Source of the DNA: Erysipelotrichaceae bacterium
GTDB taxonomy: Bacteria; Bacillota_I; Bacilli_A; Erysipelotrichales; Erysipelotrichaceae
Direction: 5' to 3'
Length of the DNA stretch: 47,720 bases
NCBI GenBank assembly: GCA_030525525.1
Contig: JAUNEN010000017.1
Coordinates: 1-47,720, forward strand
Below, piece after piece: positions 1 to 47,720 of the stretch. The first letter of the stretch is position 1. Each line of letters begins with the position of its first letter. A model generated the notes under the pieces. That model did not search any database, was not told the origin of the DNA, and saw nothing but the letters and a program-made list of their open reading frames with translations. The position numbers and the translations under genes are program-made.

Positions 1-7
1 TTTTCAA

Positions 8-658
8 TTATTTTGTTTTGATCCTGTCATCTTCGTGGACGACAACTCCGAGTACACGGGCATTGACCGCAAGATCCACACGGCTTCTGTAGCCGGTCTT
101 GGCCAGCATGTTCTCAATATGCCTCTTGACCGTGTGCGGTGAGATATGCAGCGTTTCGGCAATCTCATCATTTGTCAGATTGCGGGTCAGCTCACGCAAT
201 ACTTCCAGTTCCCTCTCGGACAGATCATATTTTCTGACCTCACCGAAATCCGGATTGGGTGCTGAATCCGGATAAACCGATTCCCCGTTCATCGTGCGGT
301 CCATGACCTCAGTCAGAGGCATTTCCGAATATTCTTTGTACCAGAAGCTTTCAATACCGGACTGTCTTGCTTTTTCAATCCAGCTTGCTTCTGCCGTGGA
401 TGTGGCAAGAATAATCTTGATTTCAGGATGATCATGCTTGATTGTCCTAGCGCATGTCAGACCGTCCAGTCCGTATTTCATCATCACGTCCATAATTACA
501 AGATCGACCGGATGCTCCGCACACCAGGCGACAGCCTGTTCCGCATTTGCAAGGGATGCTGCAAGCTCATAGCGGTTCAGCATAGCCACATGGATCTCAA
601 AAAAACTTCTGGCTACATATTGATCATCCGCAACAAGCACTTTAATCTTTTCACTCAT
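8..658 (-). CDS. LuxR/NarL-family response regulator
   Basis: DNA-binding response regulator that probably takes phosphate from the sensor kinases encoded just upstream. The receiver domain (about residues 5-120) has all the expected residues: the acidic pair D11/D12, phospho-acceptor D57, switch T86 and K108. A LuxR-type helix-turn-helix follows (about residues 147-205, starting LSERELEVLREL, with the recognition helix near SPHTVKRHI). The length of 216 residues is normal for NarL/FixJ regulators. The start is fixed by an AGAGGGG ribosome site in front of the ATG. It is last in a minus-strand run of three genes but separated from the kinase by 184 bases that hold hairpins and possible promoters, so its level may be set separately. 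Target genes cannot be read from the sequence. Confidence 0.93.
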   Translation of the reverse strand: MSEKIKVLVADDQYVARSFFEIHVAMLNRYELAASLANAEQAVAWCAEHPVDLVIMDVMMKYGLDGLTCARTIKHDHPEIKIILATSTAEASWIEKARQSGIESFWYKEYSEMPLTEVMDRTMNGESVYPDSAPNPDFGEVRKYDLSERELEVLRELTRNLTNDEIAETLHISPHTVKRHIENMLAKTGYRSRVDLAVNARVLGVVVHEDDRIKTK

Positions 659-703
659 ATGACATCACCCCTCTTTGAAACTACGAAAAAGGCACAGACC
701 GCC

Positions 704-739
704 CTAAAAAGGGACAGAATGCACCTTGTCACCCCTTTT
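704..739 (-). terminator. Terminator-like hairpin upstream of the response regulator
   Basis: On the minus strand AAAAGGG and GACA pair with TGTC and CCCTTTT around a loop of about 10 bases, with a two-base bulge, and a run of five T follows. It sits about 45 bases before the response regulator start, so it could end kinase transcripts or act as an attenuator. Upstream, minus-strand TTGTAC and TATACC elements 18 bases apart could be a separate promoter for the regulator, but this is weak. Confidence 0.45.
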
Positions 740-822
740 CCGAACGGTTTCCGGGAAAAAGGTATAATTACCCTCTTCAGATTTGTACAAATTTATTATA
801 CGAAATCCAAAGTATCGTTCTC

Positions 823-840
823 ATGGGCCGAACGGCCCAT
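823..840. other. GC-rich perfect hairpin just after the kinase stop codon
   Basis: ATGGGCC and GGCCCAT form a 7-bp perfect stem around GAAC, two bases past the stop codon of the kinase gene on the minus strand. No T-run follows in the direction of transcription, so it is more likely an mRNA-stabilising or pausing hairpin than a full terminator. Confidence 0.4.
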
Positions 841-842
841 TT

Positions 843-2153
843 TCATCGTTCTGTCTTCAATTGCACGTCTTTTACCAAAGACACGGGAAGATGGATTGTC
901 AGTGTAAACTCAGGTGATATTTCTGTATTCATACTGCCGCCTTCATTTTCCACCAGGCAGCGCAAAGACATAAGACCTCCGGATTCATGAATTGCTTCTT
1001 TCGGATTTTCACCGTTGCTTTTAAGAATATAGATCACCTCATCATATTCAGTACTGATCTTTACACTCAGTCTGTCTCCATCCGCATGCTTCACGGTATT
1101 GGATGCACACTCACTGATCGCTGAAGCCAGAATTGAGCGGTATGGATCACTGACCGGAACTATTCCGTGAATCAGGATATCGACACTGATTGCCTCTGCC
1201 ATCTCAACGGCATCACTCAGACAGTCTCTTTCAGTATTGTCCTGTTCATATTCCCGCAGAAGATATGTATTGGTATTCTTCAGAGCCTGCAGAAGTTTTT
1301 CTTCATCAAACGAAACAGGATTCTTCAGATATCGTCTGCTCTCCAGAAGTACGTTTCCGACTTCATTATGAACTGCCATACGGGCAGTCAGAAGTTCCTG
1401 AGCTATGATGATCCTGGCGGCCTGTCTGTTATAGATATCAAGACGCATTCTGATATCACGAAGCTTTCTGTTTTTTTCTTCCAGTTCTTCCGCAATCAGA
1501 GCCTGCTCTGTAATATCTGTCGCAATCATCTCTGTATAGGACTGATCATCAACCACTGACGTTTCTGATGAGATCTGCCAGATGCTGCTTCCGTCTTCAA
1601 GCGCAATCTGACCCGCTCTGTCTTTTTCTGCTTCTTTGAGTGCTTTCTGAAATGCATTCAGATCGCTGAGACTCTTTCCTGAAACAGCACGTGAAATTCT
1701 GTTCATGGCAAGATTGCTGAGAACGACTGTCCCGTCCCCTTTTCCAAATGCAATTCCTGCCGGAAGCAGATCCATTGTTTCCTTGATGCTTTGTGAGGTC
1801 GGGTGTTCTTTTTGCCAGCAATACATATCCCGGAATGCCCAAAGCAGGATCAGTGCACTTACGGCTTCATACAGAAACATTGTCCATACCGGAAGTGATG
1901 TAAACGGCGAACGAGCTTCAGGCAGAGGAATGGGTGCGTGTATGTAGTAATGGTTCGCATCAATATCCATAAACGGAAACCACAGCAGAAGAAAACTGAT
2001 TAACAGATGCGAAAGACACCCAACCCTGAACAGACGGCTTCTGCCTGTTCTGAATGATCCGAACAGCATTGTCATCTGCAGAGTGATCAACATATAAAGA
2101 ATTCCCAGAAGTGGCTGTCTGACCGTTGAAAAGATGGCTTCATGAATTGTCAT
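843..2153 (-). CDS. Membrane sensor histidine kinase
   Basis: Sensor kinase of 436 residues, the likely phosphate donor for the response regulator downstream. It has N-terminal hydrophobic segments (about residues 12-33, 44-62 and 88-107), then a PAS-like region (about 125-215), a coiled linker, a phospho-acceptor candidate H262 in AVHNEVGNVLL, an N-box around N352 (ECASNTVKHA), and a glycine-rich box near residues 391-398 (SGGLMSLR). The organisation resembles DesK/LuxR-partner kinases. The ATG at 2153 was chosen over an upstream in-frame one because an AAGGAGGAGG site lies just before it and it overlaps the previous stop codon as ATGA, meaning translational coupling with the other sensor gene. 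The ligand is unknown. Confidence 0.85.
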   Translation of the reverse strand: MTIHEAIFSTVRQPLLGILYMLITLQMTMLFGSFRTGRSRLFRVGCLSHLLISFLLLWFPFMDIDANHYYIHAPIPLPEARSPFTSLPVWTMFLYEAVSALILLWAFRDMYCWQKEHPTSQSIKETMDLLPAGIAFGKGDGTVVLSNLAMNRISRAVSGKSLSDLNAFQKALKEAEKDRAGQIALEDGSSIWQISSETSVVDDQSYTEMIATDITEQALIAEELEEKNRKLRDIRMRLDIYNRQAARIIIAQELLTARMAVHNEVGNVLLESRRYLKNPVSFDEEKLLQALKNTNTYLLREYEQDNTERDCLSDAVEMAEAISVDILIHGIVPVSDPYRSILASAISECASNTVKHADGDRLSVKISTEYDEVIYILKSNGENPKEAIHESGGLMSLRCLVENEGGSMNTEISPEFTLTIHLPVSLVKDVQLKTER

Positions 2154-3790
2154 AACGCCTCCTCCTTTCTTAAAGCGATATCCACATAAAGAATACCGTC
2201 GCTCTGTCTGATATTCACCGACAGGTTGATTCCTTCTGTATCGGGAATGCATGCAGTTTCAGCTGCCAGCCTGAGACTTCCCCCGTTCCAGGACACCATC
2301 AAAGAAGGAGCCTTTGTGCATAGCTGTTCAGCGATATGCTCAAACCCGTCGTACAATGCAATGATGCAATCAGACGGAAGAAGTTCATCCCCTGCAATCA
2401 CTGCCGTTGTCTGCAGGCCGGAAAGTGTCAGATAATGCGCTGACTCCTGCAAAGCAAGTGCCAGTTCACCGATGCTTAAATGATCTTTTTCCAGTGACAG
2501 AAGAAGCAGATTTGTCTTCCGTTTGACATAGGCATTCAGAACAGACACTTCTGCGATTGTTTTTCTGAAGTCAGCTTCACCCGGTTTAACACTGTCAAGA
2601 AGAGAGCTGATGCGTTTCTGAACGGGATAGAGTTCCTCTGCAATTTCATGATAGATTCTGTGCTGCGATTGCAGATAGGCATCCTTTTCCTTCTGTTCCG
2701 TCTCAGCCCGGATCAGATCATTTTCCTGTTCAATGGTTTCATTGGCTTCCGACAGTTTATGATGTGCATGACGGATTTCACTTTCATCAATTGCCCAGAA
2801 GGCATATCCGGCATGGATTGCCTTGCCGTGCAGAGTACGATCAAAAGGCAGATCCACAGCAGCCTTCAAGGAAGCTTTCAGGTCATTTTCATCAGCTGCC
2901 AGTTCAGCCGCTGAGCTGTAGACCGGCTGATACTGCCTGTCGGTGATCATAACCGGCATCTTCAGATTATGGAAAAATCCGGAGTAATTTTCGTTATAAG
3001 GAATCAGCCGGTAGCGGATGCAGATCTCAAAGATGCCCAGCAGAAAGAATGTATGAGTTTCGGGCACATTGAACAGACGGGGAAGCGTGTGAACATCCAG
3101 ATACAGAATGTCAAACAGTATGATGGCAACCCAGAGGATAGTTACAAGCAGTATATCTCTGAGTACTCCTTTGGGCATGCGTCCGGCTTCCCTGCAGAGA
3201 AGGATAAACCCTGAAACAAACGTCAGGATGATCCAGACATAAAGCAGATAGAATCCCGGGCCGTAGGCATATGTACCGCTGTCTGCCGCAAAGACTGAAA
3301 GATCAACCTTTGCACGATAAACAAGAAAATGCAGATCATTGCTCATAACAGTCAGAACCAGCAGAATTGCCGGAATCAGTAACAGTAGTTCCCGATGTTT
3401 CAGATCTTTCTGTTCTGCATGTCTGATGCGGATACAGGTGATTAAAAACAGAGTCGGGATCAGCACCTGCGGAATCCAATACGCATACATGCAATAGTGC
3501 AGCGTGAACGGTTCCACGGCAAAACGATATTTGAAAATTCTGATCAGCATATACGCCAGCATCAGAACTGCCGCACCAAGCACGCTCTTTCTTGCTTCTG
3601 AGGGCAGAAGTCTTACCCTGACAGACTGAATCCAGAACAGCAGTAATCCGGTCAGAATCACATAGTTGAGAGCCGTCATCAGACTGGCTGAAACAGGAGG
3701 CAGAAATCTGCTTAAAACATTGGCAATTCCAGCTATGAGCAGAAAGCCGATGAACAGCAATATGTTTCTGTTCTTTTTTATGATGTTCAC
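2150..3790 (-). CDS. Multi-pass membrane sensor, histidine-kinase-like with degenerate ATPase part
   Basis: A 546-residue membrane protein, first gene of the two-component operon. The N-terminal half (about residues 10-260) has seven or eight hydrophobic helices, resembling the 7TM sensor region in front of some Bacillota kinases. A short PAS-like stretch follows (about 275-330), then a coiled coil (about 335-380) running into a helix with a histidine in RIYHEIAEELYPVQKR, like the dimerisation helix of HisKA_3 kinases. The C-terminal region (about 440-546) is where an ATPase domain should be, but there is no clear N-box or glycine-rich box, so it may sense and dimerise rather than phosphorylate. 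The start is GTG, with GAAGGAG six bases upstream. The stop overlaps the next kinase's start. Confidence 0.72.
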   Translation of the reverse strand: MNIIKKNRNILLFIGFLLIAGIANVLSRFLPPVSASLMTALNYVILTGLLLFWIQSVRVRLLPSEARKSVLGAAVLMLAYMLIRIFKYRFAVEPFTLHYCMYAYWIPQVLIPTLFLITCIRIRHAEQKDLKHRELLLLIPAILLVLTVMSNDLHFLVYRAKVDLSVFAADSGTYAYGPGFYLLYVWIILTFVSGFILLCREAGRMPKGVLRDILLVTILWVAIILFDILYLDVHTLPRLFNVPETHTFFLLGIFEICIRYRLIPYNENYSGFFHNLKMPVMITDRQYQPVYSSAAELAADENDLKASLKAAVDLPFDRTLHGKAIHAGYAFWAIDESEIRHAHHKLSEANETIEQENDLIRAETEQKEKDAYLQSQHRIYHEIAEELYPVQKRISSLLDSVKPGEADFRKTIAEVSVLNAYVKRKTNLLLLSLEKDHLSIGELALALQESAHYLTLSGLQTTAVIAGDELLPSDCIIALYDGFEHIAEQLCTKAPSLMVSWNGGSLRLAAETACIPDTEGINLSVNIRQSDGILYVDIALRKEEAL

Positions 3791-4008
3791 AAGCCACTCC
3801 TTCCTGCTTTGAATCAGCTTAAACCATTTTGCTTATATGTCTGTTAAATGATGTCACTGAAATTCTTCTACATTAACAATATACATGAACTTCAGATTTC
3901 ATGAAATTTCCATAATTGGCAACTTGCCCATTCCTGGAGACAGACTGTCAGAAAACGGGATCATGCATAACTCCTGTCAATGTTTATAATGAGTATGAGG
4001 ATACATTC

Positions 4009-5043
4009 ATGACAGCTTTCCCTGACAATCTGAAACAGAAAATTCTTTCAATCGATACCGGAAATGAAGTGACAATCGTCATCGGCCATAAGAATCCCGA
4101 CTCCGACTCAGTCGGCTCCGCCATTGCCTTTGCATCACTTCTCCATCAGCTGGGCATTTCTGCAATTGCGGCAGTCAGCGGAAAACTGAACAGCGAAACT
4201 GCATATGCGCTTGATGCCTTCGGAATTTCTGCACCTGTGATTCTTGACAATGCATCAGGTAAACAGATCATTCTGGTGGATCATAACACTTACGCCCAGG
4301 CAGTAGACGGCATTAAAGAAGCACGCATTATCGGGATCATTGATCATCATGAAGGCGGCGATATCAGGCTGAATGACCAGGCATATATCCACCACGCACT
4401 CACCGGAGCGAGCGCAACTCTTGTCTTTCTTGCATACAGAGCGTGCAATGCCGAAATATCACGAAACACGGCAAGAGTCATGTTAATGAGCATCTTATCG
4501 GATACCCGCAATATGAAGCGCAATGTCACTGATGCGGATCGGGAAGCATATGAAACATTAAAAGACATTGCAGAAATCGAGGATATCGATGCGTTCTATC
4601 GGAATATGGCATATGCATTGACATCTTACGGCACTCTCAGCAACCGGGAAATCTTTGAGACTGATTACAAAGAATATGAAGTCAGCGGCATCCGATTCTG
4701 CATTGCTGATGTCAATGCATACGGTGAAGAAAATGTCATTGAGCTGGCTGAACGCATGGATGAACTGATGGCTCTTTATTATGATGAATCAGATCTCGAT
4801 CTGATATTTGCCATCATCAACAACAAATCGGATGATGAATCTGAAAACATGATGTATATGGCTGCCTTCCCGGAAAGTGCGAAAGATCTTCTGCAGAAGA
4901 TTTACGGAAATTATGACAGAAACAGATTCTTCATTTTCAGAAAGAATCTTTCCAGAAAAACAGATATTGTACCTGCATTAACTGCAGCTCTGAAGCAGCT
5001 CACAACCGGTACTCAGGAAAAGACAGGGATCACTTCACAATGA
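4009..5043 (+). CDS. ppaC: Manganese-dependent (family II) inorganic pyrophosphatase
   Basis: Hydrolyses pyrophosphate to two phosphates in the cytoplasm and so pulls biosynthetic reactions forward. It belongs to the DHH superfamily: H27, D31 and D33 in GHKNPDSDS, D91 in LVDHN, and D112-H113-H114 in IIDHHEG are the metal ligands of family II enzymes. The C-terminal DHHA2 domain ends with the SRK signature (NLSRKTDIVP) that binds pyrophosphate and separates these enzymes from other DHH phosphoesterases. An upstream in-frame TTG at 3916 would add 31 residues, but the ATG at 4009 follows a GAGG site at good distance and gives 344 residues, slightly longer than the usual 310. Transcribed alone and closed by a terminator that starts inside the gene. 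Confidence 0.9.
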   Translation: MTAFPDNLKQKILSIDTGNEVTIVIGHKNPDSDSVGSAIAFASLLHQLGISAIAAVSGKLNSETAYALDAFGISAPVILDNASGKQIILVDHNTYAQAVDGIKEARIIGIIDHHEGGDIRLNDQAYIHHALTGASATLVFLAYRACNAEISRNTARVMLMSILSDTRNMKRNVTDADREAYETLKDIAEIEDIDAFYRNMAYALTSYGTLSNREIFETDYKEYEVSGIRFCIADVNAYGEENVIELAERMDELMALYYDESDLDLIFAIINNKSDDESENMMYMAAFPESAKDLLQKIYGNYDRNRFFIFRKNLSRKTDIVPALTAALKQLTTGTQEKTGITSQ

Positions 5044-5056
5044 TCCCCCTTTTTTT
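5026..5056 (+). terminator. Terminator overlapping the end of ppaC
   Basis: GGGATCA and TGATCCC form a perfect 7-bp stem around an 8-base loop and are followed by a run of seven T. The ppaC stop codon (5041-5043) lies in the 3' arm, so ribosomes finishing the gene would cover the hairpin. Confidence 0.8.
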
Positions 5057-5221
5057 CCGGAAAACTGCATCGTTTCATTCACAGAGAAACATGATGACAG
5101 ACACAACAGATCACGCATACATCAATCCTGTATAACGCATTGATTGCAGGACTGATATAATAAGTTAGTCTTTTTTAACTCATCTGCATACATGCCGGTG
5201 TTTGGGATTCAGGAGGAAAAT

Positions 5222-5716
5222 ATGATAGTTCTGAAAGTTTTGACTGAAGGATTGCTGCTGGGATTTTTCTTATATGTCATCTGTGCTTTGGGCATCCGTA
5301 ACGGTGCGACCGGAATGATTCATCTTTACGGCAAAGATGTTCAGAACCGGGCAGTTGAACTGGGACTCACAACCCATGAAAAGATCAGAAAAAGAAACAC
5401 TCTTTTCAAAATCTTCTGCCTTGCAGGATATATCATCTATGTGCTTTGTGCTGTCTATGTTGTGAACAGAGCACGCGGTTTTCTGCAGGGATTTATTCAG
5501 CTGTTCATCATTTTAATGATCATGAATGTAATTGACAGACTGCTGATCGATGAATACTGGGTGAACCATACCGATGCATGGAATATTCCCGGAACAGAAG
5601 ACCTGAAACCATATATCAAAAGTGATGAAAAGAAGAAAAAATGGATCTTCGAGACAATCGGATTTGCATTGGTTTCTGTTATACTTGCGGCATTCATGGC
5701 TCTGATCCTGAACTGA
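5222..5716 (+). CDS. Small membrane protein of unknown function
   Basis: Not recognised. The 164-residue product has four hydrophobic segments (about residues 3-22, 61-80, 86-107 and 139-162) and a basic loop with KIRKRN between the first two; it should be an inner-membrane protein. The ATG at 5222 follows AGGAGG at ideal spacing, so a longer reading from 5192 is rejected. It stands between the ppaC terminator and the DUF1801 gene, with its own upstream region containing a TATAAT at about 5156-5161. Nothing around it suggests a function. Confidence 0.65.
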   Translation: MIVLKVLTEGLLLGFFLYVICALGIRNGATGMIHLYGKDVQNRAVELGLTTHEKIRKRNTLFKIFCLAGYIIYVLCAVYVVNRARGFLQGFIQLFIILMIMNVIDRLLIDEYWVNHTDAWNIPGTEDLKPYIKSDEKKKKWIFETIGFALVSVILAAFMALILN

Positions 5717-5827
5717 TTTCAGAATATTCCGGGCGCCGAAAAATGTCATGCGTCAGAATCAGATTCTTATCTGTCTGCATGCCCCCCGCACTCATGATAT
5801 GATGATACAGAAAAAAAGAGGTGTCCC

Positions 5828-6235
5828 ATGACATGGAAATGCCCGAAGTGCGGCAAAGAATTCAGCCGTACAAATCAGGATCACGATTGCGTTAAGCCGC
5901 AGACGATTGACCAATACATCGCTGCTCAGGATGAGAAGATACAGCCTGTCCTTTTTGAAGTGCGCTCATGTATCAGAACTGCAATTCCTGAAGCCGAAGA
6001 AAAGATTTCATGGTCAATGCCGACTTATTACAAAGGCAGAAGTATCATTCATTTTGCAGCAGCCAAAAAACATTTCAGCATTTATCCCGGTGATGAAGCC
6101 GTTGCTGTATTTGCTGAAAAACTCACTTCATATTCCGTCAGCAAAGGTACCATCCGCTTTCCTTACGATCAGCCGGTCAATACTGAACTGATTGCAGACA
6201 TTGCAAAGTGGTGCTTTGAAAAATATGCAAAATAA
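5828..6235 (+). CDS. DUF1801-family protein with an N-terminal cysteine motif
   Basis: A 135-residue soluble protein. Residues about 27-130 match the DUF1801 / YdhG family, a small alpha-beta fold with the typical SWSMPTY stretch and a later FPYDQP; some members are called iron chaperones, but the biochemical role is unsettled. The first 22 residues are unusual: WKCPKCGKEF and a later DHDC give the spacing CxxC...HxC of a zinc-ribbon-like knuckle. The ATG follows AGAGGTG. An extended -10 (TG then TATGAT, 5795-5803) precedes it. It is 18 bases ahead of the next membrane protein gene and probably co-transcribed with it. Confidence 0.78.
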   Translation: MTWKCPKCGKEFSRTNQDHDCVKPQTIDQYIAAQDEKIQPVLFEVRSCIRTAIPEAEEKISWSMPTYYKGRSIIHFAAAKKHFSIYPGDEAVAVFAEKLTSYSVSKGTIRFPYDQPVNTELIADIAKWCFEKYAK

Positions 6236-6253
6236 ACGGACCGAAGTAACGAA

Positions 6254-6847
6254 ATGAACAGGATCAGCTTTCTGAAAAAACATCCTCTCACAATCACCTG
6301 GATCAGTACATCCTGGAATCTTTTATACGGTATTTTTCTGATCTTTCTGTTTGTGACACAATCTTCCTGGTGGTATCTTGCCCTGGCCGGTTTCTTTCTG
6401 ACACTCGGCGCGGGAAGATTTCTGGCAGTTTCAGGCAGAGGCAGAGACTGTACCGTCATGCGCATTCTGGCAGTCATGATGATCTTTCTTGCAGTTGTGA
6501 TTGCCGGTATAACACATCTGACAATCACCGGTGAAATCAATCCGGTGAAGAATAAGATTCTGACAATTGCCCAGGCTGCTTTTGTATTCGGACTGATCAT
6601 TTCCGCTGTGATCAATACAATCCTTTCCCACCGTAAAAACCAGGCAAGAATGATCATGATCAGAAATCTGTCACTGGCTTCGGCACTCGGTGCAATGCTT
6701 GGTCTTGAAAGAACAATGCTCGGCACATTCGGTCAAAGCGGAGCAAATTTCAACATGCAGATGGAAGCAGGAACCGGTATGCTAGTTTTCATTCTTCTGC
6801 TTTTTCTTGCATACAATCTCTACCGTGCTTCTCAGAGAATCCGTTAA
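6254..6847 (+). CDS. Predicted membrane protein, unknown function
   Basis: Not recognised. The 197 residues hold about six hydrophobic segments (near 12-35, 40-56, 72-92, 99-122, 132-150 and 168-190), so it is an integral membrane protein with short loops. No catalytic motif was found. The ATG lacks a convincing ribosome site (upstream bases read ACCGAAGTAACGAA), so translation may depend on coupling to the DUF1801 gene that ends 18 bases earlier. Confidence 0.6.
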   Translation: MNRISFLKKHPLTITWISTSWNLLYGIFLIFLFVTQSSWWYLALAGFFLTLGAGRFLAVSGRGRDCTVMRILAVMMIFLAVVIAGITHLTITGEINPVKNKILTIAQAAFVFGLIISAVINTILSHRKNQARMIMIRNLSLASALGAMLGLERTMLGTFGQSGANFNMQMEAGTGMLVFILLLFLAYNLYRASQRIR

Positions 6848-6922
6848 AAATATATCAATTCGTCAAATCAGCCTGCAGCAGATCAACAGGCTATAATAAA
6901 TCTGATAAAGGTGGACAAACAT

Positions 6923-8362
6923 ATGATTTTCGATCTGAACAAGAAACAGTGTTATTACTTCAATGAAATTTCAAAGATTCCCCACGGCAGCAAAAATGAA
7001 AAAGCAATCAGCGATTACATCGTGAATTTTGCAAAAGAAAGAGGACTTGCATACAAGCAGGATGAAGTCTTCAATGTCCTGATCGACAAACCGGCATCCC
7101 CCGGATATGAAAATGCAGAACCGGTTCTGATGCAGGCTCATATTGATATGGTCTGTGAAAAGAACAAGGATTCCGGTCATGACTTTGAAAAAGATCCGCT
7201 TGAGCTTTATGTCGATGATGAAGGATGGCTTCATGCGAAAGGAACAACCCTCGGTGCGGATGACGGAACCGGTGTTGCCTATATGCTGGCAATCCTCGAT
7301 GATGAGACACTCGAACATCCGGCTCTGCAGTGCATCTTTACATCCATGGAGGAAATCGGCTTAGTCGGTGCTTCGCATCTGAAAGCAGAAGATTTTCACG
7401 GAAAAAGATTAATCAATCTTGACAGCGGCGGCGAAACCGAAACAACTGTCAGCTCTGCCGGCGGGGCGAGAGCAGAGATCATCTGTGACATAGAAAAAGA
7501 AGAGAATGATCTGCCTGCATACTGCTTCGCTGTACGCGGTTTATTGGGCGGACATTCAGGCGGTCTGATTCATCTTGAAAGAGGCAACTCCAATATCCTG
7601 GCTGCGAGAATCCTGAGGGAAATGCAGAATGACGGAATCAATCTGCATCTTGTCCGCATGAGCGGCGGTCTCAAATACAATGCTATTCCCCGTGAAGCTG
7701 ACGTTGTCTTTGTTTCATCTTCTTCATGCGAATCAATCGAAGCTTCAGTCAGAAAGACCGAAGCAAAGATCAGAGAAGAACTCGAATTCAGCGATCCCGG
7801 TTTCAGAGTTCTCTTTGACAAAGCTGAAGCTGAAAAAGAAAGAATGACATCAAAAGTCACGGACGCAATCATCACTTACATGACCCTGATGCCTGATGGA
7901 CTGCTGCATCGTTCCATGAAGCTGGAAGGACTGACAACCGCTTCTCTGAATGCCGGAGTCTGTATCACAAATGAAGATACATTCATCATCGAAGACCTTA
8001 TCCGCAGCGCTCTGACTTCGCATACGGATACCGTCATCGATCAGCTGAAGCTCCTTGCATCTTTGACCGGTTTCAGAGTGGAAGTCGGTGAGCGTTATTC
8101 CGGATGGAATTATTCAGAACATTCTGAATTGAGACAGATTCTCAAAGATGTTCTTGCCGCAAGAAACTGCACACTTACAGAAAGAGCAGCCCACGGCGGT
8201 CTTGAAACAGGTATTTTCAAAGGCCTGATTCCGGAAATGGACATCATCACATACGGACCGATCGCAGAAGGCGAACATACGCCGGATGAAAAACTCGATC
8301 TTGCTTCATTTGACAGATCTTATGAAATTCTGAAGGAAGTACTGAAATCCTGCAGAAAATGA
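6923..8362 (+). CDS. pepD: Aminoacyl-histidine dipeptidase (Xaa-His dipeptidase, M20 family)
   Basis: Cytoplasmic zinc peptidase that cleaves dipeptides, classically Xaa-His such as carnosine. Its 479 residues have the M20C layout: QAHIDMVCEK and GADDGTGVA supply metal ligands, SMEEIGLVGA holds the catalytic and bridging acidic residues, and LINLDSGGE the next ligand; a lid domain sits between, and AAHGGLETG near the C terminus supplies the last histidine and glutamate. The ATG at 6923 follows AAAGGTGG; a GTG inside that site would add four residues and is less likely. A TATAAT at 6892-6897 may be its -10 element. It ends just before a terminator shared with lacR. Confidence 0.92.
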   Translation: MIFDLNKKQCYYFNEISKIPHGSKNEKAISDYIVNFAKERGLAYKQDEVFNVLIDKPASPGYENAEPVLMQAHIDMVCEKNKDSGHDFEKDPLELYVDDEGWLHAKGTTLGADDGTGVAYMLAILDDETLEHPALQCIFTSMEEIGLVGASHLKAEDFHGKRLINLDSGGETETTVSSAGGARAEIICDIEKEENDLPAYCFAVRGLLGGHSGGLIHLERGNSNILAARILREMQNDGINLHLVRMSGGLKYNAIPREADVVFVSSSSCESIEASVRKTEAKIREELEFSDPGFRVLFDKAEAEKERMTSKVTDAIITYMTLMPDGLLHRSMKLEGLTTASLNAGVCITNEDTFIIEDLIRSALTSHTDTVIDQLKLLASLTGFRVEVGERYSGWNYSEHSELRQILKDVLAARNCTLTERAAHGGLETGIFKGLIPEMDIITYGPIAEGEHTPDEKLDLASFDRSYEILKEVLKSCRK

Positions 8363-8385
8363 AAGGAACTCTGATCCGGACACGT

Positions 8386-8428
8386 AAAAAAGCTCCCCGC
8401 CGCATTCAGCTGCGATGAGGAGCTTTCT
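8386..8428. terminator. Shared terminator between pepD and lacR
   Basis: AAAAGCTCC and GGAGCTTT pair across an internal GC-rich loop. A-run and T-run flanks allow it to end pepD on the plus strand and lacR on the minus strand. Confidence 0.7.
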
Positions 8429-8434
8429 TCATTG

Positions 8435-9193
8435 TTAAGCGATATGAACTTCACAGATGCTTTTCAGTTCTTCAAGATCTTTTTCAGAAACTTTGGAATC
8501 GGTAATGACATGATCGAAATCAGAAAGCCTGTAGAATTCATAGAAATCATAATTGCCGAATTTGCTGGAATCCGCCGCAAGATATTTTTCGGCAGCAGAG
8601 TTCAGTGCAAATTTCTGGATTTCCCCTTCTGCTTCACTGTATGTATAAACGCCCTGTTCGGCAATTCCGTTGACACTGATCATTGCTTTGGAAAAGCGCA
8701 TATTCTTTAATGCACAGATTGCGGCAGTGCCGACAAATGCGCCGGTCACCTTGCGGTATTCCCCGCCGCTTAAAATCAGATCAACACTTGTGCTCTGATT
8801 CAGAATTTCAAAAACCGGCAGGCTGTTTGTCACAACCCTGATCTTCTTGTTCATTAATTCTTCGGCAATCATTTCAATGGTTGTGCCCGGTCCCAGAAAT
8901 ATAGTTTCCCCTTCATTCACAAATGAGGCTGCAAGTGCTGCGATCTCTTTTTTTTCGTCTTCATGAAGGCTTTTCTTTTCAATATGCGTGCGTTCGTATG
9001 AATTTCCGCTTTCTGCGATGCGTCTTGCGCCGCCATGCGTTCTGATCAGAAGCCCTGCTTTTTCCAGTTCATTCAGATCTCTGCGTACCGTCATATCGGA
9101 AACTGATAAAGCTTCCATAATCTGACTGACACTCACACTGCCCGATTGATTGAGAATTCTGAGCAATTTAGCCTGTCGCTCTTCTTTTTTCAT
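8435..9193 (-). CDS. lacR: DeoR-family repressor, probable lactose operon regulator
   Basis: 252-residue DeoR/GlpR-type regulator. The N-terminal winged helix-turn-helix (about residues 5-58) has the family signature SVSDMTVRRDLNELEKAG followed by RTHGGA; the rest is the sugar-phosphate-sensing domain (about 75-235), with FLGPGTT and NSLPV loops that normally contact the phosphorylated inducer. It is transcribed away from lacABCDFEG across a 360-base region with three inverted repeats, which supports a role as LacR, repressing until tagatose-6-phosphate builds up (known for staphylococcal and streptococcal LacR; inferred here). The ATG follows AGGATGGG. Its own probable promoter is at 9217-9245. 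Confidence 0.85.
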   Translation of the reverse strand: MKKEERQAKLLRILNQSGSVSVSQIMEALSVSDMTVRRDLNELEKAGLLIRTHGGARRIAESGNSYERTHIEKKSLHEDEKKEIAALAASFVNEGETIFLGPGTTIEMIAEELMNKKIRVVTNSLPVFEILNQSTSVDLILSGGEYRKVTGAFVGTAAICALKNMRFSKAMISVNGIAEQGVYTYSEAEGEIQKFALNSAAEKYLAADSSKFGNYDFYEFYRLSDFDHVITDSKVSEKDLEELKSICEVHIA

Positions 9194-9216
9194 AAGTTAC
9201 CCATCCTGCTGTTTAT

Positions 9217-9245
9217 ATTGTACTCGATATGAGCAAATCGAACAA
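9217..9245 (-). promoter_or_regulatory. Probable lacR promoter
   Basis: Minus-strand TTGTTC (9240-9245) and TACAAT (9217-9222) lie 17 bases apart, about 20 bases ahead of the lacR ribosome site. Confidence 0.5.
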
Positions 9246-9362
9246 CACAATCAAACAAACAATCAATCTTTTTGTTCGGTCAGAATTGAAACCGGATCAT
9301 AAGAAAAAGCACATATTTTCACACTCTTTATAATGTTTTCTTCTTAGAACGAATTGTTTGGT

Positions 9363-9377
9363 TGTTTATATCAAACA
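9363..9377. promoter_or_regulatory. LacR-type operator O1
   Basis: Inverted repeat TGTTT-ATATC-AAACA, the most upstream of three similar 15-base sites. It starts 34 bases before O2. Confidence 0.6.
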
Positions 9378-9396
9378 ATAAACTTTCTTATAATGG

Positions 9397-9411
9397 TGTT
9401 TATTTTAAACA
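9397..9411. promoter_or_regulatory. LacR-type operator O2
   Basis: Inverted repeat TGTTT-ATTTT-AAACA, located between O1 and the promoter and starting 31 bases before O3. The arms are identical to those of O1. Confidence 0.6.
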
Positions 9412-9418
9412 ATTGTTA

Positions 9419-9447
9419 TTGACTACGTGTTTGTTTCAAACTATATT
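9419..9447 (+). promoter_or_regulatory. lacABCDFEG promoter
   Basis: TTGACT (9419-9424) and TATATT (9442-9447) are separated by exactly 17 bases, close to the sigma-A consensus. The spacer is almost entirely filled by operator O3, so a bound repressor would block RNA polymerase directly. Transcription should start near 9454. Confidence 0.8.
9428..9442. promoter_or_regulatory. LacR-type operator O3 inside the lac promoter
   Basis: Inverted repeat TGTTT-GTTTC-AAACT, matching O1 and O2 except for the last base. It fills the gap between the -35 and -10 boxes. Confidence 0.6.
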
Positions 9448-9553
9448 GAAGTTGCTGAAAGGAAGAGCTCACCTTTCGCATAAGGCTCTTAAGAACCCGG
9501 AATTTCCCCAATCAGGACTGCGCAGTCTTCCATAAAAAAAAGGAGACAGATCT

Positions 9554-10009
9554 ATGTCAGTAATTCTTGGATCAGATCGCTATGGCTATGAACTGAAAGA
9601 AGTTCTGAAGAAAGAACTTCTCGCTCATAACTATGACGTGATCGATGTAACAGAAACAAAAGATTACGACTTTATTGATGCATCCCTTGCAGCGGCGAAA
9701 CTGCTTTATGAAAACGACGGGAACTTCGGCATCATCATCGATGCCTGGGGATCCGGTCCCTTCATGACGCTGACCCGCCTCAAGGGAATCATCGCCGCAC
9801 AGGTTTCAGACGAAAGATCAGCTTACATGACGCGTGCTCATAATAACGCTCATATCATTACCATCGGTTCAAAGATCACCGGCCCCGAACTTGCCGTCAG
9901 AATTGCCCATGCATTTTTACAAGGCAGCTATGAAGGCGGCCGTCATCATATCCGTGTTGACATGCTCAACAAAATGGGCAGATATCTGCCTGAACTCAAG
10001 GAGGGATGA
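9554..10009 (+). CDS. lacA: Galactose-6-phosphate isomerase subunit LacA
   Basis: One subunit of the LacAB isomerase that converts D-galactose-6-phosphate to D-tagatose-6-phosphate. It belongs to the RpiB/LacA/LacB fold: [13 protein letters not shown] at the N terminus is the sugar-binding start of the family, and residues around 61-75 match the LacA type. The usual RpiB active-site cysteine loop is replaced by DAWGSGP, as expected for LacA, which depends on LacB for activity. 151 residues is close to the normal 142. The ATG follows AAAGGAGA. It is first in the lac operon and only three bases from lacB. Confidence 0.93.
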
Positions 10010-10012
10010 AAC

Positions 10013-10525
10013 ATGAAAATTGCTTTGGGATGCGACCATATCGCAACCGATGAGAAAATCCAGGTTTCGGAACATCTGAAGCAGGCAGGACATACAGTCA
10101 TTGACTGCGGCACCTATGATCACTTCCGCACCCATTATCCGATCTACGGAAAGAAGGTCGGCGAACTGGTAGCCAGAGGTGATGCAGATTTAGGTATCTG
10201 CATCTGCGGAACCGGTGTCGGCATCAACAATGCCGTCAATAAGGTTCCCGGCATCCGCTCGGCACTTGTCCGTGATCTTGCCGCAGCAGTGAATGCAAAA
10301 GAAGAACTCAACGCCAATGTGATCGGCTTCGGCGGAAAGATCACAGGCATCTTTCTGATCAACGACATCATCGATGCTTTTATCGCTGCAGAGTATCACC
10401 CCACAGAGGAAAGTGAAAGACTGCTCGCAAAAATGGCAGCTCTTAATACCTCAGCAGAGAATCAGGAAAGCCCTGACTTCTTCGATGAATTTTTAGAGAA
10501 GTGGGACAGAGGTGAATACAGATGA
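10013..10525 (+). CDS. lacB: Galactose-6-phosphate isomerase subunit LacB
   Basis: Partner subunit of LacA in the cytoplasmic tagatose-6-phosphate pathway. The 170-residue product starts with the RpiB-type [13 protein letters not shown] and carries the [15 protein letters not shown] loop with the active-site cysteine missing from LacA, as known for this two-subunit enzyme. Length matches other LacB proteins (about 171). A GGAGGG site precedes the ATG. The stop codon overlaps the lacC start as ATGA. Confidence 0.95.
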
Positions 10526-11454
10526 TTCTTACTGTTACTCTCAATCCTTCCGTGGATATTGCATATCAGTTTGAATCATTTGAAACCGATACACTCAACC
10601 GCCCCACCCTGACACGCAAGACAGCAGGAGGAAAAGGCCTCAATGTCACCCGTGTTCTCAGATCTCTCGGTGAAGATGTGAAAGCTTCCGGCTTTCTCGG
10701 CGGCACCAATGGCGAATTCATTCTGAATGAACTGCGCAAAGCCAATGTCAGGACTGCTTTTGAAAGTATTCCCGATGATACCCGCAACTGCATTGCCATC
10801 CTGCATGAAGGCAGGCAGACAGAAATCCTTGAAAAAGGACCGCTCATTTCCCATCGGGATTCAGTACTTTTCAAAAGAAACTTCGGCACACTTCTGAACG
10901 GCTGCGAGGCTGCCGTCTTTTCGGGAAGCCTGCCGCAGGGAATTGATGACACATTTTATGCAGAGTTGATTGAAATTGCTCATGCATCAGGAATCACGAC
11001 AGTTCTTGACTGCTCAAATGCGCCGCTGCGCAAAGCATTGAAAGCTGAGATCAAGCCGGACGTTATCAAGCCGAATATTGATGAGCTGCGCAATCTTCTG
11101 AAGCGGGAAGTCTCAAAAGAAGTATCTTCATTGAAAGCTGCACTTCTTGATGAAACATTCGCTTCTGTGCCATGGGTCATTGTGTCCCTTGGCAAAGACG
11201 GCTGTTTTGCAAAACATCACAATACATTTTATCTCGTTACAATCCCGTCGATCAGAGTGGTGAATCCGGTCGGCTCCGGCGATTCAACCGTTGCCGGCAT
11301 CGCTTCCGCGCTTGTTCATAATTTCGAGGATGAAGCGCTTTTAAAGCACGCCAATACACTCGGCATGCTGAATGCGATGGAAGCGGAAACAGGATGCGTC
11401 AATCTGAAAAACTATGACAGCTTATATAAACAGATCATTGTCAGAAAGGTATGA
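10522..11454 (+). CDS. lacC: Tagatose-6-phosphate kinase
   Basis: PfkB-family sugar kinase that phosphorylates D-tagatose-6-phosphate to the 1,6-bisphosphate. Its 310 residues have the first PfkB signature ([16 protein letters not shown], about residues 36-51) and the second near the C terminus ([13 protein letters not shown]), which includes the catalytic aspartate in GSGD. The same fold serves 1-phosphofructokinase, but position between lacB and lacD decides the call. Starts by ATGA overlap with lacB and ends by ATGA overlap with lacD, so translation of these genes is coupled. Confidence 0.94.
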
Positions 11455-12437
11455 CTATGACATTAACAGAAAACAAGAGAAAACATATGGACCGTCTTTC
11501 CGATGAGAACGGATTCATCTCCGCCCTCGCCTTTGATCAGCGCGGGGCACTCAGGAAATTAATGACAGCGAACAATCTCGAACCGACAGAAGACGCAATG
11601 AAGCTTCTGAAAAAACTGGTTGCCGAAGAGCTGACACCCTATGCATCAGGGATTCTGCTCGATCCTGAATACGGCCTTGATGCGGCAAGGGCGAGGGATC
11701 CCCGCTGCGGACTGCTGCTGGCTTATGAAAAAACAGGCTATGACACAAACAGCACAAAGAGACTGCCGGATTGTCTGGATGGCCGCAGCGTGAAAAGGCT
11801 TCATGAGGCCGGGGCAGATGCACTCAAGTTCCTGCTCTACTATGATCCGGACGGCGACCCTGAAAACAACATTCTCAAGCAGGCTTATATCGAACGGATC
11901 GGTTCAGAGTGCGCCGGCGAAGATATTCCTTTCTTTCTTGAAATCGTGACATATGACGAAAAAGGAGCAGATCCTTCGGGTGCTTCATATGCCCGCATCA
12001 AGCCGCACAAAGTCATTGAAGCAATGAAAGTATTCAACGCTCCGCGCTTTGGCATCGACATGCTCAAGGTTGAAGTTCCCCTCAACATGAAATATGTCGA
12101 AGGCTTCGCAGAATCTGAAGTTGTCTATTCGAAAGAGGCTGCCAGAGAATGGTTCCTTCTTCAGGAACAGGCAGGCCGGCTGCCCTATATCTATCTCAGT
12201 GCAGGTGTCTCGGCAGATCTTTTCCGGAAAACCCTTGAATTTGCAAAAGAATCAGGTGCCCGCTTCAACGGCGTGTTGTGCGGTCGGGCCACATGGGCAG
12301 GAAGTGTTAAAGCCTTTGCAGAAAACGGTGAAAAAGGTGCCCGCGAATGGTTGAGAACCACCGGAGCCGACAACATCAAAGCTCTTAACAAAGTACTTAA
12401 AAAGACTGCTGTTTCATGGAAAGAAAAAGCAGAGTAA
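11451..12437 (+). CDS. lacD: Tagatose-1,6-bisphosphate aldolase
   Basis: Class I aldolase that splits tagatose-1,6-bisphosphate into glyceraldehyde-3-phosphate and dihydroxyacetone phosphate. The 328 residues form a TIM barrel; the Schiff-base lysine is expected at K206 in [10 protein letters not shown], with AFDQRGALR near the N terminus and SAGVSADLF near the phosphate site, all typical of LacD. Two ATG codons six bases apart (11451 and 11457) could start it: the first overlaps the lacC stop, the second sits better behind AAAGG. Some LacD proteins also act as regulators in streptococci; nothing here shows that. Confidence 0.94.
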
Positions 12438-12450
12438 ACAGGAGGAACTC

Positions 12451-12762
12451 ATGAACAGAGAAGAAGTCACATTGCTCGGATTTGAAATCGTCGCTTATGC
12501 AGGTGATGCCCGTTCCAAAATGCTGGATGCTTTAAAAGCTGCCGAAAAAGGAGAATTCGCCCGTGCCGAAGAGCTGACCAAAGAAGCGGAAACCTGCCTC
12601 AATGATGCGCACAAGGCACAGACAACCCTGCTTCAGCAGGAAGCATCCGGTGAAGACATTGCCTACAGCATTACCATGATGCACGGTCAGGATCACCTGA
12701 TGACATCCATCCTGCTTCATGATCTGATGAAGCATCTCATTGAACTTTATAAAAGGAGCTGA
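12451..12762 (+). CDS. lacF: PTS lactose-specific IIA component
   Basis: Cytoplasmic phosphocarrier that moves phosphate from HPr to the IIB domain of LacE. The 103-residue all-helical protein has the conserved phosphorylation histidine H78 in MMHGQDHLM, at the same number as in the well-studied staphylococcal and lactococcal proteins. [12 protein letters not shown] near the N terminus is also typical of the lactose/cellobiose IIA family. The ATG follows ACAGGAGGA, 13 bases after lacD. Confidence 0.95.
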
Positions 12763-12765
12763 CAC

Positions 12766-15863
<3,098 letters not shown>

Positions 15864-15876
15864 CTCCTCCCCACTG

Positions 15877-15906
15877 GGCAGCACTCCTCAAAGAGTGCTG
15901 CCTTTT
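15877..15906 (+). terminator. lac operon terminator
   Basis: GGCAGCACTC and GAGTGCTGCC form a perfect 10-bp stem around a six-base loop, followed by TTTT. It starts 14 bases after the lacG stop. Confidence 0.9.
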
Positions 15907-15917
15907 CTGTCGTTCAT

Positions 15918-15945
15918 AAAAACCGGAAACTGAATTCCGGTTTTT
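15918..15945. terminator. Bidirectional terminator after lac operon and surface protein gene
   Basis: AAAAACCGGAA pairs perfectly with TTCCGGTTTTT. The flanking A and T runs make it work in both directions: as backup for lac and as terminator for the minus-strand surface protein gene ending at 15969. Confidence 0.85.
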
Positions 15946-15968
15946 ATTATGATCCTTTTGAATTGTGA

Positions 15969-18245
15969 TCAAAGTTCTGCGTAGCGGCGCAGGAATGTGA
16001 CGATCATCGCTCTTGTACATGACTGACCGACACCGAATCTGCCCGTACCGTCATTGAGACCGACCGTGATGCCCTTGGAAGCCGCCCAGTTGATCGGCTC
16101 ATAGTAATACTTCTCATATGCGACATCGCGGAAGTTGTACCATCCTGAATAATACGGCGAACCTGCAGCTCTGTATAAGAATGTGACGCACATTTCTCTT
16201 GTGCACGGCATGCCGACTCCGAATCTGCCCGTACCGTCATTGAGACCGACTGTAATTCCCTGGCTTGCAGCCCATGAGATCGGCTTGAAATACCAGTCTG
16301 TGCTTCTGACATCGGTGAATTCCTGATAGGTTTCCGGTTCCGGCTCACCCATGAGTCTCCATAAGAATGTGACAATCTGTTCTCTTGTGCATGCCCATTC
16401 CGGTGAGAAGCGTCCGTGACCGCCATGACCGACCGTGATGTTGTTGTCAGCTGCCCAGTATACAGGATCAAAGTAGTATCTGCCTGAATCAGCCACATCC
16501 GTAAACATGACGCGGACTGTACATGTATCGCTCTGACCGTAGAGTGTGTAAGCTGTGATTTCGGTTGTGCCTGCTCTTAACGCTGTGACTTTACCGTTTG
16601 TATCAACACTTGCAACCTCCATATTGGATGATGTCCAGATAATCTCAGGTGAAGCACCTGCAGGTGATACAGTTGTTCTGAGTGTCTGAGAAGCATCGTA
16701 GAGAAGATTGAGTGAGTTTTCAGCGATCGCAAAGCTGACCGGTGAAGCTGCAGTCAGTGCCGGAATTTCGATTTCCTGATATTGTGTGCCGAAGACTTCA
16801 TTTTCAAATTCAGCGACAAGTCTTCCGGTGCCCGGTTCACTTTCGGTCGGTTCCTTGATGACTTCATATGAAACAGGAACGGTCTCTTTGAGTTCTTCAT
16901 GGCCATGGGCACAGATCACGGAAGCTGTGGCCGTACTGCGGTCATCCGCCCACTCAAAGACCGGTTCGCCATAGTCGTGATCATTTGTTTTGAGAAGAGC
17001 GACATAGCGCTCGCTTGTATAATCTTTTCCTTCAATATTGAGTGTTGCCGTATAGACAATCGAGCCATCCTGATAGCAGAGAGGTTCCGTCCTGACGGAA
17101 GTCACAACCGCTTCCCCGCTGCCGGCATGGGCCGCATCAACAGTGCATACATAATCTGCCGAAGCACTCGAGTAGTCATCCGCCCACATCCATGTAAACC
17201 GGAAATCATGTACGTGATTGCGCGTCTGTACATTGAGCCTCCGGCTGATCCGGTAGCTGCCGCACGTCTTGTCGATCGTCACCGTGGCTTTGCCCGGTTT
17301 CACCGCCACAAGTTTTCCGTTTTCCACCTTGAGAACTGATGTATCGGAGCTCCTCACAGTTGTTCCGATGGCCGGTTTGTAGAGTGTCCAGCCGTTGTGA
17401 TAGAGTTCTGCATTCACATTCGGAATATTGACCGGATAGCCGATTTCAACGATCATGTTCGGATCTTTTTCAAGCTTTGAAGAGGCAAAGCCGCCGCTCA
17501 TTGATACCGAGTCGGAAGGAATGTTGATATTCACATTTCTGTAGTTCGTATCATAGCTGACCGCATTGTTTGAAACATAGATCGACGAGAATTCCATAAC
17601 CCAGCAAATTGACCCATTGCATTGACAGCAGGCAATACCGACAGCTCTCAGTGCAGAGTTGAGCATGACACGTCTGTGAATCTGGCCGACATAGTCGTAA
17701 TCGTCTTCCTTCCATCTGTTGAAGGCGGCATCCGCACTGCCGTAACCGATCGCAATGCATTCAACCCGCCAGCCGCTGCTGAAGAAGGACGGATATGCTG
17801 TCTTATAATCACTGCCGTCCGGTCTCTTATGATTGTAATCAAACACGATACCGATTTCGGCTGCTCTCTGCATTGCTACCTTTTCAAGTTCATAGTCATA
17901 ATAGAGACCTGACAGACCTGTATACCATGTCTTTGTTGAATTATCTGAATTCCATGCCCACGTCTCATTGCCGGTGCGGAATGCATTGATCTTCGGCAGA
18001 ATGGAGCGGGCTTCATCCTGATAATAAGCAGCCTGCATTGTAATGGTGGCGGTACCTGCATTGATCGATGCGTCCGCTTCTGCCGGAACAAGTTCATCTC
18101 CTTCACTGATTCCGGGCTCTTCATCAAGCTGCCATTCTGATTCGGTTTCGCCGGTTTCTTCGGCATACACCGGACTCAGAATACTGACGGATAAAAATGC
18201 AGCTGTCAGAATTCTGAACAGTTTCCCTGATATTGATGTTCTCAT
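15969..18245 (-). CDS. Secreted CAP-domain / Ig-like / SLH surface protein
   Basis: Large cell-surface protein of 758 residues, exported by a signal peptide (about residues 1-28, cleavage expected after VYA). A CAP/SCP-like domain follows (about 55-220, with NAFRT, IHRRVMLNSALRAVGIA), then two Ig-like BIG2-type domains (about 260-345 and 500-570, with VKPGKATVTI and LRAGTTEITAY) around a less clear beta-rich region. The C terminus has three SLH-like repeats (about 575-758, motif ...CTRE..VTFLWR), which in other bacteria hold proteins to wall polymers. No LPXTG sortase signal is present. The start at 18245 is preferred because GGAGG lies before it. Function is unknown; attachment or wall modification are guesses. 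Confidence 0.85.
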   Translation of the reverse strand: MRTSISGKLFRILTAAFLSVSILSPVYAEETGETESEWQLDEEPGISEGDELVPAEADASINAGTATITMQAAYYQDEARSILPKINAFRTGNETWAWNSDNSTKTWYTGLSGLYYDYELEKVAMQRAAEIGIVFDYNHKRPDGSDYKTAYPSFFSSGWRVECIAIGYGSADAAFNRWKEDDYDYVGQIHRRVMLNSALRAVGIACCQCNGSICWVMEFSSIYVSNNAVSYDTNYRNVNINIPSDSVSMSGGFASSKLEKDPNMIVEIGYPVNIPNVNAELYHNGWTLYKPAIGTTVRSSDTSVLKVENGKLVAVKPGKATVTIDKTCGSYRISRRLNVQTRNHVHDFRFTWMWADDYSSASADYVCTVDAAHAGSGEAVVTSVRTEPLCYQDGSIVYTATLNIEGKDYTSERYVALLKTNDHDYGEPVFEWADDRSTATASVICAHGHEELKETVPVSYEVIKEPTESEPGTGRLVAEFENEVFGTQYQEIEIPALTAASPVSFAIAENSLNLLYDASQTLRTTVSPAGASPEIIWTSSNMEVASVDTNGKVTALRAGTTEITAYTLYGQSDTCTVRVMFTDVADSGRYYFDPVYWAADNNITVGHGGHGRFSPEWACTREQIVTFLWRLMGEPEPETYQEFTDVRSTDWYFKPISWAASQGITVGLNDGTGRFGVGMPCTREMCVTFLYRAAGSPYYSGWYNFRDVAYEKYYYEPINWAASKGITVGLNDGTGRFGVGQSCTRAMIVTFLRRYAEL
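16034..16250 (-). repeat. Duplicated SLH-repeat DNA within the surface protein gene
   Basis: A 31-base stretch at 16034-16064 recurs exactly at 16220-16250, one 186-base (62-codon) SLH unit apart, and surrounding bases are also similar. It codes for the VGLNDGTGRFG segment of the last two SLH units. The third unit further upstream is clearly more divergent, so the last two look recently duplicated or gene-converted. Confidence 0.85.
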
Positions 18246-18433
18246 AATGATCCTCCGTTTCATCATCCTTACAGGAATTGCAGTATTTTATGTTCTGCTT
18301 CATACTTCGCTACAGAAATTTTAGCACAATCTGCACACCGTCATCACTATGCAAACGATATATCGGCCATAGCTATCCTGCAGGACAGGTCATTGCTGAA
18401 GCTGTTGTTTTTTTTCTGTTTCGTCAGGATTGC

Positions 18434-18462
18434 TTACATCAGAATCATACAGGGACTATAAT
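18434..18462 (+). promoter_or_regulatory. Probable promoter of the first MATE gene
   Basis: TTACAT (18434-18439) and a perfect TATAAT (18457-18462) are 17 bases apart, 31 bases before the MATE start codon. Confidence 0.6.
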
Positions 18463-18493
18463 AGCTGTGTTATTCACACAAGAGGTAATCCAG

Positions 18494-19885
18494 ATGGCTT
18501 CAAAGAATATTTCCAAAGATGATCTGTTTGCGAAAGTACCCGTCGCACAGGCACTGTTCACAATGGCAGTGCCGACGATCATTTCGCAGATCATCAATCT
18601 GATCTATAACGTGGTCGATGCTTTTTTTATCGGCCGTACCGGCAACTCATATATGATGGCTGCCACAAGCGTCACCCTGACAATGGTCATGATGACGGTG
18701 GCACTCTCAAATCTTTTCGGGATCGGCGGCGGCTCCCAGGTTGCCCGGCTCATGGGCAGAAAGAAAGAGAATGATGCAAAATGCGTCAGTGCCTTCAGCT
18801 TCTATGGTGCAATCTGCATCGCTCTGCTCTATTCGCTGCTTGTGTTCATCTTTCTTGACCCGCTGCTAAGAACCCTTGGTGCATCCGATGCAACGATCGG
18901 CTATGCCCATAACTATGCACTGATTGTCATCGTGCTCGGTTCACTTCCTTCCATCCTTTCCCAGGCACTTGCCCATCTTTTAAGAAATACCGGCTTTTCA
19001 TCCAAAGCAAGCTTCGGTCTTTCCATGGGAGGAATTCTGAACTGCTTCCTTGATCCGCTCTTCATGTTTGTCATACTGCCGAAAGGCAATGAGGTCACCG
19101 GTGCAGCGATTGCCACAACGATCTCAAATGTCATTTCCTGTCTGTATCTGCTCTATGCATTTATGAATGCGAAAAAGGAAGCTCCCCTTTCATACAGATT
19201 CACCGATGCCGGAAAAATCAGCTCCGATAACATCAGGGCAGTCTTTACGGTCGGCGTTCCTTCGGCCCTGCTGACAGGATTATTCGATCTTGCCAATATC
19301 TGTGTCAATATCATCGCTTCTTCCCACAGCGATCTCGTACTTGCCGGCATGGGCATTGTCATGAAGGTGGAACGCATTCCCAACGCAATCAATATCGGCA
19401 TCTGTCAGGGAATGCTGCCGATCGTCGCTTACAACTACTCTTCCGGCAACCGGAAAAGAATGAAGGATACAATCAATACGGCAAGATTGTCAGGACTCAT
19501 CATTTCGTTCCTCAGCATCATCTTCTTTCAGATCTTTGCAAATGATGCCGCTAAATTGTTCTTAAGTACAAAAGGTAGCGATGCTGAGACAGCTCTGAAA
19601 ACAATCGGCTATGCAGCCCTCTTCTTAAGGATCAGATGCCTGGCTTCCCCTGTTCAGCTGCTCAACTACCACACCTCCTACTGCATGCAGGCAATGGGAA
19701 AAGGAAAAGAAACTCTTCTGCACGCATTTGTCAGAGAATTGCTGATGTATATTCCGATGATGTTTATACTGGACCGTCTGTTCGGTGAAACCGGACTGGC
19801 CTGTGCATTACCAGTCGGTGAAGGCCTTGCGGCAATCTTTGCACTGTATCTTCTGCATCGTACGATTCAGTCTGAAAATGCATAA
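18494..19885 (+). CDS. MATE-family multidrug/metabolite exporter
   Basis: Twelve-helix membrane antiporter of 463 residues, expected to export drugs or metabolites using a sodium or proton gradient. The family start is clear: PVAQALFTMAVPTIISQIINLIYN leads into DAFFIGRTGN, and the two homologous six-helix halves repeat similar AVPxxI/GVPSAL motifs near residues 20 and 250. The ATG at 18494 follows AGAGGT; a much longer reading from 18278 has no ribosome site and would add 72 residues unlike the family. It is transcribed alone, divergent from the surface protein gene. Substrate cannot be told from the sequence. Confidence 0.88.
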   Translation: MASKNISKDDLFAKVPVAQALFTMAVPTIISQIINLIYNVVDAFFIGRTGNSYMMAATSVTLTMVMMTVALSNLFGIGGGSQVARLMGRKKENDAKCVSAFSFYGAICIALLYSLLVFIFLDPLLRTLGASDATIGYAHNYALIVIVLGSLPSILSQALAHLLRNTGFSSKASFGLSMGGILNCFLDPLFMFVILPKGNEVTGAAIATTISNVISCLYLLYAFMNAKKEAPLSYRFTDAGKISSDNIRAVFTVGVPSALLTGLFDLANICVNIIASSHSDLVLAGMGIVMKVERIPNAINIGICQGMLPIVAYNYSSGNRKRMKDTINTARLSGLIISFLSIIFFQIFANDAAKLFLSTKGSDAETALKTIGYAALFLRIRCLASPVQLLNYHTSYCMQAMGKGKETLLHAFVRELLMYIPMMFILDRLFGETGLACALPVGEGLAAIFALYLLHRTIQSENA

Positions 19886-19901
19886 GCAAATTATGATATC
19901 C

Positions 19902-19948
19902 AAAAAGCTGTTGTGAACTTCAGAATCTGAAGCGTGGCAGCTTTTTTT
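19902..19948 (+). terminator. Terminator after the first MATE gene
   Basis: AAAAAGCTG pairs with CAGCTTTTT; inside it CTTCAG and CTGAAG add a second stem. A T-run completes the signal. Confidence 0.75.
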
Positions 19949-20044
19949 GATACAGAAATCCGAAAAATTCTGAGGAATCTGAAAGCCTTCCCTGAATAAA
20001 TATACTAAGTGAGAAAAAACACTTGATTTTAACAGGGAGGCTTT

Positions 20045-20956
20045 ATGGCTTATCAGATTATTTTCCCTGAAAAGGGAACAAATCAATCTGCTGAAGACAG
20101 ATGGAAAAACGGCAACTTCACCAACAGATATTTCTTCGGTACGGTTCTTCAGAAGCATCCGGAAATTGCAATCCGCCTGATCAATGAAGCAGCACCTGAT
20201 CTTCATGTCACTGAAATCACCTACATCAACAAAGAACAACGTCAGGAGCCTTCAGGGTTAAGCAAGCTTGTATATCTTGATATCAAAGCGGTTCTGGCTG
20301 ACGGCAGAACGGTCATGATTGAAATGCAGGTACGGCCGCAGGGCACCTTCATCAGAAGACTTCGCCAATACAGAAGTGAATATGACGTATTGAAACTGGA
20401 TCCGGGAGATGCATACGACAAACTTCCCGATGTGATTCAGATCGCAGTCTGCTGTTTTGATCCGATCGGAACCGGTTCTTACATCTATGGTTATGAAATG
20501 CGCGACCGGTATACTTCAAAAACTCTCACGGCAAACGGACAGAGACTGATTCTTCTGAATTCGAAAGGACATCATGGGGAAATCAGTGATGAACTGAAAT
20601 CTTTTTTCACATACATCAACGGGCACGCAGCTGAAGGAAAACTTGTTCAGATGATTGATGACAGCGTCGCCGCTCTGAAGTATGATGAAGCCGAAAGAAG
20701 AACGTTTATGAAGCTGGCAGATTACATCAAAGACGAGGTGGACGAGCAGTTAGAGGAAATTTACGAAGAAGCCGTCAAAAAAGGAATTGAGCAGGGAATT
20801 GATCAGGCAACTGAAACAGGAATTTTAAATGGAATAGAGACGATGAAGAAGCATGGATTTGATGATCAGACAATATTCGATATCATCACTGAACAATTCA
20901 ATGTGTCAGCCGAAAAAGTCAAAGAAGTCATTTCGAAAAATAAAGCTGTTTGCTGA
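20045..20956 (+). CDS. Rpn-family recombination-promoting nuclease / putative transposase
   Basis: PD-(D/E)XK superfamily protein of 303 residues, the type annotated as Rpn or PD-(D/E)XK transposase-like. The N terminus (NFTNRYFFGTVL) and the core YLDIKAVLADGRTVMIEMQ (about residues 74-92) hold the expected D...ExQ catalytic residues. The C-terminal third is helical and charged, with EQGIDQATETG repeats like those seen after the nuclease domain in this family. Rpn proteins in E. coli raise RecA-independent recombination; here that role is inferred. The ATG follows AGGGAGG. No inverted repeats or target duplications flank it, so it is not an intact mobile element. Confidence 0.85.
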   Translation: MAYQIIFPEKGTNQSAEDRWKNGNFTNRYFFGTVLQKHPEIAIRLINEAAPDLHVTEITYINKEQRQEPSGLSKLVYLDIKAVLADGRTVMIEMQVRPQGTFIRRLRQYRSEYDVLKLDPGDAYDKLPDVIQIAVCCFDPIGTGSYIYGYEMRDRYTSKTLTANGQRLILLNSKGHHGEISDELKSFFTYINGHAAEGKLVQMIDDSVAALKYDEAERRTFMKLADYIKDEVDEQLEEIYEEAVKKGIEQGIDQATETGILNGIETMKKHGFDDQTIFDIITEQFNVSAEKVKEVISKNKAVC

Positions 20957-20985
20957 TGAAATGATTTCAGCTGCCGGGCCACACC

Positions 20986-21013
20986 AAAAAAAGAGCTTTT
21001 CAAAGCTCTTTTT
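20986..21013. terminator. Bidirectional terminator between rpn and kdgK
   Basis: A near-continuous inverted repeat AAAAAGAGCTTT / AAAGCTCTTTTT with a very short loop serves both converging genes. Confidence 0.85.
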
Positions 21014-21034
21014 GAATACGTGATCTGTTTGAAA

Positions 21035-22132
21035 TTAACGCTGAACACGTGCGCCTGCACCGCCCATGATTGCTTCAACTTCCTTCTTGTTGGCCATTGA
21101 AGTATCACCGGGTGTTGTCATAGCGAGTGCGCCATGAGCTGCACCATAGTTGACAGCGATTTCAGGATCAGCTGTTGTCATAAGACCGTAGACAAGACCG
21201 GATGCGAAGGAATCTCCGCCGCCGACTCTGTCAAGAATCTCAAGTCCGTCATAGCTCTTGGACATGAAGATTTCACCGTCTGCATAGCACATAGCCTTCC
21301 AGTCATTGACTGTAGCTGTCTTGACAGTACGCAGTGTTGTAGCGACTGCCTTCCAGTTCGGATATGTCTTGACTGCTTCGTTGAGCATCTTCTTGTAGCC
21401 GTCAAGGTTGAGTTCCTTGAGGTTTTCATCGTTGCCTTCAATCTCGAAGCCCAGGCATGCTGTGAAGTCTTCTTCGTTGCCGATCATGACATCGACGTAC
21501 TTGGCGATTTCCTTGTTAACCTGCTGAGCCTTTTCCTTGCCGCCGATTGCACTCCACATGGAAGGACGGTAGTTGAGGTCATAGGAAACAAGTGTTCCGT
21601 ACTTCTTCGCTGTCTTGATTGCTTCAATGACAGTTTCGCTTGCTTCTTCGGAAAGAGCTGCGTAGATGCCGCCTGTATGGAGCCAGCGGACACCGAGTGT
21701 TCCGAAAATATATTCAAAGTCGAAATCCTTGGCTGTTGCCTTGGAGATTGCTGTATTTGCACGGTCGCTGCAGCCGACTGCACCGCGGATACCGAATCCG
21801 CGCTCTGTGAAGTTGATACCGTTACGGCAGACTCTGCCGATTCCGTCTGTCTTCATCCATTTGATGAGGGATGTATCAACACCGCCCTGGCAGATGAAAT
21901 CTTCCATCAGACGGCCGACTTCATTGTCAGCGAAAGCTGTGATGACAGCTGTCTTCATTCCGAAGCATTTTCTGAGTCCGCGGACAACGTTGTATTCTCC
22001 GCCGCCTTCCCATGCTCTGAATGAACGGGTTGTTCTGATTCTTCCTTCTCCCGGATCAAGTCTCAGCATAACTTCGCCGAGGCTGACCGCGTCAAATGTA
22101 TATGTTCCTTCGGGCTTTAACTCGAGCTTCAT
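21035..22132 (-). CDS. kdgK: 2-dehydro-3-deoxygluconokinase
   Basis: PfkB-family kinase that phosphorylates 2-keto-3-deoxygluconate to KDPG, the substrate of the aldolase encoded just upstream. The 365-residue protein starts with SLGEVMLRLDPGEGRI, has GGGEYNVVRGL (about residues 43-53) for sugar binding and DRVGGGDSFASGLVYG near the C terminus with the catalytic aspartate. It lies two bases after kdgA and is surely co-transcribed. Codon use is strongly biased, with lysine nearly always AAG and threonine often ACA/ACT, unlike most neighbours, which suggests high expression. The pathway feeding it (uronates or pectin) is not in this window. Confidence 0.9.
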   Translation of the reverse strand: MKLELKPEGTYTFDAVSLGEVMLRLDPGEGRIRTTRSFRAWEGGGEYNVVRGLRKCFGMKTAVITAFADNEVGRLMEDFICQGGVDTSLIKWMKTDGIGRVCRNGINFTERGFGIRGAVGCSDRANTAISKATAKDFDFEYIFGTLGVRWLHTGGIYAALSEEASETVIEAIKTAKKYGTLVSYDLNYRPSMWSAIGGKEKAQQVNKEIAKYVDVMIGNEEDFTACLGFEIEGNDENLKELNLDGYKKMLNEAVKTYPNWKAVATTLRTVKTATVNDWKAMCYADGEIFMSKSYDGLEILDRVGGGDSFASGLVYGLMTTADPEIAVNYGAAHGALAMTTPGDTSMANKKEVEAIMGGAGARVQR

Positions 22133-22134
22133 AA

Positions 22135-22776
22135 TTAACCTCTGATCTCCTTGACCATTGCAGCAGCTTCTTTTGTCATCTGCTTGATTTCATCGAATCT
22201 GCCTTCCTTGATCAGGTTGCCCTTGACCATCCATGTGCCGCCGCAGGCTGCGATCTTGTCACATTCGAGATAGTCCCTGAGGTTCTTCAGGCTGACACCG
22301 CCTGTCGGCATGAACTTGACCATTGTGTACGGAGCTGCCAGAGCCTTGATTGTGCTGACGCCGCCGAACTGTTCAGCCGGGAAGAACTTGCAGATTGTGA
22401 GACCTCTCTTGACTGCCTGTGCAACTTCACTCGGTGTGATTGTTCCGGGATATACCGGGATATTCTTCTCGATGCAGTAGTCAACGATTTCCGGATCAAA
22501 TCCGGGAGAAACGATGAACTTAGCGCCTGCCTTGACTGCTCTGTCAACCTGTTCTGTTGTGAGAACTGTTCCTGCGCCTACGAGCATTTCAGGATATGCT
22601 TCTGCCATGATGCGGATTGATTCTTCTGCTGCATCTGTACGGAATGTGACTTCTGCGACTGCGAGTCCGCCTTCAACAAGTGCTTCTGCCAAAGGTTTTG
22701 CATCTTTTGTGTCGTTGAGGACGACGACCGGTACGACACCGTATGATGCGAGCTGTTCATTCATTTTTTCAAACAT
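22135..22776 (-). CDS. kdgA: KDPG aldolase (2-dehydro-3-deoxyphosphogluconate aldolase)
   Basis: Class I aldolase that cleaves KDPG into pyruvate and glyceraldehyde-3-phosphate. The 213 residues form a TIM barrel with the Schiff-base lysine K130 in TICKFFPAEQFGG, catalytic E42 and R46 in AEVTFRT, and phosphate-loop stretches VGAGTV, SPGFDPEI and MPTGGVS. The ATG at 22776 is placed after GAGGTG; an upstream reading adds 13 residues and lacks a ribosome site. First gene of the kdgA-kdgK operon, with the same AAG-rich codon use. An extended -10 element (TGCTACAAT on the minus strand, around 22801-22809) is the likely promoter core. Confidence 0.92.
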   Translation of the reverse strand: MFEKMNEQLASYGVVPVVVLNDTKDAKPLAEALVEGGLAVAEVTFRTDAAEESIRIMAEAYPEMLVGAGTVLTTEQVDRAVKAGAKFIVSPGFDPEIVDYCIEKNIPVYPGTITPSEVAQAVKRGLTICKFFPAEQFGGVSTIKALAAPYTMVKFMPTGGVSLKNLRDYLECDKIAACGGTWMVKGNLIKEGRFDEIKQMTKEAAAMVKEIRG

Positions 22777-22989
22777 TGTATTCACCTCGATCTTTGCCCT
22801 CATTGTAGCACCCAAAATATGTCAAAAACATGGATAAAACCGAACTATATCTGTCTACTTAAGAACTTTTGAATATTTACACAGCCGAAAGACAGAGAAA
22901 AGAGAGAGCGCTCTTACATCGTTGAATTCTGTGATATATTTTTTATATCAGCCGGATACCCGTGCCTTACAAGGAAAGGATTATCAGCA

Positions 22990-24066
22990 ATGTCTAAAAA
23001 AACAATATGGGTGATTGCAATTGTACTGATCGCTTTGATCATGAGCTTTGCAATCCCGAAGATGACGCAGCCTGGTTCCAATGAACCCGGAGAGATTACA
23101 GAAGAAGTCAAAGATACCATCGCGTACTGGAATGAAGATTCAGCCGTCATGGCTTCGATCATCGATTATGTGAACAGCGTCACCGATGAAACTTCGGAAA
23201 ACTTCGTTTCCGAAGAAGACAGAATTGCCGTCTTTGATTTTGACGGAACATTATACGGAGAGCTGTTTCCCACTTACTTCGATACATGGATCTTTGTTCA
23301 CCGTGCCCTGCATGATGAAACCTGCACGCCGAGTGAAGAAATCAGAAAGTATGCCGAAGAGATGGAAAAAGCCTTCCTCAATCACCAGCCTGAACCTGAA
23401 TCCGATCTTTCCACTGCCCAGTGTACGGCAGAGCTCTTCAAGAATATGAGCTATGAAGACTACCGGAAATATATTCAGGATTTCATGAAGGAAAACACTG
23501 TCGGATTTGACAATATGACCTTTGCCGAAGGATTCTATCTACCGATGGTAGCCCTTGTTCAGTATCTCGACGAAAAGGACTTCACGGTATTTATTTCAAG
23601 CGGCAGCGAGCGCACCATGGTCCGTGAACTGATTGACGGAGTTCTGGATGAAGCCATCCCTTCCCATCAGATCATCGGCAGCACCTTCTCATTCAAAGCC
23701 ACCAACCAGGGATCCAAAAATCCGAAGAGCTATACATTCACAAAAGAAGACGAAGTATTGATGGAAGGAAACCTTGTGATCAAGAACCAGAAGACAAACA
23801 AGGTCTTCTCCATCATCAATGAAATCGGCAAAACTCCGATTCTTGTCTTCGGCAACAGCTCAGGCGATCTTGCCATGGGTGAATATACGGTGGATCACGG
23901 CGGCAAGGGATATATGCTGTTATGCGATGATCTCGAGCGTGATTACGGCAGTCTTGAAACAGCAGAGAAATTCAAAAAAGACTGTGACAAGATCGGCCTT
24001 GAGACCGTCTCCATGAAGAATGATTTCAAGACAATCTACAAAGAAGACAGTTCAAAATCAGAATGA
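22990..24066 (+). CDS. Membrane-anchored HAD-family phosphatase
   Basis: Haloacid-dehalogenase-type phosphatase of 358 residues. Residues about 5-22 form a single hydrophobic helix after a basic start (SKKTIW), so the catalytic domain is probably held outside the membrane. Motif I is FDFDGTLYGE with nucleophile D83 and acid/base D85; motif II is SSGSE (FISSGSERTM), and the last acidic motif is FGNSSGDLAM. The spacing and helical cap insert between motifs I and II resemble phosphoserine-phosphatase-like HAD enzymes. Substrate is unknown. No lipobox cysteine is present. It is a single gene with its own terminator; the ATG follows AAGGAAAGG. Confidence 0.82.
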   Translation: MSKKTIWVIAIVLIALIMSFAIPKMTQPGSNEPGEITEEVKDTIAYWNEDSAVMASIIDYVNSVTDETSENFVSEEDRIAVFDFDGTLYGELFPTYFDTWIFVHRALHDETCTPSEEIRKYAEEMEKAFLNHQPEPESDLSTAQCTAELFKNMSYEDYRKYIQDFMKENTVGFDNMTFAEGFYLPMVALVQYLDEKDFTVFISSGSERTMVRELIDGVLDEAIPSHQIIGSTFSFKATNQGSKNPKSYTFTKEDEVLMEGNLVIKNQKTNKVFSIINEIGKTPILVFGNSSGDLAMGEYTVDHGGKGYMLLCDDLERDYGSLETAEKFKKDCDKIGLETVSMKNDFKTIYKEDSSKSE

Positions 24067-24076
24067 CAACCGACAG

Positions 24077-24105
24077 AAAATGCATGCAGGTGTGCATGCA
24101 TTTTT
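24077..24105 (+). terminator. Terminator after the HAD phosphatase gene
   Basis: A 12-bp perfect stem, AAAATGCATGCA and TGCATGCATTTT around GGTG, followed by T residues. Confidence 0.85.
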
Positions 24106-24113
24106 CAGTCTTT

Positions 24114-24518
24114 TCAGTCTTTCTTTGCGCCGGTATCGATCGTTGAGCCAAACACGTAATAACGCTGATAGAAGAACTCACTTACAAAGTTCAGAATCAT
24201 GTTGATGGCTGTTGCAAGATATTCATTGAACCCAAGCGTCCCGGTCATGAAGTGCTCCAGCCAGGTTGATGCAGGCGTGAAAATCAGATAGAAGAGTGCA
24301 ACCTTCATCATCGCCTCAGGAATATTGCCCGCAGACTGGAAGGTGAACTTCCGGTTGAGTGTGAAATTCCAGACGACCGAAAGCACAAGACCGCAGAGAT
24401 AACTGAGCCAATAAGGCGCATGGACAATTTCATTGAGCAGTGTGAATGTGAGGATCTCGATGAGTCCTGCACTGACGGAGAAAAATGTGAATTTCAGAAA
24501 TCTGAGTACTTCTTTCAT
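24114..24518 (-). CDS. GtrA-family membrane protein
   Basis: Small membrane protein of 134 residues with four hydrophobic helices (about 7-28, 36-53, 68-88 and 98-116). The stretch NFTLNRKFTFQS after the second helix is the GtrA family signature, and FVSEFFYQRYYVF closes the domain. GtrA proteins are thought to help move lipid-linked sugars across the membrane for wall or teichoic-acid glycosylation, but no glycosyltransferase lies next to it. Its minus-strand promoter (24593-24624) overlaps that of the glucosidase operon on the other strand. The ATG has only a poor ribosome site. Confidence 0.82.
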   Translation of the reverse strand: MKEVLRFLKFTFFSVSAGLIEILTFTLLNEIVHAPYWLSYLCGLVLSVVWNFTLNRKFTFQSAGNIPEAMMKVALFYLIFTPASTWLEHFMTGTLGFNEYLATAINMILNFVSEFFYQRYYVFGSTIDTGAKKD

Positions 24519-24592
24519 ATGTAGTATTCTGTCTGCCTGAGGGCAGCTGTGTGCGCCTTTCTGCTGTATTGATCCTCAAAGGATACCTGATC

Positions 24593-24624
24593 ATTATAGC
24601 GCCGCCAGAGGGATGAGTTGTCAA
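24593..24624 (-). promoter_or_regulatory. Probable gtrA promoter with a long spacer
   Basis: Perfect minus-strand TTGACA (24619-24624) and TATAAT (24593-24598) are 20 bases apart instead of 17. The -35 box overlaps the -35 box of the divergent promoter. A small inverted repeat ATCCT-CAA-AGGAT (24572-24584) lies in the leader. Confidence 0.45.
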
Positions 24625-24647
24625 CAATTTAATGTTCGCGTTAAAAT
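24618..24647 (+). promoter_or_regulatory. Probable promoter of the glucosidase operon
   Basis: TTGTCA (24618-24623) and TAAAAT (24642-24647) are 18 bases apart, 45 bases before the first start codon. Confidence 0.55.
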
Positions 24648-24692
24648 AAAAACAATCAATATGGTATTCATCATTCATGAAAGGATCATCAA

Positions 24693-26387
24693 ATGAAAAC
24701 AGAATGGTATAAAACGGCTGTTGTTTATCAGGTCTACCCTTTCAGCTTCAAAGATTCAGACAATGACGGCTGGGGCGACATCAAAGGCATCATTTCCAGA
24801 CTTGACTACATCAAAGATCTCGGCGCGACTGCGATCTGGTTCTCCCCTCTTTATGTGTCGCCGGATTATGACTACGGCTACGACATCAGCGATTATTATG
24901 CAATCGATCCCAAATTCGGAACAATGGAAGACTTTGATACATTGCTTGCCGAATGCCATGCAAGAAAACTCAAGGTCATCATGGATATGGTCATCAACCA
25001 TACTTCAACCGAACACCCCTGGTTCAAAGAAGCGATTGCCGATAAGAATTCCCCCTATCGGGATTACTACATCATCCGCAAAGGAAAATACGAAGACGGC
25101 AGACTCCTGCCGCCGAGCAACTGGGCATCCACATTTACAGGAAGTGCATGGGAGAGAATCAGCGATACCGATGAATTCTATCTGCATCTTTTCTGCAAAG
25201 AACAGGCTGATCTCAACTGGGAGAATCCGAAAGTCAGAGAAGAGATCATCAATATCCTGAACTTCTGGCTTGAAAAAGGCGTGGACGGTTTCCGTTTCGA
25301 TGTCTTCAATATGTTCTCCAAAACATATCCGGTTCAGGATGATTTCCAGAAGAAGACATATCAGAAAGGCGCACAGTATTATGTCGACGGTCCCCGCATG
25401 CATGAGTTCCTGAAGGAGCTGAATGAAAAGGCACTTTCTCTTTATGACACCTTCACGGTCGGAGAATCCTTCCACCCGTCCGAAGAAGCAGCCCATGAAT
25501 ATGTCAGGGAATCAAATCATGAACTCGATACAATCTTCAGCTTTGATCATCTGGACTCAGACAACATCGCCGGCAAGAAATTCTTTAAAAAGCCCTTCGA
25601 TCTGATTCAGTTCAAGGACGGACTGTTCAAACCGCAGAAAGCAAATTATGCGGACGCATGGAATACCCTCGTACTTGAAAACCACGACAACCCGAGATGC
25701 GTCAACAGATTCTCCATTGACACAAAGAATTACCGCTATGAAGCCGCAACCATGCTTGCAACAATCACATTTATGGGATTCGGAACACCGTTTATCTATA
25801 TGGGGCAGGAAGTCGGCCTCACAAATACCGATTTCAGAAATATGGATGAGCTCAAAGATCCTGTCAGCCATTTTGTCTATGATCTGATGTGCAGCTACAA
25901 AATGCCGAAAAAGCTTGCCTTCATGTTCATCAAATACGGTGCAAGAGATCATGCAAGAGTTCCGATGGCATGGAATGACAGTGTCAACGGCGGTTTCAAT
26001 GAAGGCCATGAGCCATGGCAGTGCGTCAATCCCGATTATACAAAGATCAATGTTGAAGCAGATCTGAGCAGTGAAAAATCCATTTACCGCTTCTATCAGA
26101 AGCTGCTCGTCATCAAGAAGAGCGAAGAGACCGCCATCTATGGCAGAACGGAAGAATACGGTCATAACAGCAGACGCTTCATCGCCTATTCAAGATCATA
26201 TGAGAATGAACGTCTCTTTGTGATTGCCAATTTCAGCAGACATGACGCATCCTGCATCCTGCCCGAGTGGCTTGAAGATGCAGAAGTGCTGATCAACAAT
26301 TATGACAGCCTGAATCAGAAAGGACTGCGGGCAAAGCTCAGACCTTACCAGGCACTTGTATTCAAAAAGGCTGAAAGGAAAGTCTGA
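24693..26387 (+). CDS. malL: Oligo-1,6-glucosidase / alpha-glucosidase (GH13)
   Basis: Cytoplasmic glucosidase of 564 residues in the GH13 oligo-1,6-glucosidase group. Family regions in order: MDMVINHTS (H103), GFRFDVFN with nucleophile D203, TVGESF with acid/base E258, and ENHDNPR with H331/D332. The residue after the nucleophile is valine (V204), which in characterised relatives goes with alpha-1,6 rather than alpha-1,4 specificity, so isomaltose-type sugars are the likely substrates. The YPFSFKDSDNDGWGDIKGI start is typical. It is the first gene of a three-gene operon and ends one base before the MBL gene. No sugar transporter is adjacent. Trehalose-6-phosphate hydrolase or dextran glucosidase remain possible. 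Confidence 0.88.
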   Translation: MKTEWYKTAVVYQVYPFSFKDSDNDGWGDIKGIISRLDYIKDLGATAIWFSPLYVSPDYDYGYDISDYYAIDPKFGTMEDFDTLLAECHARKLKVIMDMVINHTSTEHPWFKEAIADKNSPYRDYYIIRKGKYEDGRLLPPSNWASTFTGSAWERISDTDEFYLHLFCKEQADLNWENPKVREEIINILNFWLEKGVDGFRFDVFNMFSKTYPVQDDFQKKTYQKGAQYYVDGPRMHEFLKELNEKALSLYDTFTVGESFHPSEEAAHEYVRESNHELDTIFSFDHLDSDNIAGKKFFKKPFDLIQFKDGLFKPQKANYADAWNTLVLENHDNPRCVNRFSIDTKNYRYEAATMLATITFMGFGTPFIYMGQEVGLTNTDFRNMDELKDPVSHFVYDLMCSYKMPKKLAFMFIKYGARDHARVPMAWNDSVNGGFNEGHEPWQCVNPDYTKINVEADLSSEKSIYRFYQKLLVIKKSEETAIYGRTEEYGHNSRRFIAYSRSYENERLFVIANFSRHDASCILPEWLEDAEVLINNYDSLNQKGLRAKLRPYQALVFKKAERKV

Positions 26388-26388
26388 T

Positions 26389-27156
26389 ATGAACATCCAG
26401 CAAATCCGCAATGCGACAATCAAAATCACTTATGAACCGTATACATTTCTGATCGATCCCTGGCTGATTGAGAAAAATACAGGTTTTTCGGCAAGAACAG
26501 TGATACCGGAAATGGCAGGCATCAAAAGCCCGCTGTGCGATCTTCCCTTCAGCATAGATGAAGTACTGAACGGCGTTGACTTCTGTCTGATCACCCATCT
26601 TCATCCCGATCATTTCACACCGGACTATCTTCCGAAAGATCTCAGAATGGTTGTGCAGAATGAGGATGATGTGAATGAACTGAAAACAATGGGATTTACG
26701 GAAGTGATCACATTTGAAAATGATGAGCTCACAATCGGGAATCTCTCCGTTCACAGAGTCGACTGCATCCATGGCGACAATGAAGATTGTGCAAAGAGAA
26801 TGGGAAAGACAAGCGGCTATGTCATTGAAGCAGACAATGAACCGATGCTTTATATTGCCGGAGATACCGTATACTATGACGGCGTTGAAGAAACGATCAA
26901 TGCATATAAACCGGAAGTCATTGTCGTCAATTGCTGTGGGGCAGCGACACCACGGGGCAGACTGATCATGGATGATAAAGAAGCCGCAAAAACAGCTTCC
27001 TTTGCGAAGGATTCAGTCATCATTGCCAGCCACATGGACAATGTGAATCATGCGACCGTTTCAAGAAATGATATCCGCTCATACATCGAGAAAGAACACA
27101 TTTCCAATATCCTTGTACCTGAGGATGGCGAAATCATGAGCTTTGAAAAAAAATAA
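26389..27156 (+). CDS. MBL-fold metal-dependent hydrolase (UlaG-like)
   Basis: Metallo-beta-lactamase-fold protein of 255 residues. The metal motif HxHxDH is present as THLHPDHF (H70, H72, D74, H75), with further ligands likely in IAGDTVYYDG and ASHMDNVNH. The overall layout (DPWL early, then GDTVYY) resembles UlaG-type L-ascorbate-6-phosphate lactonases and related sugar-acid lactonases, but the exact substrate is unknown. The ATG at 26389 is one base after the glucosidase stop and follows AAAGGAAAG. Being between a glucosidase and an SGNH hydrolase suggests a part in sugar breakdown. Confidence 0.83.
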   Translation: MNIQQIRNATIKITYEPYTFLIDPWLIEKNTGFSARTVIPEMAGIKSPLCDLPFSIDEVLNGVDFCLITHLHPDHFTPDYLPKDLRMVVQNEDDVNELKTMGFTEVITFENDELTIGNLSVHRVDCIHGDNEDCAKRMGKTSGYVIEADNEPMLYIAGDTVYYDGVEETINAYKPEVIVVNCCGAATPRGRLIMDDKEAAKTASFAKDSVIIASHMDNVNHATVSRNDIRSYIEKEHISNILVPEDGEIMSFEKK

Positions 27157-27171
27157 GCTGAGGCAAAACAT

Positions 27172-27873
27172 ATGAATGACACAATACGCATCCTCTGCTA
27201 CGGGGATTCCAATACCTATGGCTATGTACCGGCAGGCAGCGGCCGCAGATACGGAAGCACGATCAGATGGCCGATGAAACTGCAGAGTCTTCTCGGCGAT
27301 TCCTTTACGGTCATTGAAGAAGGACTGAGCGGACGGACGGCAGACCTTGCCCGCAATTATGAATCCTGGAAAAGCGGCAATGCCTACTTATGTGCAAGTC
27401 TCAGCACCCACAGGCCGGTAGATTTTCTGATCATCATGCTCGGTACCAATGATCTCAAAAAAGATTTCATGAGAGATGAAAAAATGATTGCCGAAACTGT
27501 CTCTCATCTGATCAGAGACGCAGAAGAATTCTTCAGAGAAAAACAAGGGTATATCCCTGAAATCCTGCTGATCAGCCCTCCTCATTTAAGCAAGGCTGCC
27601 CCGTCAGGTCCCTTTGGCAGCGACTTCGATATCCGCTCTGTGCAGGTTTCTCAAAAACTTGCATATGAATATCAGAAGATTGCCGAAGAACATCACATCC
27701 TCTTTCTTGACAGCAGTCTCTATGCCCATGTCTCCGAAACAGACGGCGTGCATCTTGATCAGGAAAATCACCTGCACTTTGCCAGAGCCGTTTGCAATGT
27801 GATCAGAAAATGGGCCGAAGCTCATTCGGAAGATCATCGCAAAGAACATATGCAATTCATCATCAACCAATAA
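27172..27873 (+). CDS. SGNH/GDSL-family hydrolase
   Basis: Esterase-like hydrolase of 233 residues with all four SGNH blocks: nucleophile S13 in YGDSNTYG, glycine in EEGLSGRTA, asparagine in LGTNDLK, and the D...H pair in DGVHLDQ. No signal peptide, so it acts in the cytoplasm. Members of this family remove acetyl or acyl groups from sugars, lipids or thioesters; together with the glucosidase, a deacylase for modified oligosaccharides is a fair guess. The ATG lies 15 bases after the MBL gene, with a weak GAGG site. It is last in the operon and followed by a terminator. Confidence 0.87.
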   Translation: MNDTIRILCYGDSNTYGYVPAGSGRRYGSTIRWPMKLQSLLGDSFTVIEEGLSGRTADLARNYESWKSGNAYLCASLSTHRPVDFLIIMLGTNDLKKDFMRDEKMIAETVSHLIRDAEEFFREKQGYIPEILLISPPHLSKAAPSGPFGSDFDIRSVQVSQKLAYEYQKIAEEHHILFLDSSLYAHVSETDGVHLDQENHLHFARAVCNVIRKWAEAHSEDHRKEHMQFIINQ

Positions 27874-27898
27874 GTGCGGTCTGCCGGCCGCGCTTTTT
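27873..27898 (+). terminator. Terminator of the glucosidase operon
   Basis: AGTGCGG and CCGCGCT (one G-U pair) enclose an eight-base loop and are followed by TTTTTC. Confidence 0.65.
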
Positions 27899-27919
27899 CT
27901 TCACTTTGATTTTCATAAC

Positions 27920-27945
27920 AAAAACAGCTGTCAGAGTGACAGCTG
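27920..27945 (-). terminator. Terminator of the AEC transporter gene
   Basis: CAGCTGTCA and TGACAGCTG form a perfect 9-bp stem around three bases; on the minus strand TTTTTG follows. Confidence 0.8.
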
Positions 27946-27949
27946 AATC

Positions 27950-28867
27950 TTAAACAGTACTGAGAATCCATGCCCATAAAGGCAATACAGCGATTGAAAG
28001 AATTGTGCTTAACACCACCACATCTGCCGCAAAGCGCACATCGGAGTGATACTGCTCGGCAAATACGGCTGATGTCGTTCCCGCCGGCATTGCGCATAAC
28101 AGTACGGAAAGTCCGGTGATCATCGGTTCGATATGAAAGAAGAGACATACCGCAAATACAGCTGCCGGTATGAGGACAAGACGGACAAGCGCAAACAGAA
28201 GATTCGTTCTGCTGAGCATTGTCGAAAAGCCATATTCGGCAAGGATCATTCCCAGAAACACCATGATCAGCGGTGTCGAACATCTGCCAAGCGAACTCAA
28301 TGTGGCGGTCACTGCTTCAGGCAGACTCACATTCAGTCCCATCCGGAAGAGACCGATGATGAGGGCAATAATGCAGGGATGGGTCATGATTTTGCGGACT
28401 GCGATTTTGAAATCAGATGCTCCCTGGAAATAGGAAACGCCTGCCGAAAACATGACGATTCTCAAAGGGATCAGATAGATCTGACCGTACAGCATTCCCA
28501 ATTGACCGTATACGCCTTCGGCAACCGCATTGCCGAGAAAACCTGCATTTGAACAGACCGTCGAATATTGAAGAATCTTCTTTTTTTCAGGGTCTGTGCG
28601 ATTGTATAAGACATGCGCCAGAACCATGCACAGAATCTGTATGAAAGATGAAACAAGCAGAATCTGCACAAAATCTTCAAGAATCTCACTGTTTAATTCA
28701 AGGCTGAATGCATTGATGATATTGGCCGGCAGAAACAGATTGATGACTGCCTTTGAGAGCACCGAACGGTCGGATGGCTTCAGAATATGAAATCTGCACA
28801 GAAGATAGCCGGCACACATTTCCGCAAACATCATGAACTGCAGCTGAAACAGTTTGTCAAGATTCAT
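27950..28867 (-). CDS. AEC-family (auxin efflux carrier-like) permease
   Basis: Membrane transporter of 305 residues with about ten hydrophobic helices in two similar five-helix halves. Family hallmarks include FLPANIINAFSLE in the first half and LCAMPAGTTSAVFAEQY in the second, a discontinuous helix region that binds substrate in AEC/BASS-type carriers. Bacterial members such as the malate carrier MdcF-like and MleP move organic acids, so an organic-acid or amino-acid role is likely, but the substrate is unknown. The ATG at 28867 follows AAGGGA; an upstream reading adding 13 residues is rejected. It lies about 50 bases after prephenate dehydratase and may share its transcript. Confidence 0.85.
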   Translation of the reverse strand: MNLDKLFQLQFMMFAEMCAGYLLCRFHILKPSDRSVLSKAVINLFLPANIINAFSLELNSEILEDFVQILLVSSFIQILCMVLAHVLYNRTDPEKKKILQYSTVCSNAGFLGNAVAEGVYGQLGMLYGQIYLIPLRIVMFSAGVSYFQGASDFKIAVRKIMTHPCIIALIIGLFRMGLNVSLPEAVTATLSSLGRCSTPLIMVFLGMILAEYGFSTMLSRTNLLFALVRLVLIPAAVFAVCLFFHIEPMITGLSVLLCAMPAGTTSAVFAEQYHSDVRFAADVVVLSTILSIAVLPLWAWILSTV

Positions 28868-28917
28868 TGAGCATCCCTTCTTTCCGACGCAGAGATTATA
28901 CAGCAATCCGCATCATT

Positions 28918-29760
28918 TCAGATTGCTTTTTCCTGATGAAACGGAACCGCTGCTTTATAGCATCCCATCAGCTTTGATTCTTCGCTTGATTCCTGCAGCG
29001 CTCTGACCGCTTTTTCCACATTTTCATCATTCATATTGCCGGAAAAATCGATGTAGAACATATATTCAAAAACCCTGCCGCGGATCGGTCTTGATTCAAG
29101 CTTGAGGATGTTGATCTTCTGATCATTGAGAATTCCAAGGGCACGGTACAAAGTACCCGGCTCATGTTTCAGAACAATCATCATTGAAATCTTGTCGGCA
29201 TCTGCCGCAACTTCTTTTTTCGCACTGACCGCAAAGAAACGGGTCATGTTGAGATCATTGTCCTGAACATTTCTGATCAATGACTCCATGCCATAGTATT
29301 CCCTTGCTCTCCAGCTGCCAAGCGCCGCTTTTGAGCGGTCATTGCAGTCTCTGATATATTCAACGCTTCTGGCCGTATCCTGGAAAGACATTGATTTGAT
29401 TTCAGGATGTTCTGCGAAGAAGCCGCTGCACTGCAGAAGTGCTTCCGGATGGCTGTACACTTCGCTGATCTCTTCGATCTTTGTGCCGGGTACAACAATC
29501 AGATCTTCATGAATCGGAATATCGATTTCACCGATGACATGAATGTCATAGTGACATAAAAGATCATATGTGCGCGAGATGATGCCGGTTGTTGTGTTTT
29601 CCACCGGCAGAAGTGCATAATCAAGAACACCGTTCTGCACATCTTCGAGAATCAGTTTAAAATTCGGATATCCGCACGGTTCAATCTCCTGAGTGCTGAA
29701 ATAAGAGAGTGCTGCGATTTCACTGAATGTGCCGTGTCTGCCCTGAAAGCCGATCTTCAT
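28918..29760 (-). CDS. pheA: Prephenate dehydratase (monofunctional)
   Basis: Converts prephenate to phenylpyruvate in phenylalanine synthesis. Residues about 1-180 are the dehydratase domain, with VENTTTGIIS, SHPEALLQC and the catalytic T173-R174-F175 (NMTRFF). An ACT domain follows (about 190-270) with the phenylalanine-binding ESRP motif at E222 and GTLYRALG, so feedback inhibition by phenylalanine is expected. At 280 residues it lacks the chorismate mutase domain fused in enterobacterial PheA. No other aromatic-pathway gene is near. An ordinary ribosome site, GAAGGGAAAG, lies about eight bases before the ATG. Confidence 0.93.
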   Translation of the reverse strand: MKIGFQGRHGTFSEIAALSYFSTQEIEPCGYPNFKLILEDVQNGVLDYALLPVENTTTGIISRTYDLLCHYDIHVIGEIDIPIHEDLIVVPGTKIEEISEVYSHPEALLQCSGFFAEHPEIKSMSFQDTARSVEYIRDCNDRSKAALGSWRAREYYGMESLIRNVQDNDLNMTRFFAVSAKKEVAADADKISMMIVLKHEPGTLYRALGILNDQKINILKLESRPIRGRVFEYMFYIDFSGNMNDENVEKAVRALQESSEESKLMGCYKAAVPFHQEKAI

Positions 29761-29849
29761 ACTTCATTCTTTCCCTTCTTTTGGTGTATATTTTATGCTT
29801 TCAATTTTTGTTGCACAATCGATTTACTTACATGCATGACTTTTTTGTT

Positions 29850-31268
29850 TCAGGCAGAGTGCATGCTGAAGCGTTCCTGCGCGTTTTTTTCAAGCAGGCT
29901 GAAAATATACAGAATCACGATGACTGTCAAGGCAAACGTGATCAGATCAGCCGCAGGCATCGAAAACAGAATGCCGTCAAGCCCGTAAACCAAAGGCAGA
30001 ATTACCGGCAGCGCAACACCGAGAACAACTTCTCTCACCATTGACAGCATGGTCGAAAGAAAAGCTCTGCCAAGCGCCTGCAGATAGATGAAAGATGCCT
30101 TGTTGATGCATGCCAATACAATCATCGACAGATAAATCCGGAAAGTTTTCACAGCAAATTCTGTATAGAATACACTTTCATTGGATGCTCCGAAAAGGCT
30201 GATCAGCGTACGCGGAAAAGCTTCCGCAATCACAAGAGCACAGAAACCGATTGCCGCTTCCGTTTTCAGAAGCAGCACAAACAGATCTTTCACTCTCTGA
30301 TTCTTTCCGGCACCGGTGTTATATGCGGCAACCGGTGCACAGCCGGCTGCCGTGCCGACAACCGCAGAAATCACAATCTGGAAAAACTTCATGACAATTC
30401 CGATCACAGCCATCGGAATCTGCGTATATTCAGGATTTCCGAAAAGCGGATCAAGAATGCTGTATTTCATGACCATGCTGTTGACGGCAGCCATCGAAGC
30501 GACAAGTGAAATCTGCGACAGAAAGCTCGTAATGCCCAGCGGCACATACTGTTTCATGATTTCAGGATCAATTTTCAGATCAGAAAGTGTCAGATGCACC
30601 GTATTCATATTCATCAGATACCGAAGGGTCAGAACAGCCGTAACCAATTGACCGGCGACGGTTGCGATGGCTGCTCCTTTCATTCCCCATGGAACGGCAT
30701 AAATGAGCACAGGATCAAGGATCACATTTGTCAGGGCTCCGGCCAGCGTAGCGAACATTGCATATTTCGGTGATCCGTCCGCTCTGATCAGAGGATTCAG
30801 ACCCTGCCCGAACATGTAGAACGGCAGACCGGCGGTAATGTAAAAGAAATACTCCTTTGCAAATGCATATGTCTGTTCATTGACATTTCCGCCGAAAAAC
30901 CGGATGATCGAATCACTGAAAATCAGATAGATGATCATCAGAACAAGCGAACCGATCACTGATACAAAGACTGCACTTTCCGCCGCCCTCTTTGCATCAT
31001 CTGTCTTATTCGCCCCGAGCGACAGCGAAAGAAATGTACTGCATCCGTCCCCGATCATCAAAGCGAGTGCAAGAGCCGCCACCGTGAGCGGAAAGACAGC
31101 TGTATTGGCCGCGTTGCCATATGAACCCAGGTATGAAGCATTGGCAATGAAAATCTGATCGACGATGTTGTAAAGAGCGCCGACAAGCAATGAAATGACG
31201 CAGGGAACAGAGAATTTTCTCATAAGCTTTCCCAGCGGTTCTGTTTCAAGAGCAAAATTGTGATTCAT
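29850..31268 (-). CDS. MATE-family exporter with a structured leader
   Basis: Second MATE pump of the window, 472 residues, twelve hydrophobic helices. The start KLMRKFSVPCVISLLVGALYN and NIVDQIFIAN are typical of the DinF/NorM-like MATE group; the second half begins near YVPLGITSFLSQ. It is only distantly similar to the MATE protein at 18494. The ATG at 31268 follows a perfect GGAGG; an in-frame ATG at 31331 has no ribosome site and would start inside a hairpin. The mRNA leader of about 80 bases folds into a long hairpin with a terminator core, so expression is probably switched after transcription starts. Substrate is unknown. Confidence 0.87.
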   Translation of the reverse strand: MNHNFALETEPLGKLMRKFSVPCVISLLVGALYNIVDQIFIANASYLGSYGNAANTAVFPLTVAALALALMIGDGCSTFLSLSLGANKTDDAKRAAESAVFVSVIGSLVLMIIYLIFSDSIIRFFGGNVNEQTYAFAKEYFFYITAGLPFYMFGQGLNPLIRADGSPKYAMFATLAGALTNVILDPVLIYAVPWGMKGAAIATVAGQLVTAVLTLRYLMNMNTVHLTLSDLKIDPEIMKQYVPLGITSFLSQISLVASMAAVNSMVMKYSILDPLFGNPEYTQIPMAVIGIVMKFFQIVISAVVGTAAGCAPVAAYNTGAGKNQRVKDLFVLLLKTEAAIGFCALVIAEAFPRTLISLFGASNESVFYTEFAVKTFRIYLSMIVLACINKASFIYLQALGRAFLSTMLSMVREVVLGVALPVILPLVYGLDGILFSMPAADLITFALTVIVILYIFSLLEKNAQERFSMHSA

Positions 31269-31286
31269 AAAACCTCCAAAAAAATA

Positions 31287-31349
31287 AAGCCGAGAAACAA
31301 AAAATGCGTATGTCCGCCCGGACTTACGCATCTGTTTGCTGCTCAGCTC
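31287..31349 (-). promoter_or_regulatory. Structured leader with terminator hairpin (candidate attenuator) of the MATE gene
   Basis: Minus-strand RNA: ATGCGTA and TACGCAT (31331-31325 with 31310-31304) pair, continued by GTCC/GGAC around GGGC, and are followed by TTTTTTGTTT, the form of an intrinsic terminator. AAACA just before it can pair with TGTTT just after, and GAGCTGAG (31349-31342) with CTCGGCTT (31294-31287), so the whole leader can close into one long hairpin ending about 10 bases before GGAGG. No minus-strand gene lies upstream that would need a terminator here. No known riboswitch class was recognised. Confidence 0.6.
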
Positions 31350-31353
31350 AGTT

Positions 31354-31382
31354 ATTTTAATGTTTTGTTTTCAAAATTTCAA
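31354..31382 (-). promoter_or_regulatory. Probable promoter of the second MATE gene
   Basis: Minus-strand TTGAAA (31377-31382) and TAAAAT (31354-31359) lie 17 bases apart. Transcription would start near 31347, just at the beginning of the hairpin leader. Confidence 0.5.
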
Positions 31383-31467
31383 AGTGAAATTTCAGAAATT
31401 CTGATGTAAGTTCTGTCCTTTTTATCAGGCAGAAAGATATAATCTTCTGTGAAATACGGAGCAGAAA

Positions 31468-31974
31468 ATGAAAGACATAAGATTAACCAGAACCGCAGAA
31501 GCGATGATTCGTTATGACAGCGGATGTCCCAAACGCATCCAGCATTTTCTCAAAGTTCATGAATTTGCATCTCTGATTGCAGAGATGGAGAAGGTTGATG
31601 AAGAAACATCCTTCATCATCGAGGCAGCCGCTCTTGTTCATGATATCGGCATTAAAAATGCAATCGAAAAATACGGTTCGGAGGCCGGCCCCTATCAGGA
31701 AGAACTCGGTCCCGATGAATGCAGAAGACTGCTGAATGAAGTCGGCGGATATACGGATGCAGAGATTGAAAGGATCGCATACCTTGTCGGCAGACACCAT
31801 ACATATACAAATGTTGACGGCATTGACTGCCGGATCCTGATTGAAGCAGATTTCCTTGTGAATCTTTACGAAAGCGAAGTCCGCTATAAAGGAATCCTCG
31901 CAGCTGAAAAGAATATCTTTGAAACAGAAAGCGGCAAATGGATTCTGCATGAGCAGTTCGGCATCGCCGCATAA
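31468..31974 (+). CDS. HD-domain phosphohydrolase
   Basis: 168-residue protein of the HD superfamily. H31 (KVHEFA), H58-D59 (LVHDIG) and a later D (IEADFLVNL), with GRHHTY between, are the metal ligands of this group; it should hydrolyse a phosphoester or nucleotide. Size and layout match small stand-alone HD proteins of Bacillota, whose substrates are mostly unknown. A TATAAT at 31438-31443 is the likely -10 element, with a poor -35. The ATG follows a GGAG site. It diverges from the MATE gene and ends before a bidirectional terminator. Confidence 0.83.
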   Translation: MKDIRLTRTAEAMIRYDSGCPKRIQHFLKVHEFASLIAEMEKVDEETSFIIEAAALVHDIGIKNAIEKYGSEAGPYQEELGPDECRRLLNEVGGYTDAEIERIAYLVGRHHTYTNVDGIDCRILIEADFLVNLYESEVRYKGILAAEKNIFETESGKWILHEQFGIAA

Positions 31975-31992
31975 TCATCATCCTTGCAAAGT

Positions 31993-32021
31993 AAAAATCC
32001 GGATCGCTCCGGATTTTCATT
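31993..32021. terminator. Bidirectional terminator between HD and DUF3737 genes
   Basis: AAAATCCGGA and TCCGGATTTT form a perfect 10-bp stem around TCGC, with T-runs on both strands. Confidence 0.85.
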
Positions 32022-32031
32022 TTCACTCAGC

Positions 32032-32868
32032 TTATTCTTCGATGATGATCTTTCCTTCTGCCTTCGGATCATCCATGATGATTTCATTGACGCCTTTGAC
32101 ATGAATCACTCCCGATGCAGGATTTTTGATGGATTCCACAACATTGTTTACGGTCGCTTCGACTTCTGATTTTTCAAAGGCAAGATCGGTATCGATCATT
32201 GTGCAGTTGATCAGCTTCAGTCCTTTGCAATAGCATAAGGGCTGTGTCCCGATCAGCGTGCAGTTTTCAAATGTCACATTTTTACAGTACCAGGCAAGAT
32301 ATTCACCCTTGATCACACTGTTTCTGATCACGACATTTTCCGCATGCCAGAAAGCATCCTTGGTATCGAAATGACAGTTTTCAAAGACGGAATCCGTAAT
32401 ATACTGAAACGAATATTTTCCATGCAGGGTAACATCATCAAAATTAAGATGATCGGACCTCATCATGAAGTATTCGGATGTCACTTCCGTATGCTTCATC
32501 TCTATGCCTCTTGTGCTCCAGCCGAATTCAGCAGAAATGATATCGCTGTTTTCAATGGACACATCGGCGCACTCACGCAACGCCTTGATGCCGTGAAGCT
32601 TTGAATCTTTGATTCTGATCTTCTCCGAATACCATAAAGCAGCTCTGCAGTTTTCACTCATTGAGCTGTTTTCAATGAGCAGATTCTCATCATGCCAGAA
32701 AGGATAGCGCAGATTGAAATATGAATTTCTGACTTCTATATTGCGGCCTTCCTTCAATGCGCTTTCCCCGTCCGCAGGTCCGTCAAACTCGCAATTGATG
32801 ACTTTTAAGCCGTCTTCTCCATACAGTGCTCTTTCTTCATCCAGTTTCTGATTTTCAACAAGTCTCAT
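32032..32868 (-). CDS. DUF3737-family right-handed beta-helix-like protein
   Basis: A 278-residue protein matching DUF3737. It consists of many short repeats of the type xVxIENSxh (for example NLLIENSSM, VSIENSDII, VVIRNSVIK, VTFENCTLI), spaced about 20 residues, which predicts a right-handed parallel beta-helix like pectate lyases or pentapeptide-like proteins. No signal peptide, so it stays in the cytoplasm. Aromatic residues recur at matching points (RYPFWHDEN, AALWYSEK, DAFWHAEN, LAWYCKN). Its biochemical function is not known. The ATG at 32868 follows GGAGGTG. Confidence 0.82.
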   Translation of the reverse strand: MRLVENQKLDEERALYGEDGLKVINCEFDGPADGESALKEGRNIEVRNSYFNLRYPFWHDENLLIENSSMSENCRAALWYSEKIRIKDSKLHGIKALRECADVSIENSDIISAEFGWSTRGIEMKHTEVTSEYFMMRSDHLNFDDVTLHGKYSFQYITDSVFENCHFDTKDAFWHAENVVIRNSVIKGEYLAWYCKNVTFENCTLIGTQPLCYCKGLKLINCTMIDTDLAFEKSEVEATVNNVVESIKNPASGVIHVKGVNEIIMDDPKAEGKIIIEE

Positions 32869-33037
32869 TTTGCACCTCCGTTTTTCTGTCCGTTTCAAAA
32901 ATACTTGTATTTATCTACAGATGCAAATGCTTATTATTTATACAAACCTATTCAGAAACTGAATATCCGGTTTGTTCCTTCCGGTTTCAGGCATACAAAA
33001 ATGCCGAAGGACTATATTCCCCGGCATTGGTTTCACA

Positions 33038-33763
33038 TCAGATCATCAGATGGATCAGTGTTTCTTCATCGATGAATCTGCGGATTTCCTTTTCAAGGCT
33101 TCTCCGTCTTGCATAGCGGAAGAGCGCCTTCTCGTTGATCGCACATCTGCTGAAGGCATCTTCGAGGATTTCTTCATATCTGTTTCGTTCAATCAGACTG
33201 CCGGTCAGCTTTGTGGAAAAGAGATCAACAATCAGCTTTTCCAGTGCGCATAAATGCGTCCCTTCCTGAGGCCCCGGACAGTCGGAATAAAGCCGCTTGA
33301 CGACAATCACATTGTCCGTGCGGTAGCGGTGAAACGATGCGGCTGAGGGCGATCTCAATACCAGCTGACTCTCCGAGCGCAGAAGATCGCTGACACACTC
33401 TTCATAGCCATGCTGTACCTCGACAAATACGGCATTGTAGGAAAGCTCTCTGCTCAGAAATTCATTGAACTGAGAGAGCTGCCAGATCTGAAAATCACAT
33501 TCCGGTACCTGCTTTTCAATTTTCCGTATGATGGATTTCAGAAAGCGGTCAGGCTTGTATGTATAGACCTGCTTTGTGATCTTGAAGGTGTAATGACCTC
33601 TGGAAACCTTGGTGATTCTTCCTCTTTTCTGCAGATTTTCAAGGGTGCGGTATGCTTTCCGTTCACCATAGTCCGGATTGATCTTCTGCAGGCTTTCAAT
33701 AAACTCGGCAGTCGTAAAGACCTGTGATTCATCTTCATATGTTTTCTTCTTTGAACCTGCCAT
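33038..33763 (-). CDS. Winged-helix protein, AbiEi/DUF6577-like
   Basis: 241-residue protein, tentatively of the DUF6577 group, which resembles the AbiEi antitoxins of type IV toxin-antitoxin systems. The first 70 residues predict a winged helix-turn-helix (FTTAEFIESL...RTLENLQKRGRITKVSRGHYTF). The rest is mixed alpha/beta, with AVFVEVQHG and ALEKLIVDLFS stretches like the second half of AbiEi-like proteins. No AbiEii-type nucleotidyltransferase toxin is beside it, so it may be a stand-alone regulator. The ATG at 33763 follows AAAGGCGG; upstream in-frame ATGs would add up to 16 residues. The DUF4003 gene upstream ends in a terminator, so this gene needs its own promoter. Confidence 0.55.
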   Translation of the reverse strand: MAGSKKKTYEDESQVFTTAEFIESLQKINPDYGERKAYRTLENLQKRGRITKVSRGHYTFKITKQVYTYKPDRFLKSIIRKIEKQVPECDFQIWQLSQFNEFLSRELSYNAVFVEVQHGYEECVSDLLRSESQLVLRSPSAASFHRYRTDNVIVVKRLYSDCPGPQEGTHLCALEKLIVDLFSTKLTGSLIERNRYEEILEDAFSRCAINEKALFRYARRRSLEKEIRRFIDEETLIHLMI

Positions 33764-33806
33764 ACCGCCTTTCTCCCTGAACAAATTCATTATAAATGAG
33801 AATGCA

Positions 33807-33832
33807 GACAAAAAGGAGATTTCTCTCCTTCT
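33807..33832 (-). terminator. Terminator of the DUF4003 gene
   Basis: Minus-strand AAGGAGA and TCTCCTT enclose GAAA and are followed by TTTTTG. Confidence 0.75.
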
Positions 33833-33864
33833 TTGCAGTATGGTGAAAAACGTGCCGTTGATGA

Positions 33865-34833
33865 TTATGTGGCTGAAGCTGCGGCCTGCGCCTGAGCCTC
33901 CCGGATGATCTCAATCAGAACAGATACGATGAATGCGGCTGTCAGTTCGTTGCTGGCAACCTGATAATAAACAGAAAGCACAAGAACGGCGTGCATGTAT
34001 CTGGTTCTTGTTGAGTAGCCGGTCCAGAAGCCGTATTTTCCGTTTTCCTTGAGGTATGCTTCACATTCCAGGAAATCCGCTACAATCTGCGTAGGTTCGA
34101 TTCCGATATTTGCCAGAACCGCAAGCGGTACGATTTCAAAATCCTTGCTGTAGGAAATTCCTTCCGATTCCAGCATGGAGAAAAGTGAATGGAATCTTCC
34201 TGCTTTGAGCGCCGGATCGCCCGGACACAATGTCATTGCATGAGCAGCTGTCTGCAAAGCATTCTTATGAAACCAGAAATCATCCTTCAGCATCCGCCAG
34301 ATCATTTCTGTTTCTTCGACAATCTCTTCATGATTTCTGCCGGTCGCATGCAGAAGGCCGTTGAAAATCGTATCTTCATCCCCGGTCAGCCAGGGATGGC
34401 TGTCATTGAACAGCTCATGAAGTGCCTTGGTTCCTTCCGCAAAGCTTCTGTATTTTTCCGGCGGCATGGTTGTTGCCATATAGTATGCAAGAATCGGCAG
34501 AAAGTCGCTTGCGTGGAATAAAGCACGCAGCTCAGAATATGCAATCCTGCATAAATCATTGACTCTTCCCGGATCGCTTTCGCATGAGAGCAGTACCGTC
34601 AGTGTCTTTTCACTGTATCCGCGGAAATTGTTGAATATACCGTAGGATTCATGAATAATCTGTTTGCATAAACTGATTATCTCTGTATTGGGTTCCTGTT
34701 TGCGGATCATACAGATATATGCACAAAGCGGATAATTTATGGACCTTGTTGTCGAAAAAATATTCGTTTCCCTTAAAAGTTCTCTGTAATCGATAAAATC
34801 ATCACATACCTTCTGAAGCTCTGGGTTGATCAT
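33865..34833 (-). CDS. DUF4003-family protein
   Basis: 322-residue, mainly helical soluble protein that matches DUF4003, a family seen in Bacillota without known function. Features seen are RELLRETNIFSTTRSINYPLCAY near the N terminus, a central TLCPGDPALK stretch, and an alanine-rich C-terminal end (AQAQAAASAT). No catalytic motif is evident. The ATG at 34833 follows GGAGG with five bases between; a GTG six bases earlier is less likely. It stands alone, divergent from birA. Confidence 0.7.
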   Translation of the reverse strand: MINPELQKVCDDFIDYRELLRETNIFSTTRSINYPLCAYICMIRKQEPNTEIISLCKQIIHESYGIFNNFRGYSEKTLTVLLSCESDPGRVNDLCRIAYSELRALFHASDFLPILAYYMATTMPPEKYRSFAEGTKALHELFNDSHPWLTGDEDTIFNGLLHATGRNHEEIVEETEMIWRMLKDDFWFHKNALQTAAHAMTLCPGDPALKAGRFHSLFSMLESEGISYSKDFEIVPLAVLANIGIEPTQIVADFLECEAYLKENGKYGFWTGYSTRTRYMHAVLVLSVYYQVASNELTAAFIVSVLIEIIREAQAQAAASAT

Positions 34834-34897
34834 ATCCACCTCCGTAACATGAACATTTAATCATAAAAGCATCTGTTTTTGAAGGCTGATCAGAAAC

Positions 34898-34926
34898 TTG
34901 TCTTTGGATACAGTTCGATTTAACAT
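34898..34926 (+). promoter_or_regulatory. Probable birA promoter
   Basis: TTGTCT (34898-34903) and TAACAT (34921-34926) lie 17 bases apart, giving a leader of about 17 bases before the birA start. Confidence 0.5.
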
Positions 34927-34949
34927 TAAGACAGCGAAAAGAGGTTTTT

Positions 34950-35903
34950 ATGGCACTGAAAGATGAATTGCTGAAGTATTTCACACGCAATCCGGGTGAA
35001 TATACAAGCGGTGAAGAACTGGCGAAAAAGTTCAATGTGAGCAGAGCAGCCGTATGGAAGGCTGTCAGCGTGCTCAAGGATGATGGCTTTGATATCATCT
35101 CATCCCCTTCAAAAGGATACTGTTTCAGCGCATCCAATGACTTTCTGTCTTCAGAAGCCATCCATTCACTTTCAAAAGATACCGATGCGCCGGTCTATGT
35201 TTTTGAAACAATCGATTCCACAAACAACTACGCAAGAATTCTGACCGCGCAGAATGCGCCTCACGGAACACTGATCGTCGCCAATCATCAGAGCGCCGGC
35301 CGCGGCCGACAGGGACATACATTCTACTCCCCGAAGAATCTCGGTCTTTACTTCTCATTGATCGTGCATCCCAAAAGCACACAGTATATTTCAAGAATCA
35401 CCCCTGCCGCAGCCGTCTCTGCGGTCCATGCGATCGAGAAAACTTCAGGTCTGACCCCCGGCATCAAGTGGGTCAATGATCTTTTCATTCAAAAGAAAAA
35501 GATCGCCGGCATCTTATGCGAAGCGATCAGTGACTTTGAAAGCGGAACGATCAGCGCTGTCATCATCGGCATCGGCATCAATGTGAGACCGATGAAATTC
35601 CCCGAAGAACTCGACGGAATTGCGGACTCTCTGAACAGCGAAGCTCTTTCGAGAAATGCACTTGCTGCAGAACTCAGAAATGAACTGCTCTACTGGATGG
35701 ATCATCTGGATGATCTGAGCCTGATGGAACAGTACCGCAGATACTCGGTGATCCTGGGAAAGGAAATCCTTTACACCATCAACAATGTCGGCTATCACGG
35801 AATCGCAAAAGGGATCAATGATGAGGGCAACCTGCTGATTGAAAAAGAAGACGGAAGTATCCAGATACTGCAATCAGGTGAAATCTCAGTCAAAGACTGG
35901 TGA
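34950..35903 (+). CDS. birA: Biotin-protein ligase / biotin operon repressor
   Basis: Bifunctional BirA of 317 residues: attaches biotin to carboxylases through biotinyl-AMP and, when substrate protein is low, binds operator DNA as a dimer. The N-terminal helix-turn-helix (about residues 16-62, SGEELAKKFNVSRAAVWKAV) marks the repressor type. The ligase core has SAGRGRQG (residues 115-122) for biotinyl-AMP, then GIKWVNDLF with the catalytic lysine and GIGINV. A C-terminal SH3-like domain closes it (about 268-317). It is convergent with bioY, which carries a matching operator, so the regulated target is visible in this window. The ATG follows AGAGG. Confidence 0.95.
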   Translation: MALKDELLKYFTRNPGEYTSGEELAKKFNVSRAAVWKAVSVLKDDGFDIISSPSKGYCFSASNDFLSSEAIHSLSKDTDAPVYVFETIDSTNNYARILTAQNAPHGTLIVANHQSAGRGRQGHTFYSPKNLGLYFSLIVHPKSTQYISRITPAAAVSAVHAIEKTSGLTPGIKWVNDLFIQKKKIAGILCEAISDFESGTISAVIIGIGINVRPMKFPEELDGIADSLNSEALSRNALAAELRNELLYWMDHLDDLSLMEQYRRYSVILGKEILYTINNVGYHGIAKGINDEGNLLIEKEDGSIQILQSGEISVKDW

Positions 35904-35904
35904 T

Positions 35905-36465
35905 TCACCTTTTTTCTTTCAGCACTTTTGAAGCCAGGGGTTTCAGCCGGCCGTAGAGCAGGCACACAACTGCCATCTTGATGCAGTCACCGGGAATAAA
36001 CGGAAAGACGCAGGCACCAAGTGAAGCAGCCAGAGTCATGCCGGTAAACTTCATGAACCAGACTGTACCGATTGCATAAAGAACAACGGTTCCGATCACC
36101 ATTCCGGCAATTAAAAGTGCATAAAGCTCTCTGCCTGTGTGATCAGCTGCTTTTTCAGCGAAAAGACCCGTGAAATAAGCAAGTGCGATGTAGCCGAAAA
36201 TATAGCCTCCCGAAAGCCCGAAGGCAACCGCAGCACCGGAAGAGAATCCGGCAAATACCGGCATGCCGAGAATACCGAGAACAATATACAGTGCGCTCGC
36301 TGCCGCACCTGTCCACTTTCCGAAAACAGCTGCCGAAATCATCACGGCAAGAGTTGCCAGAGAAATCGGCACCTGGCCGGCAAGCGGTATTGCAATCGGC
36401 GCAAGCACCGAAATCACCGCTGCATTCAGAGCGATCAGCGTCATCTGTCTGACTGTCAATTTCAT
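35905..36465 (-). CDS. bioY: Biotin transporter BioY (ECF S-component)
   Basis: Biotin-binding membrane subunit of an energy-coupling factor transporter, 186 residues with six hydrophobic helices. Typical BioY stretches are APIAIPLAGQVPISLATLAVM, GAAVAFGLSGGYIFGY (biotin-binding loop) and FIPGDCIKMAV. The EcfAA'T module is not here and is normally shared. The ATG follows ACGGAGGT. A BirA box sits directly upstream of the ribosome site, so expression should fall when biotin is plentiful. The gene ends one base from the birA stop on the other strand. Confidence 0.95.
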   Translation of the reverse strand: MKLTVRQMTLIALNAAVISVLAPIAIPLAGQVPISLATLAVMISAAVFGKWTGAAASALYIVLGILGMPVFAGFSSGAAVAFGLSGGYIFGYIALAYFTGLFAEKAADHTGRELYALLIAGMVIGTVVLYAIGTVWFMKFTGMTLAASLGACVFPFIPGDCIKMAVVCLLYGRLKPLASKVLKEKR

Positions 36466-36479
36466 AATACGTAACCTCC

Positions 36480-36508
36480 GTAAACCGATTTCGCTATTTT
36501 TGGTTTAC
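36480..36508 (-). promoter_or_regulatory. BirA operator in front of bioY
   Basis: GTAAACC and GGTTTAC form a perfect inverted repeat with exactly 15 bases between, the layout of Bacillota BirA boxes. It begins just after the expected transcription start and touches the bioY ribosome site. Confidence 0.88.
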
Positions 36509-36516
36509 AGATAACA

Positions 36517-36545
36517 AGATTACTCTTTTGCTTCCCCAATGTAAA
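36517..36545 (-). promoter_or_regulatory. Probable bioY promoter
   Basis: Minus-strand TTTACA (36540-36545) and TAATCT (36517-36522) are 17 bases apart. Start of transcription would be near 36510, with the operator immediately downstream. Confidence 0.6.
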
Positions 36546-36573
36546 GAAAAAAGGAAACTGTTTTTCAGCTTCC
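36545..36573 (-). terminator. Terminator of the hydrolase-SDR operon
   Basis: Minus-strand GGAAGCTG and CAGTTTCC (one G-U pair) enclose AAAAA and are followed by TTTTTTC. Its T-run borders the bioY -35 box. Confidence 0.75.
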
Positions 36574-36580
36574 TTCAGAT

Positions 36581-37291
36581 TCAGTCTTCTTTTGTCCATC
36601 CATCATCATTATGATAGATCATCAGTTTTGTCATACCGCCGTCAACGGTGATGTTTTCGCCGGTAATAAAACCCGCCTTCTCACTGCATAAAAAGAGCAC
36701 CGTGTTTGCAATATCAAGCGGATTGCCCACCCTGCCGGCCGGGTGCTGCGAAGCATCTGCTCCTTCATAGACTCTGTATGAGGTATCGATCCAGCCCGGC
36801 GAAACGGAATTGACACGGATTTTCGATGAGAAGCTGACAGCCAGAGCATGTGTCAATGCGGCAATACCGCCTTTTGCGGCTGTATAGCTTTCGGTCTGCG
36901 GTTGCGACATGCGGTCACGTGAAGAAGAAATATTCACAATGGCCCCGCCTGACTCAAAATAAGGTGCAAACAGTTTGGAAAGATAAAACGGTGCGGTCAC
37001 CCCGACAGCAAGTGCATATTGAAACTCTTCATAGGAACATTCATCGATTCCCTTCATGAGCGGCAGCGCATTGTTGATAAGATAATCAATCTTTCCATGC
37101 TTTTCAATCACATAGGATGCGAATGCTTCAAGGGTTTTCTGATCGGAGAGATCACCCTGATAATGATCGCCTTCCTGAATGTCGATCACTTCGCATACCG
37201 CGCCTTTCTTTTCAAATTCTTCTCTGATGCAGCGGCCGATTCCCTGTGCTCCGCCTGTGATCACAACTATCTTATCCCTGAATTCATTCAT
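36581..37291 (-). CDS. Short-chain dehydrogenase/reductase (SDR)
   Basis: Classical SDR oxidoreductase of 236 residues. The cofactor motif TGGAQGIG (about residues 12-19) and an acidic residue after the second strand (EVIDIQEGD) suggest NAD rather than NADP. LINNA is the structural motif, the catalytic tyrosine and lysine are in SYTAAKGG (YxxxK), with the serine in NISSS, and PGWID follows. Substrate is unknown. The ATG overlaps the stop of the alpha/beta hydrolase gene (ATGA) and has GAGGAG before it, so the two are translationally coupled. It is the last gene of a three-gene minus-strand operon. Confidence 0.88.
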   Translation of the reverse strand: MNEFRDKIVVITGGAQGIGRCIREEFEKKGAVCEVIDIQEGDHYQGDLSDQKTLEAFASYVIEKHGKIDYLINNALPLMKGIDECSYEEFQYALAVGVTAPFYLSKLFAPYFESGGAIVNISSSRDRMSQPQTESYTAAKGGIAALTHALAVSFSSKIRVNSVSPGWIDTSYRVYEGADASQHPAGRVGNPLDIANTVLFLCSEKAGFITGENITVDGGMTKLMIYHNDDGWTKED

Positions 37292-38085
37292 CTGCTTTCT
37301 CCTCTGAATACAGACAGCACTCTTTGATTGAAATCCTTTGCTTCATCATATGCCCCGTGTCCGTAATTTTCATAAATATAGGATTCACATTTCAGCTTTT
37401 CAGCCATCCTTAAACTTTCTTCATACGGGACGATCCTGTCTTTTTCTGCACCGATCACATATGCATTGACATTCATATTCGGTAACTCATCATAAAGATC
37501 AAACTTCAGGATAGCTTTCGCCTGATGTGCAAAGCGGGAAAGATCTGCTTTCTTTGTCATCTTTACAAGCACCGGCATCATCAGTCTGTATTTTTTCATA
37601 TAGCTTTCTGTATAAACAGATTCCATGAAGTCCTTTGTCAGAGCTTCATAATCCTGTTTTTCTGCCGCTTTGAGCCAGCCGTGAATCCGCTCTTCCGTCA
37701 TCTTCGCACATCCGGAAGAACTGAATGCAATGATCATTTTCCCGATGCATTCAGGATGTTTTTTGGCAAGAGAGAGCGCGATCATGCCGCCCATCGAAAC
37801 TGATAGAATATCTGCATTTTTGATCCCGACAGTTTTCATTGCTTCATAAAGATCGTCTGCCATCTGCTCAATCGTGCAGCTTTCATCGATCTCATCGCGT
37901 TCATCAAACATATAGACACGATAATCCTTTGCAAAGATGCGATAGGCAAGTGAAAGCGGCATGGAAGATCCCTTCACCCTGTTGAGTGAAAGACCGGGAA
38001 TGATGATCAGATTCTTCCGGCCGTTTCCAAATGATATATATGACATTGTGCATGCATTCAGATGCAGTGTTTTTTCAACCGGCAT
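37288..38085 (-). CDS. Alpha/beta hydrolase, cytoplasmic
   Basis: Alpha/beta-hydrolase-fold enzyme of 265 residues. The nucleophile serine is in ILSVSMGGMIA (GxSxG-like, SxSMGG), the oxyanion region is IIPGLSLNR, the acid is likely in VIGAEKDRIVP and the histidine in YGHGAYDE. It resembles proline iminopeptidase / BioH-like hydrolases, substrate unknown. The ATG at 38085 is preferred because GGGAG lies eight bases before it; the ATG six bases earlier would be too close. It follows the membrane-anchored hydrolase by 16 bases and overlaps the SDR start. Confidence 0.85.
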   Translation of the reverse strand: MPVEKTLHLNACTMSYISFGNGRKNLIIIPGLSLNRVKGSSMPLSLAYRIFAKDYRVYMFDERDEIDESCTIEQMADDLYEAMKTVGIKNADILSVSMGGMIALSLAKKHPECIGKMIIAFSSSGCAKMTEERIHGWLKAAEKQDYEALTKDFMESVYTESYMKKYRLMMPVLVKMTKKADLSRFAHQAKAILKFDLYDELPNMNVNAYVIGAEKDRIVPYEESLRMAEKLKCESYIYENYGHGAYDEAKDFNQRVLSVFRGESR

Positions 38086-38101
38086 AGCCATTTCTCCCTT
38101 T

Positions 38102-38992
38102 TTACTTTCCGCCGTGTATCAATGCCTGACGGATCATCTGGCCGGCAATCTGCCGCTGCAGCTCAGGTGAGATCGATGCTTTTTCACTGACTTCAGAGAC
38201 TGCTGTTTCTGCAAAACCGGCATGGACTGCCCCGTCAATGGACGCTTCTCTTGTATGAAGCGGAAAAGACTTCTTCGCTTCTTCATATCCTCCATGATCA
38301 CTGATTCCGTCAATTGCCGCATAGATTGCGATCAGTACGGAATCTTCATTCATTGTTTCTATGGGATATGCATCAAAAAGAATCACACCGTCAAAGACTT
38401 CCGGATATGCATTTGCATAGCTGACTGCGCTCGCTGCTGAGTTGCCGATTCCACCCGTAAAGAATCCCGGATAGGAATGCCGGTTCATGACTTCAGGCAT
38501 GCAGGAGTCATCAAGATAGTGTCTGTGAAACTGAGGCTCCAGAAGGAAACAGTCAAGCCCCTGATTTGCACAGGCACGCATCAAAGGCGCATATGCTGTT
38601 TCATCGATCTGTTCTTCGCCATAGAAGACCATCGCATTCTCTGTTCCCCAGCTGTCAAAAAACCATCCGTAATCTGTTTTATGAACGATGACGCTGTCGG
38701 CAGAAATCAATGCATCATTGACTTTTTCCGAGGCCGGCTGCACCTGATTCAGCCATGCATAAACCGTTGACAGAGTGACTGAAAAACTGAGAAGAATCAC
38801 AAGAATGCATCTGATCCAGCCGTTAACATTCTTTTGGAAGATCTTTTCAAATCCGAAGGCAATCAACTGAACAAGCCAGATTGAAGCGATCAGAATCACA
38901 ATGAAAACAATCCCTGCACCGGTCAGTTCATAAGTTTTCATATGATCGATCAGAATCTGAAAGATTTCAGCAATTCCGGATAGTCTGTTCAT
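38102..38992 (-). CDS. Membrane-anchored alpha/beta hydrolase
   Basis: 296-residue protein with two N-terminal hydrophobic helices (about 25-47 and 60-82) and an extracellular-looking hydrolase domain after about residue 95. The domain resembles the small alpha/beta hydrolase group with AMVFYGEEQID as first strand, nucleophile serine in GGIGNSAASA (GxSxx rather than GxSxG), and a final histidine in DGAVHAGF. In relatives the motif is nearer GHSxGG, so the altered elbow is notable. First gene of an operon with a second hydrolase and an SDR. Function unknown; lipid or cell-wall ester cleavage is possible. Confidence 0.72.
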   Translation of the reverse strand: MNRLSGIAEIFQILIDHMKTYELTGAGIVFIVILIASIWLVQLIAFGFEKIFQKNVNGWIRCILVILLSFSVTLSTVYAWLNQVQPASEKVNDALISADSVIVHKTDYGWFFDSWGTENAMVFYGEEQIDETAYAPLMRACANQGLDCFLLEPQFHRHYLDDSCMPEVMNRHSYPGFFTGGIGNSAASAVSYANAYPEVFDGVILFDAYPIETMNEDSVLIAIYAAIDGISDHGGYEEAKKSFPLHTREASIDGAVHAGFAETAVSEVSEKASISPELQRQIAGQMIRQALIHGGK

Positions 38993-39049
38993 AAGGACAA
39001 TTCCTGTCGTATGTCAATGCAGTGTTGCCGTTGCTCATGTATATGTATA

Positions 39050-39970
39050 TCACTCTTCTGAGTGATGCGGATTCTGTTTTTTGGAATCAGTCCCTGTTTT
39101 GCGCATCTGCTTGGGCGTCATGCCGTATTCTCTGACAAACAGGCGGTTGAAATAACTCTGCTGGTTGAAGCCGCAGATGGCTGCGATCTCTGAAAACTGC
39201 AGGGTTGTATTCTTCAGAAGATAGACGCTCTTCTCAAGACGGTATTGCTGAACATGCTCAATCGGCGATTTGCTGAGATACTTCCGGAACAGTCTTGAAC
39301 ATTTGGATCTGCTCATCTTTCCGGCAGCCGCAATCTCATCGACCGTGATTTCTTCCTGATGATGCTCGCCGATAAAAGCCAGCATCTCTCTCAATGATTC
39401 AAGGTCGGTATCTCTGCGGACGGTTTCATCCGGATTGGTATGATGATGAATCCGGCAGTACTGTCTCAGAATTGCGCAATATTTGGCAACCACTTCAAAT
39501 TCATATTCTTCAGGCTTGTGTCTGATCAGATCAAGGATTATATCCATGTCATAGGAAAACAAGGGAGATGCCGGTCTGATCACAGTCGAAGCAAACGCGC
39601 TGTCATTGATCATTGCCTGCAGCTTTCTGTTCAGAAACGGAACATCGACAGCATCCGGAGCCGCCACAAGAATGCGGAATTTTGCCGGAGTACGGAAAGC
39701 GCCTTTATAGGAATGCGGCTGACGGGCATTGATAAAGAGAGTCTCCCCTTCTTCCACATGCACGATCTGCGTATTGACCTGAAAAGAGATGCCGCCTTCA
39801 ATCACACGTGCCCAGACAAACTGATCCACGACATGAACGGTTCTCCTTCCTCCCGACTGCACATTTGTCTCAAATTCTTCCATTCCGATCTTCAGATCCG
39901 GATGGATATATTTCACCTGAATCGGAAATCCTTCTTCCGCTTCAATCTTCAGATTCTCTGTATTGTTCAT
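39050..39970 (-). CDS. AraC-family regulator with N-terminal cupin
   Basis: 306-residue transcription regulator. The N-terminal half is a cupin-like sensor domain (about 25-120, with GETLFINARQPHSYKG and VWARVIEGGISFQV), and residues about 195-290 hold the paired AraC helix-turn-helices: EITVDEIAAAGKMSRSKCSRLFRKY and LQFSEIAAICGFNQQSYFNRLFVREYGMTPKQMR. The effector is probably a small sugar-like or organic molecule. It diverges from the lipoprotein gene across 152 bases containing an 11-base inverted repeat, so that gene is the likely target. A weak GAGAGG site lies about nine bases before the ATG. Confidence 0.88.
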   Translation of the reverse strand: MNNTENLKIEAEEGFPIQVKYIHPDLKIGMEEFETNVQSGGRRTVHVVDQFVWARVIEGGISFQVNTQIVHVEEGETLFINARQPHSYKGAFRTPAKFRILVAAPDAVDVPFLNRKLQAMINDSAFASTVIRPASPLFSYDMDIILDLIRHKPEEYEFEVVAKYCAILRQYCRIHHHTNPDETVRRDTDLESLREMLAFIGEHHQEEITVDEIAAAGKMSRSKCSRLFRKYLSKSPIEHVQQYRLEKSVYLLKNTTLQFSEIAAICGFNQQSYFNRLFVREYGMTPKQMRKTGTDSKKQNPHHSEE

Positions 39971-40042
39971 TTGTACGATCCTCTCAGGTCCATTTTCATG
40001 ACTGTAACAGTTTCATATTAAAAGTATACCCGATTATGCTAT

Positions 40043-40083
40043 AAATCGCGCAATTACTTGCCCATAATTATGTTGCGTGATTT
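40043..40083. promoter_or_regulatory. Inverted-repeat operator between araC-type gene and lipoprotein
   Basis: AAATCGCGCAA (40043-40053) and TTGCGTGATTT (40073-40083) are inverted copies with one mismatch, centres 30 bases (three helix turns) apart. A third partial copy with ATCGCG lies at 40098-40104, before the lipoprotein ribosome site. The spacing suits a dimeric AraC-type protein; binding by the neighbouring regulator is inferred. Confidence 0.6.
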
Positions 40084-40122
40084 GATTGTACAAATTTTAT
40101 CGCGTTTTTTCTGGAGGGTATT

Positions 40123-40902
40123 ATGAAAAAAACAATCGCATTTCTGATGTCGGTTGCCCTGCTGGCAGGATGTTCCTCATCCACAGCTGAGGGAGCTGAC
40201 ACAAACACTGAGACTGAGACACAGACTCAGGAAACCGAAAAGGAAGAAGAGACAAAAGAAGATGTTCAGACTGAAGGTGTCTACACAGTCTACAACGCAA
40301 CTGGCGAAGGCGTTACTGATCTCTACCTGTATGAGACAGGTTCTTCCGAAAAGGGTGACAACTACGCTGCCGGCGGACATGGCTTCGGCGATGCTCACGC
40401 TATGGTTCTGAAATATGACGGTTCCGCAAATCCTGAAGTTGAACTGACACTGGAATTCACAACAAAGTCCGGCTACACAGGAAAGTTTGAAACACTGCAC
40501 ATCGAAACAGCTCCGATCACACTGCTCGCTGCAGATGCCATGACAGGCTCAACACAGATTGCATTCGCTGCCAACCCTGTCACATATGTCATCTACAACA
40601 CAACAGGCGAAAAGGTTACTGACCTCTATCTTTACCGTACAGGCACAACAGACAAGGGTGAAAACCTGATTGACGGCGCTGCTGAAGACGGCGGAAGCCA
40701 GGAAATCTCATTCGATGCAGTTCCTGAAATGCTGCTGGATGACAAGGGAAACATGGGTGTCTTCACACTTGAATTCACAACAGAATCCGGTTATACAGGC
40801 ACATTCAAGACTCTGTCTTATGAGAATGCTCCGATCTGCCTGATCGCTGCAGATGCTATGACAGGTTCTACAGAAATCAAGTTCGGCGCTCCCGAGAAAT
40901 AA
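40123..40902 (+). CDS. Lipoprotein with two tandem beta-rich repeats
   Basis: Secreted lipoprotein of 259 residues. Signal peptide and lipobox LLAGC place the lipidated cysteine at residue 17. A linker of threonine, glutamate and lysine residues follows (about 18-50), then two repeats of about 100 residues: the first about 53-152 and the second about 153-257. Both have VTDLYLY, then TLEFTT.SGYTG, and end AADAMTGST.I. This looks like a beta-sandwich duplicated in tandem; the family is not recognised. Codon use is biased toward GCT, ACA and AAG, suggesting high expression. It is divergent from an AraC-type regulator. The ATG follows TGGAGGG. Confidence 0.8.
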   Translation: MKKTIAFLMSVALLAGCSSSTAEGADTNTETETQTQETEKEEETKEDVQTEGVYTVYNATGEGVTDLYLYETGSSEKGDNYAAGGHGFGDAHAMVLKYDGSANPEVELTLEFTTKSGYTGKFETLHIETAPITLLAADAMTGSTQIAFAANPVTYVIYNTTGEKVTDLYLYRTGTTDKGENLIDGAAEDGGSQEISFDAVPEMLLDDKGNMGVFTLEFTTESGYTGTFKTLSYENAPICLIAADAMTGSTEIKFGAPEK

Positions 40903-40922
40903 TCTCAGTTGAATCGAAGCAG

Positions 40923-40949
40923 CCGCACACATCCGCGTGTGCGGTTTTT
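40923..40949 (+). terminator. Terminator after the lipoprotein gene
   Basis: CCGCACAC and GTGTGCGG form a perfect stem around ATCCGC, followed by TTTTT. Confidence 0.9.
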
Positions 40950-41001
40950 CTTTTCTGTGTCTTTATGTGAGAATATAATGGATGAAGTGAAAGGAATCAC
41001 C

Positions 41002-41241
41002 ATGGCAAACGAAAGAGATTATGAACTGATCGTACACGGTACGAAAAACAAAGATACGGATCCTGATCAGGTAAAGGAAATACTGATCAGACAGCTGCAT
41101 CTTCATGAAGCAGAAGCAGAAAAGTTTCTCCATGATGAATACAGACTGTATCCCCTCTACAAAGATCAGGCACTTCACATTGCCAGAGAGCTCAATCAGC
41201 TCGGCATTGCGAGTGAAATCATGCGTCATGCAAAAGACTGA
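41002..41241 (+). CDS. Small L7/L12 C-domain-like protein
   Basis: 79-residue soluble protein without a recognised family. The pattern YELIVHG, then VKEILIRQLHLHEAEAEKFLHDE, YPLYK, and DQALHIARELNQLGIASEIM follows the beta-alpha-alpha-beta-alpha-beta order of the ribosomal protein L7/L12 C-terminal domain, where the last helix-strand reads EA..IK..LE.AGA.VE. This is a pattern match by eye, not a proven homology. Start at 41002 is set by AAAGGAA; longer readings are unlikely. It is flanked by a terminator on both sides, so it forms its own small transcript just before the helicase gene. Confidence 0.6.
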   Translation: MANERDYELIVHGTKNKDTDPDQVKEILIRQLHLHEAEAEKFLHDEYRLYPLYKDQALHIARELNQLGIASEIMRHAKD

Positions 41242-41266
41242 CAATACTGTTTAAGTATTGTTTTTT
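41241..41266 (+). terminator. Terminator after the small protein gene
   Basis: ACAATAC and GTATTGT pair around seven bases, followed by a run of six T. It begins at the stop codon. Confidence 0.8.
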
Positions 41267-41272
41267 AATGCA

Positions 41273-41302
41273 TTGAAGTTTCAATCTGACGCCTGCTACA
41301 AT
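41273..41302 (+). promoter_or_regulatory. Promoter of a leaderless helicase mRNA
   Basis: TTGAAG (41273-41278) and TACAAT (41297-41302) are 18 bases apart. Transcription should start seven bases after TACAAT, exactly at the GTG start codon (41309). No ribosome binding site exists between the promoter and the GTG. Confidence 0.6.
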
Positions 41303-41308
41303 TGAAAC

Positions 41309-44302
41309 GTGAAAGCTGTTTACAAAGAATTGTTCCGGGCAATCTATCAGAATTGCTGGCTGGCAGTCGAATATCACAATCAGAAAAACGAAACAACAAA
41401 CTACTGGATTGCAGTCAAAGACATCAATCTGCGCACAAAGCGTCTTTTATGCGAAGGAATGCATCTGACAACCTACAGCATTGCCGAACTCAATCTTTAT
41501 CTTGAAAAGATCGTCAGCGCAAAAGCTCTTGTCAATACCTATACCGAGCTGCCTTCAAAGCTGAAAGAAGATATCAGTGCAAATCCCGAAAAGTATGTTT
41601 CGATCTTTTCAGAGACGGCAAATCTTCGCATTCTGAACTATCTGGCTGAATGTTTCAGACTGGATCAGAGTCCTTTTAAAACCGACTTTGTGCTGGTTGA
41701 GAAAATCGATGATGAGAGTTTCGGTACAGAAGGTGTCACCCTCAGCGAGCGGCAGTTTGATCAGATTGTGAAAGGATTTCTGAAAGACACAAAAGATGAA
41801 CCGCATAAACGCCTGTCCATGAAGCAGTTCGGAATGAATCTGCTTTCGGTGCATACATCAAAAGGCGTTTATCTGCTTGCCTATCTTCCTTTAAGACTGC
41901 ATGTAAGGGAAAGAAGACTCGGATGCTTTGATGCGCCGGTCATCTGTTCGCAATATACAATCAACGGAAAAGTCCAGTCGGTCAGATCATTCATGGATCC
42001 CGAAGACCTGCCTCTTCTTCAGAATTTTGCACAGAATGCGGAAGAGATCAGAAATGCCATTGCCCGTGCAAATCCGGGAATCATCATTGATGACATGCCT
42101 TATATGCTTGAAATCGCCAGAGATTCATTGCTTGATCTCCAGGAAGAATACGAAGGCATTTTTGCCATGTATGCAAACAATGAAGTGACTGCTCCCCTGC
42201 GTGCTTTTTTCGGTGAGCTGACTGCTCATCCCCGTAAAAGCAAAGCCATTCCGCTCGCACTCATCAACAATCAGATCAACCTTGATCAATTGCTTGCCAT
42301 GAATCATGCCATGCGCTATCCGGTTTCCTATATCCAGGGACCTCCCGGAACAGGCAAAACACAGACAATCGTCAATACCGTTCTCTCTGCTTTTTACAAC
42401 CACAGAACCGTATTGCTGGCATCATACAACAACCACCCGATTGATGAAGCCGTCAACAAGCTCTCGTCGATCCGTGCTTCCCGCAGTCTGATTCCCTTCC
42501 CGGTTTTAAGACTGGGTTCAAATGAAGAAACTGCCAGGACACTTCTGAAACTGCGCAAACTGATCAAAGAGCTGAAAAAAAGCGACAGGCCGAAGCGGCA
42601 GCTCAAAGACAGCCCAAGCCGCATGGCAAATGCCAAAAAGCTGAGTGATTTCCTGGATGAATATGAAAACAGACTGAATCTGATCGAACGCAAAGATGCT
42701 TTGGATCAATTGATTGCAGGTTCTACCCAGATGAACTTCACGCTGCAGCTGGAAACAGAGCAGAAGCCTGATCTTGAAAAGAAGATCAAAAAAGGAAAAG
42801 ATCTCAATATCAGACAGGCAATGCGGTTCATCAATACCGATTTCACGGCACTCAGGGAAATTCTGTATCAGATGTCCTTCAAATGTATCAGCCGCATTCT
42901 GGAGCCGCAATATGAAGAACTTGTCAACATCATCAATATCAAAGACGAAACAGAAATGGTCAGACAGTTCAATTCATGGGCGGATGATTCAGATCATCTG
43001 ACCATTCTTCTCAGAGTCTTCCCGGTCATTGCGACCACCTGCATTTCGGCATGCAAACTTTCCGATCCCAAACCCATCTTCGACATGGTCATCCTTGATG
43101 AGGCAAGCCAATGCAATACGGCTGTTTCTCTTGTTCCGATGATCAGAGGCAGAAGCCTGATGCTTGTCGGCGATCCCCAGCAGCTGCAGCCGGTCATTCA
43201 GCTGAGTCCGTTTGACAGCAGCGAACTCCGGAAAAAATATGAAGTCTCAGCAGAATATGATTACTGCTCCAGCTCCATTTATAAAACCATGCTCGCCTGC
43301 GATCCGGTTTCGGATGAAGTTCTTTTATCCCATCATTACCGGTGCGACCCGAAAATCATCGGCTTCAACAACCGCAAATACTATAACAGCAAGCTGCAGA
43401 TGGACGGCAAAAGCGTTTCTGACAAACCTCTTGTCTTTGTCGATGTTGAAAATGATGAAACAACGATCAAGAATACTGCACCGCGTGAAGCAGACGCCAT
43501 TATACGCTATCTCAAGGATCATCCCGATCAGAATACCGGTATCATCACACCTTTTGTTCCCCAGAAGGAATACATACGGAAGGAACTCGAAATCAACGGC
43601 ATCGAAAATGTGGACTGCGGAACGGTTCATGCCTTCCAGGGAGATGAAAAGGATGTCATTCTCTTTTCGCTTGCCCTGACGCCGAAGACAAGAAATGAAA
43701 CATATGAGTGGCTGAAAAACAACCGTGAGCTGATCAATGTTTCAACTTCCCGGGCAAGACAGCAGCTCTTTCTCTTCACCAATTCAGAAGTTCTCGAAGC
43801 GCTCCATAACCCTGAGGAAACTGATGATCTTTATGATCTTGCCTGCTATGTCAGAAGCGAAGGCACCTATGAAGTCACAGAACGGCCGGTTGAATCCAGA
43901 GCCCTCGGCATCCGTCCCTATTCTTCGGAAACCGAAACAGCATTCCTGGAAAATCTGACCCATGCGCTTGACAATGCATTTGCGGACGGCAGCCGCTACT
44001 CGGTTCATAAGGAAGTTCCTCTCTCCCAGGTCTTCAATGGCGCCAATGATCTGAAGGATTATTTCTATATGAGCAGATTCGACTTTGTCGTCTTCCGCAA
44101 ATTCCAGAAAACTGAAATCCCGGTTCTTGCCATCGAGCTTGACGGCATGGAACATATATCAGATGAAACCGTGCGGCAGCGTGATCAAAAGAAAGAAGCC
44201 ATCTGCAAAGAACATGGCTTCGAGCTGATCCGTGTCGATAACACCTATGCAAGAAGATATCACTACATCAAGGATATCCTGATTCAATATTTCCGCTCAT
44301 AA
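41309..44302 (+). CDS. WYL-like / superfamily 1 helicase / DUF2726 nuclease-like protein
   Basis: 997-residue multidomain protein. Residues about 1-80 resemble a WYL domain (AIYQNCWLAVEYHN, YWIAVKDI), a ligand- or nucleic-acid-sensing fold. The UPF1/Dna2-like SF1 helicase core follows: Walker A GPPGTGKT at residue 344, Walker B ILDEASQ with D597-E598, GDPQQLQP, SHHYRC and TVHAFQGDEKD (motifs III-V), and VSTSRARQQL (motif VI). The C-terminal about 120 residues match DUF2726, a PD-(D/E)XK-like domain with D925 and E943/D945 (IELDG). Helicase-nuclease fusions of this kind act in repair or phage defence; the role here is inferred. Start is GTG without a ribosome site, at the expected transcription start. 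Confidence 0.85.
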   Translation: MKAVYKELFRAIYQNCWLAVEYHNQKNETTNYWIAVKDINLRTKRLLCEGMHLTTYSIAELNLYLEKIVSAKALVNTYTELPSKLKEDISANPEKYVSIFSETANLRILNYLAECFRLDQSPFKTDFVLVEKIDDESFGTEGVTLSERQFDQIVKGFLKDTKDEPHKRLSMKQFGMNLLSVHTSKGVYLLAYLPLRLHVRERRLGCFDAPVICSQYTINGKVQSVRSFMDPEDLPLLQNFAQNAEEIRNAIARANPGIIIDDMPYMLEIARDSLLDLQEEYEGIFAMYANNEVTAPLRAFFGELTAHPRKSKAIPLALINNQINLDQLLAMNHAMRYPVSYIQGPPGTGKTQTIVNTVLSAFYNHRTVLLASYNNHPIDEAVNKLSSIRASRSLIPFPVLRLGSNEETARTLLKLRKLIKELKKSDRPKRQLKDSPSRMANAKKLSDFLDEYENRLNLIERKDALDQLIAGSTQMNFTLQLETEQKPDLEKKIKKGKDLNIRQAMRFINTDFTALREILYQMSFKCISRILEPQYEELVNIINIKDETEMVRQFNSWADDSDHLTILLRVFPVIATTCISACKLSDPKPIFDMVILDEASQCNTAVSLVPMIRGRSLMLVGDPQQLQPVIQLSPFDSSELRKKYEVSAEYDYCSSSIYKTMLACDPVSDEVLLSHHYRCDPKIIGFNNRKYYNSKLQMDGKSVSDKPLVFVDVENDETTIKNTAPREADAIIRYLKDHPDQNTGIITPFVPQKEYIRKELEINGIENVDCGTVHAFQGDEKDVILFSLALTPKTRNETYEWLKNNRELINVSTSRARQQLFLFTNSEVLEALHNPEETDDLYDLACYVRSEGTYEVTERPVESRALGIRPYSSETETAFLENLTHALDNAFADGSRYSVHKEVPLSQVFNGANDLKDYFYMSRFDFVVFRKFQKTEIPVLAIELDGMEHISDETVRQRDQKKEAICKEHGFELIRVDNTYARRYHYIKDILIQYFRS

Positions 44303-44304
44303 TC

Positions 44305-44331
44305 AAAACAAGAGGTCAGCCCTCTTGTTTT
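44305..44331. terminator. Bidirectional terminator between helicase and flavin reductase genes
   Basis: AAAACAAGAGG and CCTCTTGTTTT form a perfect 11-bp stem around TCAGC, with A- and T-runs on both sides. Confidence 0.88.
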
Positions 44332-44908
44332 ACTTTACGGACTTTACCCATTCGTCCATCTGTTTTCTGATCCGGTTCAGTTCACTCTCAACATCAGTAA
44401 ACGGCATATCAAGATTTTCGGCAATGAAGCTGACCGTTTCGTCAATATGATAGAAGTTTTCAGCGAGAGCTTTCAGATAGCCATATCCATATGCATCGCT
44501 GATCAAAGGTCCCCCGGCCGTGCAGATATAGATCAGTCTTTTCGCTTTGCATAAGCCGTAAGGGTTTCCTGTTTCGTCATAATCAAACGTCACTCCTACG
44601 CAATTGATCCGCTCGATATATACTTTCAGCGCAGCCGGAAATGACAGATCCCAATATGGGGCAGCGATGACGATTGTATCGGCTTCTGCAAACTGCCTTG
44701 CATATTTCAATACCGGATGATCAAAATCTTTCAGTCTCAGAGCTTCATCACGTATCTTCAGAAGTTCCTGACTCAATGTCCGGATTTTCAATTCTTCCGG
44801 ATTCACTTCAGTTACATCACGATCCGGCCAGAGATTCAGGAAATATTGCACAAGCGCATATGTCCTTGAGTTATTTCTGACACATGTATTGACAAACAGA
44901 ACACTCAT
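44330..44908 (-). CDS. FMN-dependent NADH-azoreductase / flavodoxin-like quinone reductase
   Basis: 192-residue flavodoxin-fold oxidoreductase of the AzoR/NAD(P)H-quinone reductase group. FVNTCVRNNSRTYAL is the FMN phosphate loop, APYWDLSFPAALKVYIERIN the flavin-side motif (usually PMYNFSIPSxLKxxID), and TAGGPLISDAYGYGYL the third flavin contact. It should reduce quinones or azo compounds with NADH. The stop lies within the terminator shared with the helicase. The ATG follows AAGGAGGC and is only 13 bases after the coiled-coil protein gene, so the two are co-transcribed. Confidence 0.85.
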   Translation of the reverse strand: MSVLFVNTCVRNNSRTYALVQYFLNLWPDRDVTEVNPEELKIRTLSQELLKIRDEALRLKDFDHPVLKYARQFAEADTIVIAAPYWDLSFPAALKVYIERINCVGVTFDYDETGNPYGLCKAKRLIYICTAGGPLISDAYGYGYLKALAENFYHIDETVSFIAENLDMPFTDVESELNRIRKQMDEWVKSVK

Positions 44909-44921
44909 ACTGCCTCCTTAT

Positions 44922-46352
44922 TCACATAAACTGTCTGATGATCAGAGCTGCAATATTTCTGCCTTCCCGGAAATCGCTGCCTGATTTTGAAATGGTTGTC
45001 TTGTAGCGTGGGTCGCCATGATAGCAGAGTCTGTAATGCTTTCCTTCTTCCGTGATCACAAAACCAAGATCCGTCAACTGCTGTCTGGAAACTGCCGATA
45101 ATGTCTTGTAATCCTTCAGAAGAGTTTTGATCTGCTGGGCATTTTCTTTTGAAATGCGCCTGTAATCATTATGCTCGATCAGATCTTTGATGACATGGGC
45201 TCTTCTGCTTTCAGGTGCCAATGCCGAAAGCTTTTCATCCAGTGCATCCAGAACAATCTCCCTGATTTCACCGGGGAAGAATTCATCTTCTTCGCCCGCC
45301 ACAATCACCGGCATTTTTTCACTCTGCCTGATTTTTTCCCTGAGCATCTGGTTTTCATATTCACGCATCTGTGATTGAGCGGAGAGCTCTTCCACCTGCT
45401 TTCTCAGCTTTTCAAGATCGTTTCCGAATGTGCTGTATACATCTTCCATTTCATTGACAGCTTTCTGCCGCTCATTTTCTTTCTGATGTACAAGTGCACT
45501 CTGTGCATCCAGACTTTCCAGCAATATTGCATGCACAACTCCGTTGTATGTTTCAAGTGAAGAAAGCAGCTTGGCGCCGCTGTACTCCATCACTTTGCGT
45601 ACCGTCTTTTCTCTCAAAATCGGATCTTCTCCTTTTTCGGCATGATACTGATAGCGGATCGGCTTGAGATCTGGATTGGGGAAGATGATATCAATGGCAC
45701 CATAATAAGCATTCCTGTCTTCACATGCTTCGCGGACTGCCGTATTTGCAAAGACTGACTTTTCAGCAAGCACATGGGCAATTCCTTTTAACTGCCTTGA
45801 TATTTTGTGCAGATCGACCGGGTCTTCATCATAGTAGGTCCGTGAAATATAGACGACCGGCAGAAAAAAGAGATTCTTTCCGCTCATCACATCTGCAAGC
45901 AGAGATACATTTGATGCGTCAATAAACAGCGGCTGATCATCCACTTTGAAGACACCGTCATCCTTGAGATACCCTTTCTCGATTAAGAGACGGATGAAAT
46001 AAGGCGTTGAGAATTTCGCATCGGTGCGCAGTGCCTGTTCATGATAACTTCTCTCAAGGCGGATCGACAGGCTCATTGTATTGAAATTCATGACATAGTC
46101 CGTATCCCATACCGTGCCGTCATCTTCGGATTTTTCATAGCGGATCGCAATGATATTTTCCTTTTCATATTCTCTTGCGATCAGCCACAAATGTTCATCG
46201 CCATACATCACACCGGTTTCACCCTGTGCAAACAGATCACTGATTCTGTTTTCGGCAAACATCTGCGTATCATTCCATTCCTTGATTAAATCCATAAACA
46301 TCTTCCGGTTTACGGATTCATTGATTTTCAGGATCGTTGAAAACAGCTGCAT
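44922..46352 (-). CDS. Unknown coiled-coil protein with conserved N-terminal domain
   Basis: Not assigned to a known function. The 476 residues show a globular N-terminal part (about 1-265) beginning LFSTILKINESV and including a WDTDYVMNFNTMSLSIRLERSY stretch and a PVVYISRTYYDEDPVDL stretch, which I recall from unannotated Bacillota proteins; a coiled coil (about 285-350, rich in K, E and Q); and a helical C-terminal part (about 360-476) ending with GSDFREGRNIAALIIRQFM. No signal peptide, membrane segment or nuclease motif is visible. Start is fixed by CGGAGGT. It leads an operon with the flavin reductase and lies close to the helicase-nuclease gene, so a defence or repair link is possible but not shown. 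Confidence 0.6.
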   Translation of the reverse strand: MQLFSTILKINESVNRKMFMDLIKEWNDTQMFAENRISDLFAQGETGVMYGDEHLWLIAREYEKENIIAIRYEKSEDDGTVWDTDYVMNFNTMSLSIRLERSYHEQALRTDAKFSTPYFIRLLIEKGYLKDDGVFKVDDQPLFIDASNVSLLADVMSGKNLFFLPVVYISRTYYDEDPVDLHKISRQLKGIAHVLAEKSVFANTAVREACEDRNAYYGAIDIIFPNPDLKPIRYQYHAEKGEDPILREKTVRKVMEYSGAKLLSSLETYNGVVHAILLESLDAQSALVHQKENERQKAVNEMEDVYSTFGNDLEKLRKQVEELSAQSQMREYENQMLREKIRQSEKMPVIVAGEEDEFFPGEIREIVLDALDEKLSALAPESRRAHVIKDLIEHNDYRRISKENAQQIKTLLKDYKTLSAVSRQQLTDLGFVITEEGKHYRLCYHGDPRYKTTISKSGSDFREGRNIAALIIRQFM

Positions 46353-46397
46353 ATCTACCTCCGGACTGATTCTTCCGTATTCATTATTTGCTCAGAT

Positions 46398-46428
46398 TCA
46401 AAAGATTCTGTTTCTGATTCAGAATCTT
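46398..46428 (-). terminator. Weak terminator after the VOC gene
   Basis: Minus-strand AAGATTCTG and CAGAATCTT form a 9-bp stem around nine bases, followed only by TTTTG. It overlaps the VOC stop codon. Confidence 0.45.
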
Positions 46429-46817
46429 GATGCATTTTCACTTTTGTCATCGAAGAATTCAATCTGCTCTCCCATAGGCCCATAGCAGAAAGCAATTCTT
46501 GCCGGGATGGCCGGCTCACTGTTGAGACAGATGTCTTTGGGCTCGATGAAAACTTCATATCCGGCTTCTTTGACTCTTGTCACCATTTCATCGACATCAT
46601 CGCAATAGAATGCAAAATGGCGGATCGCGCCAAGTTCTCTGATACCGGGTTTGTCATTGTTAATTTCAAGCCAGCAATTGCCTGTTTCCACCATGATTCC
46701 GGTATCCCATGTCCTGACAATTTCAAGACCGAGCACTTCCGTATAGAATGATCTGACTTTTTCGAAGACTACCGGCTGATCTGTTTTCATTGAAATATGA
46801 TGAATTCCTTTAATCAT
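46419..46817 (-). CDS. VOC-family (glyoxalase-like) protein
   Basis: 132-residue protein of the vicinal-oxygen-chelate superfamily, two beta-alpha-beta-beta-beta modules. Possible metal ligands are in IHHISMKT near the N terminus, AIRHFAFYCDD in the middle and EQIEFFD near the C terminus, which match the lactoylglutathione-lyase/methylmalonyl-CoA-epimerase-like spacing. Substrate is unknown; such proteins also give fosfomycin or bleomycin resistance, though nothing here suggests that. ATG at 46817 follows AGAGGTGG. A terminator separates it from the MerR gene, so it has its own promoter region of about 75 bases. Confidence 0.83.
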   Translation of the reverse strand: MIKGIHHISMKTDQPVVFEKVRSFYTEVLGLEIVRTWDTGIMVETGNCWLEINNDKPGIRELGAIRHFAFYCDDVDEMVTRVKEAGYEVFIEPKDICLNSEPAIPARIAFCYGPMGEQIEFFDDKSENASRF

Positions 46818-46872
46818 AAGCCACCTCTGCATTAACAATATCACGCTTTAGGTGCTCAGGAGTATGGAAGAA

Positions 46873-46901
46873 GAAAAAGCGGCAATGCATTGCATCACCG
46901 C
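46873..46901 (-). terminator. Terminator of the DUF6591-MerR operon
   Basis: Minus-strand GCGGTGATGC and GCATTGCCGC pair (two G-U pairs) around a very short loop, followed by TTTTTC. The MerR stop codon lies inside the hairpin. Confidence 0.75.
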
Positions 46902-47242
46902 AGCTGGCTGATCATTTCGCGCAGTTTCAGGATCTCCTTTTCCTTTTCATCCTTCTGAGAAATGATTCTCATGAGTGCATTCTCAAGAATCTGATGCTTG
47001 TCGCAATTCTCATCATGGACAAGGATGCGGATTTCGGCGATTGTCAGTCCGGCTTCTCTGTATTCAATGATTTCCTTCAGCTGTGTCAGGGCTTCGGAAT
47101 CATAGAGCTTATGCGCCTGCGTACCGCTTCTTAAGGAAGGTGCCAGCAGTCCCGTACGGTCATAGTAGAACAATGTTTTCCTTGTAACGCCGCATAAACT
47201 GCAGATCTCACCGACCGTATAATATGTTCTGTCTTTTATCAT
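46895..47242 (-). CDS. MerR-family transcription regulator
   Basis: 115-residue regulator. The N-terminal winged helix-turn-helix (about 1-70) has YTVGEICSLCGVTRKTLFYYDRTGLL, the MerR signature, followed by LKEIIEYREAGLTIAEIRILV; the C-terminal coiled coil (about 78-112) makes the dimer. There is no long effector domain, and the single CGV cysteine is not a metal site of the MerR/CueR type. It is the third gene after the small membrane protein (four bases apart) and lacks a good ribosome site, so it is probably translationally coupled. Its target may be this operon, but no spaced promoter is visible here. Confidence 0.85.
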   Translation of the reverse strand: MIKDRTYYTVGEICSLCGVTRKTLFYYDRTGLLAPSLRSGTQAHKLYDSEALTQLKEIIEYREAGLTIAEIRILVHDENCDKHQILENALMRIISQKDEKEKEILKLREMISQLR

Positions 47243-47246
47243 AGGC

Positions 47247-47441
47247 TCAGTTTTCGTAAATGAGCGGACTCATCAGGACTCCCGGAACGAACCATGTTCC
47301 TTCATGGCTGAGTGCTGCCGTCTCTGCCGCATTCTGAGCCGCAAGCCGCGGATCGCTCAGCTTCACCGATCCATAGAGAAGAAACAATGACAGAAGAATC
47401 AACAGCGCGTAAAGCAATTTCAGTTTATGATTTCTTTTCAA
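47247..47441 (-). CDS. Small single-pass membrane protein
   Basis: 64-residue protein, unrecognised. A basic start (KRNHKLK) is followed by one hydrophobic helix (about residues 8-24, LLYALLILLSLFLLYGS) and a 40-residue outer tail. It could be membrane-held or secreted. The start appears to be TTG at 47441, behind GAGGAG that overlaps the stop of the preceding gene; no ATG is available in frame at the right distance. Its place between a DUF6591-like gene and merR suggests one operon with them. Confidence 0.55.
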   Translation of the reverse strand: MKRNHKLKLLYALLILLSLFLLYGSVKLSDPRLAAQNAAETAALSHEGTWFVPGVLMSPLIYEN

Positions 47442-47456
47442 ATGTTACTTATCTCC

Positions 47457-47720
47457 TCAGTTAACTGCTTCAAGCAGCTTCTTTTCAATTCTCAGCATTG
47501 TATCAAGATACAGCTGATCCTCTTCAGGGGTCAGCTGTGATTCGTCAATCGCATCCAGCTTCTCCATCGCATCTGCATATTTTGCAAGGAAGTCATAGTA
47601 TCTGATCATTGTATCGGCACTCATGTTTGTTTCATCCACTGCCTTCATGAATTCAACATATTCATCAAAGAAGGCTTCGTACGCTTCCATGCTTGCCTGA
47701 AATTCCGGTCTGATTCCGCT
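47457..47720 (-). CDS. DUF6591-like protein, C-terminal part (truncated by window edge)
   Basis: Partial: the gene begins beyond the right end of the window and only its last 87 codons are visible. The reading frame is open to the edge, with IRPEFQASMEAYEAFFDEYV at the start of the visible part, followed by helical, acidic sequence ending LLEAVN. This matches the C-terminal helical domain I know from DUF6591 proteins, often lipoproteins; the signal region is not in view. Stop TGA overlaps the ribosome site of the next gene. Confidence 0.6.
   Translation of the reverse strand, partial: SGIRPEFQASMEAYEAFFDEYVEFMKAVDETNMSADTMIRYYDFLAKYADAMEKLDAIDESQLTPEEDQLYLDTMLRIEKKLLEAVN

Follow-up and report, generated by a model that had tools for sequence, protein, structure and literature searches.

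On the minus strand of the 47.7-kb window (by which we mean the whole stretch of DNA analysed), a gene for a MATE family efflux transporter is preceded by a sigma70-type promoter, a leader that can fold into one long hairpin, an intrinsic terminator and a Shine-Dalgarno sequence (Table 1). NCBIfam MATE models also match the 472-aa protein, but under their cut-offs. All segments quoted in an initial annotation of this DNA were found at 31287-31382 on the minus strand, and no other minus-strand promoter of the region is as well placed as the one that it had called well-formed. From the predicted start, the RNA forms a single long hairpin of -34.7 kcal/mol (RNAfold), compared with -17.9 +/- 2.9 kcal/mol for dinucleotide shuffles (z -5.7, 0/200 as stable), so that the long leader hairpin proposed there is real. 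It pairs GAGCTGAG (31349-31342) with CTCGGCTT (31294-31287), AAACA with TGTTT, ATGCGTA (31331-31325) with TACGCAT (31310-31304) and GTCC with GGAC, followed by TTTTTTGTTT.

The upstream gene on the same strand, encoding a DUF3737 protein, ends at 32032, about 690 nt away, and has an inverted repeat of its own (31994-32017), while the HD-domain gene lying between it and the leader (31468-31974, +) is divergent. The terminator therefore belongs to the MATE leader, in line with the earlier remark that no upstream minus-strand gene needs one. That no known class was recognised also held, with 0 matches to Rfam 15 in the window at the gathering threshold; a scan with a relaxed E-value, which covered 15 + 15 related loci besides the window leader, brought up no relevant family either. 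A literature text search for the core sequence described below or for a MATE/CarD motif returned nothing relevant, the supplements of motif surveys lying outside its scope, so an earlier unnamed listing is possible.

Table 1 Features of the MATE leader and gene in the window
Feature	Coordinates	Strand	Basis or remark
Sigma70-type promoter, TTGAAA-17-TAAAAT	31354..31382	-	-35 box 31382-31377, -10 box 31359-31354; 10/12 consensus matches
Aptamer-like core, two-helix fold with conserved asymmetric internal loop	31312..31350	-	Covariance models R3 and R2
P1 5' strand, GCUG	31344..31347	-	Partner 31318-31316; G31344 with C31320; covariation
P1 3' strand, CGGGC, G31319 bulged	31316..31320	-	Covariation
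P2 hairpin, GCA 31339-31337 / UGC 31330-31328	31328..31339	-	GC/GC part invariant by search pattern
Intrinsic terminator hairpin	31304..31331	-	5' arm 31331-31320 is core sequence (AUGCGUAAGUCC); 3' arm 31315-31304
U tract, UUUUUUGUUU	31295..31304	-	Sequence
Outer stem, GAGCUGAG/CUCGGCUU	31287..31349	-	Read-through RNA only; recaptures P1 5' strand
Shine-Dalgarno, GGAGG	31273..31277	-	Sequence
MATE family efflux transporter (MepA/FepA-like), 472 aa	29850..31268	-	PF01554, E 4.7e-27

The conserved core and its fold

We gathered MATE orthologues by protein similarity alone, and then examined the sequence 5' of their start codons. Nearly all of these leaders share a core of about 37 nt, [CU]GNG[CU]RGC-N3-8-NGCGUAARUCCRG (spacer usually 3-8 nt), followed by the complementary strand and a U run; in the window's relatives within Erysipelotrichaceae the core reads GCUGAGCAGC-N-UGCGUAAGUCCGGGC. 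The conserved unit is this core and not the long hairpin, with which its fold is mutually exclusive. The initial proposal of a candidate regulatory RNA before a MATE pump thus gains comparative support, but the long hairpin corresponds to the predicted OFF fold, and the sensing part would be the 5' 37 nt, refolded.

The core adopts a two-helix fold in which P1 closes the domain and P2 lies inside it along with a conserved asymmetric loop, a structure backed by 113 distinct copies. RNAalifold recovers both helices unprompted from the 113-row alignment A1, in which the named structure has 91.6% of its cells paired, compared with 80.7 +/- 0.7 after shuffling (0/500), and a covariation score of 0.371, compared with 0.166 (0/500). 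This shuffle control does not remove relatedness among the sequences; in a control that keeps relatedness, sliding the structure along the alignment, pairing is only 18-49%. The 56-sequence subset that leaves out window-type sequences gave the same outcome. The invariant positions are partly set by the search pattern, and none that it fixes was counted as evidence of conservation.

Compensatory changes in orthologous leaders, which the initial annotation had set as a test, are present across the 113 leaders, with P1 showing every Watson-Crick type as well as G-U; one P1 pair is paired in 112 of the 113 rows, as A-U, G-C, U-A, G-U and C-G. When 184 distinct copies are considered, pair 5-27 of P1 is formed in 183, where composition would predict 104; A-U, G-C, U-A, G-U and C-G are all common at this pair, and it tops the corrected mutual information by a wide margin; because it includes G-U, it carries an RNA signature. 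Pair 6-26 is C-G, U-G or U-A in all 184 copies, and both pair 3-29 and the closing pair of P2 (AU, CG, GU, UA, GC) likewise exceed expectation. Positions Y10 and R21 also act as a pair (UA 72, UG 26, CG 12). Taken alone the core fold is weak, at -2 to -4 kcal/mol with a P1 of just 3-4 bp, and in the window P1 contains one G-U pair and is without the 3-29 pair.

To place the window copy we used the hold-out model R3, built from 56 sequences without window-type leaders, whose sole match in the window is 31350-31312 (-), at 24.6 bits and E 1.9e-5, and which also recovers the window's relatives. Model R2, whose training set included the window copy, scores that copy at 28.2 bits, with no second match in the genome at E<=1.

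Distribution and associated genes

In Lachnospiraceae, the core pattern has 104 matches in 80/299 genomes, compared with about 8 for the reversed pattern. Among 103 distinct Lachnospiraceae matches in fetched loci, 86 have a terminator, and 63 of these 86 precede MATE genes from two subfamilies (34 close homologues and 29 distant ones), the remainder being associated with CarD-like genes (5), an 80-aa protein (6), PadR (1) or other genes (11). Model searches matched 14/299 genomes of the wider phylum, with MFS exporter genes among the associated genes, and, within the phylum of the window, 9/295 genomes, where the genes concerned in other Bacilli families are MATE and CarD, although the weakest matches of these phylum-wide searches are not all convincing. 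Genes for Cu/Zn SOD-like and cyclopropane synthase-like proteins are also found among those associated with the element.

CarD-like/TRCF-RID genes occur repeatedly with the same leader (L138, L210, L220, L240, L242 and L257), an unexpected link in that a family of RNA-polymerase-binding proteins shares its leader with efflux genes.

The element sometimes occurs in tandem, with 35 second copies observed. The conserved 80-aa protein (MKRVKAACICQTLHFMLKED...YLD) is often encoded between tandem copies, 5' of the MATE gene, at loci that include L070, L062, L098, L139 and L191, and has no significant Pfam or NCBIfam match. An upstream hairpin resembling P1 at some loci was rejected as part of the element, as it is the 3' end of the gene for this protein.

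Arrangement of promoter, core and terminator

A promoter lies just 5' of the core in 140 of the 170 copies other than second tandem copies, where 42 would be expected from mononucleotide-shuffled upstream sequence, and in 5 of the 35 second copies. In nearly all of these 140 copies the -10 box ends 8-12 nt before core position 6 (8 nt in the window), which places the beginning of the element at +1. A T run follows 189 of 203 core matches, and in all 205 terminator-bearing copies the terminator is built from the core itself. This is done in two ways, with the 5' box serving as a stem strand in 133/205 copies and the GCGUAARUCC strand in 72/205 (the window type); that the core sequence is kept under either wiring is what one would predict for a core that is itself recognised.

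Both wirings use core nucleotides, and the core fold and the terminator exclude each other. For the window RNA, the minimum free energy structure at 34 nt is P1 plus P2 (-4.2 kcal/mol), and at about 46 nt, when transcription has reached 31303, the terminator stands at -17.9 kcal/mol, versus -2.4 kcal/mol with the core fold enforced. Among window-type relatives the terminator changes in both of its arms, with ACGCGUA/UGCGCGU in L004 and GUGCGUA/UAUGCAC in L008 where the window has AUGCGUA/UACGCAU. Similar outer pairing is seen in most window-type relatives (L003, L004, L005, L008, L021, L022 and L025), but not in L006.

In several window-type relatives the ribosome-binding site additionally lies in a CUCC/GGAGG hairpin. 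In L003, L021, L025, L004, L005 and L022 the U run is followed by a conserved GCUUUGGCAGAA...CUCC segment, which the window does not have. The ability of this CUCC to pair with the Shine-Dalgarno GGAGG suggests an extra layer of translational control in these relatives, though not in the window.

Interpretation and competing explanations

The element combines a conserved, structured, aptamer-like RNA 5' of genes with an expression platform, the general make-up of a riboswitch. We propose, with a probability of roughly 0.6, that the leader is an uncatalogued cis-regulatory RNA acting as a terminator-embedded, ligand-sensing ON switch for efflux genes, all support for the switch reading being comparative and thermodynamic. 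In the simplest working model the terminator is OFF by default. RNA polymerase would initiate on the element's own first bases, and once some 34 nt have been made the RNA would form P1 and P2, exposing the loop G7 N G Y R / GUAARUCC. A signal, most likely a small toxic molecule exported by the pump, could then bind and hold this fold, in which case the core strand GCGUAAGUCC would be kept from its downstream complement, no terminator would form and the MATE mRNA would be made. When the signal is absent, the far more stable terminator would be expected to win within the next ~12 nt, and transcription would stop. The putative ligand is probably a substrate of the pump. The CarD, Cu/Zn SOD-like and cyclopropane synthase-like genes, however, indicate no single ligand, which counts against this reading.

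A more specific version, namely a new riboswitch class of about 37 nt that senses a toxic gut compound and switches on MATE/MFS pumps together with CarD-type and other stress genes across Lachnospiraceae, Oscillospiraceae, Erysipelotrichales and other Bacilli through two interchangeable terminator wirings, seems to us evenly balanced between right and wrong. As a candidate orphan riboswitch present in roughly a quarter of the sampled Lachnospiraceae genomes, the element is concrete and testable, and the window hairpin is a single instance of an RNA element that is widespread in gut bacteria and not in Rfam. Finding the ligand would also identify the natural substrate for a large group of unassigned MATE pumps and for the CarD-type genes sharing the leader, and the element would join HMP-PP and guanidine-IV among the few terminator-embedded sensors.

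Because P1 is short and the fold weak on its own, a protein could instead be the stabiliser, with the core serving as the site of an RNA-binding antiterminator or terminator protein (cf. PyrR, LicT, ANTAR) that would hold P1/P2 under stress. The small and weakly stable fold, the presence of one element before many unrelated genes, and the tandem copies (35 second copies, almost all promoterless), which resemble multi-site protein regulation, are all consistent with such a factor. Against it, no regulator gene adjoins the element throughout, and the window copy is the sole one in its genome. The best candidate among neighbouring genes, the 80-aa protein, probably does not act as a trans factor in general: a search of 14 genomes, run with no positive control, gave no match to it, and at least 13 of these genomes (the window's included) have the element or its MATE gene. 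Overall, we consider a protein-dependent switch improbable, at about one chance in four.

Among known RNAs, guanidine-IV (GGAM-1/mepA motif) often precedes MATE genes and is a transcriptional ON switch made of two hairpins joined by a loop-loop pseudoknot (PMC7736828), and Gd4v is a gut-enriched orphan with a guanidine-IV-like two-hairpin architecture, located mainly before PRK07324 transaminase genes and sometimes before MATE genes (PMC9788692). The MATE leaders made these our first hypothesis, and a divergent variant of either would share with the element its conserved nucleotides within the terminator, the ON direction proposed here, the gene family and, for Gd4v, orphan status, a terminator-based design and gut enrichment. 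We rejected this hypothesis on architecture and on the lack of model matches at SMR loci, and regard it as very unlikely. In both known RNAs the second of the two pseudoknot-joined hairpins is the terminator, whereas the element is a single P1/P2 domain from +1, and with the -10 box about 10 nt before the core there is no space for a first hairpin. Guanidine-IV is associated with SMR/sugE exporter genes, but R2 had no match at 17 SMR exporter loci, and among the genes that follow the element none was identified as SMR. By eye, the SMR leaders of L264, L265 and L271, with two hairpins and a terminator, appear guanidine-IV-like and unlike the core element; L271 has no Rfam match at the gathering threshold, and three other SMR loci carry guanidine-I.

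Two further RNAs were compared by description. The HMP-PP riboswitch (thiS motif), an ON switch of thiamin synthesis genes, is embedded in a terminator with an unusually conserved loop and has mutually exclusive folds (PMC6478431), and the HRC-8-4 motif is a terminator with conserved tip nucleotides, frequently found with hvrB and speculated to be a similar switch, by authors who predict that further simple switches of this kind exist (PMC8632094). Like the HMP-PP riboswitch, the element is compact and built into an intrinsic terminator whose formation excludes the aptamer fold, but the former has two stems, a possible pseudoknot and thiamin genes, while here the downstream genes are MATE, MFS, CarD and other efflux or stress genes; with HRC-8-4 it shares the conserved terminator-tip nucleotides, but not the hvrB association. 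A further difference from HMP-PP and guanidine-IV is that the same core is built here into either side of the terminator stem. We place the element in a putative separate class that would work in the manner of the HMP-PP kind, in principle its nearest relation.

A plain terminator or DNA operator devoid of RNA sensing, with the likeness among leaders reflecting common descent of MATE promoters, would fit the position at +1, but is hard to reconcile with an element found before non-homologous genes in several Bacillota lineages, with covariation that includes G-U pairs, or with two terminator wirings around one conserved core, and we give it little credence. Leader-peptide (ribosome-mediated) attenuation is the least probable explanation of all. 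It is common for antibiotic-resistance genes, and an ATG lies in frame at 31331, but this codon lacks a Shine-Dalgarno sequence close by and is not conserved, its place being taken mostly by CUG, GGC or AGC; the element begins at the transcription start and is conserved in structure.

MATE genes in the same set of loci also have other upstream arrangements. In L011, L012, L013 and L100, a different terminator-type leader with two ACGAUAC-like repeats (for example GCACGATACA...TGTTACGAAACAG...terminator) lies 5' of orthologous MATE genes, and in L100 it sits after one copy of the core element; its assignment to guanidine-II was rejected, as Rfam gave no match. In L014, L015 and L016, the MATE genes have no element directly 5', and the model match found about 700 nt further upstream probably marks the start of a longer operon.
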